Positions 1-49,996 of a stretch of 49,996 nt of DNA are shown here, in pieces. The notes below the pieces were generated by a model. That model was not told the origin of the DNA. It did not search any database and was given only the letters and a program-made list of their open reading frames with translations. Origin of the DNA: a virus; the IMG/VR virus record IMGVR_UViG_3300023210_000050, positions 1 through 49,996 of that record; one strand, written 5' to 3'. The stretch's first letter is position 1. The number at the start of each line of letters is the position of its first letter. A program made the translations under genes and the position numbers.

Positions 1-128
1 ATAAGAAGTTTTATATGGGTGAGTTAGAGGATTTTAACATTGATATTAAGAAACTTAAAACTGGATATTATATCATAAACACTAAAGGCGATCGAGTTAA
101 AGGTACTGGAAAGTTTATAAAAGAATAA
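1..128 (+). CDS. C-terminal end of an unidentified protein (partial)
   Basis: An open frame enters from the left edge (codons in phase with position 3) and stops at 126-128, leaving about 42 C-terminal residues. The stop overlaps the next start (TAATG), so the two genes are probably translationally coupled. The tail ends LKTGYYIINTKGDRV followed by KGTGKFIKE. The pattern 'Leu-Lys-x-Gly-x-Tyr-x-Ile, then a turn, then Lys-Phe-Ile-Lys' recalls the last beta strands of the type IX secretion (type A) sorting domain of Bacteroidota, but 42 residues are too few to be sure. The function of the full protein cannot be seen. Confidence 0.7.
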   Translation, partial: KKFYMGELEDFNIDIKKLKTGYYIINTKGDRVKGTGKFIKE

Positions 129-502
129 TGGAAATACAGCAGACAGATAATAAACCGTATATTAACTTAGACGAACTCAATTGCATATTAACAATTAAAG
201 GCGCGTCATATGGCGAGCATGTCGATATGTTTTATGAACCGATATTCGCACAAGTAAACGAGCATATACCAACAAATGACATAACGATTAATTTGGCAAT
301 GTCATTAATGGACTCTGTTTCAGAAAAATATATATTTCATATAATCAAAACATTGACAGGGATTCATGAACTAGTAATAAACTGGTATTATGAAGAAGAT
401 GATGAGGATATGTTAGATACCGGCGAGATATGGCGGGATTCATTAACAGGCACAGAATTTAATATATATTCCGTACTCGATATCAATGATTTAGTAATCT
501 GA
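128..502 (+). CDS. hypothetical acidic protein, 124 aa
   Basis: ATG at 128 overlaps the stop of the preceding gene. The protein is acidic, with an EEDDEDMLDTGE stretch near residue 90, and has no membrane segment or recognisable catalytic motif. The mix of short hydrophobic strands and one helix around residues 55-75 suggests a small alpha/beta fold. I do not recognise the family. It is the last gene before a promoter-like motif at 508-515. Confidence 0.75.
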   Translation: MEIQQTDNKPYINLDELNCILTIKGASYGEHVDMFYEPIFAQVNEHIPTNDITINLAMSLMDSVSEKYIFHIIKTLTGIHELVINWYYEEDDEDMLDTGEIWRDSLTGTEFNIYSVLDINDLVI

Positions 503-507
503 TCTGA

Positions 508-515
508 TATTTATA
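508..515 (+). promoter_or_regulatory. late-promoter-type motif TATTTATA
   Basis: TATTTATA followed by TTAAA, 23 nt before the proposed CTG start at 539 and ahead of an AGGAGG ribosome binding site. No TTAGG-like -35 is seen at the matching distance. Confidence 0.5.
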
Positions 516-538
516 TTAAATAGGTTATAGGAGGATTT

Positions 539-997
539 CTGGAATTTTTAGTACGTATATGGTCAATTGGATTTGTAGCAATTACACCGATTATATTAAT
601 AATAGGCAATGGGCCCATGTCATCATTATCACAATATTGGAATACTCCATATCAAGCACTTTTTATATTAGCCAATGCAATTACATCATACTTTTTCTTC
701 TCGACACCAAATTGGAGAGTCCCTAGTTTTTTTCTAATGCTTCTGACATCGTTCTCTATAGAATATCATCCAGTTGTTCATAATGTGCTAGCGTCGATTT
801 TTTTTATTTTGTGTGCATACGCTTTATACCATAGCAACAGATTCCGGTATTATTTTTATTTGTTTCTTATTGCAATGGCCATTATGCCCATGAATCTTTT
901 ATATGGAGAAATTATGGGTATACTAATATTAGCAGCATATCATGCACAGATTCTAATTTATAAACATCGATTAGATAACCGGCATGATTATAATTGA
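539..997 (+). CDS. integral membrane protein with probable CTG start
   Basis: The first ATG of this frame is at 617, but the frame is open upstream and a perfect AGGAGG lies at 529-534, 4 nt before an in-frame CTG at 539. Starting there adds 26 residues (LEFLVRIWSIGFVAITPIIL and on) that form an extra hydrophobic helix, so I prefer the non-ATG start. The product is then about 152 aa with four or five membrane segments and a short charged C-terminus (HRLDNRHDYN). No family is recognised. A phage inner-membrane protein acting on the host envelope is plausible but unproven. If CTG is wrong, the gene is 617-997. Confidence 0.7.
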   Translation: MEFLVRIWSIGFVAITPIILIIGNGPMSSLSQYWNTPYQALFILANAITSYFFFSTPNWRVPSFFLMLLTSFSIEYHPVVHNVLASIFFILCAYALYHSNRFRYYFYLFLIAMAIMPMNLLYGEIMGILILAAYHAQILIYKHRLDNRHDYN

Positions 998-1003
998 CCT
1001 GTA

Positions 1004-1011
1004 TATTTATT
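1004..1011 (+). promoter_or_regulatory. late-promoter-type motif TATTTATT
   Basis: GTATATTTATTTAAAA lies in the 37-nt gap before the gene at 1035. The motif ends 23 nt before its ATG, and a GAAGG ribosome binding site lies between. Confidence 0.5.
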
Positions 1012-1034
1012 TAAAATAACATTGAAGGATTGAA

Positions 1035-2003
1035 ATGAAAAGATCAGATATAAGACAGTTAATAAGAGAGGAGATCATAAAAGAACTCCGGACAAAGCTT
1101 CATGAAGCCTTTGCAGACCCGATAGCATCTAAGCTCGCGAAAATGGCTGGCATGTCCAATAAATGGAAAAACTTTTGGAGATCATCCGCTAAAACGTACG
1201 ATATAGCATGGGATAAAGTTCCAAAAGGTTCATTCAGGACAGTATCAACTAGTGATGCTGCAGCAAAAAAGGGAATGGCGTTCTGGATAGCAACATCCGA
1301 AAAAGCGACTACCAGGAGTGGCTATTCTTGGGATAATGTCAAACCAGGAGTTGTAGCAGTTACTATCGACGGTAAGATTCAATATTTTGCCGGTTCAGGT
1401 GGTATTGGATCGAAAGGTTCTATGGGAGCTAGAAGAAGAGGTGAGCCTGTAGGCCAAGGGAAGCGAGGTACTTTACAATATAAAAAACTACCAGAATATT
1501 CAGACATTGTCTATATATTTGATTTGGAATCATACCGCGGCGGAACTAAAGAATTAAAAGCTAAGAGAGCTAAATTGCAATTAGGTAAAGATGTCTTTAC
1601 AGATCCAAAGGCATGGAAAAGAGCAAACCTACAAAGATATCATGATATGATTGCAGATAAAATAGGCACCAAAGGTAAAGTAGAAAAGATGACTGCTGAA
1701 ATTGTAAAATGGGCCAACGAAGCAATTATCGATGCTATGGGTCTGCAGAAAACAACTGAATATGGCGATATAGAAGCTACATTAGCTGGTAATGCTGTGA
1801 AGATGGATGATGTGACTCGTTACATGTCAAATGCATTACAAGCCTTCTCTCGTTATATACAATCCGAAAATAGTCAAGCAAAACATGCAAAGAAATATCC
1901 AGAGTATGCAGCTGATTCATATGAACTAGGCGCCATGAAAGAAAAAGCAATGGATATTAAATCTATTCATGATCAATTCAAAAAAGGCAAGTTTAAGTGG
2001 TAA
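1035..2003 (+). CDS. putative head-packaged protein, 322 aa
   Basis: The first 24 residues form a charged amphipathic helix (MKRSDIRQLIREEIIKEL...) ending in L-H-E before Ala25. The same layout recurs on five other proteins here and fits a capsid-targeting peptide cut by a T4 gp21-type protease (consensus L/I-x-E). The remaining body is basic, with a Gly-rich stretch near residues 120-145 (GSGGIGSKGSMGARRRGE) and a helical C-terminal half. I do not recognise the fold. An ADP-ribosyltransferase like T4 Alt is imaginable by analogy, but no R-S-E triad could be assigned. GAAGG precedes the ATG, and a strong terminator follows at 2032-2060, so this is probably a monocistronic late gene. Confidence 0.8.
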   Translation: MKRSDIRQLIREEIIKELRTKLHEAFADPIASKLAKMAGMSNKWKNFWRSSAKTYDIAWDKVPKGSFRTVSTSDAAAKKGMAFWIATSEKATTRSGYSWDNVKPGVVAVTIDGKIQYFAGSGGIGSKGSMGARRRGEPVGQGKRGTLQYKKLPEYSDIVYIFDLESYRGGTKELKAKRAKLQLGKDVFTDPKAWKRANLQRYHDMIADKIGTKGKVEKMTAEIVKWANEAIIDAMGLQKTTEYGDIEATLAGNAVKMDDVTRYMSNALQAFSRYIQSENSQAKHAKKYPEYAADSYELGAMKEKAMDIKSIHDQFKKGKFKW

Positions 2004-2031
2004 AGATAGTTTAGGTTAGGAAAATAAAGGT

Positions 2032-2062
2032 AATAGGACGTTGGAAACTTCGTCCTATTTTA
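2032..2062 (+). terminator. rho-independent-type terminator
   Basis: A perfect 9-bp stem, AATAGGACG (2032-2040) with CGTCCTATT (2051-2059), encloses a 10-nt loop and runs into a T-rich tail. It separates the 322-aa gene from the early promoter starting at 2067. Confidence 0.8.
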
Positions 2063-2066
2063 CTGT

Positions 2067-2175
2067 AAAAAAGCTTCAAAAAGATTAGGACTTACGAGAA
2101 ATCTACCTTATATTTATATTATAAGATTGAGAGAGATGCTCTCGATAGAATTAAAAAATAAAAAATAGAGATATG
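2067..2175 (+). promoter_or_regulatory. class 1 (early) promoter with long leader, copy A
   Basis: An A-tract with AAGCTTC (2067-2077) is followed by the -35-like TTAGGA (2085-2090), exactly 18 nt, then the -10-like TATATT (2109-2114) continuing as TATA. The leader holds a hairpin (2126-2146) and an A-rich stretch ending GAGATATG at the start of the 134-aa gene. It is the closest relative of the element at 3239-3344; related elements lie at 8409, 11953 and 14394. Confidence 0.75.
2126..2146 (+). promoter_or_regulatory. 5'-leader hairpin, copy A
   Basis: ATTGAGAG pairs with CTCTCGAT (8 bp, one G-U) around the loop AGATG. The copy at 3294-3314 keeps the loop type AGRTG and shows compensatory stem changes. 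Confidence 0.6.
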
Positions 2176-2577
2176 AAAAAGGCACCAAAAATTGAATACG
2201 GAATTGGAATTGTTAATCCATGGTCAAATGAAATGTATAACCATAATGATAAAGTTGCAGATGAGATCCGTGGCATTGTTGAACAGAAATGGAAAGATGC
2301 GTATGCAGCGGCCGAAGCAGAGTATGATGCAGAAGATGAAGATGAAGATTTTACTCCTGAGGGGTTTGAATATGCCACTTGGTTACATTATCAATCGGAT
2401 GAATTAATTGCTCTTCAAGAAGCTGTAATTATAGTTGGATATGGACCGGGATTTGAAATGCATAAAGTTGAAGAAGATTTTTATAAAGAATTGGAAACTG
2501 CAGCTTATTGGAGATTGAAAGAGATAGCAGAAGAATTAGAAATTGCATTAACTTGCCAATTTGTTGGTTTAAAATAA
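2173..2577 (+). CDS. hypothetical acidic protein, 134 aa
   Basis: First gene of an early unit. The leader reads AAAAAATAGAGATATG with no Shine-Dalgarno, in the style of Bacteroidota initiation. The product is strongly acidic, with an Ala/Glu/Asp-rich segment near residues 45-62 (EAEYDAEDEDEDF), and otherwise helical. There is no TM segment and no known motif. Small acidic early phage proteins often bind host enzymes or mimic DNA, but nothing here proves that. The next gene starts 6 nt after its stop. Confidence 0.85.
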   Translation: MKKAPKIEYGIGIVNPWSNEMYNHNDKVADEIRGIVEQKWKDAYAAAEAEYDAEDEDEDFTPEGFEYATWLHYQSDELIALQEAVIIVGYGPGFEMHKVEEDFYKELETAAYWRLKEIAEELEIALTCQFVGLK

Positions 2578-2582
2578 GAGAT

Positions 2583-2900
2583 ATGAAAAGAATAATTGAA
2601 TTGTTAGACAAAGTAGAATTAGTAGAAAGAGCCGGAGGGACAATGAGTCATTGGAATCTTACCAATGGTGGATTGAGGAACCTTGATAATAGATCATCCG
2701 AACCGTGTTCTAATCAGTATATATGTGAGATTATATGGGCAGAGACAAATAGATCTTATACCAATTGGGCTCCTACCAAGCAAGAAGCTTTAGAGAAATC
2801 ATTAACAGAAATATTTAATGACCATGAAGAAGATATCCGGTTACATCAAAATAACGTGGAGTATGAACTTCAAGAAATAAGTTTAAAAAATTATATATAA
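2583..2900 (+). CDS. hypothetical protein, 105 aa
   Basis: The frame is open from 2508, but the start at 2583 is chosen because it follows the preceding stop at once and carries the same GAGATATG context as its neighbours. The protein begins MKRIIELLDKVELVERAGG, has a central NRSSEP segment and ends acidic then hydrophobic. No family is recognised. It sits second in the early unit that begins at 2173. Confidence 0.75.
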   Translation: MKRIIELLDKVELVERAGGTMSHWNLTNGGLRNLDNRSSEPCSNQYICEIIWAETNRSYTNWAPTKQEALEKSLTEIFNDHEEDIRLHQNNVEYELQEISLKNYI

Positions 2901-2918
2901 TAAATAAAAAATAAAGAT

Positions 2919-3239
2919 ATGAAAAAGATAATTTCAAAAATAATTGGCTTGAGCCATGTAAGTGTATTAGGAGGATATCTCCAATTTGGATTAGGATATG
3001 CTCCAAATTGGATGTTTACTAAACGAGAGAGTTACTCAAGATTCTCAGCGTCGCTAGGTATATTAACGATTGAGATGTTTGCAAATTCTAAATCTGTAAA
3101 TGAATTAAACTTTAGCATTAATGGTACTAGCCATAAAATGGAAATTAAATTTGACTGGAAAACGTTCAGCCATTGTTACCGAAAAAGAGTAGGTGGTAAT
3201 TCAGAATATAAATCGAACCTGCTTTATTCTTGGAAATAA
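2919..3239 (+). CDS. hypothetical protein, 106 aa
   Basis: ATG at 2919 follows AAATAAAAAATAAAGAT, again A-rich without Shine-Dalgarno. The basic protein has a hydrophobic N-terminal third (IIGLSHVSVLGGYLQFGLGY) that could be a weak membrane or core segment, and a C-terminus rich in Lys, Arg and Tyr. I do not recognise it. Its stop lies at the edge of the next class 1 promoter repeat, which marks it as the last gene of its unit. Confidence 0.75.
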   Translation: MKKIISKIIGLSHVSVLGGYLQFGLGYAPNWMFTKRESYSRFSASLGILTIEMFANSKSVNELNFSINGTSHKMEIKFDWKTFSHCYRKRVGGNSEYKSNLLYSWK

Positions 3240-3344
3240 AGCTTGAAAAAGATTAGGAATTACGGTTTATTTACCTTATATTTATAGTATAAGATTGGGA
3301 GAGGTGCTCCGAATTAAAATTAAAAAATAAAAAATAGAGATATG
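3239..3344 (+). promoter_or_regulatory. class 1 (early) promoter with long leader, copy B
   Basis: AAGCTTG and an A-tract precede TTAGGA (3253-3258), an 18-nt spacer and TATATT (3277-3282) continuing as TATA. The leader contains the hairpin 3294-3314 and an A-rich run identical to copy A before the ATG at 3342. Confidence 0.75.
3294..3314 (+). promoter_or_regulatory. 5'-leader hairpin, copy B
   Basis: ATTGGGAG and CTCCGAAT pair around the loop AGGTG with one G-G mismatch. Compared with copy A, one A-U pair has become G-C and one U-G has become U-A, which supports selection on the structure. Confidence 0.6.
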
Positions 3345-3551
3345 TCAAAAGTAAGAAAAGGTTATGATGCTCAAGATGCGGCGTTAGCAAGATTCAAAAG
3401 AGATGCAAGAGGAACAAATGCTAATTCGGCAGTGGTCCAATGTATGAAAGGAGCCGAAGAAAGAAAAGCTTATCGTGCAAAGATGGCTAATAAAAGTCAA
3501 GTTGTATTTGCCGGAAGTTACATTCCAGATATGTATCGTCATAATTCATAA
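3342..3551 (+). CDS. small basic hypothetical protein, 69 aa
   Basis: First gene behind the copy B promoter. The product is basic, Ala/Arg/Lys-rich and probably helical (DAALARFKRDARGTNANSA and EERKAYRAKMANKS), so it may contact nucleic acid or bind a partner. No family is recognised. The next gene starts 10 nt downstream. Confidence 0.75.
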   Translation: MSKVRKGYDAQDAALARFKRDARGTNANSAVVQCMKGAEERKAYRAKMANKSQVVFAGSYIPDMYRHNS

Positions 3552-3561
3552 TAGAACAGAT

Positions 3562-3855
3562 ATGAAACTCAAATTAAAAGATACCGATGATATGCAACGA
3601 TATTTCTTTGGCCCTGATGTGGACAAGGAGAAGATTTATACGAATATCCATCAATGTATTGAACATGGAATATTAAATGACTTGGATGATGTTATATTCT
3701 GTAGTATAGATTTTCTTAATGACGAGGAAGGATTTGAAATGATTTGTATCAGAGAAGACTATTCCAAGAATCTAGATAATGTTTTGGTATGGTACGAAGA
3801 AACAAATCAGTTCGAAAAATGTAAAGAAATAATGACATTAAAAGGCAAATTATGA
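3562..3855 (+). CDS. hypothetical acidic protein, 97 aa
   Basis: The frame is open from 3475, inside the previous gene. I place the start at 3562 because it follows that stop with the local ACAGATATG context. The product is acidic, begins MKLKLKDTDDMQRYF and has no membrane segment or known motif. Its TGA overlaps the ATG of the next, very small gene (ATGA at 3852-3855). Confidence 0.75.
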   Translation: MKLKLKDTDDMQRYFFGPDVDKEKIYTNIHQCIEHGILNDLDDVIFCSIDFLNDEEGFEMICIREDYSKNLDNVLVWYEETNQFEKCKEIMTLKGKL

Positions 3856-3944
3856 ATGAAATGGAAAAAATGGCAATATTTAGTTGGGCATTAGCCTTTG
3901 CGGTAATAGCATACATACTAGTTAAAAAACAAATAGAGAAATGA
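3852..3944 (+). CDS. 30-aa single-pass membrane microprotein
   Basis: ATG 3852 to TGA 3944 encodes 30 residues: about eight polar ones, then the hydrophobic run IFSWALAFAVIAYILV (residues 9-24), then KKQIEK. This is a typical short membrane anchor with a positive cytoplasmic end. It overlaps both neighbours by 4 nt (ATGA at each end), so it is embedded in a coupled string, which is the main evidence that it is translated. Function unknown. Phage proteins of this size often act on membrane enzymes. Confidence 0.7.
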   Translation: MNEMEKMAIFSWALAFAVIAYILVKKQIEK

Positions 3945-4207
3945 GCGAAAAGGAATTATTACAATTAGGATTTACAAAAGAGTATGGGTTAGAAACTGGA
4001 GTCGAAGACGAACCTGACTTCTATTATTACGTCAAAGAGATTACAAATGGATTATCATTCATTACTAATGGCAACGATGAAATGGAGGGTAAAGAGTGGT
4101 ATGTTGAGTTTTTCGATACAGAAATACCAATAAGATATTATGAAGCCTCTACTGTTAAAGCGTTGTTTATATTAATTGAAGAGGGTATTGTCGTTAACCA
4201 CGATTAA
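3941..4207 (+). CDS. hypothetical acidic protein, 88 aa
   Basis: Starts in an ATGA overlap with the TM microprotein. An acidic globular small protein (EYGLETGVEDEPDFYYY, later EWYVEFFDTE) with predicted beta strands and a C-terminal helix (STVKALFILIEEGIV). No family is recognised. It precedes the phosphoesterase gene by 12 nt. Confidence 0.75.
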   Translation: MSEKELLQLGFTKEYGLETGVEDEPDFYYYVKEITNGLSFITNGNDEMEGKEWYVEFFDTEIPIRYYEASTVKALFILIEEGIVVNHD

Positions 4208-4219
4208 AACAAAACAAAG

Positions 4220-5011
4220 ATGAGCAAAACAATATACATAGGAGACATTCACGGTAGAGATATATGGGCTGAAATCGTTGCAAAACACGATGATGCCGAT
4301 AATATTGTTTTCATTGGAGATTATTTCGATTCATTTGATATTCCGGCTGTAGTTCAATTAGATAATGTTAAGAAGATAGTAGAGTTTAAAAAGAAACGAG
4401 AGTTAGATACATCAAAGAAGGTTTATCTTTTAATAGGAAATCATGATATCCATTATTGGCCTGGTATTACAGGAAGAGGTAGTACATCAGGATTTCAAGA
4501 AACCATGTCATTTCAGTATGAGCATTTCTTTAGAGATAATAGAGACTGCTTCCAAATGTCAGTACTGGTTGGTAATAGATTATGTACACATGCAGGAGTT
4601 GGAAATGACTTCTTGAAAAGTGTAGGATTTTGGAAAATGGATAATGCAGATGAGTCAATGATATCTGATTACCTAAATGATTTGTTTCATTACAAACCAA
4701 ACGAATTTACATTCAATGGTGGTTACGATAGAAATAATACAGGTGTTATTCCTAGTTACTATGGTGACGATGATTGGCAATCTCCAGTTTGGATTCGACC
4801 AACGTCACTACAACGAGTAAATAAGAAGACAGACTTAAAGAAAAATTATATTCAAATTGTTGGGCATACACAACAAGACCATATTGACATTAAAGGTAAA
4901 ACAACTGGTGGTAAGTATTACTATATTGATACGCTTCCTAGCGGTGAATATCTTATTGATGTTGATGGTGAATTTGAAATAGGATATGCAACAATTGTAA
5001 AATATACTTAA
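4220..5011 (+). CDS. calcineurin-like metallophosphoesterase
   Basis: A two-metal phosphatase of the calcineurin superfamily. The signature blocks are in order: GDIHGR (residues 8-13), GDYFDSF (about 34-40), GNHDIHYW (about 75-82), a CTHAG block near residue 123 and a GHTQQ block near residue 216. These supply the Asp, Asn and His ligands of a di-metal site. The length (263 aa) fits PPP-type or diadenosine-tetraphosphatase-like enzymes. GNHD replaces the GNHE usual in lambda-type Ser/Thr phosphatases, so the substrate cannot be named. It lies in the early accessory cluster, with no Shine-Dalgarno (AAACAAAGATG), and the next gene follows after 1 nt. Confidence 0.88.
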   Translation: MSKTIYIGDIHGRDIWAEIVAKHDDADNIVFIGDYFDSFDIPAVVQLDNVKKIVEFKKKRELDTSKKVYLLIGNHDIHYWPGITGRGSTSGFQETMSFQYEHFFRDNRDCFQMSVLVGNRLCTHAGVGNDFLKSVGFWKMDNADESMISDYLNDLFHYKPNEFTFNGGYDRNNTGVIPSYYGDDDWQSPVWIRPTSLQRVNKKTDLKKNYIQIVGHTQQDHIDIKGKTTGGKYYYIDTLPSGEYLIDVDGEFEIGYATIVKYT

Positions 5012-5012
5012 G

Positions 5013-5258
5013 ATGAAAACAGTAATTGAATACGGTGACTCGGAAGATGATCAATTGGCATTGAAAAGAGTAATGAAATCTATGGATATGGCATCTCTAT
5101 TATTTGAGATACAAATCAATATGAAGAATAGGATTATCCATACACTTGATTCTTATGCTGCAACGGACGCTGAATACGAATTGTTAGATACTGTATGGGA
5201 ACGTATCAATGAAGAATTTAAGTCATATGGAATACATATTGATGAATTAATAAATTAA
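5013..5258 (+). CDS. hypothetical protein, 81 aa
   Basis: Starts directly behind the phosphoesterase stop. A helical, acidic small protein (EYGDSEDDQLALKRVMKSMDM) with no motif I recognise. Context suggests co-expression with the phosphoesterase, nothing more. Confidence 0.75.
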   Translation: MKTVIEYGDSEDDQLALKRVMKSMDMASLLFEIQINMKNRIIHTLDSYAATDAEYELLDTVWERINEEFKSYGIHIDELIN

Positions 5259-5261
5259 ACA

Positions 5262-5561
5262 ATGAGTAAATACATACCAACAATACCAATAAGAGATTTA
5301 ACAGAGGTTACATTTATCCCGATTGAATCACATATCATCAGATTCAGCAAGGATGAACAGTTTTCTAAACAAGAACTAACATTAAAGTTAGACAACGCTT
5401 GTTCTAATGGAAACAATGGTAAATCTAAATACAAAATAACATTCCTTACTAACAATGGGTGGATGAGAATTAATACTACTATATGGATGGTTGGTGAAGA
5501 ATTTATATTATTGAAGGAGAATATTTACATACCAATCGATTCGATAATTGATGTGGTTTAA
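5262..5561 (+). CDS. hypothetical protein, 99 aa
   Basis: Begins 3 nt after the previous stop (TAAACAATG). Alternating hydrophobic pattern (TEVTFIPIESHIIRF, then YKITFLTNNGWMRINTTIWM) points to an all-beta fold. No family is recognised and there are no TM segments. It is the last gene before a pair of palindromic repeats. Confidence 0.75.
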   Translation: MSKYIPTIPIRDLTEVTFIPIESHIIRFSKDEQFSKQELTLKLDNACSNGNNGKSKYKITFLTNNGWMRINTTIWMVGEEFILLKENIYIPIDSIIDVV

Positions 5562-5572
5562 TGCAACATGAT

Positions 5573-5623
5573 CATATGTATACATATAAAAATAACCGAA
5601 TATACATATGTATACATATAAAA
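5573..5623 (+). repeat. two direct 19-bp repeats, each with a 14-bp palindrome
   Basis: CATATGTATACATATAAAA occurs at 5573-5591 and again at 5605-5623, 32 bp start to start (about three helical turns). Each copy contains the perfect palindrome ATATGTATACATAT. The pair fills the gap in front of the 73-aa gene and looks like a tandem operator. A duplication slip is the alternative. Confidence 0.6.
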
Positions 5624-5631
5624 CAAATAAG

Positions 5632-5853
5632 ATGAACAAAAGAAACGCTACAAATATAGCAGATTGGATCGAGTATTGGGACCATTTCGATGAAGATTTG
5701 CATGCACAGTATTTATTAGCATCCCAATTTAAAATTAAAAAGCCGATGAACTTTAAAACAAAAGACGATAATATCAGTAGAGTAGTTAATAGATATTTTC
5801 GCATGCGCCGAAACAAAATATTACGAAAAATATTTTTTTTTTACAGTAAATGA
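5632..5853 (+). CDS. small basic hypothetical protein, 73 aa
   Basis: An in-frame ATG at 5608 lies inside the second palindromic repeat, so the start at 5632 (AAATAAGATG) is preferred. The N-terminal half is acidic and Trp/Asp-rich (IADWIEYWDHFDEDLHAQY). The C-terminal third is very basic (RYFRMRRNKILRKIFFFYSK). No family is recognised. Its TGA overlaps the next ATG. Confidence 0.65.
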   Translation: MNKRNATNIADWIEYWDHFDEDLHAQYLLASQFKIKKPMNFKTKDDNISRVVNRYFRMRRNKILRKIFFFYSK

Positions 5854-6194
5854 ACCGAAAAAAGAAACTTAAAATAGGAGACCGGGTATACTGTAAGTTC
5901 CTAGGAAATGAGTATATTGCAGTTGTAATAGAAGTTACTTCCCCAGGGAAATATAAATTACAATATCATTGTTACGGATCACGTCCTACCATATTACCTA
6001 ATGCCGAATGGTATAATCCTAAAGATAAAAAGGCCGCTGCAAAACCATGGCATATACATGAATACATTGATTCTAACGGTAGGTCAAAGACTATTGGTAA
6101 TACTGATATAATAGCAGCTACTACTACAAAAAATGAATTGGATATTGCTATCAAAAAACAAAAAGCTTTTATACGGGGTAATGTTAAAAAATAA
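5850..6194 (+). CDS. small SH3/KOW-like basic protein, 114 aa
   Basis: The N-terminal 45 residues (KIGDRVYCKFLGNEYIAVVIEV...) have the G-D-x-V-x...Y-x-A-x-V-x-E rhythm of SH3-like barrels (KOW or Tudor type) that bind protein or nucleic acid. The rest is basic and ends with a Lys-rich helix. Family membership is an inference from pattern only. It starts in an ATGA overlap with the previous gene and is the last gene of this accessory run; a late-type motif follows at 6227. Confidence 0.7.
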   Translation: MNRKKKLKIGDRVYCKFLGNEYIAVVIEVTSPGKYKLQYHCYGSRPTILPNAEWYNPKDKKAAAKPWHIHEYIDSNGRSKTIGNTDIIAATTTKNELDIAIKKQKAFIRGNVKK

Positions 6195-6226
6195 TATCAA
6201 ATACCAATAAAACGCGATCACATCAA

Positions 6227-6234
6227 TATTTATA
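6227..6234 (+). promoter_or_regulatory. late-promoter-type motif TATTTATA
   Basis: Lies in the 62-nt gap before the 51-aa membrane protein, ending 22 nt before its ATG. An AAAAAAGGAA ribosome binding site lies between. Confidence 0.5.
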
Positions 6235-6256
6235 AGAAATAAAAAAGGAACCGAAT

Positions 6257-6412
6257 ATGGACAAAATTAAAACAATCGTAAATTCAAGCTGGTTTAGAGC
6301 TGCTTTAGCTGGTGGAGTTGGAGTTGCACTTCTAGTTAAAGGTGAAGTATTATATGCAGGTATTGCATTTGGTATTGGTATTAGAGAATTTTTATTGGCT
6401 TTTAAAAGTTAG
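6257..6412 (+). CDS. 51-aa membrane microprotein
   Basis: ATG 6257 follows an AAAGGAA ribosome binding site and a late-type promoter motif, and ends at TAG 6410-6412. The chain starts polar (MDKIKTIVNSSWFR), then has two short hydrophobic stretches: AALAGGVGVALLV (residues 15-27) and LYAGIAFGIGI (32-42). The Gly-rich helices suit tight packing in a membrane, as hairpin or oligomer. Small proteins of this type recur next to head or tail genes in marine T4-like phages as far as I recall, without known function. Confidence 0.75.
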   Translation: MDKIKTIVNSSWFRAALAGGVGVALLVKGEVLYAGIAFGIGIREFLLAFKS

Positions 6413-6417
6413 AAATC

Positions 6418-6666
6418 ATGATTATTGTTGAAAATACTGAAACAATGCACCAATTCGAAGGCGAGTCTTTAGATTTTCTAATCGATGATTCTACACAGAT
6501 AGGAGAGGTTTTTTTAGACGGAAATCTCATATTCCAGGCCGATGACGTCGTAGATGAAGATCAATTAGAAAATGAATTTTATAATGAATTCGCTATCATC
6601 AAAAAAGATGATGAATGGGATGTTGAATTAGAAGATGATTTCAACGAAATAGATAACTGGGAATAG
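6418..6666 (+). CDS. very acidic hypothetical protein, 82 aa
   Basis: Begins 5 nt after the microprotein stop. About a third of the residues are Asp or Glu, including QADDVVDEDQLENEF and a C-terminal run ending DDFNEIDNWE. It could mimic DNA or bind a basic partner such as the histone-like protein encoded 28 nt downstream; this is speculation from charge and position. No family is recognised. Confidence 0.75.
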   Translation: MIIVENTETMHQFEGESLDFLIDDSTQIGEVFLDGNLIFQADDVVDEDQLENEFYNEFAIIKKDDEWDVELEDDFNEIDNWE

Positions 6667-6668
6667 CA

Positions 6669-6676
6669 TATTTATA
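6669..6676 (+). promoter_or_regulatory. late-promoter-type motif TATTTATA
   Basis: CATATTTATATTAAATGAGGAG: the motif ends 17 nt before the ATG at 6694 and is followed at once by a GAGGAG ribosome binding site. Confidence 0.55.
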
Positions 6677-6693
6677 TTAAATGAGGAGTAGTT

Positions 6694-6879
6694 ATGACAT
6701 CAAATGAGTTATACGACACAATGGATGCACAATGGAGTGAGTTTAAAGACAATCATTCTAAATTTGTAGAAAAAGGTAATCGTGCCGCCGCGACAAGAGC
6801 ACGAAAGGCGATAGGAGAACTTAAGAAACTGGTAACTGAATATAGAAAACAATCAGTATCAGAATCAAAAAAGGCTTAA
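6694..6879 (+). CDS. histone H1-like (Hc1-type) DNA-binding protein
   Basis: A 61-aa helical protein whose core, KFVEKGNRAAATRARKAI then GELKKLVTEYRK, matches the pattern I know from Hc1-type histone-like proteins of Chlamydia and Bacteroidota (F-x-x-K-G-N-K-A-A-G-T-R-x-R-K then a Lys-rich helix). Such proteins coat or condense DNA. The N-terminal part (SNELYDTMDAQWSEF) is acidic. A strong GAGGAG site and a late-type promoter precede it, which fits large-scale late synthesis, for instance to compact phage DNA or to be packaged. The gene overlaps none of its neighbours and is 1 nt from the next. Confidence 0.75.
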   Translation: MTSNELYDTMDAQWSEFKDNHSKFVEKGNRAAATRARKAIGELKKLVTEYRKQSVSESKKA

Positions 6880-6880
6880 T

Positions 6881-7279
6881 ATGGAAAATAAGGATCTACG
6901 AGAGAAATTAAATACGATTATTAAAGAAGAGATTAATAACGTTTTAGTTGAGCGCACATATAAATACGGTGGTTTGCTCGACCCTAAAAACTTCGACCCG
7001 ATAGATCCGGAAATTCATGTTGCTGGATATGGAACGTTAGCTAGATCCATACTACGTAACGAGATTGCTAAACGATTAGAAGGAACTGCCAGGACAGCCA
7101 AAACAGCTGCCGCTGGCGGAACTGGATCGTATCGGATGTATAAAAATTTAATTGCTGATCTTGAAGATAAAAGTCTTTTGAATCAATTTATACAAGCCGA
7201 AGTGGAAGTTGCCCAGCAGCTAGAAGATATACGAACTAAAGGTGGTAGACGTTCTACTCCAATCCCGAGGCAGTTTTAA
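6881..7279 (+). CDS. putative head-packaged protein, 132 aa
   Basis: The N-terminus (MENKDLREKLNTIIKEEINN...) is an amphipathic helix ending L-V-E at residue 24, followed by RTYKYGG. This matches the recurrent targeting-plus-cleavage pattern of this window (L/I-x-E, as cut by T4 gp21). After cleavage a basic 108-aa body would remain, with ARTAKTAAAGGTGSYR in the middle and RTKGGRRSTPIPRQF at the end, suitable for DNA contact. No family is recognised for the body. It lies 1 nt behind the histone-like gene. Confidence 0.8.
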   Translation: MENKDLREKLNTIIKEEINNVLVERTYKYGGLLDPKNFDPIDPEIHVAGYGTLARSILRNEIAKRLEGTARTAKTAAAGGTGSYRMYKNLIADLEDKSLLNQFIQAEVEVAQQLEDIRTKGGRRSTPIPRQF

Positions 7280-7281
7280 TC

Positions 7282-7884
7282 ATGGGACAGGGATACCAAG
7301 CAGCTAAAAAATTAATTGCACAGTTAAGAGCAAAAACTTATCGTAAATTAGACGATGATGAGCTTCTAGAATTCCGTAAAGAAATGATAGAACATCTCGG
7401 AGGTACATTAAAAGAATCAATTGATGAAGCGCTCGATCATAAAATAGAAGCCATCGAAGATTCAATCCTTTCTGGATTAGCCGAGATGTTAGGAATGAAA
7501 AAATCGAAATTATTTAATGATATCATTCGAATGAATCCGATACCGGCTCGCGACTTATCAAATCTAGCTAAGCATTTGAAACCAGTACTGGATGGTATGA
7601 ATGAGGGTTCGATCACACGATATAATCAAGGTGATGATATAAGCCTATTAGCTCGAGAGGTTGCTAAGATAATAGGTATTAATCTAGATCCAGCAGAATT
7701 CTATGAGTACTTGCATGACTATTCTAGAGATAAGCTGTATGGCGAGTATGGTTTAGATGCGGATGAATTAGAGGTGTTAGAGGATGCGTTTGCTGAGATT
7801 GAACAAGAAGCTGTAGGACAAACTAACATAAACACAAGTAAAGTCAAAGCTACAGAATTATATAAACAGTATATAAAGTATTAA
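7282..7884 (+). CDS. hypothetical helical protein, 200 aa
   Basis: Starts 2 nt after the preceding stop and ends 1 nt before the next start, so it is sandwiched between two putatively packaged proteins. The sequence is helical and charged throughout (KLIAQLRAKTYRKLDDDELLEF, LEVLEDAFAEIEQEAVGQ), without TM segments or catalytic motifs. It lacks the N-terminal targeting peptide of its two neighbours. A scaffold or head-associated role is an inference from position. Confidence 0.8.
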   Translation: MGQGYQAAKKLIAQLRAKTYRKLDDDELLEFRKEMIEHLGGTLKESIDEALDHKIEAIEDSILSGLAEMLGMKKSKLFNDIIRMNPIPARDLSNLAKHLKPVLDGMNEGSITRYNQGDDISLLAREVAKIIGINLDPAEFYEYLHDYSRDKLYGEYGLDADELEVLEDAFAEIEQEAVGQTNINTSKVKATELYKQYIKY

Positions 7885-7885
7885 G

Positions 7886-8398
7886 ATGAAAAAATCCGAA
7901 CTTAAAAAAATTATTAACGAAGAAGTTAACCGAGTATTAAAAGAATATACCGACCATGACTTCTCCGGCCGAAGCTTGACATCTAAAATTAACAAACCAG
8001 ATATGTTCGGTCAACAAGCATTTGATGAATTATTTCCATTGGGGTCTAGAAGCGAGAGCAAGGCTTTACAAGCTTTAAAGGCACATGATAAAAGTCCTAT
8101 CAAAGCAAGAATGGGGAGGTATGCTCCGATGTTTGTACATGTTCAATATCATGAGTTTGAAGATGAAGCTGGTGAGAAATATTCGGTACATCAAAGTCAA
8201 TATTACAATTCGAACTTCAAAGATAAAGAACCGGATTTCAATCCATCCGTGACAGTGCTAACATTGACAAAAATGGCCGATCCGGATAATCCATCACCTC
8301 AAGGCAAAAAAGATCAAAAATTAGGACAGATGATTGTTAAGACTGATGAGTATATTAAGGATTTAAAAGGTCTAAATATTTCCAAGCGTAGTTCATAA
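7886..8398 (+). CDS. putative head-packaged protein, 170 aa
   Basis: The N-terminus MKKSELKKIINEEVNRVLKE is the cleanest example of the recurrent peptide: charged helix, I-I-x-E-E, then L-K-E at residue 20 before Tyr21. Processing would leave a 150-aa mixed alpha/beta domain with a Tyr/His-rich part (MFVHVQYHEFEDEAG, SVHQSQYYNSNFKDKEP). The fold is not recognised. It is the last gene of the unit; a class 1 promoter follows at 8409. Confidence 0.8.
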   Translation: MKKSELKKIINEEVNRVLKEYTDHDFSGRSLTSKINKPDMFGQQAFDELFPLGSRSESKALQALKAHDKSPIKARMGRYAPMFVHVQYHEFEDEAGEKYSVHQSQYYNSNFKDKEPDFNPSVTVLTLTKMADPDNPSPQGKKDQKLGQMIVKTDEYIKDLKGLNISKRSS

Positions 8399-8408
8399 TT
8401 AAAGTAAT

Positions 8409-8468
8409 AAAAAAGCTTCAAAAAGATTAGGTTTATTGAAATAAAATCGTTATATTTATATAAGATTA
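8409..8468 (+). promoter_or_regulatory. class 1 (early) promoter, copy C
   Basis: A-tract with AAGCTTC, then TTAGGT (8427-8432), an 18-nt spacer, and TATATT (8451-8456) continuing as TATA. The leader to the ATG at 8486 is short, A-rich and without hairpin. Confidence 0.7.
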
Positions 8469-8485
8469 ATTTAAAAACATAAAGA

Positions 8486-8698
8486 ATGAGTTATTACGTA
8501 GCAAAAGTAAAAGTAGCCGTTGATACAGCTAAAGGCGTTAAACATGTATCGGAATCCTATCTAGTAAATGCAGCAACAGTCACCCATGCAGAAGCATTAG
8601 TAAACAAAGATTTTCAGGACACAGGTGTTGAATTTGAAGTAAAGTCAGTTTCTGATACAAGAATCTGTAAGGTAATCGAATCTCAAAACTCCAATTAA
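8486..8698 (+). CDS. DUF4494-like small protein, 70 aa
   Basis: An alpha/beta mini-protein: two strands (YYVAKVKVAVDT), then SYLVNAATVTHAEALVNKDF, then EFEVKSVSDTRI. The block 'YLVNA-x-T-x-T-x-A-E-A' followed by an 'EF-x-V' strand is what I recall of DUF4494, a family found mainly in Bacteroidota. This supports the host guess, but I cannot verify it here. Role unknown. First gene of a unit behind a class 1 promoter; its TAA overlaps the next ATG. Confidence 0.75.
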   Translation: MSYYVAKVKVAVDTAKGVKHVSESYLVNAATVTHAEALVNKDFQDTGVEFEVKSVSDTRICKVIESQNSN

Positions 8699-9072
8699 TG
8701 ATGTATGTAGAAGGAGATTTAGTTGTTTTACGTACATATGACGTAAATCAAATCGGTGTAGTTACCAGCACTAGAAGAGCAAAAGGTAAGATAATTGGAT
8801 ATGATGTGAGAACCGAAAAGGGGTCTGCATATTGTATATGTACAGTTGATAAGCCATTAACCGGAAGAGATCGATCGGCATTTTCAATTAATTCAACATT
8901 AACAAGAGCCTTTCTTTCAGGCGATGTAGATACTAATATAGCGTATGATCGTAGAATAAGCGCTCATACAAGAGCTAACTATAATAGTGACTTATATCCG
9001 TTAGATGAAGATACCCAAATGGAAAAATGTAATGATTTTTCATTCCCAGTGGTAGGAGGTCGTTCATGGTAA
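8698..9072 (+). CDS. hypothetical protein, 124 aa
   Basis: Starts in a TAATG overlap (a second ATG follows directly at 8701). The opening, GDLVVLRTYDVNQIGVVTST then GYDVRTEKGSAYCICTVD, has the strand pattern of a small SH3-like barrel. A polar, Arg/Asp-rich second half follows. No family is recognised. Coupled to the DUF4494-like gene. Confidence 0.75.
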   Translation: MMYVEGDLVVLRTYDVNQIGVVTSTRRAKGKIIGYDVRTEKGSAYCICTVDKPLTGRDRSAFSINSTLTRAFLSGDVDTNIAYDRRISAHTRANYNSDLYPLDEDTQMEKCNDFSFPVVGGRSW

Positions 9073-9082
9073 ATTAAATATT

Positions 9083-9373
9083 ATGAACAAGGCACAAAGA
9101 CGAGTACTTAAACGATTTCCCGAAGCAAAGTTATCAGTAGATGAAAATGGCTATAGAATAGTTGTGGTTAATAATGTATCATTAACGGAAGAATATTTTC
9201 TGCCGGATACTAATGATGATGAACAAGCTTGGGAATACGCTGCCATTGCAGCAAAGGTCACTCAAAATTTTAATAGGACACATCCGGCTAGAATCGATAG
9301 TACGTCGTTAGAAGAAAAAATCGGCAGGATAGAAAATAGAAAACGAAAAGGAAGAGTAAATGCTAAAAGATAA
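9083..9373 (+). CDS. small basic hypothetical protein, 96 aa
   Basis: Basic ends frame an acidic middle: MNKAQRRVLKRFPEAKL at the start and RIENRKRKGRVNAKR at the finish. The layout (helix, two strands, acidic helix) resembles small nucleic-acid-binding proteins, but no family is recognised. Its end overlaps the next gene by 14 nt. Confidence 0.75.
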   Translation: MNKAQRRVLKRFPEAKLSVDENGYRIVVVNNVSLTEEYFLPDTNDDEQAWEYAAIAAKVTQNFNRTHPARIDSTSLEEKIGRIENRKRKGRVNAKR

Positions 9374-10130
9374 ATTAATTCAATTAAAAAAAGTATTAGG
9401 TGTTCCGGATAAAGCCGGTCCAGATCAAGATACTATAATAACTGATGAACCGGTTATTAAAGATGAAGATGGTAATGAACATGTAGTAAATTCAATCGAA
9501 CAAATTACCGCAACCGGTGATGAAGAAGATGAAATGAACAATGTCCATGGACAGGCCGGCGATGCATCATATATAAAGTATTCTGCAGAAGTAGTTGGTT
9601 TTGATAATCGTGAATTGCAATGGAATGCATATCGGATGATTTCATCGTATGCTGATAGTGATAGTATTATTGACTTTGGTTGTGGTCGTGGTGATTTTTC
9701 TGCATATTGGAAAAGTGAGCATGCTGATCGCGATCTAGATTATATCGGTATTGATTTAAATGAACCATTAATTAATGCAGGCCGGGAATTATATCCGGAG
9801 GAAACTATACTAGTAAGTGATTGGTTTTCATTGGATACGGATTTGGCTCGTGATTGGGCCATTAATGTAGGATCATCTAATTTACGGTATGATGCTGATA
9901 TAACAATGAAGGATTTGGATTATACAAAAAAAACTATAAATGCTATGTATAATCATTGTAATCGAGGTGTTGTAGTAGCATTGGCTTCGAAGTATACATC
10001 TATTGAAGATGATTTAATTAATTACGACCCAGGTAATATTTTGAATTGGGCAAAAGAAGAATTTGGAAACGTCGCAATTGACCATTCTATGGGAGATGAC
10101 GTATTTGTTTTAATAATATATAAAGTTTAA
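9360..10130 (+). CDS. class I SAM-dependent methyltransferase
   Basis: After about 75 acidic, low-complexity residues comes a Rossmann-type methyltransferase. Motif I is IIDFGCGRGDFS (residues 103-114), and the ribose-binding acidic residue of motif II is in YIGIDLN (Asp132). A later DWFSLDTDL segment and the strand RGVVVALASKY fit motifs III and V. I see no DPPY/NPPY, so a DNA amino-methylase is unlikely. A small molecule, RNA or protein target cannot be chosen. The final hydrophobic strand DVFVLIIYKV closes the sheet. The start overlaps the upstream gene in another frame. Confidence 0.85.
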   Translation: MLKDKLIQLKKVLGVPDKAGPDQDTIITDEPVIKDEDGNEHVVNSIEQITATGDEEDEMNNVHGQAGDASYIKYSAEVVGFDNRELQWNAYRMISSYADSDSIIDFGCGRGDFSAYWKSEHADRDLDYIGIDLNEPLINAGRELYPEETILVSDWFSLDTDLARDWAINVGSSNLRYDADITMKDLDYTKKTINAMYNHCNRGVVVALASKYTSIEDDLINYDPGNILNWAKEEFGNVAIDHSMGDDVFVLIIYKV

Positions 10131-10134
10131 ATTT

Positions 10135-10398
10135 ATGAGCATAAATGGAAGATATGGAATCGATGAGAACCGCGTGAAGCGATTTGGAAAGAATTACGCA
10201 AGTATTGATTTTGATATTAAAGATGATCTCCGTGGAGAAGAATATCGAACTAAAGGCGAATATATAACAGTTGGTAATTTTGTTATCGATAATAAGAATG
10301 TTCCGGTAACTATTAAAGAAATAGAAAAAATCGAAGAAACAGCAAGAGAGGCACTATCTGCATTACGGCAGATGTATCAGCTAGGGTTGATGAGATAG
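10135..10398 (+). CDS. hypothetical protein, 87 aa
   Basis: ATG 10135, 4 nt behind the methyltransferase. Polar N-terminal half (ENRVKRFGKNYASIDFDIKDD) and a C-terminal helix (IEKIEETAREALSALRQMYQ). Its TAG overlaps the GTG of the next gene (TAGTG). No family is recognised. Confidence 0.75.
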   Translation: MSINGRYGIDENRVKRFGKNYASIDFDIKDDLRGEEYRTKGEYITVGNFVIDNKNVPVTIKEIEKIEETAREALSALRQMYQLGLMR

Positions 10399-10844
10399 TG
10401 GGGTTTCATAAACGGCGAATATCCGGTGATCTTATAAGAGAGATATATATCCAACGAGGCATTGCCGGATTGAAATCGTTATTATCGGCAGATGCATTTA
10501 TAACGACTTCTGGGTTGGCATCTGATTTTATCGAGTTAGCAAATTCAGAATTACCAGAAGATGATTTCTGGATAGCTGCCGAAAAACTAGTAATTAATGA
10601 TATTTATAACAAAGATATGTACGGTCCCGATGACTTAAATGCAAACATACCTACTGCGGGTATATACGAAATTTTATATAATTCTGATTACTCTAGAGAA
10701 CAGAAAATAATAGAATTGAAAACATATTTGTCTCGGTACCGGAAAGAAATATTAGCAGAAGATGGGATTGATTATACGTATGCAGCATCAATAATTATAA
10801 ATGAATATTATGCAAAGATTAAACGAACTGAAAATAACGGATGA
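10398..10844 (+). CDS. hypothetical protein, 148 aa, GTG start
   Basis: GTG at 10398 overlaps the preceding stop by one base, so coupling probably drives initiation. A helical protein with a hydrophobic core pattern and a C-terminal helix ending NEYYAKIKRTENNG. It overlaps the next gene by 44 nt in another frame. No known motif. Confidence 0.7.
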   Translation: MGFHKRRISGDLIREIYIQRGIAGLKSLLSADAFITTSGLASDFIELANSELPEDDFWIAAEKLVINDIYNKDMYGPDDLNANIPTAGIYEILYNSDYSREQKIIELKTYLSRYRKEILAEDGIDYTYAASIIINEYYAKIKRTENNG

Positions 10845-11226
10845 AGAATTTGATTTGTTTTGGATACTTTCGGGTACTGAAAAAATTGAATTTGTATATA
10901 ATGCATTAGAGATCGGGGTATCCGATGCCATGGCTATGTTATTAACAAAAAGTTTAAGTGCCCATAGCCATGAAAGAGATAATTTCAAGTCATCAGAAGA
11001 CCTATTAGTCGGACCACATAGATTAAATATTTCTCTTATGAATAATATAATTACGTTCAATTCAGATAGTATACGTGTTATCCGTTCATTTGTAAAGAAA
11101 TTTTATAGAGATGGTCATATATTATTATCCGATAAGACTATAAAAAAAGAACCGGAGATTGATATATACCGTTATTTTAAAGCATACAAGATTCTCAAAT
11201 TAGGCGCGCCTATTTGCGAAAATTGA
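10801..11226 (+). CDS. hypothetical helical protein, 141 aa
   Basis: ATG 10801 lies within the previous gene; ATG 10810 is an alternative that shortens the overlap. Helical, acidic start (LNELKITDEEFDLFWIL) and basic C-terminal third (RSFVKKFYRDGHILLSDKTIKKE). It is similar in size and style to its upstream neighbour, but I cannot show homology. Last gene of the unit that starts at 8486. Confidence 0.7.
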   Translation: MNIMQRLNELKITDEEFDLFWILSGTEKIEFVYNALEIGVSDAMAMLLTKSLSAHSHERDNFKSSEDLLVGPHRLNISLMNNIITFNSDSIRVIRSFVKKFYRDGHILLSDKTIKKEPEIDIYRYFKAYKILKLGAPICEN

Positions 11227-11248
11227 TATATATATATGATAGTAATTA

Positions 11249-11292
11249 ATTAACACTGCGGGTTAATGATTATGTTAAAACTAATGTTTAAC
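11249..11292 (+). promoter_or_regulatory. two inverted repeats of TTAAC half-sites ahead of hsp20
   Basis: ATTAAC (11249-11254) pairs with GTTAAT (11262-11267), and GTTAAA (11274-11279) with TTTAAC (11287-11292). Both have 7-nt spacers, and both lie in the 95-nt gap before the Hsp20 gene. They could be an operator, but in AT-rich DNA chance is possible. Confidence 0.3.
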
Positions 11293-11321
11293 AATACAAC
11301 GACTATTTAAGGAGGTCAATT

Positions 11322-11735
11322 ATGGGAACACTAACACAATACGGCACATCGCCATTCGATATTTTATTCAGAAATTTTTTCGATATAGACGGGGAATTTG
11401 CCCCATTCAATCAAATAAGAGTCAATCATCCAGTTGATATATATGAGGCCGATGAGGGTCTTAATATTGATATTGCATGCGTCGGCTTAACTAAAAAAGA
11501 TATCAAGCTCACGATAGAAGGAGATATTTTAAGAGTAGAATATAAAAAAGATTCTAACTCAGAAACAACTGACTATATTCAACGTAATATAGCAAAACGC
11601 GCTTTTAACTTTGGATGGAGAATCTCTAGGAGATTTGATTTATCTAAATTAGATGCAAAGTTACAAAATGGATTGCTTCATCTTTATACACCTATAGGGG
11701 AAGATGCAAAATCTAAAACAGTTACAATAAAATAA
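11322..11735 (+). CDS. Hsp20 small heat-shock protein
   Basis: A 137-aa alpha-crystallin-type chaperone. The N-terminal arm (residues 1-35) is Phe-rich, then the beta-sandwich begins with PVDIYEADEGLNIDIACVGL, continues through KKDIKLTIEGDILRVEYKK, and ends with the strand LQNGLLHLYTPIG (the conserved 'x-G-x-L-x-x-P' near-C-terminal block). Such proteins hold unfolded proteins for refolding. T4-like phages of marine bacteria often carry one, possibly to help virion protein folding. A strong AAGGAGG site 6 nt before the ATG suggests high expression. Confidence 0.9.
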   Translation: MGTLTQYGTSPFDILFRNFFDIDGEFAPFNQIRVNHPVDIYEADEGLNIDIACVGLTKKDIKLTIEGDILRVEYKKDSNSETTDYIQRNIAKRAFNFGWRISRRFDLSKLDAKLQNGLLHLYTPIGEDAKSKTVTIK

Positions 11736-11751
11736 TTTAATCATACCCGCA

Positions 11752-11943
11752 GTGTTTAATTATCAAGTCATAGAATTCCAAGGTCAGAAACTTATAGTAC
11801 GTAGACGTATTCGTGAGAGTAGTTTAATCCCGGGATATAGTACTGAAGAACTAATGAAATGGTCTAGGTCCGATAAACTTCTTCGTAAGGAGGGTTATAT
11901 TTGGTGTTGTGAAATTATACAAGACGCTGAAATAATCGATTAA
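11752..11943 (+). CDS. small hypothetical protein, 63 aa, GTG start
   Basis: GTG at 11752 lies 16 nt behind the hsp20 stop, without a clear ribosome binding site. No ATG occurs before residue 33. The chain is basic at first (GQKLIVRRRIRESSLIPGYS) and hydrophobic with two adjacent Cys at the end (YIWCCEIIQDAEII). No family is recognised. A poly-T/poly-A stretch and a class 1 promoter follow at once. Confidence 0.6.
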   Translation: MFNYQVIEFQGQKLIVRRRIRESSLIPGYSTEELMKWSRSDKLLRKEGYIWCCEIIQDAEIID

Positions 11944-11952
11944 ACTTTTTTT

Positions 11953-12021
11953 AAAAAAGCTTGAAATAAATTAGGATTTACGAGAAATCTACCTTATATT
12001 TATAGTATAAGATTAAGAGCT
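11953..12021 (+). promoter_or_regulatory. class 1 (early) promoter, copy D
   Basis: AAAAAAGCTTG precedes TTAGGA (11971-11976), an 18-nt spacer and TATATT (11995-12000) continuing as TATA. The leader is only about 15 nt and lacks the hairpin of copies A and B. Confidence 0.75.
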
Positions 12022-12261
12022 ATGAAAAAAGATGAAAAAATAAAGTATTTTGCCCCTTACATAATTGGAGGTCAAATTTATGGATTATTTGAAGCAAAGG
12101 TTGTTAGAGTTAATAAAAAGACAATGACTGTTCAAAGAACCGTTGGAGATTGGAATTATCATAGAAGAATTCCTTTTTTCTTCCTCGAATCTGATAATTT
12201 TGAAGAAATTGAAAAAAGAAAATATGCGTTTGGAGACAACCCCATTTTTGTAAAAAAATAA
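12022..12261 (+). CDS. small basic hypothetical protein, 79 aa
   Basis: First gene behind promoter copy D. Alternating strands (GQIYGLFEAKVVRVNKKTMTV, NYHRRIPFFFLE) suggest a beta barrel of SH3 or KOW type, which is consistent with its basic charge. Not recognised. The next gene starts 8 nt later. Confidence 0.75.
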   Translation: MKKDEKIKYFAPYIIGGQIYGLFEAKVVRVNKKTMTVQRTVGDWNYHRRIPFFFLESDNFEEIEKRKYAFGDNPIFVKK

Positions 12262-12269
12262 AAAGAGAT

Positions 12270-12584
12270 ATGAAACTATTAAAAGACATTAAACAAATTA
12301 GAAAAATTTTAGAAACCCAAGAAATTAAGTTCACCGTAAAAGGTATTACGTCGTATGAAAGAACAGATACCGGCGATTATCGCGATGTTCCTAAGGTATT
12401 AAGGACAAATATATATGATGGACCAATCACCGAATCAATAAGTGATGATTTTTATCGCGCTTCGATGAATATTAATAAGTTTGGACCATCATCGGTTACA
12501 TTATATACATATAATTTAGTCGGTGTTAAAAGTAAATCTAGAATCAAATACGAAGACGTTACAATCCTAGATAAGGATAATTAA
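12270..12584 (+). CDS. hypothetical protein, 104 aa
   Basis: Context GAGATATG without Shine-Dalgarno, as in the 2-5 kb cluster. Starts with a basic helix (MKLLKDIKQIRKILETQEIKF), then mixed strands. No family is recognised. Second and probably last gene of the copy D unit. Confidence 0.75.
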   Translation: MKLLKDIKQIRKILETQEIKFTVKGITSYERTDTGDYRDVPKVLRTNIYDGPITESISDDFYRASMNINKFGPSSVTLYTYNLVGVKSKSRIKYEDVTILDKDN

Positions 12585-12601
12585 AATAATATTGCTATCA
12601 G

Positions 12602-12625
12602 CTCAAAAGATAAAGCGTTTTTGAG
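12602..12625 (+). terminator. weak hairpin, possible terminator
   Basis: CTCAAAA (12602-12608) pairs with TTTTGAG (12619-12625) around a 10-nt loop, between the 104-aa gene and the late-type motif at 12634. There is no T-tract after it, so termination is uncertain. Confidence 0.3.
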
Positions 12626-12633
12626 TAATGTGA

Positions 12634-12640
12634 TATTTAT
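12634..12640 (+). promoter_or_regulatory. late-promoter-type motif TATTTAT
   Basis: TGATATTTATGTATAT ends 25 nt before the ATG at 12666. This is the most divergent of the set (G at position 8). Confidence 0.4.
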
Positions 12641-12665
12641 GTATATAAAAGAAAAAGGTTTTATT

Positions 12666-12836
12666 ATGAAAGATAAAGATAATGTACTAAGGCAATTAGA
12701 TGAAGCAGATAACATGGTTCAAATTTTAGCAGGGTTAGCTTCAAAACGAGCAATTCAGACAGATGAGGCAGTTCGAAGATTAAATGAAATTCGCAGGAAG
12801 CTTCGATTCGTCCATGAGCGAGTAACTATAAGTTAA
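12666..12836 (+). CDS. small helical protein, 56 aa
   Basis: The frame opens at 12621, but the start at 12666 is preferred since an earlier start would place the promoter-like motif inside the gene. The chain is one or two charged helices (EADNMVQILAGLASKRAIQT, RRLNEIRRKLRFVHER) and could form a coiled coil. No family is recognised. It precedes the coiled-coil membrane protein by 1 nt. Confidence 0.65.
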   Translation: MKDKDNVLRQLDEADNMVQILAGLASKRAIQTDEAVRRLNEIRRKLRFVHERVTIS

Positions 12837-12837
12837 A

Positions 12838-13884
12838 ATGAAACGCATATTGCCATATGTAATTATTCTCGCTGCATTAACTTTAGCTGGGTCTGCAGCG
12901 TTTTACTCTGTCTCCGGTCTTTCTAAGTTTTATGCTGGAGCATCGACAGCTGTAATCATAATGGGTACGGCTATTGAAGCGTCAAAATTAATAGCCACTT
13001 CCGTATTACATCAATATCATAAAACATTATCGATTGCAATTAAAGCATATCTATCAATAGCAATTTTAATATCAATGGTAATCACTAGTGCAGGGATTTA
13101 TGGATTTTTGGTATCGGCTTATCAAGAGACGGCTTTTAAATTAGAAATAGAAGAAGGAGTCATTCAAACAGAAAAAAACAAATTGATTGTATTTGAACAG
13201 ACCGCTGAAAATATTAAAACCGAACAAATATCATTAGATAACAGTATTTCGGCTGCGAACGCCAATATTCTTAAGTTAAGCGAAGGCCTTAGTAATAACG
13301 TAGTACAGTATACGGATGCTGATGGTAATGTACTAACTACACAAAGTAGCAGCACCAGAAGAATATTAAGAGACCAATTAGAATCATCATCTATATATCG
13401 TGATACCATGGCATCGAAACGAGATAGACTAGGTATTAAATATGCATCTATTAATGATTCGATATCAACGACTGGGATAAAAATATTACAAATTAAATCT
13501 AATTCGGATATCGCAGCGGAAATAGGACCACTAAAATATATATCAGAATTAACCGGTGGTTCAATGGCCAGCATAGTAAATTGGTTTACATTGCTAATCA
13601 TTATTGTATTCGATCCATTAGCAGTCGCATTAGTCATTGTATTGAATAATATACTAAAACCAAAAACTCCTGGCGGAAGTGAATTCGCTACCCCGGATGA
13701 TGAACAGGAGGAGGAGAGTAAAGCCGAGAGTGTTAAAGCCACAACTCCTCCTGTTAATTTAGAAACTACAAAAACAGTTATAACAGATTTATCACCTCCC
13801 GGGAAACTTCGAGATGATATCTATGATGAAAAAAAACCAAAACCCGAAAAAATTAAAACTCGGAATTCGTATTGGACTAAATAA
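12838..13884 (+). CDS. membrane protein with central coiled coil, 348 aa
   Basis: Three N-terminal hydrophobic segments (about residues 4-24, 30-50 and 68-92) are followed by a long helical, Gln/Glu/Lys-rich region (100-220) that looks like a coiled coil. A fourth membrane segment comes at about 243-268 (VNWFTLLIIIVFDPLAVALV). A polar Pro/Glu-rich tail (EEESKAESVKATTPPVN) ends the chain. This 3TM-coil-1TM layout is known to me from unannotated marine T4-like phage proteins. Topology would place the coil outside the membrane; holin-like or superinfection roles are guesses only. It starts 1 nt after the small helical protein. Confidence 0.75.
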   Translation: MKRILPYVIILAALTLAGSAAFYSVSGLSKFYAGASTAVIIMGTAIEASKLIATSVLHQYHKTLSIAIKAYLSIAILISMVITSAGIYGFLVSAYQETAFKLEIEEGVIQTEKNKLIVFEQTAENIKTEQISLDNSISAANANILKLSEGLSNNVVQYTDADGNVLTTQSSSTRRILRDQLESSSIYRDTMASKRDRLGIKYASINDSISTTGIKILQIKSNSDIAAEIGPLKYISELTGGSMASIVNWFTLLIIIVFDPLAVALVIVLNNILKPKTPGGSEFATPDDEQEEESKAESVKATTPPVNLETTKTVITDLSPPGKLRDDIYDEKKPKPEKIKTRNSYWTK

Positions 13885-13901
13885 TAATCAAAAACAAAAC
13901 A

Positions 13902-14408
13902 ATGGCAAAGAAGACAAAAATTAAATTTCCGTCGCGAACAAAACAAGGACATCGATATATGATATGTCGGAATAGTGTACCCGGTGGTAAGTATTGGCGA
14001 GGGAACTTATGTTCCGAATGGACTACTGTAGGCGAAACGGCAACAGCAGTGTTATGCTCGCGGTGTGTGCAACAGGTAGTTGATCCACCGGAATATAAAA
14101 CAAATTATAAATCAAAAGGATATCCTCGAGGATGGCAATTCCGGAAAGAATTTGTACACGAGGATGGGACAGTATATCATAAAGGAAAAGAACAATCTGA
14201 ATTAAAGGGGACTCTTACATCGACTAAAATTGAAAAGGTCGATAAGAAGAAATTATCAAAAAAAGAAAAGCAAGAACTTAAAGATGCTTTATTACAACAA
14301 ATGGTATTCGTTAGAGGTCAGATAAAGAAGGCTAAATGGAAAAAGGATTTACGGGCTAATGAAGTTAATTTACGTAAAATCGAACGAAAATTAAAAAAGC
14401 TTAATTAA
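13902..14408 (+). CDS. basic Cys-containing protein, 168 aa
   Basis: A very basic protein. The N-terminal half has Cys residues in ICRNS, LCSEW and a CSRC pair (about residue 63), enough for one structural zinc site. The C-terminal half is a long Lys/Arg/Glu helix (KKKLSKKEKQELKDAL, RKIERKLKKLN). RNA, ribosome or DNA binding is likely from charge; no family is recognised. Its last codons form part of the stem of the terminator at 14396-14421. Confidence 0.75.
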   Translation: MAKKTKIKFPSRTKQGHRYMICRNSVPGGKYWRGNLCSEWTTVGETATAVLCSRCVQQVVDPPEYKTNYKSKGYPRGWQFRKEFVHEDGTVYHKGKEQSELKGTLTSTKIEKVDKKKLSKKEKQELKDALLQQMVFVRGQIKKAKWKKDLRANEVNLRKIERKLKKLN

Positions 14409-14446
14409 GCTTTGGTTTTTTGATAAAAAAACGTTATATTAAGTAT
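14394..14446 (+). promoter_or_regulatory. class 1 promoter, copy E, overlapping a terminator
   Basis: AAAAAAGCTT, then TTTGGT (14411-14416), an 18-nt spacer and TATATT (14435-14440). The -35-like box shares its first bases with the terminator stem. If transcription starts 7 nt after the -10, the first base is the A of the ATG at 14447, giving a leaderless message. Confidence 0.6.
14396..14421 (+). terminator. short AT-rich terminator-like hairpin
   Basis: AAAGCTT (14396-14402) and AAGCTTT (14407-14413) pair around AATT, followed by GG and six T. It spans the stop codon of the upstream gene. The stem is weak (one G-C and one C-G pair), so efficiency is doubtful. Confidence 0.5.
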
Positions 14447-15058
14447 ATGAGTTTATATGATGAAAAACCAAAGAAAGAAACTAACATAGACATACTCCCA
14501 GAACCTGTCTATTCAAATGTATCAGAGCAATTAGCTACCCAAATGGATTTTACTGATTCTGTCATCTATTTATCTGATGATATTACAGAAACTACATTGG
14601 CTGATTTAATGATTAGGATACGGAGCATTCTACATCAACGTACAGATACATCTAAAGATGATCCTATTAATATTATTATTAATTCGGCAGGTGGAGATAT
14701 CTATGAGATGTTAGGGATTATCGATTATATTGAAACGTTGTCCGTGAAGGTTAATACAATATGCAGAGGAAAAGCTTTCTCCGCGGCAGCGATAATATTA
14801 GCATGTGGAACTGGTGCTCGTATGATTAGTAAACGGTCATCGGTTATGTTCCACCAATCATCTAGTATGTTGGATGGTAAAATGAGCGACTTAGAATCGT
14901 ATTTAACAAATGTAAAAAATATAGAAAATACAGTTTATGAATTATTAGCCGAGAGGACGAAGAAGGATGCAAAATGGTGGAGTGACCATATGAAGTCCGA
15001 TTTCTTTATCTCAGTTGATAAATTAATTGAATATGGAGTAATAGATCAAATAATATGA
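14447..15058 (+). CDS. clpP: ClpP-like serine protease
   Basis: A 203-aa ClpP/crotonase-fold peptidase. Catalytic residues appear in the correct blocks: Ser112 in GKAFSAAA, His136 in MFHQS and Asp185 in KSDFFIS. The Ser-His and His-Asp spacings are within one residue of E. coli ClpP. The glycine-rich strand INIIINSAGGDI (74-85) is also typical. ClpP forms tetradecameric barrels fed by ClpX or ClpA; a phage copy could redirect host proteolysis or process virion proteins. A TTG nine codons upstream (14420) is possible, but the ATG fits the promoter. The stop overlaps the next ATG, opening a four-gene coupled operon that ends with the late sigma factor. Confidence 0.92.
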   Translation: MSLYDEKPKKETNIDILPEPVYSNVSEQLATQMDFTDSVIYLSDDITETTLADLMIRIRSILHQRTDTSKDDPINIIINSAGGDIYEMLGIIDYIETLSVKVNTICRGKAFSAAAIILACGTGARMISKRSSVMFHQSSSMLDGKMSDLESYLTNVKNIENTVYELLAERTKKDAKWWSDHMKSDFFISVDKLIEYGVIDQII

Positions 15059-15825
15059 GTTTAACAGCAGAAGAGATCCAAAGTAATTGGACAGAATTTT
15101 TAGAAGTAATCGAAACGCATTTCGAAGGAGATCGTAAAGATAAATTATTAGCAATGTATAATGAATTAGAAGACCGGGCTTCTACAGCTCCGGCGTCATC
15201 AGTAGATCATTATCATAATGCCTTCATAGGCGGATATATCGATCATGTACTACGAGTTATCAAATGTGCTAAATCAGTATACCAGTTATGGAGTACTATG
15301 GGAGCTGATATGGCCGGGTATTCAGAAGAAGAATTAATCTTCGTTGCATTGAATCATGATTTAGGTAAATTAGGATTTCCGGGCGAAGGTGGTGAAGTAT
15401 ATCAACCAAATGATTCAGATTGGCATATTAAAAATATGGGAAAGATATTTAAAATTAATCCTAAAAACCCATTTGGGTTAGTTAATGACGTATCATTATG
15501 GTTATTACAGCATTATAGCATTAAGGTATCATTTAATGAAATGTTAGCACTCAGATGTACCGATGGGTTATATGATGAGGCAAATAAGCCATATTTCATA
15601 TCAAGGTCAAAAGATTCTAAATTCAGAACTAATTTACCAATTGTAATGCATCAAGCGGATATGATGGCAGCCCGTATCGAATTTGAAATGTGGGCTAAAG
15701 ATGGCGATGATGATTATACGCCGGCGGTAAAACAAAAGCCGACTAAACCTAAAAAGGCAGTATCAAGCCAATCTCAAGCAGTTGATATCAATAAAATGTT
15801 TGGTGATTTATTTGGAGATAAGTAA
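15055..15825 (+). CDS. HD-domain metal-dependent phosphohydrolase
   Basis: A 256-aa all-helical hydrolase. Metal ligands are His64 in GGYIDHVL, His101-Asp102 in ALNHDLGK, a later LLQHYSI histidine and the terminal Asp of HQADMMAARIE. The block arrangement is that of HD-superfamily phosphohydrolases acting on nucleotides or phosphoesters; related enzymes occur in many marine T4-like phages. The last 35 residues are Lys/Pro/Ser-rich linker plus KMFGDLFGDK, possibly a partner-binding tail. Start overlaps the clpP stop and its own stop overlaps the next ATG. Confidence 0.87.
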   Translation: MSLTAEEIQSNWTEFLEVIETHFEGDRKDKLLAMYNELEDRASTAPASSVDHYHNAFIGGYIDHVLRVIKCAKSVYQLWSTMGADMAGYSEEELIFVALNHDLGKLGFPGEGGEVYQPNDSDWHIKNMGKIFKINPKNPFGLVNDVSLWLLQHYSIKVSFNEMLALRCTDGLYDEANKPYFISRSKDSKFRTNLPIVMHQADMMAARIEFEMWAKDGDDDYTPAVKQKPTKPKKAVSSQSQAVDINKMFGDLFGDK

Positions 15826-16109
15826 TGGAATATATAATAATATCATTAAGTTTACTATCAACTATTTTATTAATCACGGTCTTACGTTTAATGAAACGAG
15901 TTGAAGCAATGGAAGATTATGTCAACGAAGTGGAACAATCTAATGATGAATATTTTAAATTTTTCTCGGGATTGAAAACTAGAGTAACTGATTCATATTC
16001 ACATTTAAAGAATATAGACCGATTAGGTTCTTTCGAAAGTGATGATGAAACTGGTTATATTTATAAAGAGCTTAAAAAAATAATAGAAGCACTAAAACAA
16101 GGATTTTAA
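15825..16109 (+). CDS. small membrane-anchored coiled-coil protein, 94 aa
   Basis: The N-terminus is one hydrophobic helix (YIIISLSLLSTILLITVL, residues 3-20), followed by a charged helical region rich in Glu and Lys that could form a coiled coil. This is the layout of a type II anchored protein with a cytoplasmic or periplasmic coil. No family is recognised. It overlaps the HD hydrolase stop and the sigma factor start by one base each (TAATG), so it is translated within the same operon. Confidence 0.8.
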   Translation: MEYIIISLSLLSTILLITVLRLMKRVEAMEDYVNEVEQSNDEYFKFFSGLKTRVTDSYSHLKNIDRLGSFESDDETGYIYKELKKIIEALKQGF

Positions 16110-16864
16110 TGTCAGCAGTTGAAAAATTTTATGTATGGTTAGAAGCAGAGCAATCTAAAATCGAACCAAAAAAGAGAGGCCGGAAGCCTAGTAAAAAACA
16201 ATATTTTACATTGGTTGCGCAAGAAGCTATTATTGCATACAATCTAGAAACAGATCAGATGCTACGTAATAAAATTTACAAGGAACACATTGATTATCCT
16301 TTTAATAAATTAGTAGAAAATATATACCATACATTTAAATTTAGTTATTTCGATGTACCATATGAAGATGTTAAATGTGAAGTAGTTGCATTTCTTAACG
16401 AAAAGATTCATAAGTATGTTGATGGGAAGGGTAAGGCATTTTCTTATTTTTCTATAATAGCTAAAAATTATCTCATCATTCAAAATAATGCAAATTATGC
16501 AAAAATGAAACGTAGAGCCGAGCCAGTACTTATCGATGAATCGCGTGATCTAACATCTGAAATGACTTTATCTTCACATCAAGAATCGTTAAGAGATTTT
16601 GTTAAGCAGTGGTGCAAATGGTATGATGCTAACTTGAATTATATATTTACTACTCGTCGCGATATTGTAGTAGCCGATACATTATTAGAATTATTTCGTA
16701 CGGTAGAGAATATAGAAGAATTTAATAAAAAGGCATTATATATCTTAATACGAGAACGAACCGGATTAAAAACTCAGAATATAACTCGAGTTATAAATGT
16801 AATGAGAGCTGATTTTGCTCGTATGTTCATAACTTATTCAGAAAACGGCCGTGTACAATACTAA
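16109..16864 (+). CDS. gp55-like late transcription sigma factor
   Basis: A 251-aa divergent sigma factor of the T4 gp55 type. The central block, VPYEDVKCEVVAFLNEKIHK, and GKAFSYFSIIAKNYLI (about residues 116-131) match the region 2-like segment, where Tyr/Phe-rich 'G-K-A-F-S-Y-F' touches promoter DNA. The N-terminus has an AT-hook-like KKRGRKPSKK (residues 21-30), unusual for gp55 and suggestive of minor-groove binding to AT-rich promoters. gp55 directs host RNA polymerase to late promoters together with the sliding clamp. The TATTTATA motifs of this window are its probable targets. Last gene of the clpP operon. Confidence 0.85.
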   Translation: MSAVEKFYVWLEAEQSKIEPKKRGRKPSKKQYFTLVAQEAIIAYNLETDQMLRNKIYKEHIDYPFNKLVENIYHTFKFSYFDVPYEDVKCEVVAFLNEKIHKYVDGKGKAFSYFSIIAKNYLIIQNNANYAKMKRRAEPVLIDESRDLTSEMTLSSHQESLRDFVKQWCKWYDANLNYIFTTRRDIVVADTLLELFRTVENIEEFNKKALYILIRERTGLKTQNITRVINVMRADFARMFITYSENGRVQY

Positions 16865-16879
16865 AATCTAATATCCTTA

Positions 16880-16887
16880 TATTTATT
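16880..16887 (+). promoter_or_regulatory. late-promoter-type motif TATTTATT
   Basis: TTATATTTATTTAAAAGGG: the motif ends 18 nt before the ATG at 16906 and opens the baseplate block. Confidence 0.55.
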
Positions 16888-16905
16888 TAAAAGGGTTATT
16901 AGATT

Positions 16906-17319
16906 ATGAGTAATGATTTTGAACTATTTAAGGGCACGTCGTTTGCCGATCTCATGAGGGATGTATATCATAATTCGAAAAAGAAGTCACGACAAATCGA
17001 TTCGTTGATACAAGAACTACAACCGTTAATGAAAAACATAGGCGATGCAACTGTCATCGTACCACTCATTAAAGATTATTTAGAAGTATCTGTTAAGAAT
17101 GATGATGCATTAGTAAAGTTAGCAGCAATCGTACAGCGGATAGTTTCTTCGACTAGCGATGAAGATGGAAATGAATTTGGTATTTCTGATGAGGAGCGGC
17201 GACGATTAATCGAGGAAGCGGAAGATGAAATTAAAAAAATAAAAGCATCAGAGCCGGCCGAAATCAAAACAAATACAATTAAAGAAATAAAGGATTCTGA
17301 TGGCACAATTCGTAGCTGA
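16906..17319 (+). CDS. hypothetical helical protein ahead of the spike gene, 137 aa
   Basis: Helical and charged, with RRRLIEEAEDEIKKIKASE near the C-terminus and no TM segment. It overlaps the spike gene by 20 nt and shares its late promoter, so a role in baseplate or spike assembly is likely from position. In marine T4-like phages a small helical protein often precedes this gene; the family name is not known to me. Confidence 0.8.
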   Translation: MSNDFELFKGTSFADLMRDVYHNSKKKSRQIDSLIQELQPLMKNIGDATVIVPLIKDYLEVSVKNDDALVKLAAIVQRIVSSTSDEDGNEFGISDEERRRLIEEAEDEIKKIKASEPAEIKTNTIKEIKDSDGTIRS

Positions 17320-18667
17320 AGTTATATCTGATAAGCCGGGGTATGGAAATGCTGCATCGGCTATTAAAAATGTAGCTACATCGTTCCTAGGCGGAGGTAC
17401 TATCCCAATTGGAACAGTAGAATGGGCAGCATCAGCCGATCCGACAATACCAGCAGCGACTGGTTTTGCAGCGCCTTTACTTCCATGGAGTACTAGCATG
17501 CCCGTCGAGGGAGAATTTATATTAATATTTTCAGCACCATCACCAACCCAAACCCAAGGTGATAGTGTCGCGGAATCATTTTTCTATTTAGGACCTATAG
17601 GAATTGATGGCGATAAAAATAAAAACTCCGCTGCAGGGTTCATGAATCGGTCAGCAGTTGCGGGTATCCAGATACCACCGATACATAAAATGTCATCGAA
17701 GCAGATGCCACCATTCCAGCCATTACAAGGTGATACTCTTATACAAGATCGAAATGGTTCTTGCATCCGGATGTCAAGTACTCATCACCCGTTAGCATCT
17801 AAAGCAGGGAAAAAGGCTTTATGGAAACGACCGGGGTTTATACCACCTAAGGTCGGACCATCGTTTACACCAGGTGCAGCAGGTAACCCTATAATGACAA
17901 TCACCGTTGGACCGCAAGGAAATGCAGTTGATGTTTCAACAGCTGTAGGATCATTTACCGGTACGAAGACTTTATTTGAAAATTTAAACAAGGCAAAATC
18001 GGATAGGTCTACTATCGTAATGTCATCCGATCAACAGATCACGTTTGACCATCAACGTGGAAGCTGGAAACATTTAAAACAGATATTTTCCAAGCCGCAG
18101 AAATTTTCAACCGATGGGGCGGATGCTCAAGCTCGAGGCGCGAAGGCATATGGAGAGCAAACAAAGACTGCTACATATGAAAATCCACAACAAGGTACAG
18201 GATTTGCGCCAGTACCGTCATATCCCGCCTCTCCAACATCACCTGCGGTATCACAAATTATATTGACATCTGATCGTATTGTAATAGATTCGCGTGCAGA
18301 TTCTGTTTTGATTAGTGCCATGAGAGATGTGAAAATCGGTACTAAAAATTGGAGAATGGAAACTGATTCCACTATGAGTGTAATTCATGAAGGAATCAAA
18401 CAGACATTAATTCTTACTCAACACGTACAGGAGGTGGCCAAACAATTAGATGATACATTGGCTATTTTAGAAAAGATACAATTCCCGACCGGAGTTGGAC
18501 CAACAGGGCCCTGTTTAGATACTTACTTTTCAGAAATAAAAGAAGTCCGGAAGACCTTGACGGCGACACGAGACAGTTCCGTCAAGCGTTCCGACCAATT
18601 TCAAATATTATCTGATGAATTCATTAAACAGAAACGAAGTCCGAAAGATCAAAAAAAGGTATTCTAA
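17300..18667 (+). CDS. baseplate central spike-like protein (gp5 type, no lysozyme)
   Basis: The N-terminal 180 residues show an OB-fold-like stretch closing with PLQGDTLIQDRNGSCIRMSS (about 142-161), a pattern I know from phage spike and hub proteins ('GD-x-x-x-x-x-R-x-G-x-S-I-R'). The later part (SDRIVIDSRADSVLISA, then DVKIGTKNWRMETDS) has the short-period strand repeats of a spike beta-helix, followed by a helical C-terminus ending SPKDQKKVF. There is no lysozyme domain, unlike T4 gp5. It would sit at the tip of the tail tube and pierce the outer membrane. Its stop overlaps the next ATG. Confidence 0.75.
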   Translation: MAQFVAEVISDKPGYGNAASAIKNVATSFLGGGTIPIGTVEWAASADPTIPAATGFAAPLLPWSTSMPVEGEFILIFSAPSPTQTQGDSVAESFFYLGPIGIDGDKNKNSAAGFMNRSAVAGIQIPPIHKMSSKQMPPFQPLQGDTLIQDRNGSCIRMSSTHHPLASKAGKKALWKRPGFIPPKVGPSFTPGAAGNPIMTITVGPQGNAVDVSTAVGSFTGTKTLFENLNKAKSDRSTIVMSSDQQITFDHQRGSWKHLKQIFSKPQKFSTDGADAQARGAKAYGEQTKTATYENPQQGTGFAPVPSYPASPTSPAVSQIILTSDRIVIDSRADSVLISAMRDVKIGTKNWRMETDSTMSVIHEGIKQTLILTQHVQEVAKQLDDTLAILEKIQFPTGVGPTGPCLDTYFSEIKEVRKTLTATRDSSVKRSDQFQILSDEFIKQKRSPKDQKKVF

Positions 18668-20787
18668 TGGCAGGTATAGATACAACATATAAGGAATGGT
18701 GTGATATAACGAAGCCGCCGAAAGCAACCAATAATGCTGCAAGGGCATATGATACAGGCGGACCGAAATCAACGTTTCAAGATTATCTAGCTTTAAATTC
18801 TTTTCAATATCTAGGTCTTGATGGTCTCACATCGTTGCGCACCTCCGCCGGTGAAGTGGTAGATTCAACTGCATATCATGAAGCAGTATGGACCAATATT
18901 GCTACAGAACTAGTAAATAGATACCACGGAGATAGGACTGGTAAAGCATATCCAAAAGGTAGCGGTGGTGCCAGCTTTAAGGTCGGATTTCCTCCTATGG
19001 GGCATATAGTCCCGGTACCGGATGCAACAGCAGTTTTAAATGGTGATTCAAAATTCGGGGATACAGTTAAATTAATAGTTAACTGGTTCAAGGCGAATTG
19101 GGAAGAAGGCCAAAAAGCTGGTAAAACAGCAAAGGCGACAAGGAATAGCGGAGTTGCAAATGGGGCTCTCAAAGCCGGCGGGGCTAAAACACAAGCAAAT
19201 GCCGTCCAATTAAAGTTTTCTGAATATTGGACAAAAAGACAGTTTGGGGTAGGTGGTGGGGTCCCATTACCAGCTTCAATGCAACCCAAAGATCGTACAA
19301 TGACATATTTCCCGAACTTAGCTCCGCATAAAGACGCTGAAATGAAAATAGAAGAATCTGCGACTGTGAACCGGAAGGGAACAATAGGTTTTTGCATAGG
19401 ACCAGTGAACCGGAACGTTAAGCCTATAGAGGTAAAAGGCGAGACTACTACTATAAGAGACGGTAATACAGTATATGACAAAGTACCGGTATATGAAGTT
19501 GAAGCTAACCCGAATGACAAAAACTATTATTTGATGGATGATCCGTTATATCTAACTCAATTACAAACTATAAATGGATATACCGCCTTCAGAACTAAAA
19601 ATCCAGAATTCACCGGATTGCCTATAGATGGCAAGGAAATGAAAATACCGATCTTTCATGAGAACTCAGAGATGATTCAATTTGATGCGGATGAAAACCC
19701 AATTCCATTAAGAGAAGTATCAGCTGACCCGAAAGCGTATAATCTAGGACTTAACACGGCTGGCAAGCTCGATATGGGCGCTTTATACACGACTGGTAAA
19801 ACAAACCCTGGGTATGGTAAACCAATAGATGATCCCGCATTAGGCGCAATCACATGCGTAAAATTCCCGATTAATCAATCAAATGAACATGGCATAGTCA
19901 GTGAATGGATAGCAGCGAATGGATCTCAAGTATTGGGTGGAAATACAATGGGGGATGCGTGGGGAGCTGGTAGCGGTGGCGGTAATAACTTCCCAGCAGC
20001 AATAATAAAATTCTGGCAACCTAATATCAAGGCTATTAATCCGGAGAATAATCTATCATACTCAGATCCTAGGAATTGGGGACCATATACAGAAAATACA
20101 CGACATACAGTCGGCGATAATGCAGTGGGCGATAATGGCGTTGATGTAGTAGACGGTGAGCAAGTTCAATATACAGTGCAATGGAAATACGTGATACCTA
20201 ATTTAACTGCTATGAAGAGTGCAGCAGTTGAAGCCGGCGGTAATAATTCTCCAGGTGTTCCGGCGCATGGGTCCGAGGCATGTTACCCAGAAATGAATAA
20301 GCAATATTGGGGTCTGCGACTAGCAGAAGTATATCCTCCGCCATTGGACCCATTTGATGAAGCTACCAAGAAACCGTCCGGAGGCGCGAGCGCAGTTGTA
20401 GTCAATGGTACCGGCGGCGTCAAAAAGGGAGCATATTATTGTGCCGGGCCCGCACCTCCTTTTACAGTAAAAGAAGCCAACTCACCGGCAATGAGTGCGA
20501 CTTTTAAATTCTCGAACGAAAACTTTTTCAAAGTCAAGCCATCAACATCAAATCAAAAGCCGTTTGATCGCGATTCACCAAACGCCGGCATAAACAAAAA
20601 CTGGTTTAGGCAATGGCCAAAGTATATGGCCAAAGTTATTGAATATGAGAAAAAAGTTAAAGGTACGGCCGGTGGAGGAATGACGTATTTCGATGCCGCG
20701 AAACAAATAATTCCTCCATATGCACCACCGCCACTAAAACCACCATTACCGAACAATAAGAAATTTAAGTTTGAAGGGGTTCTTTGA
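18667..20787 (+). CDS. baseplate-associated structural protein, 706 aa
   Basis: Starts in a TAATG overlap with the spike gene. Rich in Gly, Pro, Asn, Ala; beta-type, no TM segment. Features seen are a short helical stretch with KAGKTAKATRNSGVANG (about residues 150-165), Cys-containing loops and a Pro-rich C-terminus (PPYAPPPLKPPLPNNKKF). I do not recognise the family. Position between spike and gp25 points to the baseplate hub or tip. GC content looks higher than in the wedge genes. Last gene before a new late-type motif. Confidence 0.75.
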   Translation: MAGIDTTYKEWCDITKPPKATNNAARAYDTGGPKSTFQDYLALNSFQYLGLDGLTSLRTSAGEVVDSTAYHEAVWTNIATELVNRYHGDRTGKAYPKGSGGASFKVGFPPMGHIVPVPDATAVLNGDSKFGDTVKLIVNWFKANWEEGQKAGKTAKATRNSGVANGALKAGGAKTQANAVQLKFSEYWTKRQFGVGGGVPLPASMQPKDRTMTYFPNLAPHKDAEMKIEESATVNRKGTIGFCIGPVNRNVKPIEVKGETTTIRDGNTVYDKVPVYEVEANPNDKNYYLMDDPLYLTQLQTINGYTAFRTKNPEFTGLPIDGKEMKIPIFHENSEMIQFDADENPIPLREVSADPKAYNLGLNTAGKLDMGALYTTGKTNPGYGKPIDDPALGAITCVKFPINQSNEHGIVSEWIAANGSQVLGGNTMGDAWGAGSGGGNNFPAAIIKFWQPNIKAINPENNLSYSDPRNWGPYTENTRHTVGDNAVGDNGVDVVDGEQVQYTVQWKYVIPNLTAMKSAAVEAGGNNSPGVPAHGSEACYPEMNKQYWGLRLAEVYPPPLDPFDEATKKPSGGASAVVVNGTGGVKKGAYYCAGPAPPFTVKEANSPAMSATFKFSNENFFKVKPSTSNQKPFDRDSPNAGINKNWFRQWPKYMAKVIEYEKKVKGTAGGGMTYFDAAKQIIPPYAPPPLKPPLPNNKKFKFEGVL

Positions 20788-20833
20788 TGTAATATCATAC
20801 GGAGTTTAAATCCCGTAAAAGTCTTTTTGTTCA

Positions 20834-20841
20834 TATTTATA
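20834..20841 (+). promoter_or_regulatory. late-promoter-type motif TATTTATA
   Basis: CATATTTATATTAAATATAAAGGA: the motif ends 20 nt before ATG 20862, and AAAGGA supplies the ribosome binding site. Confidence 0.55.
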
Positions 20842-20861
20842 TTAAATATAAAGGAATGAAA

Positions 20862-21308
20862 ATGAGTAAGAAATCATTTGTACAGTTATTACGAAAAATT
20901 ATTAGAGAAGAAGTTACTACTGCCGTGCGCGGTGAAATGCGGGCAATTTTAAACGAGGGTAAGACAGACCACTTTAAATCTATCGAGCATGGTCTGAGTT
21001 TACATGATATGATAGATGAGCCTGTTCCGGTCCGTAAACCTAAAACGCGTGAGTATTCTAAAAATTCAATGTTAAATGATATATTGAATGAAACGGGTCC
21101 TTTGCGTGAAAATGCAGCAGGAAATACTATGAATTTTAATTCACAGATGGCTCAAGGATTTGCTGGTAATCCAGCTGTTGCACCGACAGTTGACCTAGAA
21201 GGAAGACCTGTAAATACTAGTAATGAAAAGGTTGCTACTGTTGTTAATGCAATGACAAAAGATTATTCCGCATTAATGAAAGCAATCGACAAGAAAAAAG
21301 GCAAATAA
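20862..21308 (+). CDS. putative head-packaged or structural protein, 148 aa
   Basis: Two ATGs are possible (20856, 20862); the second has the right 6-nt gap to AAAGGA and gives MSKKSFVQLLRKIIREEV. The N-terminal helix (I-I-R-E-E-V) matches the recurrent peptide and reaches I-L-N-E at residue 32 before GKTD, a good L/I-x-E processing site. A second candidate is LNE-T near residue 80. The body is polar and probably unfolded in parts (FNSQMAQGFAGNPAVAP). It lies between baseplate genes, so the peptide may be used for something other than head targeting. Gap to gp25-like gene is 5 nt. Confidence 0.75.
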   Translation: MSKKSFVQLLRKIIREEVTTAVRGEMRAILNEGKTDHFKSIEHGLSLHDMIDEPVPVRKPKTREYSKNSMLNDILNETGPLRENAAGNTMNFNSQMAQGFAGNPAVAPTVDLEGRPVNTSNEKVATVVNAMTKDYSALMKAIDKKKGK

Positions 21309-21313
21309 TATAA

Positions 21314-21841
21314 ATGTCTATTAGACCGATATATCGATATGAACCAAATAATTCAAACCCGGACCGTGCGATCGGTATAGTATTACCATTTAATAAAGCA
21401 GCGGATGCTCGTTCAATAACTCAAAATGAACTATCCGGATCTGGTAATGGTGCAAGTGTGTTTGTACAGTCATATACAACAGAAGAGCAGTCAATATCTA
21501 ATTTAAAAAATTTACTATTGACTATGAAAGGTGAGCGGTTCATGCAACCGGATTTCGGGACGAATATTCGTATTACGGTATTTGAACCTAATACAGCGTT
21601 AATCGTTAAAGGGCTAGAGTCATCATTAGCAAATGATATAGGCTTTTGGTTACCATATATTAATATAGTGGATATATCTGCTGTACGTGACATTAATAAT
21701 TATTCTATCTCGATAAAACTAAGATATACCGTTAATTCATCTTTAGCAGAACGTGTAATTGTTATTCTAGCTAATGAAAATCAATTGCTTTTATCGGAAA
21801 TAGATCAACCAGCTGAGTTAACACAAATAGGAACATTTTAA
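21314..21841 (+). CDS. baseplate wedge protein, gp25-like
   Basis: A 175-aa protein of the T4 gp25 / 'lysozyme-like' wedge family. The diagnostic part is LKNLLLTMKGERFMQPDFGTNI (residues about 58-79; 'x-x-G-E-R-x-x-x-P-x-F-G'), followed by the helix of V-x-x-x-L-E and strands YSISIKLRYTV. gp25 initiates sheath assembly by contacting gp6 and gp53 in the wedge. The N-terminal 55 residues are an extended arm, and the gene is directly followed by the gp6-like gene, the classic order. Confidence 0.88.
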   Translation: MSIRPIYRYEPNNSNPDRAIGIVLPFNKAADARSITQNELSGSGNGASVFVQSYTTEEQSISNLKNLLLTMKGERFMQPDFGTNIRITVFEPNTALIVKGLESSLANDIGFWLPYINIVDISAVRDINNYSISIKLRYTVNSSLAERVIVILANENQLLLSEIDQPAELTQIGTF

Positions 21842-21853
21842 TAGGCAAATAAT

Positions 21854-23725
21854 ATGGAATTAGTAAAAAAAGACGTTAAATATTTAAACAAAGATTTCGC
21901 GCAATTCCGGCAAAATTTGATAAATTTTACTCGTCAATATTTTCCAAATACATATAACGATTTTAATGAATCATCTCCCGGGATGATGTTTATTGAAATG
22001 GCATCATATGTAGGTGATGTTTTATCATATTATACTGATCAGTCGTTTAGGGAGTCATTATTATCGGATGCTAAAGAAAATGCAAATATATTACAATTAG
22101 CACAAACATTTGGATTCCAAACAAAAATAAATACGCCGGCTAGTGTTATTTTAGATGTATTCCAGTTAATACCAGCTAAAGGAACCGGTAATGCAACAGA
22201 ACCAGATTATGATTATGCATTATCTATTGCTGAAAACATGGTTGTACAGACAGAGCAAGGAATAAACTTTATTACTACTCAGCCGGTTGATTTTGATGTG
22301 GATAGCGGTGCTTCGCCTAGAACGGTATCTGTATACTCAGTTGATTTAACCGGAGCACCTGAATTTTATTTATTACAAAAACAAACTCCGGCAAAATCTG
22401 GAGAAATTAAAACCGCATCTTTTACATTTAATGCTCCGAAGCCATATGATAAAATTACATTACTCGAAGGCAATATAATTGACATAATTGATATTACTAG
22501 TAATTCAGGAAATGAATGGACTCAGGTAGATTACTTAGCACAAGATACTATATTTGATTCGATTCCTAATATTCCTTTTAATGATGGTGATATGGCTAAA
22601 GAAAAGAGTACGGTTCCGTATATTCTGAAACTAAAACGTACTCCTAGACGATATATTACGCGTGTGAGAAATGATGGTAAAATGGATATTCAATTCGGTG
22701 CTGGTGTAAGTTCTGATGCGGATGAAGAATTGATTCCAAATCCGAAAAACGTAGGAATGGGATTAGAATACCTCAAACGTACAACATCTGTTACTGTCGA
22801 TCCGACGAATTTCTTACGGACTAGTACATATGGATTAGCTCCTAATAATGAAACGTTAACGGTTCGTTATACTATAGGTGGTAATATTAAAGAAAATGTA
22901 GCATCGAATAAATTAAATTTATTAATTACAGTCCCTTATAATAGTCAAAATACAGCTGAAGTTAATCTAGATTTTGTCAAAGATTCATTAGCAGTTAATA
23001 ACCCGGAGTCTGCAACAGGTGGCCAAGCTAAACAAGACATTGATGCAATAAGACAACAAGCCATGGCAAATTTTGCATCTCAGGGTCGTATGGTAACACG
23101 TGAAGATTATATCGCGAGATGTTATATGATGCCATCGCGATTCGGTAGTATTGCAAAGGCATATGTAATCGGTGATATGCAACAAAATACAGAAGACAAA
23201 ACATATCCACGAGAGACTATTTCAAATCCATTAGCATTAAATTTATATACATTGGCATTTAATGAGGACCAGCAATTAATTCCATTGAATACAGCATTAA
23301 GAGAAAATTTACGTACATACCTTTCGCAATTCCGAATGCTAACAGATGCAATAAATATCAAAACTGCATATATTGTCAATGTTGGTATTGAATGTGATAT
23401 CATGCCTTCAGCTAATTCTAATAACCAAGAAGTGCAATTACGTGTAGTTGAGAAGATAAAAGAATTGTTGCATGTAAATCGCATGCAAATTAATGGACCG
23501 ATTATCATACCAAATATCATGTCGGAATTAGATGCGATATCCGGCGTACAGACCGTTGCGCGATTTGAAATGACTAATTTATATAATAGTAAACAAGGAT
23601 ATGCTGAAAATGTATATGATATCGAAGGGGCTACGAAAAATGGAATTGTATATCCAAGCCTAGACCCGATGATTTTTGAAGTTAGATATCCTAATAAAGA
23701 TATAAAAGTAAGAATAACAGGATAG
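21854..23725 (+). CDS. baseplate wedge protein, gp6-like
   Basis: The N-terminus, KKDVKYLNKDFAQFRQNLIN then YPN-type segment and PGMMFIEMASYVGDVLSYY (about residues 41-59), is the conserved opening of T4 gp6 / phage J-type wedge proteins. The C-terminal half carries the REDYIARCYMMPSRFGSI block ('T-R-x-D-Y-x-x-x-x' of gp6-like proteins). gp6 forms the ring that links the wedges and changes shape during sheath contraction. Length (623 aa) is near T4 gp6 (660). It follows the gp25-like gene by 12 nt; the next gene starts 5 nt after its stop. Confidence 0.88.
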   Translation: MELVKKDVKYLNKDFAQFRQNLINFTRQYFPNTYNDFNESSPGMMFIEMASYVGDVLSYYTDQSFRESLLSDAKENANILQLAQTFGFQTKINTPASVILDVFQLIPAKGTGNATEPDYDYALSIAENMVVQTEQGINFITTQPVDFDVDSGASPRTVSVYSVDLTGAPEFYLLQKQTPAKSGEIKTASFTFNAPKPYDKITLLEGNIIDIIDITSNSGNEWTQVDYLAQDTIFDSIPNIPFNDGDMAKEKSTVPYILKLKRTPRRYITRVRNDGKMDIQFGAGVSSDADEELIPNPKNVGMGLEYLKRTTSVTVDPTNFLRTSTYGLAPNNETLTVRYTIGGNIKENVASNKLNLLITVPYNSQNTAEVNLDFVKDSLAVNNPESATGGQAKQDIDAIRQQAMANFASQGRMVTREDYIARCYMMPSRFGSIAKAYVIGDMQQNTEDKTYPRETISNPLALNLYTLAFNEDQQLIPLNTALRENLRTYLSQFRMLTDAINIKTAYIVNVGIECDIMPSANSNNQEVQLRVVEKIKELLHVNRMQINGPIIIPNIMSELDAISGVQTVARFEMTNLYNSKQGYAENVYDIEGATKNGIVYPSLDPMIFEVRYPNKDIKVRITG

Positions 23726-23730
23726 TAATT

Positions 23731-24873
23731 ATGTATCAATTATATTATACAGACCGTAATAATACGTTATATGAACGTAATATAGAGGCAAATGCAGGCC
23801 ACGACCCTATTTTAGAATTAACTAAAATAGCGTCAGGTTCTCGTTTAAATGGCTTTATTCAAGCCGATACTTATAATTCTCGTATACTATTAGATATTGG
23901 TAATAATAATATATCTGATTTATCTCAATCTATCGTTGATAATAAAATACCTCCATTGGGAAATTCTGTTAATTCGGCATCTGTTTATTTGACGATGACA
24001 GCAGCCGATGCCTCAGACCTTACTTTGACGTATGATTTAAAAGCATATGTGATATCCGAATCATGGGATACCGGCCAAGGCCTTAAAACTGATATACCAA
24101 TATCTAAAATTGGGTCGTCATGGGAGTACCGAGATGCAGTTGACCCCGGGACCAAATGGAATACCGGCTCTGCAGCTAGTAGTGGTGATTCATCCGCTAC
24201 TAATCCAGGTGGCGGTACATGGATAACTGGTTCCGGGTTTGAAGCTAGCCAATCCTTTTCGAATCAATTACCTCATATCAGAATGAACATCACTGATATT
24301 ATATCTAAATGGATCGATGGGACAGTTACTAATAATGGATTGATATTAAAACGTACTACCGAAGATGAAAACTCCGGTAATATTTTAGGTAGTATAAAAT
24401 TTTATAGCAGGAATACCAATACTATTTTTATTCCGAGGTTAGAAGTATCATGGGATGATAGTATACAAACCGGTACGGGTTCATATTCTGAGATTGATAG
24501 CGATACGTATGTTCCATACTTTAAAAATATCCGCAGAAATTATTATGAAGCGGATAACTCCGTGTTTCGTATAGGTGTCCGCCCGGAATATCCAACAAAG
24601 GCATATCAAACCGGTTCATGGTATTTACCAAAAGATAGATTACCAACATCAAGTTACTATAGCATCAAAGATGCTGTAACTGAAGAGACTATCATTCCTT
24701 TTGATACGTCGGCTACACAAATCTCTTGTGATATGAAAGGATCATTTTTTAAATTAAGATTAAATACATTCATGCCAGAACGATATTATAAAATACTTTT
24801 AAAGGTAGAGCGTGAAGGTGGTGATGATATACAGATACATGATAATGGATATTATTTTAAGGTTGAAAGATAA
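23731..24873 (+). CDS. baseplate or tail structural protein with DNRLRE-like fold, 380 aa
   Basis: All-beta sequence with alternating strands; the segment SASVYLTMTAADASDLTLTYDLKAYVISESWDTG then WDTGQG... and the later NGLILKRTTEDENSGNI resemble DNRLRE-type beta-sandwich domains (surface 'x-W-x-E-x-x-x-T' plus 'G-x-x-L') in bacterial and phage surface proteins. This is a weak, memory-based match. In T4 the next genes would be gp7 and gp8; sequence identity to them is not visible. Overlaps the next ATG by one base. Confidence 0.7.
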   Translation: MYQLYYTDRNNTLYERNIEANAGHDPILELTKIASGSRLNGFIQADTYNSRILLDIGNNNISDLSQSIVDNKIPPLGNSVNSASVYLTMTAADASDLTLTYDLKAYVISESWDTGQGLKTDIPISKIGSSWEYRDAVDPGTKWNTGSAASSGDSSATNPGGGTWITGSGFEASQSFSNQLPHIRMNITDIISKWIDGTVTNNGLILKRTTEDENSGNILGSIKFYSRNTNTIFIPRLEVSWDDSIQTGTGSYSEIDSDTYVPYFKNIRRNYYEADNSVFRIGVRPEYPTKAYQTGSWYLPKDRLPTSSYYSIKDAVTEETIIPFDTSATQISCDMKGSFFKLRLNTFMPERYYKILLKVEREGGDDIQIHDNGYYFKVER

Positions 24874-27668
24874 TGGCAAATAGATTTTTAGATAGACAAG
24901 ACCCAACTCAATTCGAAGAAATTAACGAGGCTGAGATACTAGTTAAAATATTACGTGAAGAATTTCCTAATGATAAAATGTTAGAAGAAGGAAAATTATC
25001 ACTAAAACAAACCGAAGTACCCACACCGGTGGCATTAGCATCTCGTAACAAGTACAGTAAAGTATTAGAATTAGATGCAGATGAATCTGCATCATATGCA
25101 GAATATCCAATAAATAAACTAGTGCCGAGTGTTAATGATGAAGAATTAGATGAAATTTTATTAGATGAATTCGAATTTTATTTATCTGAAGATGAAGGTA
25201 CTTTTGCGCCGCCGGCGCCAGATGGATTATTTTTAAAGGTTATTGAATTAGATGCTACTCCATTTGACTTCCATGATTTATATCTTAAACAAGGTCCGGA
25301 AACGATGTACAGCCGTGTTGCAAGAGGCGAAGATCCGGATAGACTTATCAATGATATGTTTTGCATTTGGTATATTGAACGTGGTGTTGCAAGGCCTATT
25401 CCAAATTATAAAACATTAGAAGTTATGTTAGTTGAACGTGGCTCTACATATGCTGATATAGCGGAAGCTCAGCCAGAGGATTTTACTACATATGATTTAA
25501 GATTAGACGGTCGTTATCTAGATAACGAAGATGTAAACGAACTCGGAGAAGTTAATCCACCAGCAACGTTATTAGATGAATTGACATTTAAATCTGTAAC
25601 AGACCGGTCATATCAATGGTCGCCGTATATAAGATTCAAATCGGGGTATACATTAGGATCAACAACAACCGGTAATAAATTCTGGAGAGATCCAGGTGAT
25701 TATTTGCAACTACTTCCGGCCCGGATATTAACGACCCCTAGTCAACAAGATATTGAAGATGTTCGTTCTAATGCCAAAGGCTTAGAATGGCCACGGTTAT
25801 CAGCTACTCAAGATGTATGTCCTAGATTATATCGATATTTTTTAAGTGATACCGAATATTTAGATATGAAGTTAATTAAAGCAGACCCGGAAGATTTTTA
25901 TCAAGATGCATGTTTATTGGCGCCTACTGATTTAGAAGTGTTCCGGGGTCAATACGAAGGTAAATTACTCATATTAAAATGGCCTACACGAGGATATGTT
26001 AGATCTATAATAGAAAATGGGACTAGTAATACATTATTTGATGATTTAATATTCGATCTTCGATTTATGATACATGGGCATTTAAAAGGCGTATTATCAT
26101 TAAGAACGTTAAAGGACATAGCACGATTTAACAGTATTGATATTTCGAATTACGAAGGTGGATTAGAAGATTATCCTGTAAACGAGTTAACCGGTCAGCT
26201 TTTAGATGCAAGATCGGTAGATGATTTAGATGATGAGCAATTCGAGGCGCTGTCAGCACAAAACGGAATAATACAGATATTGGCTCAAGCCGGTGCTATT
26301 GTAGTATTAGGCGAATCACGTATAGATACAGGAGTTCGTCGTATATGGGATGATTTTAGCCAAGTAGTCCAAGTTAATCGATTAGACCCATTAGAATATG
26401 AACGGTATCGTCGATATGAAAGTAATAATCTAGATATGTTCGGTGTGGAAGAATTAGAGCCATTTGAGCCTAGAGGTTCATTAATTTATTATCCAATGGA
26501 GCGATATGAGATATTACAGGAACAAGCTATCCAACAAGAATTTTTCGATGCTGCGTTAATACAAATCAAAGAATTGTTTCCTCCGATTGCTGCTAAATCC
26601 CAAGAATTTACAAATAAATTATCCGGGATTCAAGGTGGGTTTGCCGGGCAAGTAAGGCAGAAGTTTAATTTCGGCTCTGATTTATATAAAATTTTATCTC
26701 CACCGGGAGGTCTTTGGGTTTTTAATAAAAAGAAAAATAATGGTAAAGTGAAATCTAAAGGTTCTGAAGCTCATTTTTTCAGGTTATTTGAAAAGGAAGG
26801 TACTATATCAAGACAATTCTCAAAATCCGAAGAAAATGATATATGGTATAACAGCGGTAACCCGTGGATGATTAATACATTAAATCCCGGATCGAGCCCC
26901 AACGCCAAGGACCAGAATGGAAAGGCCACAGCATTAATGGGATATGATAAAACTTCGGATATCATAAGGTTAATAAGTGATCCTATGAGACATGCCGGGA
27001 CAGAAGCTCAGCGAGGATCGGGACCACGGCATCAAATTGGCGATACATCTGATTCACCAGGTGATGGTGCGCCACAACGATATGGAAGGCCAGAGAGGGC
27101 TGGGCGGCAACGGCAACAAATGAAAGATGGGAATTATTTTAAACTCTGTATTGCACAGTATATCCTGGAAGTCATTATAGACCCGGATGGTGTTGGCCTT
27201 TCCGGGATTGATAAAGTTGTATCTACCGAACCGCCTAATGATGTTATCACCGGCGATAATACCGTATCATTAATCGAACAGGCTATAGTAGCTGATTCGT
27301 TCTTGGCGGAACTGACAGCAGAAGTAGAAACATTATCAGAATATATATCAACGATTGATGGTCGATTAATTAGAGCCACTACAGTAGAAGAATTAGAAGA
27401 TATTTTAAATGTATTAACCGAAGCTCGTGATTATTATGAATCAATAGATACTGATCTATTTGTATATCTAAACGCATTAGAAGACTATATTCATACATCT
27501 TATATAGACCTTGGCAAAAAGATTGTAAACGCTGTTAATAAGGTCCGGAAAAGAGTTCATGAGAAAAAGTCTAAATATTGGATAGCCTGGCCATCACAGG
27601 CCCAGACCATAGCATCACAATTTGATAGTAGTGATGTGTATACGAAACACCAACCAGATTTAGAGTAA
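24873..27668 (+). CDS. large baseplate wedge protein (gp7 position), 931 aa
   Basis: Acidic, mixed alpha/beta, with many YDLR and DPED-type loops. A low-complexity Gly/Arg/Gln-rich linker (about residues 705-750, GSGPRHQIGDTS and RPERAGRQRQQ) separates a 700-residue body from a helical C-terminal domain (TVEELEDILNVLTEA). By gene order behind gp25 and gp6 and by size it takes the place of T4 gp7, but I see no diagnostic motif. Its start overlaps the previous stop, and it is the last gene before the motif at 27685. Confidence 0.75.
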   Translation: MANRFLDRQDPTQFEEINEAEILVKILREEFPNDKMLEEGKLSLKQTEVPTPVALASRNKYSKVLELDADESASYAEYPINKLVPSVNDEELDEILLDEFEFYLSEDEGTFAPPAPDGLFLKVIELDATPFDFHDLYLKQGPETMYSRVARGEDPDRLINDMFCIWYIERGVARPIPNYKTLEVMLVERGSTYADIAEAQPEDFTTYDLRLDGRYLDNEDVNELGEVNPPATLLDELTFKSVTDRSYQWSPYIRFKSGYTLGSTTTGNKFWRDPGDYLQLLPARILTTPSQQDIEDVRSNAKGLEWPRLSATQDVCPRLYRYFLSDTEYLDMKLIKADPEDFYQDACLLAPTDLEVFRGQYEGKLLILKWPTRGYVRSIIENGTSNTLFDDLIFDLRFMIHGHLKGVLSLRTLKDIARFNSIDISNYEGGLEDYPVNELTGQLLDARSVDDLDDEQFEALSAQNGIIQILAQAGAIVVLGESRIDTGVRRIWDDFSQVVQVNRLDPLEYERYRRYESNNLDMFGVEELEPFEPRGSLIYYPMERYEILQEQAIQQEFFDAALIQIKELFPPIAAKSQEFTNKLSGIQGGFAGQVRQKFNFGSDLYKILSPPGGLWVFNKKKNNGKVKSKGSEAHFFRLFEKEGTISRQFSKSEENDIWYNSGNPWMINTLNPGSSPNAKDQNGKATALMGYDKTSDIIRLISDPMRHAGTEAQRGSGPRHQIGDTSDSPGDGAPQRYGRPERAGRQRQQMKDGNYFKLCIAQYILEVIIDPDGVGLSGIDKVVSTEPPNDVITGDNTVSLIEQAIVADSFLAELTAEVETLSEYISTIDGRLIRATTVEELEDILNVLTEARDYYESIDTDLFVYLNALEDYIHTSYIDLGKKIVNAVNKVRKRVHEKKSKYWIAWPSQAQTIASQFDSSDVYTKHQPDLE

Positions 27669-27684
27669 CAATAAAAGAGTAGTA

Positions 27685-27692
27685 TATTTATT
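27685..27692 (+). promoter_or_regulatory. late-promoter-type motif TATTTATT, 5 nt from the ATG
   Basis: AGTATATTTATTAATAGATGGG: in T4 late promoters transcription starts about 6 nt after the motif, which here is the A of ATG 27698. No ribosome binding site is visible. Possible leaderless message. Confidence 0.5.
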
Positions 27693-27697
27693 AATAG

Positions 27698-30600
27698 ATG
27701 GGATCATTAGACCGATATAGCAATATAAACGAAATTCGTACGACGCCGGGATTATCGCGTGGTATGGAATGGAGTACAAAAGATATACCAGAATTACTAT
27801 TAACAGAATTGGCAATACGACCAGATGAAACGCCTGTTGTTGAAATGCATATTTATACGCCGGCCACGGAAGTGTATTTAGGTGGAGGTCCGATAACTGC
27901 ATTTGTCGTGAAGGATGGCAAGTTATATATTGATTATGTAGAAGCATTTACTGATTTTAATATAAAGCGTGGATATTTCAAGGTCAATATAAATGTATAC
28001 TATGACATAGTAGGTACATATGAGTATCCATTATTAAAAGTAACTGATATAGCACCGAATAATTCGGAAATGCTATTAACACAATTCGCATCACGGTATA
28101 TCGAGGATGACCAAGAGACTATAGTTAAGCAGTTTCTAGATAGATACCTCAGTGCTTATGATAATGATTTTGCATTAAATCTAGGCAATAATGAATTTGC
28201 AAAAATAGTCGGATTAAAAGAATATCAAAATGAAGATACATTGGCCCTCAAATTATATAAGCCGTTTCAAGCCAATGATATAGAATTATTACAGCGTGTA
28301 CATCTAGTCGAAGTAATAGCTGACTCGTATATTGACAATGTCAGTTTAGATCAATTAGCACCGACGAATGTACCTAATTCGATTAAGCCGCCGAATTTCG
28401 AAATAGACACCGGGTATACTACTATTACGGAAACTGATTTTAAGAGCTGGAATCAATTGTTAGGCTCGAATGCTACTACGTCTCAAAAAATTATAGAGTC
28501 AATGTTTTCTGGTTCGTTATCTGGGGTGGATTTAGGAATAGATTATTCCGGATTTGATAAGTTTGTTTATTATGGTTCAGCATATGACAGGGTATATAAT
28601 TTCAAGCAAAAATTAGAACAAGTCGAATATTATGACCAGCGGTTAGGTACATTAAATAATACTAGCGGGTCCATTAGCGGTTCATTATCTGTTAATATTA
28701 ACTCTACACTGAAACGTAAAGATGCATTGATAGGTACTTTTGATAAGTTTGAAACGTGGTTGTATAACGAACCAACGGCTAGTATATTCACCCATGGGTT
28801 ATCTGGTAGTATCATTGCAGGAGTGGATACATATGCCATTACGCCATGGCCAAAGTACTTAACCAGTACTGGATATAAATTATATCATACAACAGCATCG
28901 ATTTCAGAAAATTGGTATGCATCATCAGCAGCCAATGGAGTATCATATGATACCGAGAATCCACATCAATTAGCAAAAACAATACCTCAGTATATACGAG
29001 AAGATGTTAATAATAGTGAATATGATAAATTTGTTAATATGATAGCACAGCATTTTGATATATTATATACATATGCAAATGCGTTAACCCAGGTACATGT
29101 TAAAGAAGAACATCCAAAGCGTGGAATAGACAAAGACATATTACCTGCAATTGCCAAATCTCAAGGCTGGCAGTTAGTTAATGGTAATCAAGCTAGTCAG
29201 CTATCACAATACAAATTAGGTACGGATGAATCCGGTTCTTATGCTCAAACTGGGAGTATCTTTTCAATATCGGATGAGCAAATTACCGGAGAGGTATGGA
29301 GACGTATTGTTAATAATTTACCGTATATATTAAAGACTCGTGGAACTGTACAGAGTATCGATGCACTGTTAAATATATATGGCGTACCGAAATCATTATT
29401 ATCAATACGTGAATATGGAGGTCCAAAGGTATCAGCAACCGATTGGCCTGTATTGACAGAGGATAGATATTCATATGCAATAGATTTTAATACCGGTTCA
29501 TTTATTAGTTATTCTGCATTGCATGTCAGTGCTAGTATAAACTACTGGGGTAGGGGCGTAACAACTCCGAATGTAATACCGGCACAAACTAGAGAATTTA
29601 GATTCAAGCCATATACTTCTAGTAGCATGTTATTATACTCTCAAGTTAACAACTCCGGTGACCCGTTAATACAATTAGCAGTTGAACATACGGGGTCATA
29701 CTCTGGGAGTTCTGAATTTGGGAGATTAAATGTATCATTTGGTAGTGGCTCCGGAGTATCACCTATAACAGCATCATCTAATTGGATTCCTGTTTTTAAT
29801 GGCAGTTTTTGGAATGTTGCATTTTCTTATATTACCACTGGTACTGATAATACCTTTAATACAGGGTCTAATGCAGATACCATATATAGATTCCGGATTC
29901 AAGAAGCATCTGATTTTATAAAAGGTAAAATCTCACATACTAGTAGTTTTGATATAACACCTACTAATACCGATCATTATTTGATGTGGTCAGAACCATC
30001 TGTAATTGATAAGAACGTTGTTTATATAGGCGGGAATACAGGATCGGGTGATTTGTTAAATGTTAATTCGTATTTAAGTAATCTAATGGATGGCATGCCT
30101 GGGACCTATTCTGGTTCGATGCAAGAGTTCCGTGAATATCTAGAAGATATATCACAAATTGCATTTGATGATCATACACTTAATCCATCTTCTTATGTAA
30201 GCGGATTATCACCTTCTAGTTCATATGATACACTAGTCCGGCAATATACATTAGGTTCCGAAACTATTGGGATTGATTTAAGTACTGATGGCACGATTAT
30301 TTCATCTAGCCATCCAAATCAGAAAATAAAAGATTTTACGACTGCAAATGCATTTTCTACCAATGCAACTGCTATCGGCTTCGAAGTAGCGGAAGATCTA
30401 GAACGTGGGAATTTTCTTCCGGTTGAGGAAACATATTATATAAGAGGTGCTTCGGTAGGAGCAAATAATCCTAGGTCTGAGAAAATTAGGTTAGAGAGTA
30501 ATTATCTAACAAAAAGGTTATCTCCTATTAATTCATCCGAGGTATCATCATTTGACAATGCTCCATTAGATTCACATAAATTAGGATTGTTTTATAGCTT

Positions 30601-32137
30601 CGCAGATCAAGTTAATAAGGATATATTCAATCATACCGGCCGGGTAGAATTAGATGATTTTATAGGTGATCCGGATGATGAATATACCGTTGCATATGAA
30701 GATCTAAAAAGGTTCTCCGGCCAGTACTGGAAAAAGTTTACGAACGCATCAGATGTTAATTCATATAATAGAATTTTTAGCCAATTCGATTTTACATTAT
30801 TCAACCAAATAAAACAAACGTTACCTGAACGGATTGATGAGGCGACCGGATTATTAATAGAACCGAATATCCTGGAACGATCTAAAGTCCAGATTACAAA
30901 ACAACCTCGTGTTAATACCCCGACATATGATGCATCTATAGCGGATTTTGAAACTACATGGAGCGCTGATATAACTGATTATGAAGGTGTTATCGGAGGC
31001 GATGAATCCGCAACAGTGGTTCCATCTGCTATTGATATAGTCCAATATACGGGATTTGTTGGTACACCGACCATCACCGGCAGTATGAATTATTGTACTA
31101 TAGCGATACCACCAGTTGATGAGTTAGTAGAATTTACAGCATCTATTATAGATTCTAATTATGAATACGCCAGCGTTCTAGAAAGAATTGTTACAGATTA
31201 TAACAATCAAAGCGTTTTATTTAAACCGGAGATTACAGCTAGCAACGATAATTGGAGGAACGTATCTGCTACTAATAATTCAGCTGATTGGTGGAACGAA
31301 AATATTAGCAATCAGGATTCTAATATAAACGGACGGAAGATTCAGTCGACTATATCAGCAAATGATTATACCAAACAAATACGATTGCAGTTAGATACAG
31401 TATCACAATATGATACAAAAATTTCAATTGATTTAAAAATAACTTCATTGATGAAATTCGGTACCATGCCATTATCTGGGTCATATGTCGCGACATTGGC
31501 TACTACATCTGAGTTGAATGGTGTTGTTGATGTCAATCATCGGTATGATAATGTATTAGCTAGCACCGAAGGGGCGTTAACAGTGAATTCTACAACACTC
31601 AGTGACACTATATCATTCGAAAAAATACTAGTTCCGGCGAATACATTAATTACATGTATAATACAATTTAAGAATATTTCCTTGGTTACCGATTCATTTT
31701 TCGTTTACAAGTTAGTACCAATCATTACCATACATGAAGTTTGTCATTCATTTAAACAACTTTATGTGGATGAGTACCGGAAGAGTGGAATTTATTCCGA
31801 GACGATTTATCATTACTCCGGAAGTAGTACTTTTGAAAATAAACGAGAACGTATTAATAATGGATTGTTAAGTCAGTCATTAGGAATGTATTATAGTAGT
31901 AGTATACAGACAGCTCCTTATCATGATGATTTTTTCGAAAAAACCGAGCGGTTATATTTTAATGGGACACAATTAACAGCACCTGGTATTAATATGCCTT
32001 CGGCGGATGCGGCGTTAGATGGTAAACCGATTGTGCAGATTTATGAAGTTAATGCAAATCAAATCTTTTATAATACTACACCTCAACAAGCCGGATTGGG
32101 TAATACTTTAGATCCAGGTAACTTAACAGTTAGATAA
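27698..32137 (+). CDS. giant tail/baseplate structural protein, 1479 aa
   Basis: The largest gene of the window. Residues 1-550 are helical/mixed and include the block NNLPYILKTRGTVQSIDALLN then IYGVPKSLLSIREYGGP (about 545-583), a signature I recall from large structural proteins of marine T4-like phages. A region at about 610-760 looks like a LamG/concanavalin-type jelly roll (YAIDFNTGSFISYSA, EFRFKPYTSSSMLLYS, FWNVAFSYI). The C-terminal 400 residues are beta-rich, ending with VQIYEVNANQIFYN. It probably forms part of the wedge periphery or fibre base. The name gp7/gp10-like cannot be justified. Confidence 0.75.
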   Translation: MGSLDRYSNINEIRTTPGLSRGMEWSTKDIPELLLTELAIRPDETPVVEMHIYTPATEVYLGGGPITAFVVKDGKLYIDYVEAFTDFNIKRGYFKVNINVYYDIVGTYEYPLLKVTDIAPNNSEMLLTQFASRYIEDDQETIVKQFLDRYLSAYDNDFALNLGNNEFAKIVGLKEYQNEDTLALKLYKPFQANDIELLQRVHLVEVIADSYIDNVSLDQLAPTNVPNSIKPPNFEIDTGYTTITETDFKSWNQLLGSNATTSQKIIESMFSGSLSGVDLGIDYSGFDKFVYYGSAYDRVYNFKQKLEQVEYYDQRLGTLNNTSGSISGSLSVNINSTLKRKDALIGTFDKFETWLYNEPTASIFTHGLSGSIIAGVDTYAITPWPKYLTSTGYKLYHTTASISENWYASSAANGVSYDTENPHQLAKTIPQYIREDVNNSEYDKFVNMIAQHFDILYTYANALTQVHVKEEHPKRGIDKDILPAIAKSQGWQLVNGNQASQLSQYKLGTDESGSYAQTGSIFSISDEQITGEVWRRIVNNLPYILKTRGTVQSIDALLNIYGVPKSLLSIREYGGPKVSATDWPVLTEDRYSYAIDFNTGSFISYSALHVSASINYWGRGVTTPNVIPAQTREFRFKPYTSSSMLLYSQVNNSGDPLIQLAVEHTGSYSGSSEFGRLNVSFGSGSGVSPITASSNWIPVFNGSFWNVAFSYITTGTDNTFNTGSNADTIYRFRIQEASDFIKGKISHTSSFDITPTNTDHYLMWSEPSVIDKNVVYIGGNTGSGDLLNVNSYLSNLMDGMPGTYSGSMQEFREYLEDISQIAFDDHTLNPSSYVSGLSPSSSYDTLVRQYTLGSETIGIDLSTDGTIISSSHPNQKIKDFTTANAFSTNATAIGFEVAEDLERGNFLPVEETYYIRGASVGANNPRSEKIRLESNYLTKRLSPINSSEVSSFDNAPLDSHKLGLFYSFADQVNKDIFNHTGRVELDDFIGDPDDEYTVAYEDLKRFSGQYWKKFTNASDVNSYNRIFSQFDFTLFNQIKQTLPERIDEATGLLIEPNILERSKVQITKQPRVNTPTYDASIADFETTWSADITDYEGVIGGDESATVVPSAIDIVQYTGFVGTPTITGSMNYCTIAIPPVDELVEFTASIIDSNYEYASVLERIVTDYNNQSVLFKPEITASNDNWRNVSATNNSADWWNENISNQDSNINGRKIQSTISANDYTKQIRLQLDTVSQYDTKISIDLKITSLMKFGTMPLSGSYVATLATTSELNGVVDVNHRYDNVLASTEGALTVNSTTLSDTISFEKILVPANTLITCIIQFKNISLVTDSFFVYKLVPIITIHEVCHSFKQLYVDEYRKSGIYSETIYHYSGSSTFENKRERINNGLLSQSLGMYYSSSIQTAPYHDDFFEKTERLYFNGTQLTAPGINMPSADAALDGKPIVQIYEVNANQIFYNTTPQQAGLGNTLDPGNLTVR

Positions 32138-32151
32138 TTTAAAGTCGAGTA

Positions 32152-32159
32152 TATTTATT
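32152..32159 (+). promoter_or_regulatory. late-promoter-type motif TATTTATT
   Basis: GTATATTTATTAATAAAGCGGAG: ends 17 nt before ATG 32177, with a GCGGAG ribosome binding site between. Confidence 0.55.
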
Positions 32160-32176
32160 AATAAAGCGGAGTAAAA

Positions 32177-32848
32177 ATGGGATATTTAGATAACAGTACG
32201 ATTACGGTAGATGCAATTCTTACTAAAAAAGGTAGAGAATTATTGGCACGTGGTCAAAATGAATTTCAAATCAGTCAATTTGCATTGGCAGATGATGAAG
32301 TAGATTATGATTTATATAATCCGGAACATCCATTAGGAACAGCGTTTTACGGAGCTGCTATAGAAAATATGCCGGTTACCGAAGCGTTGACTGATGAATC
32401 TCAGATGATGAAATATAAATTAGTAACATTGCCTAAAGGAACAGCTAGGATACCAGTAATACAACTTGGTCAAACTACTGTGACTTTATCAACAGGGATG
32501 ACGTTGCCAATTAAGCCGGCAACTGTTAATTTTAATTCTGGTAATCAATCATTTGGTTATACTGCAATATTATCAGATTCTGATGCCGCGAAGATTGTAG
32601 CAACTAGATCAGCACCGAATCAAAGTGGAGCATCTGTTCCTCAATTTATTGGTGATAATGAAGCAGCTCAATCAGTTACTGTACAGGGTATGGAATTTGA
32701 AATAACAGCTAAGACACAATTAAATACGGCTCGTACATGTACGGTCTTAATCATTGGTAATGAAACAGGTGGGCGTGCATTGTTAGAAGTAACAATTAAA
32801 GCAGATACGATATCTGGTATTGCAAATGTGAAAGAGTCGACGTTTTAG
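32177..32848 (+). CDS. conserved tail structural protein, 223 aa
   Basis: The N-terminal block (DNSTITVDAILTKKGRELLA, then FQISQFALADDEVDYDLY) is a pattern I have seen in unannotated structural proteins of T4-like phages ('x-x-A-x-L-T-x-K-G-R-E-L-L-A-x-G ... F-A-L-x-D-D-E-x-D-Y'). The rest is beta-rich. It may be a fibre or wedge connector. 29 nt separate it from the next gene, which has an AAGGAATAG site. Confidence 0.8.
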   Translation: MGYLDNSTITVDAILTKKGRELLARGQNEFQISQFALADDEVDYDLYNPEHPLGTAFYGAAIENMPVTEALTDESQMMKYKLVTLPKGTARIPVIQLGQTTVTLSTGMTLPIKPATVNFNSGNQSFGYTAILSDSDAAKIVATRSAPNQSGASVPQFIGDNEAAQSVTVQGMEFEITAKTQLNTARTCTVLIIGNETGGRALLEVTIKADTISGIANVKESTF

Positions 32849-32877
32849 ATAAAATAAAGATATAAAAAAGGAATAGA

Positions 32878-34110
32878 ATGGGTTTAGCAAGCAGAGCAAT
32901 ATCATTTAGGCGGTCATCGTCCAAATTGGGTTCGCAGCAAGCAATAGAAAATGCGGCACGGCAATTAGCTAATAGAATATTAGAAGAGCGTGCATTAGCG
33001 TCGCGACGAGCTCGTAACGGCCGGACATATACACCGTTCATGGCAGAAGATGATATATTACCAAATAACGTGGAAACGGTTACTAGAGGTTTATTTTCCG
33101 GGAATACAGGGAGTTTATTAAATTTTCATACACAGTCAACAGCTACTGCCATTCAAAATTCATATTACAGACAAATATATAATAAGCCATCGACTCAGGT
33201 AACGACTGAGCCTCAGTTTTCTATAGCATATGGGGATTATAACGGATCTGGATCGCGTGATGTAACCGGTAACTTGAATAATGATACGCCATCTAGAGCG
33301 ATATATAAACAATATGCGCAAATTTTACTGCAACCATTAGATAAGAAATTTACAATTAATGGTACAGATACAGATAGAATTTATGTTGTCAATTTTAATA
33401 GAGCAAGGTTCCGTGAAAAACTAGATCCGGGTAATATTGAAATCAATTTAGCTCAACTCGATGGTGAAGCGTTTCCAAACAATGAAATGACAGGATCGCA
33501 TGTGGTAATGTCAAATGGCGTCAATACACCAGTGTTACGATTAATTGATGATTCATCTACAGCTAATGCAGCGGTGGGCGAATCGGGTAAAGTATATAAT
33601 ATTGTTTCCGGAACTATTGATGAAGGAACTATAATATATAATCCAGATGCTCCGGATTACTTTGGTTTAATGTATCCAGAAGCAGGAATTGTAATATTAG
33701 ATGCAAACCGGTTGAATTTATCAGCATCCTTTGGTACTGTTACAGGATCAGGAGTTGCCGGAGATAATGCAATGAAATTATATACTTCATTATCTGGATC
33801 GGCTACAGTTAATTCCGCAGCTGGTGATAATTATGGATTACAAGCCAGATCATCTGAGCAAGTTAAATCAACATATTATTTTGTGCGTGTCAAAAATGGA
33901 GATTATAATTATTCAAATAATCCATCGTTTACTACAGGTTCTGATGGTGATTTAGCATTTACAACTTTTATTAATGATCCTCAAACGTTTTTAACTACTA
34001 TTGGTATGTATAATCAAAGACGTGAATTATTAGCAGTAGCGAAGATGAGTCAGCCGATATTAAAATCATTTACTCGCGAGGTATTGGTTAAAGTAAAATT
34101 AGATTTTTAA
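32878..34110 (+). CDS. tail structural protein with shared C-terminal domain, 410 aa
   Basis: The N-terminus is an Arg/Ala-rich helix (ANRILEERALASRRARNGR, residues 29-47), then beta-rich sequence. The last 45 residues (INDPQTFLTTIGMYNQRREL, then LAVAKMSQPI) align by eye with the end of the next gene's product ('F-x-x-x-x-P-x-x-T-x-I-G-x-Y-N-x-x-x-x-x-L-A-V-x-K-x-x-x-P-x'), so the two share a C-terminal attachment domain. Likely fibre or wedge subunits. The next ATG comes 11 nt after its stop. Confidence 0.78.
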   Translation: MGLASRAISFRRSSSKLGSQQAIENAARQLANRILEERALASRRARNGRTYTPFMAEDDILPNNVETVTRGLFSGNTGSLLNFHTQSTATAIQNSYYRQIYNKPSTQVTTEPQFSIAYGDYNGSGSRDVTGNLNNDTPSRAIYKQYAQILLQPLDKKFTINGTDTDRIYVVNFNRARFREKLDPGNIEINLAQLDGEAFPNNEMTGSHVVMSNGVNTPVLRLIDDSSTANAAVGESGKVYNIVSGTIDEGTIIYNPDAPDYFGLMYPEAGIVILDANRLNLSASFGTVTGSGVAGDNAMKLYTSLSGSATVNSAAGDNYGLQARSSEQVKSTYYFVRVKNGDYNYSNNPSFTTGSDGDLAFTTFINDPQTFLTTIGMYNQRRELLAVAKMSQPILKSFTREVLVKVKLDF

Positions 34111-34121
34111 GATAAAATGAT

Positions 34122-35912
34122 ATGCCTATACAGCCTTCAGTATTTCGGAATGTACGTAAAAACGATGTCCAGCATCGTCAATTTAAAGCATTTAAAAATT
34201 ATATTGTAAATAACACGGCAGATGCCCAGGCTGAAAAATTTTACATATATAAAGCATCACACAAAAAATTCCCTCCGGCTATAGGTGATGCATCTTATAA
34301 TTATCCGGATAATGCATGGGATGGGACGAATCAACATGTAGTATGGAAATCTATAGACCATAAATATTATCGATATCCATATGATCAGACCAGGTGTAAT
34401 GAATTGACAAATCGAAATACTACGGATAAATTTTTGTTCATGACTGCATCTGTCTTTACTATTCCTTATCATGAAATGGGAGAACGAGTAAGGCCTAATA
34501 CATTGACATTAGCTACATACGTTACTGGTTCTACTACTAATATTTCCAATGCGTCTTTTGCAATTACAGCATCAGATGATGGATTAGGTAATTTGCGTGA
34601 TAATGCACATGACATTGGTTCTTATGCAAGTTCTAGCAGACTCGAAATGTATTTTTCATTTAATGATGAATATCGCAGATTTGATGATAATCTGATTCTA
34701 GGGACTATCTCTGATGGCAAGCCTATAAAATATTATCTACAAGGAACTGATAGTACTGCTGTAGCATCAAATGTTAAAATTGAACATGGTGTTAATGTAT
34801 TTATATCGGGTAGTGTATACGCTGCTTCTGGATTATCTGGGTTTTTCACCGGAAGTGAATCAAGTTATGTACAGTTACGTGATAATGAAATATACGAAGG
34901 GACTCAAAAATGTGATGCATGGACATTATCATTTTGGATTAAACCCAAAGATCTAACGTCATCCGGTGTAATTTTAAGTAAGTATGGGAATAGGCGTGAA
35001 ATTTATTTCGATCCAATTAACAAAATGCAGAAAATTCGAGATGTCAATTTACCAATTGGTACACCTGGGTCTAATATTTCTAAATTACGAATGCCAATGC
35101 ATATATCATTGATTAATGATGAATTACATTTCCAAGCAAGTGATGGCCTAAAACAATTACATATATCAGCATCTACATCATATCGTGGTGATTGGGCACA
35201 TATAGCCGTACAAAATTCTGCTTCTATATGCCAGATATACATCAATGGCCAATTAACCGGGTCGGCTGGTTCGTTACCATCTGATTCAACATTGAATAAT
35301 GCAAATATTTTAATCGGTACTGATTCGTTAATGGATGATGCCAGCCGAACAAATCCATATAATGGTAATATTGCTGAACTACGGATGTATAACTATACTG
35401 CCACTCAAACTCATATAACTTCATTAGCTGATAATGATTTCTATACAGGTTCGATATATCAAACTAACCGCATGGGAAATGTTTTTTATCGCAACGGCCA
35501 GATAGTAATATCATCACCAATGCCTAAATATCATGACATGTTAATTAAAGAACCCAGTTCGTTACCTAGCGAGTTTAAATTAACATATAAGGGACAGCAT
35601 ACAATTTACGAAAATGAAGTAATGGTCCGGGTACCTAAAGCAACATTTAATATATCTACAAACCCTACTTCTGTATACCGACCAGCAACTGGGTTTGATA
35701 ATACATGTAACGATGATGGAGCTGCCGAGACATTCAATGGCCCGGGAGATTATATTAAAAGTGCGTTTGTATCGGGTACACTTAATCCTTATATAACATC
35801 AATTGGCTTATATAATGATGCGGGTCAAATGCTAGCAGTCGGTAAATTAGCAGAACCTGTAGAAAAACGTGATGATATCGATATGAATTTTGTTATTCGC
35901 TGGGACTATTAA
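34122..35912 (+). CDS. LamG-domain tail protein, 596 aa
   Basis: Contains a concanavalin/LamG jelly roll at about residues 240-440: WTLSFWIKPKDLTSSGVILS, then RGDWAHIAVQNSASICQIYI and GNIAELRMYNYTAT, the standard order of LamG strands ('W-T-x-x-x-W-x-x-P', 'W-x-H-x-x-V', 'x-x-x-L-Y-V-N-G', 'x-x-E-L-R-x-Y'). LamG domains bind sugars, which fits host-surface recognition. The C-terminal block (NPYITSIGLYNDAGQM, LAVGKLAEPV) is shared with the preceding protein. Probably a fibre or side-tail adhesin. Confidence 0.82.
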   Translation: MPIQPSVFRNVRKNDVQHRQFKAFKNYIVNNTADAQAEKFYIYKASHKKFPPAIGDASYNYPDNAWDGTNQHVVWKSIDHKYYRYPYDQTRCNELTNRNTTDKFLFMTASVFTIPYHEMGERVRPNTLTLATYVTGSTTNISNASFAITASDDGLGNLRDNAHDIGSYASSSRLEMYFSFNDEYRRFDDNLILGTISDGKPIKYYLQGTDSTAVASNVKIEHGVNVFISGSVYAASGLSGFFTGSESSYVQLRDNEIYEGTQKCDAWTLSFWIKPKDLTSSGVILSKYGNRREIYFDPINKMQKIRDVNLPIGTPGSNISKLRMPMHISLINDELHFQASDGLKQLHISASTSYRGDWAHIAVQNSASICQIYINGQLTGSAGSLPSDSTLNNANILIGTDSLMDDASRTNPYNGNIAELRMYNYTATQTHITSLADNDFYTGSIYQTNRMGNVFYRNGQIVISSPMPKYHDMLIKEPSSLPSEFKLTYKGQHTIYENEVMVRVPKATFNISTNPTSVYRPATGFDNTCNDDGAAETFNGPGDYIKSAFVSGTLNPYITSIGLYNDAGQMLAVGKLAEPVEKRDDIDMNFVIRWDY

Positions 35913-35921
35913 CCTATAGCA

Positions 35922-35929
35922 TATTTATA
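35922..35929 (+). promoter_or_regulatory. late-promoter-type motif TATTTATA
   Basis: CATATTTATAATAAAGG ends 14 nt before ATG 35944, with an AAAGG ribosome binding site. It drives a recombination gene inside the tail region. Confidence 0.55.
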
Positions 35930-35943
35930 ATAAAGGTTATATT

Positions 35944-36351
35944 ATGAGCTGGAGATCGAAATCGAAAGTACGAGCAAATGCAATTAAACATGGTTATAGG
36001 TCTGGATTTGAACATACAGTATCAAGTCAATTATCAGAATCAAAAATCAAATTTGGATATGAAGATACGGTAATTAATTACATTAAGCCGGAGACCCAGC
36101 ATAAATACACAATTGATTTTACATTACCAAATGGCATCTTAATTGAAACCAAAGGCCGTTGGGTTGCCGAAGACCGGAAAAAACACCTACTAATAAAAAA
36201 ACAACACCCGGAATTAGATATCCGGTTAGTGTTCCAATCAGCTAAAACTAAAATTAGAAAAGGCTCGAAAACTACATATAGTGATTATTGTGATAAGCAT
36301 GGAATTCAATGGGCAGAAAAAAAGATTCCAGAAAGTTGGTTAAAAGGTTGA
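35944..36351 (+). CDS. T7 endonuclease I-like Holliday junction resolvase
   Basis: A 135-aa homologue of T7 gp3. The catalytic set fits T7 numbering exactly in spacing: Glu23 in RSGFEHTV, Asp58 in YTIDFTLPNG, Glu68 and Lys70 in IETKG. The C-terminal blocks DRKKHLLIKKQHPELDIRLV and YCDKHGIQWA also match T7 endonuclease I as I remember it. The enzyme is a domain-swapped dimer that cuts four-way junctions and branched DNA. T4 itself uses gp49 (endonuclease VII) for this, so this phage has a different resolvase, likely resolving DNA before packaging. It heads the DNA-processing island. Confidence 0.93.
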   Translation: MSWRSKSKVRANAIKHGYRSGFEHTVSSQLSESKIKFGYEDTVINYIKPETQHKYTIDFTLPNGILIETKGRWVAEDRKKHLLIKKQHPELDIRLVFQSAKTKIRKGSKTTYSDYCDKHGIQWAEKKIPESWLKG

Positions 36352-36494
36352 TCTTATGAGAATTTTTTTATATATTCATATTAATATAAATTTGTATTTG
36401 ATATAAATGATATATTTGAATAAAATGAAAAATATGATTAGTTATATAAATACGACAATGACATATTGTAAGTATGTATTGAAATAGTAAATAA

Positions 36495-37427
36495 ATGAGC
36501 AACTTTCCATTAGTTACATTAATAGAAACAGTATTAGGTAAAGGCCAGATCAAAGGTAATGATAATGTAGCATTCCACTGTCCATTTTGTAGCCATTATA
36601 AAAAAAAATTAGAAGTTAATATTCAATCCCAGCACTGGCATTGCTGGATATGTAATGCGAAAGGACGTAAATTACCTATATTATTCAGGCGATTGAATGC
36701 AGATCGTGCTAAGATTTCTCAATTAATTAATCTATTAGAAGATGTTGAGATACGTCCTAGGAAGACTTCAACAGATACCCCGGTATTACATTTACCAGAA
36801 AAATTCCGACCATTATGGATATTTGATAAATCATCTCCGGAGTATAGAAACGCCGTACATTATTTATATAAAAAAAGAAATATAACAATTGAAGATATTT
36901 TAAAATACCGAATAGGTTATTGCCGCAGTGGAGAATATGCCGGCAAGATAGTAATACCGAGTTTTGATGCAAACGGCAGTTTAAATTATTTTGTATCACG
37001 TGCATATTATGAAAGTGATGGCTGGAAACATAAGAACCCAAATGCATCAAAAGATATTATCGGGTTTGAATTACATATCAATTGGGATATGCCGATTGTA
37101 TTAGTCGAGGGCGCATTTGATGCAATTGCAATTAAACGTAACGCTATCCCATTATATGGTAAAACTATCCCAGATATATTAAAAAAACGAATTATTGAAA
37201 GGAAAGTAAAAACAATTTATATTTGTTTGGATAATGATGCAAAGAAACAAGCATTGGAAACAGCTGAATATTTCATGGCAAATGGAGTCGATGTTTATTT
37301 AGTTGATTTACCAAATGATGAAGATCCTGCTGAGTTAGGATTCGAGGCTATACAAAAACTTATAAATGATACAATACTATTATCATCAGACAAATTAATG
37401 GAACAAAAAATATTATGCAGCTTATAA
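36495..37427 (+). CDS. DNA primase, gp61/DnaG-like
   Basis: A 310-aa primase. The N-terminal zinc site uses Cys29, Cys32, Cys50 and Cys53 (HCPFC ... WHCWIC), with nearby His residues. A TOPRIM core follows at about residues 190-270: IVLVEGAFDAIAIKRNAI (Glu of motif 1 in VEG) and YICLDNDAKKQ (the DxD motif). It makes RNA primers for the lagging strand and would work with a helicase encoded elsewhere. Preceded by 143 nt of AT-rich DNA with no clear promoter. The end overlaps the next gene by 13 nt. Confidence 0.9.
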   Translation: MSNFPLVTLIETVLGKGQIKGNDNVAFHCPFCSHYKKKLEVNIQSQHWHCWICNAKGRKLPILFRRLNADRAKISQLINLLEDVEIRPRKTSTDTPVLHLPEKFRPLWIFDKSSPEYRNAVHYLYKKRNITIEDILKYRIGYCRSGEYAGKIVIPSFDANGSLNYFVSRAYYESDGWKHKNPNASKDIIGFELHINWDMPIVLVEGAFDAIAIKRNAIPLYGKTIPDILKKRIIERKVKTIYICLDNDAKKQALETAEYFMANGVDVYLVDLPNDEDPAELGFEAIQKLINDTILLSSDKLMEQKILCSL

Positions 37428-40400
37428 ACATCGGAATTGATAAAATAGATAAAATATTCCATATTGCGGATGTACACATACGTAACGTGAATCGACATAA
37501 AGAATATTCAGAAGTATTTAAAAAATTATATTCTTATATAAAAAACAATAAAACTTCCAATAGTATAATTTATGTTGCAGGTGATATTGTTCATGCAAAA
37601 ACGGACATGTCTCCAGAACTAATCGAAATGACGTCTAATTTTTTTCGGGCCTTAGCTGATATTGCACCTACGTTAATTATTACCGGAAATCATGATTGTA
37701 ACCTAAATAACTCTAATCGATTAGATGCATTATCTCCCATCGTTACGGCCCTCAAACACACTGATATACACTACCTTAAAGACAATGGTGTATATATGAT
37801 TTCGAACATACACTTTAACGTAATGTCAGTTTTTGAAAAGCCTGTAAATTATATAAAAGCAAAAGATTTTGATGGTGAAATTAAAATTGCATTACACCAT
37901 GGAGCGGTAGATTCCGCGGTAACTGATATAGGATATGCAATATCAAACGATCATGTTAAGACTAGTTTATTTAAAGGCCATGACTTAGCATTATTAGGCG
38001 ATATACATAAACCAGAACAATATCTAGATGATGAAAAGACAATTGTTTACCCTGGGTCATTGATACAACAGAACCATGGTGAGGCATTGACACATGGTAT
38101 CATGGAATGGGATATGACTACACTAACTGGTAAATTTGTTGAAATACAAAATCAATTCGGTTATTATACATTTGAAATTGATAACGGTATAATAACAAAT
38201 CCATCAGATAAAGTACCACCAAAACCAAGACTTAGGTTAAAAGTTAAAGATACTAGTACAGCAGACCTAAAACAAGTAGTATCTAAAATACGTAAAAAAT
38301 ATAAAGTCCAGGAAATAGCTATACAAAAAGTACATTCATTAAATACAACCACTGGAACTCAGAAATTATCAATTGGTAATGTAAGAGACGTTGAATGGCA
38401 AAATAATATTATTTCTGATTACCTAGAGTCAGAATATGCCATATCAGATGAGATGTTGGATGTAGTCCGTCATATAAATCGTACGGTCCATTCTAAATTA
38501 CCTGATTCGGAAATAACGCGTAATGTAATATGGATGCCAAAGCGATTTGAATTTTCAAATATGTTTAGTTATGGAGAAGATAATTTAGTTGATTTTACAA
38601 ACATTAATGGTATCAATGGCTTGTTCGCTGCTAATGCAAGTGGTAAGTCAACTCTTTTAGATTCATTAGCATTTTGTTGTTTTGATCGATGTAGCCGTAC
38701 TACAAAAGCTGTACATGTTTTAAACAATAAAAAAACCGCATTCCATTGTAAATTTGAATTTGAGTTAGACGGAAAACAATTTGTGATTGAACGTAATGCT
38801 AAAAAACAATCCAATGGCCATGTTAAGGTTAATGTTGATTTTTGGACGTATGATAACAAAGGCGATAAGATATTATTAAATGGTGAGCAGCGCGATCATA
38901 CTAATAAAATTATACGGAAATATATTGGTTCATATGATGATTTTATTCTAACCGCATTATCATTACAAAACAATAATACCGGGTTCATTGACATGTCACA
39001 AAGAGAGCGGAAGGAACTATTAACTCAGTTTTTAGATATTGATGTATTCGAAAAGCAATATCAAATAGCCGCGGAGGATATACGAGATACTTCAGCATTG
39101 ATACGAGAATATAAACGTACCGATCATAGTACTGTCATAGCAGAATCTATACAAATAATAGAGCAGTTAACAACGCCATTTAAACGAATGCAAGAAGATA
39201 AAAATACCCACCAGAACATGTTTAATGATTTAAATGATATTGTAATTACAATGACATCTGAATTAAAAACAATATCTGATGATGTATTAACAACCAAGGA
39301 AGCACAAGCTAGGATTGATTCATTTACCCAATCACGTACTGAATACGATGATATGTTAAAAACAAAACAAGGTACAATTGATTCATATAGAATTCTATTA
39401 ACAGAATATAACGAAAAAGCTTTAGAGTACAATGTAACAGATCTCGAGGCGGAGCAAGTAGAAATGCAACATTTACTTAAATTAATAGAAGATATCCAGA
39501 ACAATAAAATTCCAATACTCGAATCAGAAATAAGAGCAAATGAGCGTTTAGAGTCGAAATTAGAAGATCATAAATGGAACCCTGATTGTGAACATTGCAT
39601 GGCCAATCCATGGTTACATGAAGCACAGCAAGCATCAGATGATATACCTAAACTAAATCAGCGATTATTGGCAATAAAAAAAGAAGAACAAGATCATCAA
39701 CATGCAATATTATATTCAGAAGCACAAAATCAACTAGTTGAGTTGTATAGAATAAAAGAATTAATCTCCAGTACTGAACATACACTGGAGCGCGCAACTA
39801 CTGAATTAAACTCATATGACAGTAAAACTCAATTACATAATAATTGGATGCGCGCCGCGATGTCTAAACTAGCAGAAGCCGAACAATATAAAGCTGATAT
39901 TCTTTTTAATAAAGAAAAGCAAATAGAAATCGATGATATAATATCCGAGCGTAATGGCTTATCTATAGAAATAGAACGCTTAGAACAAAATATTTTAACA
40001 ATGTCAGGCAGGATTGAAGTTGCCAAAAAGAACAAAGAAACAGCAGATGAATCTATCAACCGATTACGAGAATTAGAACTGCAGTATAAAGGATATGAAT
40101 ATTATCTAAAATCAATAAAAAGAGACGGCGTGCCGTATCAATTGATTACAAAAGTCATACCTCAGATTGAATCCGAAATAAATAATATACTTACACAGAT
40201 AGTCGATTTCACAATGATATTAAATACCGATGGTAAAAATATTAATAGTTATATAGTATATGATACAGATAATTATTGGCCATTAGAATTAACTTCCGGG
40301 ATGGAAAAGTTCGTAGCGTCATTAGCGATCCGGTCATCATTGATTAATGTGACGTCGTTACCAAGGCCTAATTTCTTAGCCATTGATGAAGGGTTTGGCG

Positions 40401-40567
40401 TATTAGATTCTGAAAATTTAAACAATATGCATTTATTATTTGACTATTTAAAATCAGAATTTGGTTTTGTGTTATGTATATCTCATATCGATGCAATGCG
40501 TGATATTGTTGATAGCTTGATAGAAATTAAAAAAGTGTCTGGATACTCTAAAATAAACTATTCGTAA
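37415..40567 (+). CDS. fused Mre11-Rad50 (SbcD-SbcC, gp47-gp46) nuclease-ATPase
   Basis: One uninterrupted 1050-aa chain combines both subunits of the recombination nuclease. N-terminal nuclease (residues 1-250) has DVHIR (19-23), GDIVH (56-60), GNHD (91-94), HHGAV (161-165) and GDIHKP (195-200). The ATPase half starts at about residue 375 with a P-loop FAANASGKST (404-413) in which the usual first Gly is Ala405. A coiled coil holds the zinc hook Cys725-x-x-Cys728 (CEHC), then a signature LTSGMEKFVASLAIR (about 958-972), Walker B NFLAIDEGFG (about 985-994) and a switch SHID. In T4 and most bacteria these are two genes. It processes double-strand ends for recombination. Confidence 0.93.
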   Translation: MQLINIGIDKIDKIFHIADVHIRNVNRHKEYSEVFKKLYSYIKNNKTSNSIIYVAGDIVHAKTDMSPELIEMTSNFFRALADIAPTLIITGNHDCNLNNSNRLDALSPIVTALKHTDIHYLKDNGVYMISNIHFNVMSVFEKPVNYIKAKDFDGEIKIALHHGAVDSAVTDIGYAISNDHVKTSLFKGHDLALLGDIHKPEQYLDDEKTIVYPGSLIQQNHGEALTHGIMEWDMTTLTGKFVEIQNQFGYYTFEIDNGIITNPSDKVPPKPRLRLKVKDTSTADLKQVVSKIRKKYKVQEIAIQKVHSLNTTTGTQKLSIGNVRDVEWQNNIISDYLESEYAISDEMLDVVRHINRTVHSKLPDSEITRNVIWMPKRFEFSNMFSYGEDNLVDFTNINGINGLFAANASGKSTLLDSLAFCCFDRCSRTTKAVHVLNNKKTAFHCKFEFELDGKQFVIERNAKKQSNGHVKVNVDFWTYDNKGDKILLNGEQRDHTNKIIRKYIGSYDDFILTALSLQNNNTGFIDMSQRERKELLTQFLDIDVFEKQYQIAAEDIRDTSALIREYKRTDHSTVIAESIQIIEQLTTPFKRMQEDKNTHQNMFNDLNDIVITMTSELKTISDDVLTTKEAQARIDSFTQSRTEYDDMLKTKQGTIDSYRILLTEYNEKALEYNVTDLEAEQVEMQHLLKLIEDIQNNKIPILESEIRANERLESKLEDHKWNPDCEHCMANPWLHEAQQASDDIPKLNQRLLAIKKEEQDHQHAILYSEAQNQLVELYRIKELISSTEHTLERATTELNSYDSKTQLHNNWMRAAMSKLAEAEQYKADILFNKEKQIEIDDIISERNGLSIEIERLEQNILTMSGRIEVAKKNKETADESINRLRELELQYKGYEYYLKSIKRDGVPYQLITKVIPQIESEINNILTQIVDFTMILNTDGKNINSYIVYDTDNYWPLELTSGMEKFVASLAIRSSLINVTSLPRPNFLAIDEGFGVLDSENLNNMHLLFDYLKSEFGFVLCISHIDAMRDIVDSLIEIKKVSGYSKINYS

Positions 40568-40575
40568 TATTTATA
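40568..40575 (+). promoter_or_regulatory. late-promoter-type motif TATTTATA
   Basis: AATATTTATAATAAAGGAAG ends 15 nt before ATG 40591, with an AAAGGAAG ribosome binding site. It begins in the last codons of the Mre11-Rad50 gene region (stop at 40565-40567). Confidence 0.55.
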
Positions 40576-40590
40576 ATAAAGGAAGTATAA

Positions 40591-43518
40591 ATGCCGTTAC
40601 CTAAAAAGGTCAGTAAAATAAATCTCAAAGAAGGGTATAGCTATCAAACCGTCGATACATCCCCATTCTCTGATGATTATTTTAATATTATACAATTTCC
40701 CGATCGGTTGACATCCGGTAAAAATTTATTTAAATTAAGAGCCAATGCCAATGCATTAGTCGAGAATAGTCGACTCCATATCGAAATTTTAGATTTTAAT
40801 GGCAACCCTATATATTGGGAACCATTACAGTATATCGAAAAGGATGGTTCGAGAGTAATCGCCGTTTATATATTCCCGGATACAGCTCCTGGCCTTGCGA
40901 CGGTATATATCGCAGGAAGGGTAAAACAAGCCGGCGGCCAGAAAATTCCATATAGCCGGGATTTTAACTCGCCATTAAATGCAGATATTCCAAATGTTAT
41001 ATGGCAGCGTACAGTGCCAGTAGCCCCGACATCGGCAAATGATACAGAAATAATATTCGCGATACAACCATCATTGACAATATCCGAAGTAATTCAACCA
41101 TATTTACAGCCGGTCGATATAACCAATATATTTACACAACAAACATCTAGCCTGGCAGGAGTGTCGTTAGTAATTGATCCACAACCATCAACTATTTCTG
41201 CACCGGCGACCGTAACCACAGTTCCAGCCGAAGGAGGAAATTCGGCCTTCTCACCAAACTTCGGAACCCAGTTTTATGATACTAGTAACCTAGAAACATC
41301 TTTGCAGGATACCTCCGGTAACCAAATGGATTCGCCTTCATTAAATACCCTATCCGGATTCTCCAAATTAACTGTCTCGAACTTTCCATTGACAATAGAC
41401 ATGATAGGCGCGGTATTGGAAATCAAAGATCCTATAGTATCAGCACCACCAGAAACCGGTAAAAATTCATCAGGGGAAGTTATTCCGAATACACAAGTCG
41501 CAAATGAATGGTCCGCTAATACATCGAATTCAATTACATCTCAACCATTATCCGGATCGATAAAATTTGCAATAACTGACATATTAACATCAACCACAGC
41601 ACGAGTCGCCCAATATGGAGGATTTGTTAATGAAGCGGATAATACTTCCGGACCTTTTGCAATAACTGTAGGAACCGGAGCAGCAACTTCGACTAGCAAA
41701 GGCGGAGCACCGGCAGTCATCAGCCAAACCGGAACAGCAATAATAAATACAATTAACCAGGCTACAGACTTTACTGCTAGTTACATCAAAGCAGCAGATG
41801 TTATTTATACAGAAAATTCATCTTCATTTGCGGATATAATAATCGCAAACACAGAACCAGAAACAGGTGATGTGTATCGCATTAAAACTTTATACAAGCC
41901 CAGTGGATTCTTCGGTGATTTTATTGATCTAGGAGATACTATATTAGAACGCCAGAATATATTAATTGATACGGCGTCGTTAGAAACGCATGTAGCAGTT
42001 GGGACTACATATGAAAGATTTGGCAACTTTGAAAGTCTTCAAGAAATTGAAAAATATTGGACTACTGGGTCTGTAGTAAATGGTGTTTTAGAGACATCAA
42101 CTCCGACTAATACCACAGCATTCGGTTATAACGAAGATACATTAATCGGAGGTGCGGAAATAACACCGACATGGTCACCAAACCAGTATACATCATCTGT
42201 TAATAACGCAACTGTATTTTCTATAAAACCATTATATCATCAAACATTATTTAAAGATACTACATATATTGTTAAATTTCAAGTTGCATTACCAGCCAAT
42301 ATTGGTTTATATGACACAGATGACATGAATATCAGCAATAACAGATTAGATGTTTATATTTCAGGTTCTCAGGTAGAGATTGATCGGACACTGTCGAATG
42401 TATCTATAGGAGAAATTAATCCACCGAGTGTCATTACATCTACAATGACCGGTGTTTTTAGTGATGGCAAAGAATTAGGAAATCGTATTGGTACTGTACG
42501 AAGCAAAAATATCCCAGGCATAACCGCAAATATACAATTACAATTCAAAGCAAAAACAACTAATCCATTCGATGTTAAATTTGTAACTCGTAAAGGTGCA
42601 TGGATAGTAGGAGAAGTAGTCATTGAAGCTGATAAGCAAACAGGATTCTCACCAAATTATGTAAGAGTGTTTAAACGGATTCCGACCGAGCATTTAAAAA
42701 CCCCATTGACATTTAAATTCCAGTATTTCGATTATCGTAGTAATAAAGCTGATTTAGAAACGATTGCATATGGAGCGATTTTCAATGGAGGAAATACATA
42801 TATCGATGGCACAGATAATTTAATAACCGGTTCTGTATTTGTAGGAAGTGGGATAGGTTCTGGAATCGAGATAGCCGGAGTAAGTTCCGGGTACGTTGCA
42901 TCAGTAGGTTATTCCGGGTTTACTGCAGCATCGCAAGAAACTGGCCCTGGTGGATTCTTAATGTGGTCTGGTTCATCTGATCTAACGGTTGGAGTAGATG
43001 CATATGAAGGAGTAGGATTGGAGTTAGTAGCAGGTTCATCTAGCTATTTCCGATATAGAACCAACCCATCGGAATTGATAATTAGAACTGATAAATTCTT
43101 CTTAGGATCGGATACAGAGTTTATATCAGGATCGGATGGCAATATTGAAATATCATCATCTAATTTTCATCTAACCCCAGGTGGTGATGTAACAGCGTCC
43201 AATGCTTTATTCGATGGTAACGTGACAGCAGTAAACTTCTCAGAACGAATAATAACAATTGATGATGATAATTCCGGGTCGTATTTAAGAACTAACGGCG
43301 CCGGTAAAGATATTATATTTGATGGCTTCTTAGGCGGTGAAATAATGATGAATTGTGTAATTGATGTAACTACCGGGTTTACAATTAAACAAGTAGACTT
43401 ACCAAATTCCGGTTCTGATACATTTCAGAACGCGCGTGTTATTATACAAACCCCTGGGATGACATTCGATGATGTGACAGTAGGAGCGAGTACAGGTAAC
43501 TACTATCAACAAAAATAA
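40591..43518 (+). CDS. large tail fibre protein, 975 aa
   Basis: Beta-rich throughout. Residues 1-130 have the pattern of an attachment domain (SPFSDDYFNIIQFPDRLTSG, NANALVENSRLHIEILDFNG), followed by an immunoglobulin-like stretch (about 100-190). The long middle part is rich in Thr, Ser, Asn and Gly. The end (GVDAYEGVGLELVAGSSS, SGSDGNIEISSSN, TPGGDVTASNALF) resembles the repetitive beta strands of phage fibre tips. No peptidase or chaperone motif was found. Its neighbour at 43533 is the likely distal partner. Confidence 0.78.
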   Translation: MPLPKKVSKINLKEGYSYQTVDTSPFSDDYFNIIQFPDRLTSGKNLFKLRANANALVENSRLHIEILDFNGNPIYWEPLQYIEKDGSRVIAVYIFPDTAPGLATVYIAGRVKQAGGQKIPYSRDFNSPLNADIPNVIWQRTVPVAPTSANDTEIIFAIQPSLTISEVIQPYLQPVDITNIFTQQTSSLAGVSLVIDPQPSTISAPATVTTVPAEGGNSAFSPNFGTQFYDTSNLETSLQDTSGNQMDSPSLNTLSGFSKLTVSNFPLTIDMIGAVLEIKDPIVSAPPETGKNSSGEVIPNTQVANEWSANTSNSITSQPLSGSIKFAITDILTSTTARVAQYGGFVNEADNTSGPFAITVGTGAATSTSKGGAPAVISQTGTAIINTINQATDFTASYIKAADVIYTENSSSFADIIIANTEPETGDVYRIKTLYKPSGFFGDFIDLGDTILERQNILIDTASLETHVAVGTTYERFGNFESLQEIEKYWTTGSVVNGVLETSTPTNTTAFGYNEDTLIGGAEITPTWSPNQYTSSVNNATVFSIKPLYHQTLFKDTTYIVKFQVALPANIGLYDTDDMNISNNRLDVYISGSQVEIDRTLSNVSIGEINPPSVITSTMTGVFSDGKELGNRIGTVRSKNIPGITANIQLQFKAKTTNPFDVKFVTRKGAWIVGEVVIEADKQTGFSPNYVRVFKRIPTEHLKTPLTFKFQYFDYRSNKADLETIAYGAIFNGGNTYIDGTDNLITGSVFVGSGIGSGIEIAGVSSGYVASVGYSGFTAASQETGPGGFLMWSGSSDLTVGVDAYEGVGLELVAGSSSYFRYRTNPSELIIRTDKFFLGSDTEFISGSDGNIEISSSNFHLTPGGDVTASNALFDGNVTAVNFSERIITIDDDNSGSYLRTNGAGKDIIFDGFLGGEIMMNCVIDVTTGFTIKQVDLPNSGSDTFQNARVIIQTPGMTFDDVTVGASTGNYYQQK

Positions 43519-43532
43519 TAAAAAGGAAGACC

Positions 43533-44675
43533 ATGGCAAATATACCAATTAATGGAGGACAAACTTATTTCTTCTCGAGGTCACAGGAAAATACATTTAT
43601 AATGGATTCTACGGACCATTCCCATGCAAAAAAATTCTTTGGTAATCTAGTGGAGATATTCAGTAGTGACACTCCTCAGCTTCTGATATCTGGTTCCACC
43701 AATACCGAGTTGCTGATGAAATCGACATCCACCATCACCGGTACTGCGACAATTGATATGAACAATAATTCAAATCGAATCTTTATGGGGAACCAAGCCG
43801 TCTCCACCGCTGACCAATACATTGCATTCTTGAGTAAACACAACGCCGGTGCTGGTTCGCGGACATGGGCTATAGGAAATGATTATAGTGATGGCGGTAT
43901 ATTTAAGATCTGCCGAAGCGCCGGCATGACCACCTCCACATTATTAACGTTGATGGAAAGTGCCGGCTATACTAATGGAGTATACTTCCCTGGTGGTATT
44001 GTAGCAAATCTAGCTAGCACTTATGCACTGACAATTAAACATGACGGTAACAATGCGAATCGATTTGGAATGCAAATTTGGTGTGGTGTCGATACGCAAG
44101 TCGGTAATCCAGCTGAAGCATCTTATATAACATTATTTGATGGAAATGGTACAGCGGTGGCATTTGTTAATGCAACAGGCGGAACTGTTACATGGGGAAC
44201 ATTTACAGGAGCACATGACGGCCATGTTGTTAATTCAGATGATCCAACCGCAGAAATAAACACATCTTCTGGTTCAATATATCCTATAGGTACAATTCTA
44301 GTAACAACAAAATCTGATTTTTCTGGATATGGATACCAGGCAGAGCATAGATTTATTTCTTCATCTGCATATCAAGATAAACGAGTACTAGGAGTCTACT
44401 TTAATAGATTAAACCCGGATGCATTAGGAGATGCTTATGTGTATAAACATAAAGTTGCTTCTTTAGGTGATGGTCCTATATTAGTAAGCAATCAAAATGG
44501 CAATATTGAAAATGGTGATTATATCACAACAGCATCTGGATCAGGCGGATATGGATGTAAACAAGACGATGATTTGTTCCATAACTACACCGTAGCAAAG
44601 TCATTGGAAGATGTCGACTGGTCTACCGAACCAGCCGCAACAAAATTGATTTCTTGTACTTATCATTGCGGGTAA
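43533..44675 (+). CDS. tail fibre/receptor-binding protein, 380 aa
   Basis: The C-terminal 150 residues (from GTFTGAHDGHVVNSDDPTAE through LGDGPILVSNQNGNIENGDY and KQDDDLFHNYTVAKS) follow a pattern that I associate with fibre-tip domains related to the intramolecular-chaperone (endosialidase / peptidase G2) group; the catalytic Ser-Asp pair for autocleavage is not certain. The N-terminal 150 residues are of unlike composition: two 60-base lines, 43681 and 43801, have 28 and 31 G or C, against 19 in line 44461. This suggests module exchange, as expected for host-range proteins. An AAGGAAG site precedes the ATG. Confidence 0.75.
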   Translation: MANIPINGGQTYFFSRSQENTFIMDSTDHSHAKKFFGNLVEIFSSDTPQLLISGSTNTELLMKSTSTITGTATIDMNNNSNRIFMGNQAVSTADQYIAFLSKHNAGAGSRTWAIGNDYSDGGIFKICRSAGMTTSTLLTLMESAGYTNGVYFPGGIVANLASTYALTIKHDGNNANRFGMQIWCGVDTQVGNPAEASYITLFDGNGTAVAFVNATGGTVTWGTFTGAHDGHVVNSDDPTAEINTSSGSIYPIGTILVTTKSDFSGYGYQAEHRFISSSAYQDKRVLGVYFNRLNPDALGDAYVYKHKVASLGDGPILVSNQNGNIENGDYITTASGSGGYGCKQDDDLFHNYTVAKSLEDVDWSTEPAATKLISCTYHCG

Positions 44676-44690
44676 TTGAGTCCCATGTAA

Positions 44691-44698
44691 TATTTATT
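44691..44698 (+). promoter_or_regulatory. late-promoter-type motif TATTTATT
   Basis: AATATTTATTAAAAAGAAG ends 13 nt before ATG 44712, with a weak AAGAAG site. Confidence 0.5.
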
Positions 44699-44711
44699 AA
44701 AAAGAAGAAAT

Positions 44712-47480
44712 ATGAGTTTAGGAAATTGGTTAGCAGAAGCTATACTTTCAGAAAGTAATATTAAAGATATAATCGTTATCTACCCTGGCAGATTTCAGCC
44801 AATGGGTAGGCACCATGCCGAGGTATACAAAAAATTGGCAGCAAAATACGGAAAGTCAAATACTTATATTGCAACTTCCAATGTTGTAAAATTACCAAAG
44901 TCTCCTTTGAACTTTCGTGAAAAAGCAGCAGTAATGAGACAACATGGAATTACCAATGTAGTGCAAGTTAAGAATCCTTACCAAGCAGCTGAAATAACTT
45001 CCAAGTACGATCCAGAAACTACCGCGGTATTATTTGCAGTTGGTAAAAAGGATATGGAGGAAGATCCGAGATTTCGTATAGGAACAAAAAAGAATGGAGA
45101 GCCAGGATATTTTCAAGACTATGAAAAAAACCAAGGTAACCTCCTGCCATATAGTAAACATGGTTATTTAGTTGTAGCACCTCATGTTGATATTCAGATT
45201 CCAGGATTCGGTGAAATGTCAGGAACAACCTTACGAAAAGTGCTAGCAACTGCAGATGCAAAGATATTTAAAGACGTGATGGGATTTTCTAATCCACGAC
45301 TCGCTGATCTATTAAAACAAAGATTTTCTGCAGTGATGGAAGAACAGATAAATGAATTCATTATAAAAAATGATATACAGAAACTGATATCAGAGACATC
45401 ATATGTAAATGGTTCCAAAGCTGATGTCGATGATGGCCCTAGATACTTCTATGGTAGCCAGAAGGCATATGAAACAGATTCAAAGACCATGGCAGAATCA
45501 ATAGGTTATTCCGTATTAAATTATATTATGGACGGTGGTATGTCAGATCTAGGCAAGACTAGTTTCCCTGATGGACCTCCCATGGGAGTTTCATTCTTCC
45601 CTGTAGGTATGGCCGGAGCAAAAATGGCCGGGACAGATTATACAGGTGATATAAAAGGAAAACCGGCATATAAAAAATGGCAAGGCTATATAAAAAATGT
45701 TGCTACTCAAGTCGGATATAAATTCTTAAACTTCCTAGGAGCAGAAGATTCAATTACTAGTACAAAAAATGCACCTTCTACACCCGGTCCATTAGTCCAA
45801 GAACAAATTCAAGATAAAGCATGGTGGGCAGATATTATGGAAGACATTACCATTCCAGTAAATATCGGAGATACAGTATTAATGGGCAAGTTTAAAAACA
45901 AGAAAGTAGTTGTTAAGAGTATTACTAAGAATGAAAAGGGTGATCTTCAAATTAATGGCAGACCAGCTTTAAAGTTTAGAATTCCAGTAAAACCAGATGA
46001 ATCCATTAATGAAGACATAACTAGTTATATAAAAAAATTATCAGATAAATTCAAATCGTTTATACAAAAATTAAAACAAGAAGGCTCAGAAACAAAACAA
46101 GCTTATCAGTTATTGGTTAAGGCCATACATGGAGAATCATTAACAAAAGATCAAAAAACCGAAATAGGTAACCAGATGAAAGATGTATTGAAATTAGCAG
46201 GATTTACAGCAGCATCAATATTACCTGGCGGGATTATTTATTTACTATTAACTAAAGTAACTAGATTACAAAAACATTTAGTGCCATCTGCATTTATGTC
46301 TGAGGGTATACTCGACGAAGCAAAGGCCAATACACATTTAACTCATTTAGAAGAATTAGTTTTAACACAAGGAGATGCTGGTTATAAACAAGCCAGAGAA
46401 GTTCTTATTGAACTTATTAAAAATTTAAAAGGTAATTCAAATGCAAAAGTTAATACTACGGTTAAATGGGATGGAGCACCTGCCATATTTACAGGAATTA
46501 ATCCTGATAACGGCAAATTCTTTGTAGGAACAAAGTCCGTATTTAATAAAGAGCCTAAGATTAACTACACGGATGAGGATATTGAACTCAATCACGGACA
46601 TGCACCCGGCTTAGCAGATAAACTTAAAAAAGCATTACAAGTTCTTCCGGCCTTAGGAATACAAAATATACTTCAAGGTGATTTCATGTTTGATGATTCG
46701 ACATTAAAATCTCAAAGTATTGACGGTGTTAAACATTATATATTTAAACCAAATACAATTACGTATGCAGTTGAAGTAGATTCAGATTTAGGTAGAGAGT
46801 TAGCAGCCGCCGAATTTGGGATAGTATTTCATACAGCATACAAAAGTTTAGATTCCGGAGCTGAATTTGGAGCTAATGTTTCTGGCCTGAATCGTACACC
46901 TGGTGTTTGGTTTGATGATGCATTCTTTAAAGATACCACCGGTAGTGTGTTGTTAACAAATGATGAGGCTAAACAAGTAACTAGTTTAATTAAATCAGCT
47001 GATGCAATAAATGTTAATTATGATAAATTACCATCTGTATTATTAAATACGTATATCAATAGTGAAATTAGAACAAACCAATTCCTGGATAATCCTAAAA
47101 AATCATTTGAAACATTTAAAACATGGGTTCAGAGTAAGCTAGATAAAAGAGTAGATAAACTAAAATCGGAAAAAGGTAAACAAAAAGCTATTGCCGCCGG
47201 TGAAGCACAAATGGCTTCTATAGAAGATAATAGCCAAGATATAATCGGAGTATTTAATTTAACTAAACTATTAGCAGAAGCGAAATTAGTATTTGTGAAT
47301 AAGTATAATAACGCTATTTATAATACCAAGCATTTCGTAGATGATGGCAAAGGTGGGTTACGTGTTTCAGCCCCAGAAGGTTATGTTGCAATTGATAGAT
47401 TTGGGAATGGTGTTAAGTTAGTTGATAGATTAGAATTTAGCCGAGCAAACTTCGCAATGGACAAGGGATTTACTAAGTAG
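44712..47480 (+). CDS. multidomain nucleotidyltransferase / LETM1-like / KxDG ligase-like protein, 922 aa
   Basis: Four parts. (1) Residues 15-200: nucleotidyltransferase fold of the NMN/cytidylyltransferase type with GRFQPMGRHH (26-35) and MSGTTLRK (169-176). (2) Residues 230-370: unknown domain (YFYGSQKAYETDSKT, SFFPVGMAGAKMAG). (3) A KOW-like stretch (375-425) and a LETM1-like helical part (435-530: LTKDQKTEIGNQMKDVLKLA, PGGIIYLLL). (4) Residues 537-922: the DUF6267-type domain, with VKWDGAPAIF (584-593), Lys585 being the probable AMP-accepting lysine of the ligase/capping superfamily, and LQGDFMFD (654-661). L/I-x-E sites (LAE9-A, ISE228-T, INE433-D, LDE536-A) fall at the ends or domain borders, so it may be cut by the prohead protease and packaged. 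The ligase part is complete in length. Confidence 0.83.
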   Translation: MSLGNWLAEAILSESNIKDIIVIYPGRFQPMGRHHAEVYKKLAAKYGKSNTYIATSNVVKLPKSPLNFREKAAVMRQHGITNVVQVKNPYQAAEITSKYDPETTAVLFAVGKKDMEEDPRFRIGTKKNGEPGYFQDYEKNQGNLLPYSKHGYLVVAPHVDIQIPGFGEMSGTTLRKVLATADAKIFKDVMGFSNPRLADLLKQRFSAVMEEQINEFIIKNDIQKLISETSYVNGSKADVDDGPRYFYGSQKAYETDSKTMAESIGYSVLNYIMDGGMSDLGKTSFPDGPPMGVSFFPVGMAGAKMAGTDYTGDIKGKPAYKKWQGYIKNVATQVGYKFLNFLGAEDSITSTKNAPSTPGPLVQEQIQDKAWWADIMEDITIPVNIGDTVLMGKFKNKKVVVKSITKNEKGDLQINGRPALKFRIPVKPDESINEDITSYIKKLSDKFKSFIQKLKQEGSETKQAYQLLVKAIHGESLTKDQKTEIGNQMKDVLKLAGFTAASILPGGIIYLLLTKVTRLQKHLVPSAFMSEGILDEAKANTHLTHLEELVLTQGDAGYKQAREVLIELIKNLKGNSNAKVNTTVKWDGAPAIFTGINPDNGKFFVGTKSVFNKEPKINYTDEDIELNHGHAPGLADKLKKALQVLPALGIQNILQGDFMFDDSTLKSQSIDGVKHYIFKPNTITYAVEVDSDLGRELAAAEFGIVFHTAYKSLDSGAEFGANVSGLNRTPGVWFDDAFFKDTTGSVLLTNDEAKQVTSLIKSADAINVNYDKLPSVLLNTYINSEIRTNQFLDNPKKSFETFKTWVQSKLDKRVDKLKSEKGKQKAIAAGEAQMASIEDNSQDIIGVFNLTKLLAEAKLVFVNKYNNAIYNTKHFVDDGKGGLRVSAPEGYVAIDRFGNGVKLVDRLEFSRANFAMDKGFTK

Positions 47481-47485
47481 CAGTA

Positions 47486-47493
47486 TATTTATA
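47486..47493 (+). promoter_or_regulatory. late-promoter-type motif TATTTATA
   Basis: GTATATTTATATTAAACTAAAAAGGA: ends 22 nt before ATG 47516, with an AAAAGGA ribosome binding site. Confidence 0.55.
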
Positions 47494-47515
47494 TTAAACT
47501 AAAAAGGATATTTCC

Positions 47516-48010
47516 ATGAAAGAATTAGAATTGCGTACAATGATACGTGGACATGTAAAAAAAATTATAAAAGAAGCCGGACCAAGCTTAGGTGCAGGTG
47601 CAGGTGAATTAGAAAGAGGCTTAGGTAAAATAAGTGCTCGTGCTAGCAAATTATCAAAACGTCAGAGAATAAAGGCAGTCATACCAGTATTGCAAAAATT
47701 TGGAATAGCTCCAAATGACATGGCGTATTTAAAAGCTGCTTTGAAATCAGCAAACGGAGAAGCAACTCCAGAACCTGAAGTAGAAGAAAATTATACTGCC
47801 GGCGTTGATGACGGAAAGGTCACTGAAGGCGCTTTAGATGCTAAAGGTGATAAGCTAGAGCAGACTCAGGCATTCCAAATGTTACAAAAAGCATTAGCTT
47901 CCAAACCAGCTGGCCAGCAAGCAGAATTTGTTTTAGGGCTAATTGGTAAATTAGGAATGAAAGATAGTGCAAAGCGTAAGTTGAAATTACAAGTTAAGCA
48001 ATTAAAATAA
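47516..48010 (+). CDS. putative head-packaged protein, 164 aa
   Basis: N-terminus MKELELRTMIRGHVKKIIKE reaches I-K-E at residue 20 before Ala21, the recurrent targeting-cleavage pattern. The mature part is Gly/Ala-rich at first (AGPSLGAGAGELERGLGKI), then helical and basic (RASKLSKRQRIKAVIPVLQK), then has an acidic hinge (PEPEVEEN) and ends as a basic helix (KRKLKLQVKQLK). Function unknown; a DNA-associated internal protein fits. First of a four-gene string with 1-nt to 7-nt gaps or overlaps. Confidence 0.8.
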   Translation: MKELELRTMIRGHVKKIIKEAGPSLGAGAGELERGLGKISARASKLSKRQRIKAVIPVLQKFGIAPNDMAYLKAALKSANGEATPEPEVEENYTAGVDDGKVTEGALDAKGDKLEQTQAFQMLQKALASKPAGQQAEFVLGLIGKLGMKDSAKRKLKLQVKQLK

Positions 48011-48011
48011 T

Positions 48012-48653
48012 ATGTCAAGCAAGTTACAAAATATAAAAGCGGTCAAAGAAATGATCGATGGGACCCATAAGTCTCAAAATAAAACACAAGTAGGTTACAC
48101 CGGCAATAAAAAAATTGCAGAAGAAGACATCATAGAACGATTTGAAAACAATAAGCCAAAGATTTGGATTGAGGTTAAAAATGGTACTCGATGGGAGATA
48201 GAGCAACATGATGGTTTTCGTAGCAAGAAACCAGCAAATAGTGTTTTAGATACGATTAATGAAATTTTAAAAGTTCCTGCTAAATGCCCGAAATGTAATT
48301 CAAGCTTGAAAAATGTTGAAGAAGAACGTTTAAATTTAAAATTTTGGTATCAAAGTAAACAATGCTTTAGTTGTCACTTATCGGAAGAATCGATTATACG
48401 TTCAAAAGGAAAAGAAGCCTGGTCAGAATATTCTAGAAAGAAAATGTTAGCAAATGCCGAATCATGGTTTAAGGATACAGACAAGGAAGTTGATTTAGTC
48501 CGTAAATCACTAAAACTACAATTCGTACAAAATGCAGACGGCGAATTGGCAGAATATGATCAATCAGCATTTTTTGAAAAATTTGACAATGATTATAAAA
48601 CATTTAAAAAACAAATACTAAAAAATCTCGAGGGTGTAGAAGATGGCAAATAA
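48012..48653 (+). CDS. zinc-ribbon protein, 213 aa
   Basis: Two Cys pairs, CPKC (about residues 94-97) and CFSC (117-120), form a treble-clef or ribbon zinc site between two helical halves. The N-terminal half has the strands KPKIWIEVKNGTRWEIEQHDG; the C-terminal half is a long charged helix set (KKMLANAESWFKDTDKEVDL). The family is one I have seen unannotated in marine T4-like phages. Nucleic-acid or protein binding is expected from the fold. Its end overlaps the next gene by 11 nt. Confidence 0.82.
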   Translation: MSSKLQNIKAVKEMIDGTHKSQNKTQVGYTGNKKIAEEDIIERFENNKPKIWIEVKNGTRWEIEQHDGFRSKKPANSVLDTINEILKVPAKCPKCNSSLKNVEEERLNLKFWYQSKQCFSCHLSEESIIRSKGKEAWSEYSRKKMLANAESWFKDTDKEVDLVRKSLKLQFVQNADGELAEYDQSAFFEKFDNDYKTFKKQILKNLEGVEDGK

Positions 48654-49098
48654 AAAAGTAAATAAGGTTGGTAAGGAATTTGATAAAGTAGTCGATGAGA
48701 TGAAAAAATTAGGTCCTAAGTTTGCAAAAGCCGATCTAGATGAAAAACAGAAAATTCTAAAAAAATTAAAAGAATTAACTGCAAAGAAAAAAGATCTGAG
48801 ATCTGAAATAGAACGTACTGTCATGGATGCGGAAAAAGATATTGAACTCCAGATTGAAATTAAAAAGATGATTACGACAGCAGTAACCAAATCACTCAGA
48901 GAATCCCAATATCCAGATATCCGGATAAGATCTGATATTAAAAACGCATGGAAGAACTCAGATATCGTAATGGAAGATCTAGAGGGATTTCTAGAAATGT
49001 TATATCAAGACGGTAACTATGATACGATGGATGATATGAGAGCAACATTCCAAGTGGTATCAAAATTAGCAAAAGATTATTTAAAGGCAATGCAATAG
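48643..49098 (+). CDS. coiled-coil protein, 151 aa
   Basis: Residues 1-80 are a Lys/Glu-rich helix with heptad-like spacing (FDKVVDEMKKLGPKFAKADL, ILKKLKELTAKKKDLRSEIE), followed by an acidic globular end. No L/I-x-E targeting peptide and no TM segment. It may be a scaffold-like or adaptor protein to its neighbours; no family is recognised. Confidence 0.8.
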   Translation: MANKKVNKVGKEFDKVVDEMKKLGPKFAKADLDEKQKILKKLKELTAKKKDLRSEIERTVMDAEKDIELQIEIKKMITTAVTKSLRESQYPDIRIRSDIKNAWKNSDIVMEDLEGFLEMLYQDGNYDTMDDMRATFQVVSKLAKDYLKAMQ

Positions 49099-49105
49099 GA
49101 ATCAT

Positions 49106-49849
49106 ATGACTACTTTAAAACTAACGCCATTATTAAATGAAATAATATTTCGTACTATTATAGAATCTGTAGGTGGAGATGCCGGCAAAATAGAAAATGA
49201 AACAGATAAGCTAGAACAAGAATTAAAAGACGCCGGTACAGATGCCGACAGCGAAGAAGTACAGGCAGCTATGTTAGGAGCATTGATAGACGCAGATGGT
49301 GATGTAGAGCAGTTAGACGTTTCTGATGTAGAATCTATTGCTAAAGATATAAAAGAATCGCGTGGGTATGTTCTCACGGAAAGCGGTGTGATGATGGCTG
49401 GTATCGAGGCAATTGGTACTGTACTTGGAAATGCTGCATTATTAAATGCAATTGCTGCTAAAGTGGAAAAGATTTCTGGTAAAAAAGTTAATGTAACCCA
49501 ATTAAAAACCAAAATAGAAAAGATCACAGCCAGGATAAAAAATATCACCGGATGGCCAGCCAAAAAAATGGAACAGGCATTTGCATGGATAGCTAAAAAA
49601 TTCGGCGGTGGTGCCTTTGCACAAAAAATAGCCGGTTATGCTGGTACATTGGTAGCTGTAATAACAATGTTCATTATCGGTGTTATATACTTTCCATCAA
49701 TAGGGTCTGGCGTTTTATTTATATTTTCAATAGCCGGATTAATGGGTAAAGGTGCTGAAATGATTAAATTGGTCAAAGAAATTATACATGCTATTAAAGA
49801 AGAAATGGCAAAAAATGATCCTAGTTCGTCGCCGGAATTATCGACATAA
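49106..49849 (+). CDS. putative head-packaged membrane-active protein, 247 aa
   Basis: N-terminus MTTLKLTPLLNEIIFRTIIE ends I-I-E at residue 20 before Ser21, the recurrent pattern in a less charged form. An acidic stretch follows (DAGTDADSEEVQ), then hydrophobic segments at about 94-118 (weak) and two strong ones at about 188-208 and 210-228 (AGTLVAVITMFIIGVIYFPS, GVLFIFSIAGLMG). A packaged protein with membrane segments could be injected to act on the host inner membrane during entry, but this is inference. The C-terminus is polar. Confidence 0.78.
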   Translation: MTTLKLTPLLNEIIFRTIIESVGGDAGKIENETDKLEQELKDAGTDADSEEVQAAMLGALIDADGDVEQLDVSDVESIAKDIKESRGYVLTESGVMMAGIEAIGTVLGNAALLNAIAAKVEKISGKKVNVTQLKTKIEKITARIKNITGWPAKKMEQAFAWIAKKFGGGAFAQKIAGYAGTLVAVITMFIIGVIYFPSIGSGVLFIFSIAGLMGKGAEMIKLVKEIIHAIKEEMAKNDPSSSPELST

Positions 49850-49850
49850 T

Positions 49851-49996
49851 ATGAAAATAGATAAAGTTACATTAATATTAATTGCAATCATAATCCTTAT
49901 GTCAATAGGATTAACATACATGTTCATGAACCAATCGGATCAGGTTATCATGATACAAGATGAACAATTACAACAACGAGTTGATAGTTTATCAAT
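49851..49996 (+). CDS. N-terminal part of a single-pass membrane protein (partial)
   Basis: ATG 49851 follows the preceding stop by 1 nt, and the frame runs off the right edge after 48 codons. Residues 6-26 form a membrane helix (VTLILIAIIILMSIGLTYMF), then a polar, Gln/Asp-rich helix (DEQLQQRVDSLS) begins, suggesting a coiled coil outside. This is also the layout of an i-spanin, but the rest is missing. Confidence 0.7.
   Translation, partial: MKIDKVTLILIAIIILMSIGLTYMFMNQSDQVIMIQDEQLQQRVDSLS

Follow-up and report, generated by a model that had tools for sequence, protein, structure and literature searches.

A short peptide that opens five proteins of this viral DNA is, judging from sequence comparison, very probably a capsid-targeting and cleavage tag that loads varied proteins into the phage head, with a function like that of the T4 CTS but an unrelated sequence. 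The window, i.e. the whole stretch of DNA that was analysed, is a genome fragment of 49,996 bases and constitutes one IMG/VR record in full. A sequence-only reading had ascribed a shared N-terminal peptide to six proteins. All six open reading frames exist at the starts that it gave, that at 20862 being an internal ATG of a longest frame running from 20856, and their L/I-x-E ends fall at residue 24 (LHE in the protein starting at 1035, LVE at 6881), residue 20 (LKE at 7886, IKE at 47516, IIE at 49106) and residue 32 (LNE at 20862). The claim of a shared peptide held for 1035, 6881, 7886, 20862 and 47516, for which the family consensus is MKKSELxQIIREEIxKxLxE, and failed for 49106. The scores below are those of an HMM of the tag.

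1035..1106, + strand: tag of gene 1035-2003, MKRSDIRQLIREEIIKELRTKLHE; HMM 22.9 bits; predicted cut after residue 24.
6881..6952, + strand: tag of gene 6881-7279, MENKDLREKLNTIIKEEINNVLVE; HMM 18.5 bits; predicted cut after residue 24.
7886..7945, + strand: tag of gene 7886-8398, MKKSELKKIINEEVNRVLKE; HMM 32.4 bits; predicted cut after residue 20.
20862..20957, + strand: tag of gene 20862-21308 (start could be 20856), MSKKSFVQLLRKIIREEVTTAVRGEMRAILNE; HMM 16.3 bits; predicted cut after residue 32.
47516..47575, + strand: tag of gene 47516-48010, MKELELRTMIRGHVKKIIKE; recognised from homologues and from the orthologue in contig G013; predicted cut after residue 20.
49106..49165, + strand: claimed tag of 49106, MTTLKLTPLLNEIIFRTIIE; not confirmed; HMM -3.8 bits.

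The core helix pattern of the tag occurs at five N-termini in the window, against 0.08 expected from its rate inside the same window's proteins. As this pattern had been written from the window proteins themselves, an independent test was needed, and the HMM was therefore built only from the tagged proteins of other viruses. Just 2 of 9,691 internal 45-mers reached 10 bits with this HMM, and no N-terminus of Staphylococcus phage K, SPO1, crAss001, T4, Syn9 or Melnitz scored above 6 bits. The protein starting at 47516 was weak (4.7 bits), but its orthologue in the IMG/VR contig G013 was strong (23.6 bits). From the independent scores and the results for internal segments and control phages we conclude that the predicted tag is real on five window proteins. 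Chance likeness among short helical N-termini of an AT-rich genome could supply some of the endings, as L/I-x-E occurs at residue 17-34 in 19 of the 59 window proteins. However, as an explanation of the peptide it is barely credible in the face of the five core matches, the independent scores of 16-32 bits on four window proteins and the finding that no control-phage N-terminus exceeded 10 bits; it is refuted for five of the six N-termini and kept for 49106. L-x-E by itself was rejected as evidence of a tag because it is too common, and the informative signal is the helix motif and the site together.

We do not count 49106 as a sixth carrier because of its negative score and because its syntenic neighbour in G013, which opens similarly (MATLKLKDLLKE), has no L/I-x-E at residue 20. 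A pattern scan for relatives of 49106 returned none. The window protein (49106-49849) consists of an acidic N-terminal stretch, L-T-E at residue 92 and a hydrophobic part that is probably membrane-inserting. The syntenic gene of G013 (gene 2809) is alike in plan, with LKE at residue 68, ahead of the hydrophobic part. If the 49106 protein is cut, the LTE at residue 92 is at least as plausible a site, and the protein might belong to the head and carry a long propeptide.

We scanned IMG/VR at the DNA level for the pattern M-K-K-S-x-L-K/R-x-x-I-K/R-E-E-I/V, from which the cleavage site is absent. The scan found at least 120 stretches, and the tag heads at least 83 distinct proteins in other viral contigs, several of which carry two or three copies among the matches listed. 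Among the 83 proteins listed, [LIVM]-x-E is present at residue 17-34 in 72 (70 with [LI]) and a clear site is missing in 11; in 50 of the 72 site-bearing proteins listed it lies exactly at residue 20. When residues 15-34 were shuffled in 1,000 runs, the site appeared in 32.7 of the 83 proteins on average and in 46 at most, compared with the 72 observed, and windows further into the same listed proteins contained it in 22 of 78 and 16 of 69 cases. As the search pattern left the site out, its enrichment is an independent result. The alignment consensus of the tagged proteins ends with the tag, after residue 20, and what follows is diverse: among the matches listed, 78 tagged proteins fall into 70 unrelated cargo clusters, and only 4 of 79 match Pfam, one of them an ADP-ribosyltransferase family. 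PADLOC gave only weak single matches on the tagged proteins, which were not used, and NCBIfam gave none.

The same pattern run over 84,980 prokaryote genomes found three stretches, all in one uncultured bin, so the tag appears to be almost confined to phages. Occurrence of the peptide on many non-virion proteins had been named beforehand as evidence against a tag, and, outside phages at least, nothing of that kind emerged. In the near relatives G001 and G002, tags of this type are few or absent. A literature search, with subscription papers and preprints outside its scope, found no description of this tag and no virion proteomics paper on Flavobacterium phage immuto.

The tag is maintained in homologues of the window proteins with changes of sequence. 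Homologues of 6881 (L146-L149) keep the tag and its site with different residues (ILAE, LMNE), and those of 47516 (L150-L154) keep a tag that ends in LSE or LKE and is followed by AGP.LGAG or APRLGAG. The cargo of 1035, residues 36-319, is conserved in L149; no relatives of 1035 with an intact N-terminus were found, the pattern scan included, and its AlphaFold2 model, made from three sequences, had a pLDDT of 34.

The tail genes of the window match baseplate wedge families, and comparison of the gp6-like protein places Microcystis phage Mel-JY01 and immuto nearest among isolates, both of them T4-like phages with a gp23-type capsid protein. There are no head genes in the window, and an S77 protease sought throughout its 50 kb was absent; the head genes would begin just beyond its right end, with terminase, portal and S77 genes expected in the next 10 kb or so after base 49,996. 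That end is syntenic with the left end of G013, where orthologues of 44712, 47516, 48012 and 48643 (60-77% identity) are followed by a 49106-like gene, terminase, portal, an S77 protease (10,182), scaffold and major capsid protein, placing a tagged gene near terminase and portal. S77 (PF03420, at the Pfam gathering score) was detected in 10 of 16 records, including immuto, Mel-JY01 and G013 (E 8.5e-29), and S77 genes are also present in G001-G004 and G007. Among the matches listed, 21 of the 48 tagged contigs of at least 15 kb carry S77, where about 14-15 would be expected for contigs drawn at random from 160-170 kb genomes that each have a single S77 gene. The S77 match in G016, the contig of L244, lies in two pieces (16081-17616), one of which contains two TGA codons, and represents either a broken gene or recoded TGA. 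A ClpP-like gene of the window (14420-15058), which PHROGs labels as head maturation protease, is kept in the syntenic contigs G011 and G012; we rejected it as the head protease because in this phage group a true S77 gene adjoins the capsid gene, making it unnecessary.

T4 gp21 cuts after L/I-x-E (PMC9026906). In the capsid proteins of the group, AEIGG is preceded by VSE, VAE, VTE, ISE or ITE at the place where T4 gp23 has LTE, and this [IV]-x-E suggests that the group's protease takes not only L but also I or V at position -3 relative to the cut. There is also a hint of a link to the scaffold. The motif [RW][MWF]QKLAGI(I) stands at the C-terminus of scaffold or scaffold-like proteins (L123, L112, L081, L355, L318) and also at the N-terminus of cargo proteins, before L/I-x-E (in L112, L299 and L303); in L303 it is fused directly to the tag (MSKQILNEEFYRMQKLAGILIKEEIKKVLKE). 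QKLAGI, shared between scaffold C-termini and some cargo N-termini, may mark such a link.

The head region of immuto (L110-L113, NC_055915, 101-126 kb) has further features of its own. The tagged proteins of this phage are gp095, gp094 and gp080, and gp079 is a polyprotein. A second N-terminal motif, M.ENFDLKKFLVENKLTxNSxLLKE, opens three proteins encoded next to the head genes (103806, 117631, 118632); it recurs in L090 and elsewhere in immuto (L110) and is probably a second targeting tag. The scaffold protein (L112 25626-26867) contains a direct internal duplication, with EGFEQWLDSVSAQMDKFGKNNPTIQAIEKAV... present twice. Tag-like helices ending in L-x-E lie inside gp079 and gp071 (L112 14006-16531 and 23578-24660), one of them being GMKKAELKEGFKKLIKKVLSE.

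The protease site recurs in relatives between the domains of long multidomain proteins. Three features of the window bear on this.

7282..7884, + strand: untagged gene that separates the tagged genes 6881 and 7886; the N-terminal region corresponds to a polyprotein module found downstream of module A (L105, L108).
7946..8395, + strand: module A, the cargo domain that the predicted cut in 7886 would free; recurs in relatives' polyproteins.
44712..47480, + strand: probable polyprotein, with a leader ending in L-S-E (residue 14), a nucleotidyltransferase-like part, a middle module and DUF6267.

In the AlphaFold2 model of 7886, residues 1-19 form a detached helix of low confidence (mean about 54) and the folded domain begins at residue 20. 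Module A had no match at E <= 0.001 in the PDB or viral models, and no fold or function was assigned to it from structure as the matches were too weak (best VIA Z 4.4). In relatives module A is not a separate tagged gene; it is a module of polyproteins of 281 to 1,336 residues, in which [LV]-x-E always immediately precedes it and the sequences further upstream form 11 unrelated groups. Across these 11 groups position -1 is E in all 11, position -3 is L in 10 and V in 1, and nothing is shared from -4 outwards. K is also common at -2, so L-K-E could be part of module A itself; this is disfavoured because the middle residue varies at other joints (MEE, LTE, LFE, IEE, VNE, IKE). For modules A-H and X, [LIVM]-x-E occurs at the joint in 43 of 45 distinct contexts, most of the starts having been placed by eye at joints, and for modules I and J, whose starts were not set on a joint, in only 6 of 15. 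These counts supersede a boundary count from raw BLAST alignment starts (34 of 192 against 5.1), which is noisy because alignment ends drift. Modules other than A occur in differing orders in the relatives' polyproteins.

44712 is probably a polyprotein like those of the relatives. DUF6267 follows L-D-E at residue 536 (base 46319), the match beginning at residue 540, and relatives have IKE or LNE at this junction, L154 being without the middle module. In Pelagibacter phage HTVC008M, DUF6267 stands alone behind a short leader ending in LVE.

Two other roles for the peptide were weighed, and both draw on the 20862 family, which keeps the tag and has [LIVM]-x-E at residue 18-45 in 59 of 61 distinct homologues. 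20862 lies directly upstream of a gp25-like baseplate gene, and in every relative seen the family stands upstream of homologues of gp25 and gp6. It could represent a head protein encoded amid tail genes, much as T4-like phages have Alt-like genes in association with baseplate genes (PMC5512222), or be a sign of a second use of the helix. In the first alternative, the peptide would be a helix by which diverse small proteins dock onto one phage or host complex (e.g. tail or replication) and would be kept on, L-x-E then being simply the helix end. The position of the 20862 family beside baseplate genes fits this, as does the composition of the tag, which is rich in L, I and E so that the shuffles already yield some L-x-E by chance. 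However, the observed site is far above the shuffles and mostly at residue 20, the same site stands at module joints with no tag before it, and the capsid protein has a site of the same kind, making a retained docking helix improbable. Less probable still is an S77-cut propeptide that serves the tail, the baseplate or some other assembly role: although the constant place of 20862 upstream of gp25 and gp6 homologues would suit it, S77 proteases work inside T4 proheads (PMC9026906), other tagged genes adjoin terminase and portal (G013), and about 70 unrelated cargos are unlike a set of assembly factors. The reading as a capsid-targeting tag cut after L/I-x-E is in turn supported by the comparison, i.e. 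by the unrelated cargo, the near restriction to phages, the retention of the site, and the S77 protease and capsid site of relatives; all the checks capable of overturning it went its way.

The closest parallel is the T4 CTS of IPI-IPIII and Alt, a short N-terminal peptide on several proteins that ends in L/I-x-E and is cut by gp21; for the present tag the same arrangement is predicted from sequence. As in T4, an S77 protease occurs in the phage group together with a scaffold core and a gp23-type capsid protein. In T4 IPIII, 10 residues suffice for loading, and the residues for processing are separable from those for targeting (PMC9026906). The T4 CTS (MKTYQEFIAE), however, has 10 residues, whereas this tag has about 20-32 and no sequence similarity to it, and this tag occurs on at least 70 cargo families of environmental phages, some of whose domains are also found in polyproteins. 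The proposal of a tag family separate from that of T4 was borne out, as every T4 N-terminus stays below 6 bits with the HMM of the tag. It is well supported that the tag would work like the CTS while lying outside its sequence family, that it is far more widespread, and that it is coupled in relatives to prohead-protease polyproteins.

Other systems share parts of this plan. The N-terminus of phage P1 DarB holds a signal of 10-30 residues that carries the protein into the head (PMC9024508), the role proposed here for the tag, but the P1 Dar N-termini are without a consensus (PMC9024508), whereas this tag has a single clear consensus together with a protease site. Polyvalent proteins (Iyer et al. 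2017, PMC5512222) are multidomain phage proteins that are thought to be packaged and delivered and were likened there to polyproteins; their processing is credited to embedded metallopeptidase domains (PMC5512222), whereas the joints described here carry the site of a separate prohead protease. In phiKZ and SPN3US many proteins of the head, and many that are ejected, are trimmed by a prohead protease of broadly this type (PMC9026906, PMC10052503). The cleavage motifs and propeptides of those phages nevertheless differ from those of this tag. Their head proteins are cut at A/S-x-E, and to our knowledge they have no shared tag like this one. We also know of no earlier description of shuffled polyproteins in phages with a prohead protease.

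We infer both head loading and cleavage for the tagged proteins. By analogy with T4, the amphipathic helix M-K-K-S-E-L-x-x-I-I-R/K-E-E-I... would bind the scaffold core as the prohead forms, and the protein behind it would be trapped inside the prohead. A gp21-type S77 serine protease would cut after the closing L/I-x-E and release the mature protein from the core, as the conserved site and the presence of the protease suggest. The cargo would be packaged with the DNA and probably injected, i.e. delivered at infection, a step taken from T4 only. Related phages would put the protease site to a second use, with cargo domains strung together in a polyprotein that has L/I/V-x-E at its joints, and domains would move between the tagged and polyprotein formats. 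It is thus likely, though held less firmly than the tag itself, that a large environmental T4-like group combines one universal loading tag that is not that of T4 with protease-cut polyproteins of swappable small domains, together carrying an extensive and mostly uncharacterised set of virion proteins, in which domains swap formats and the protease site is the joint.

Head-delivered phage proteins are mostly unknown outside a few model systems because they have no recognisable domain in common. A tag that resembles an address label makes it possible to read candidate cargo off genome sequences. This analysis yielded at least 70 unrelated families, in which proteins for early anti-defence or host takeover may well be sought. 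In the laboratory, reporter proteins of choice could be loaded into such phages by means of the tag, as is possible with the T4 CTS.
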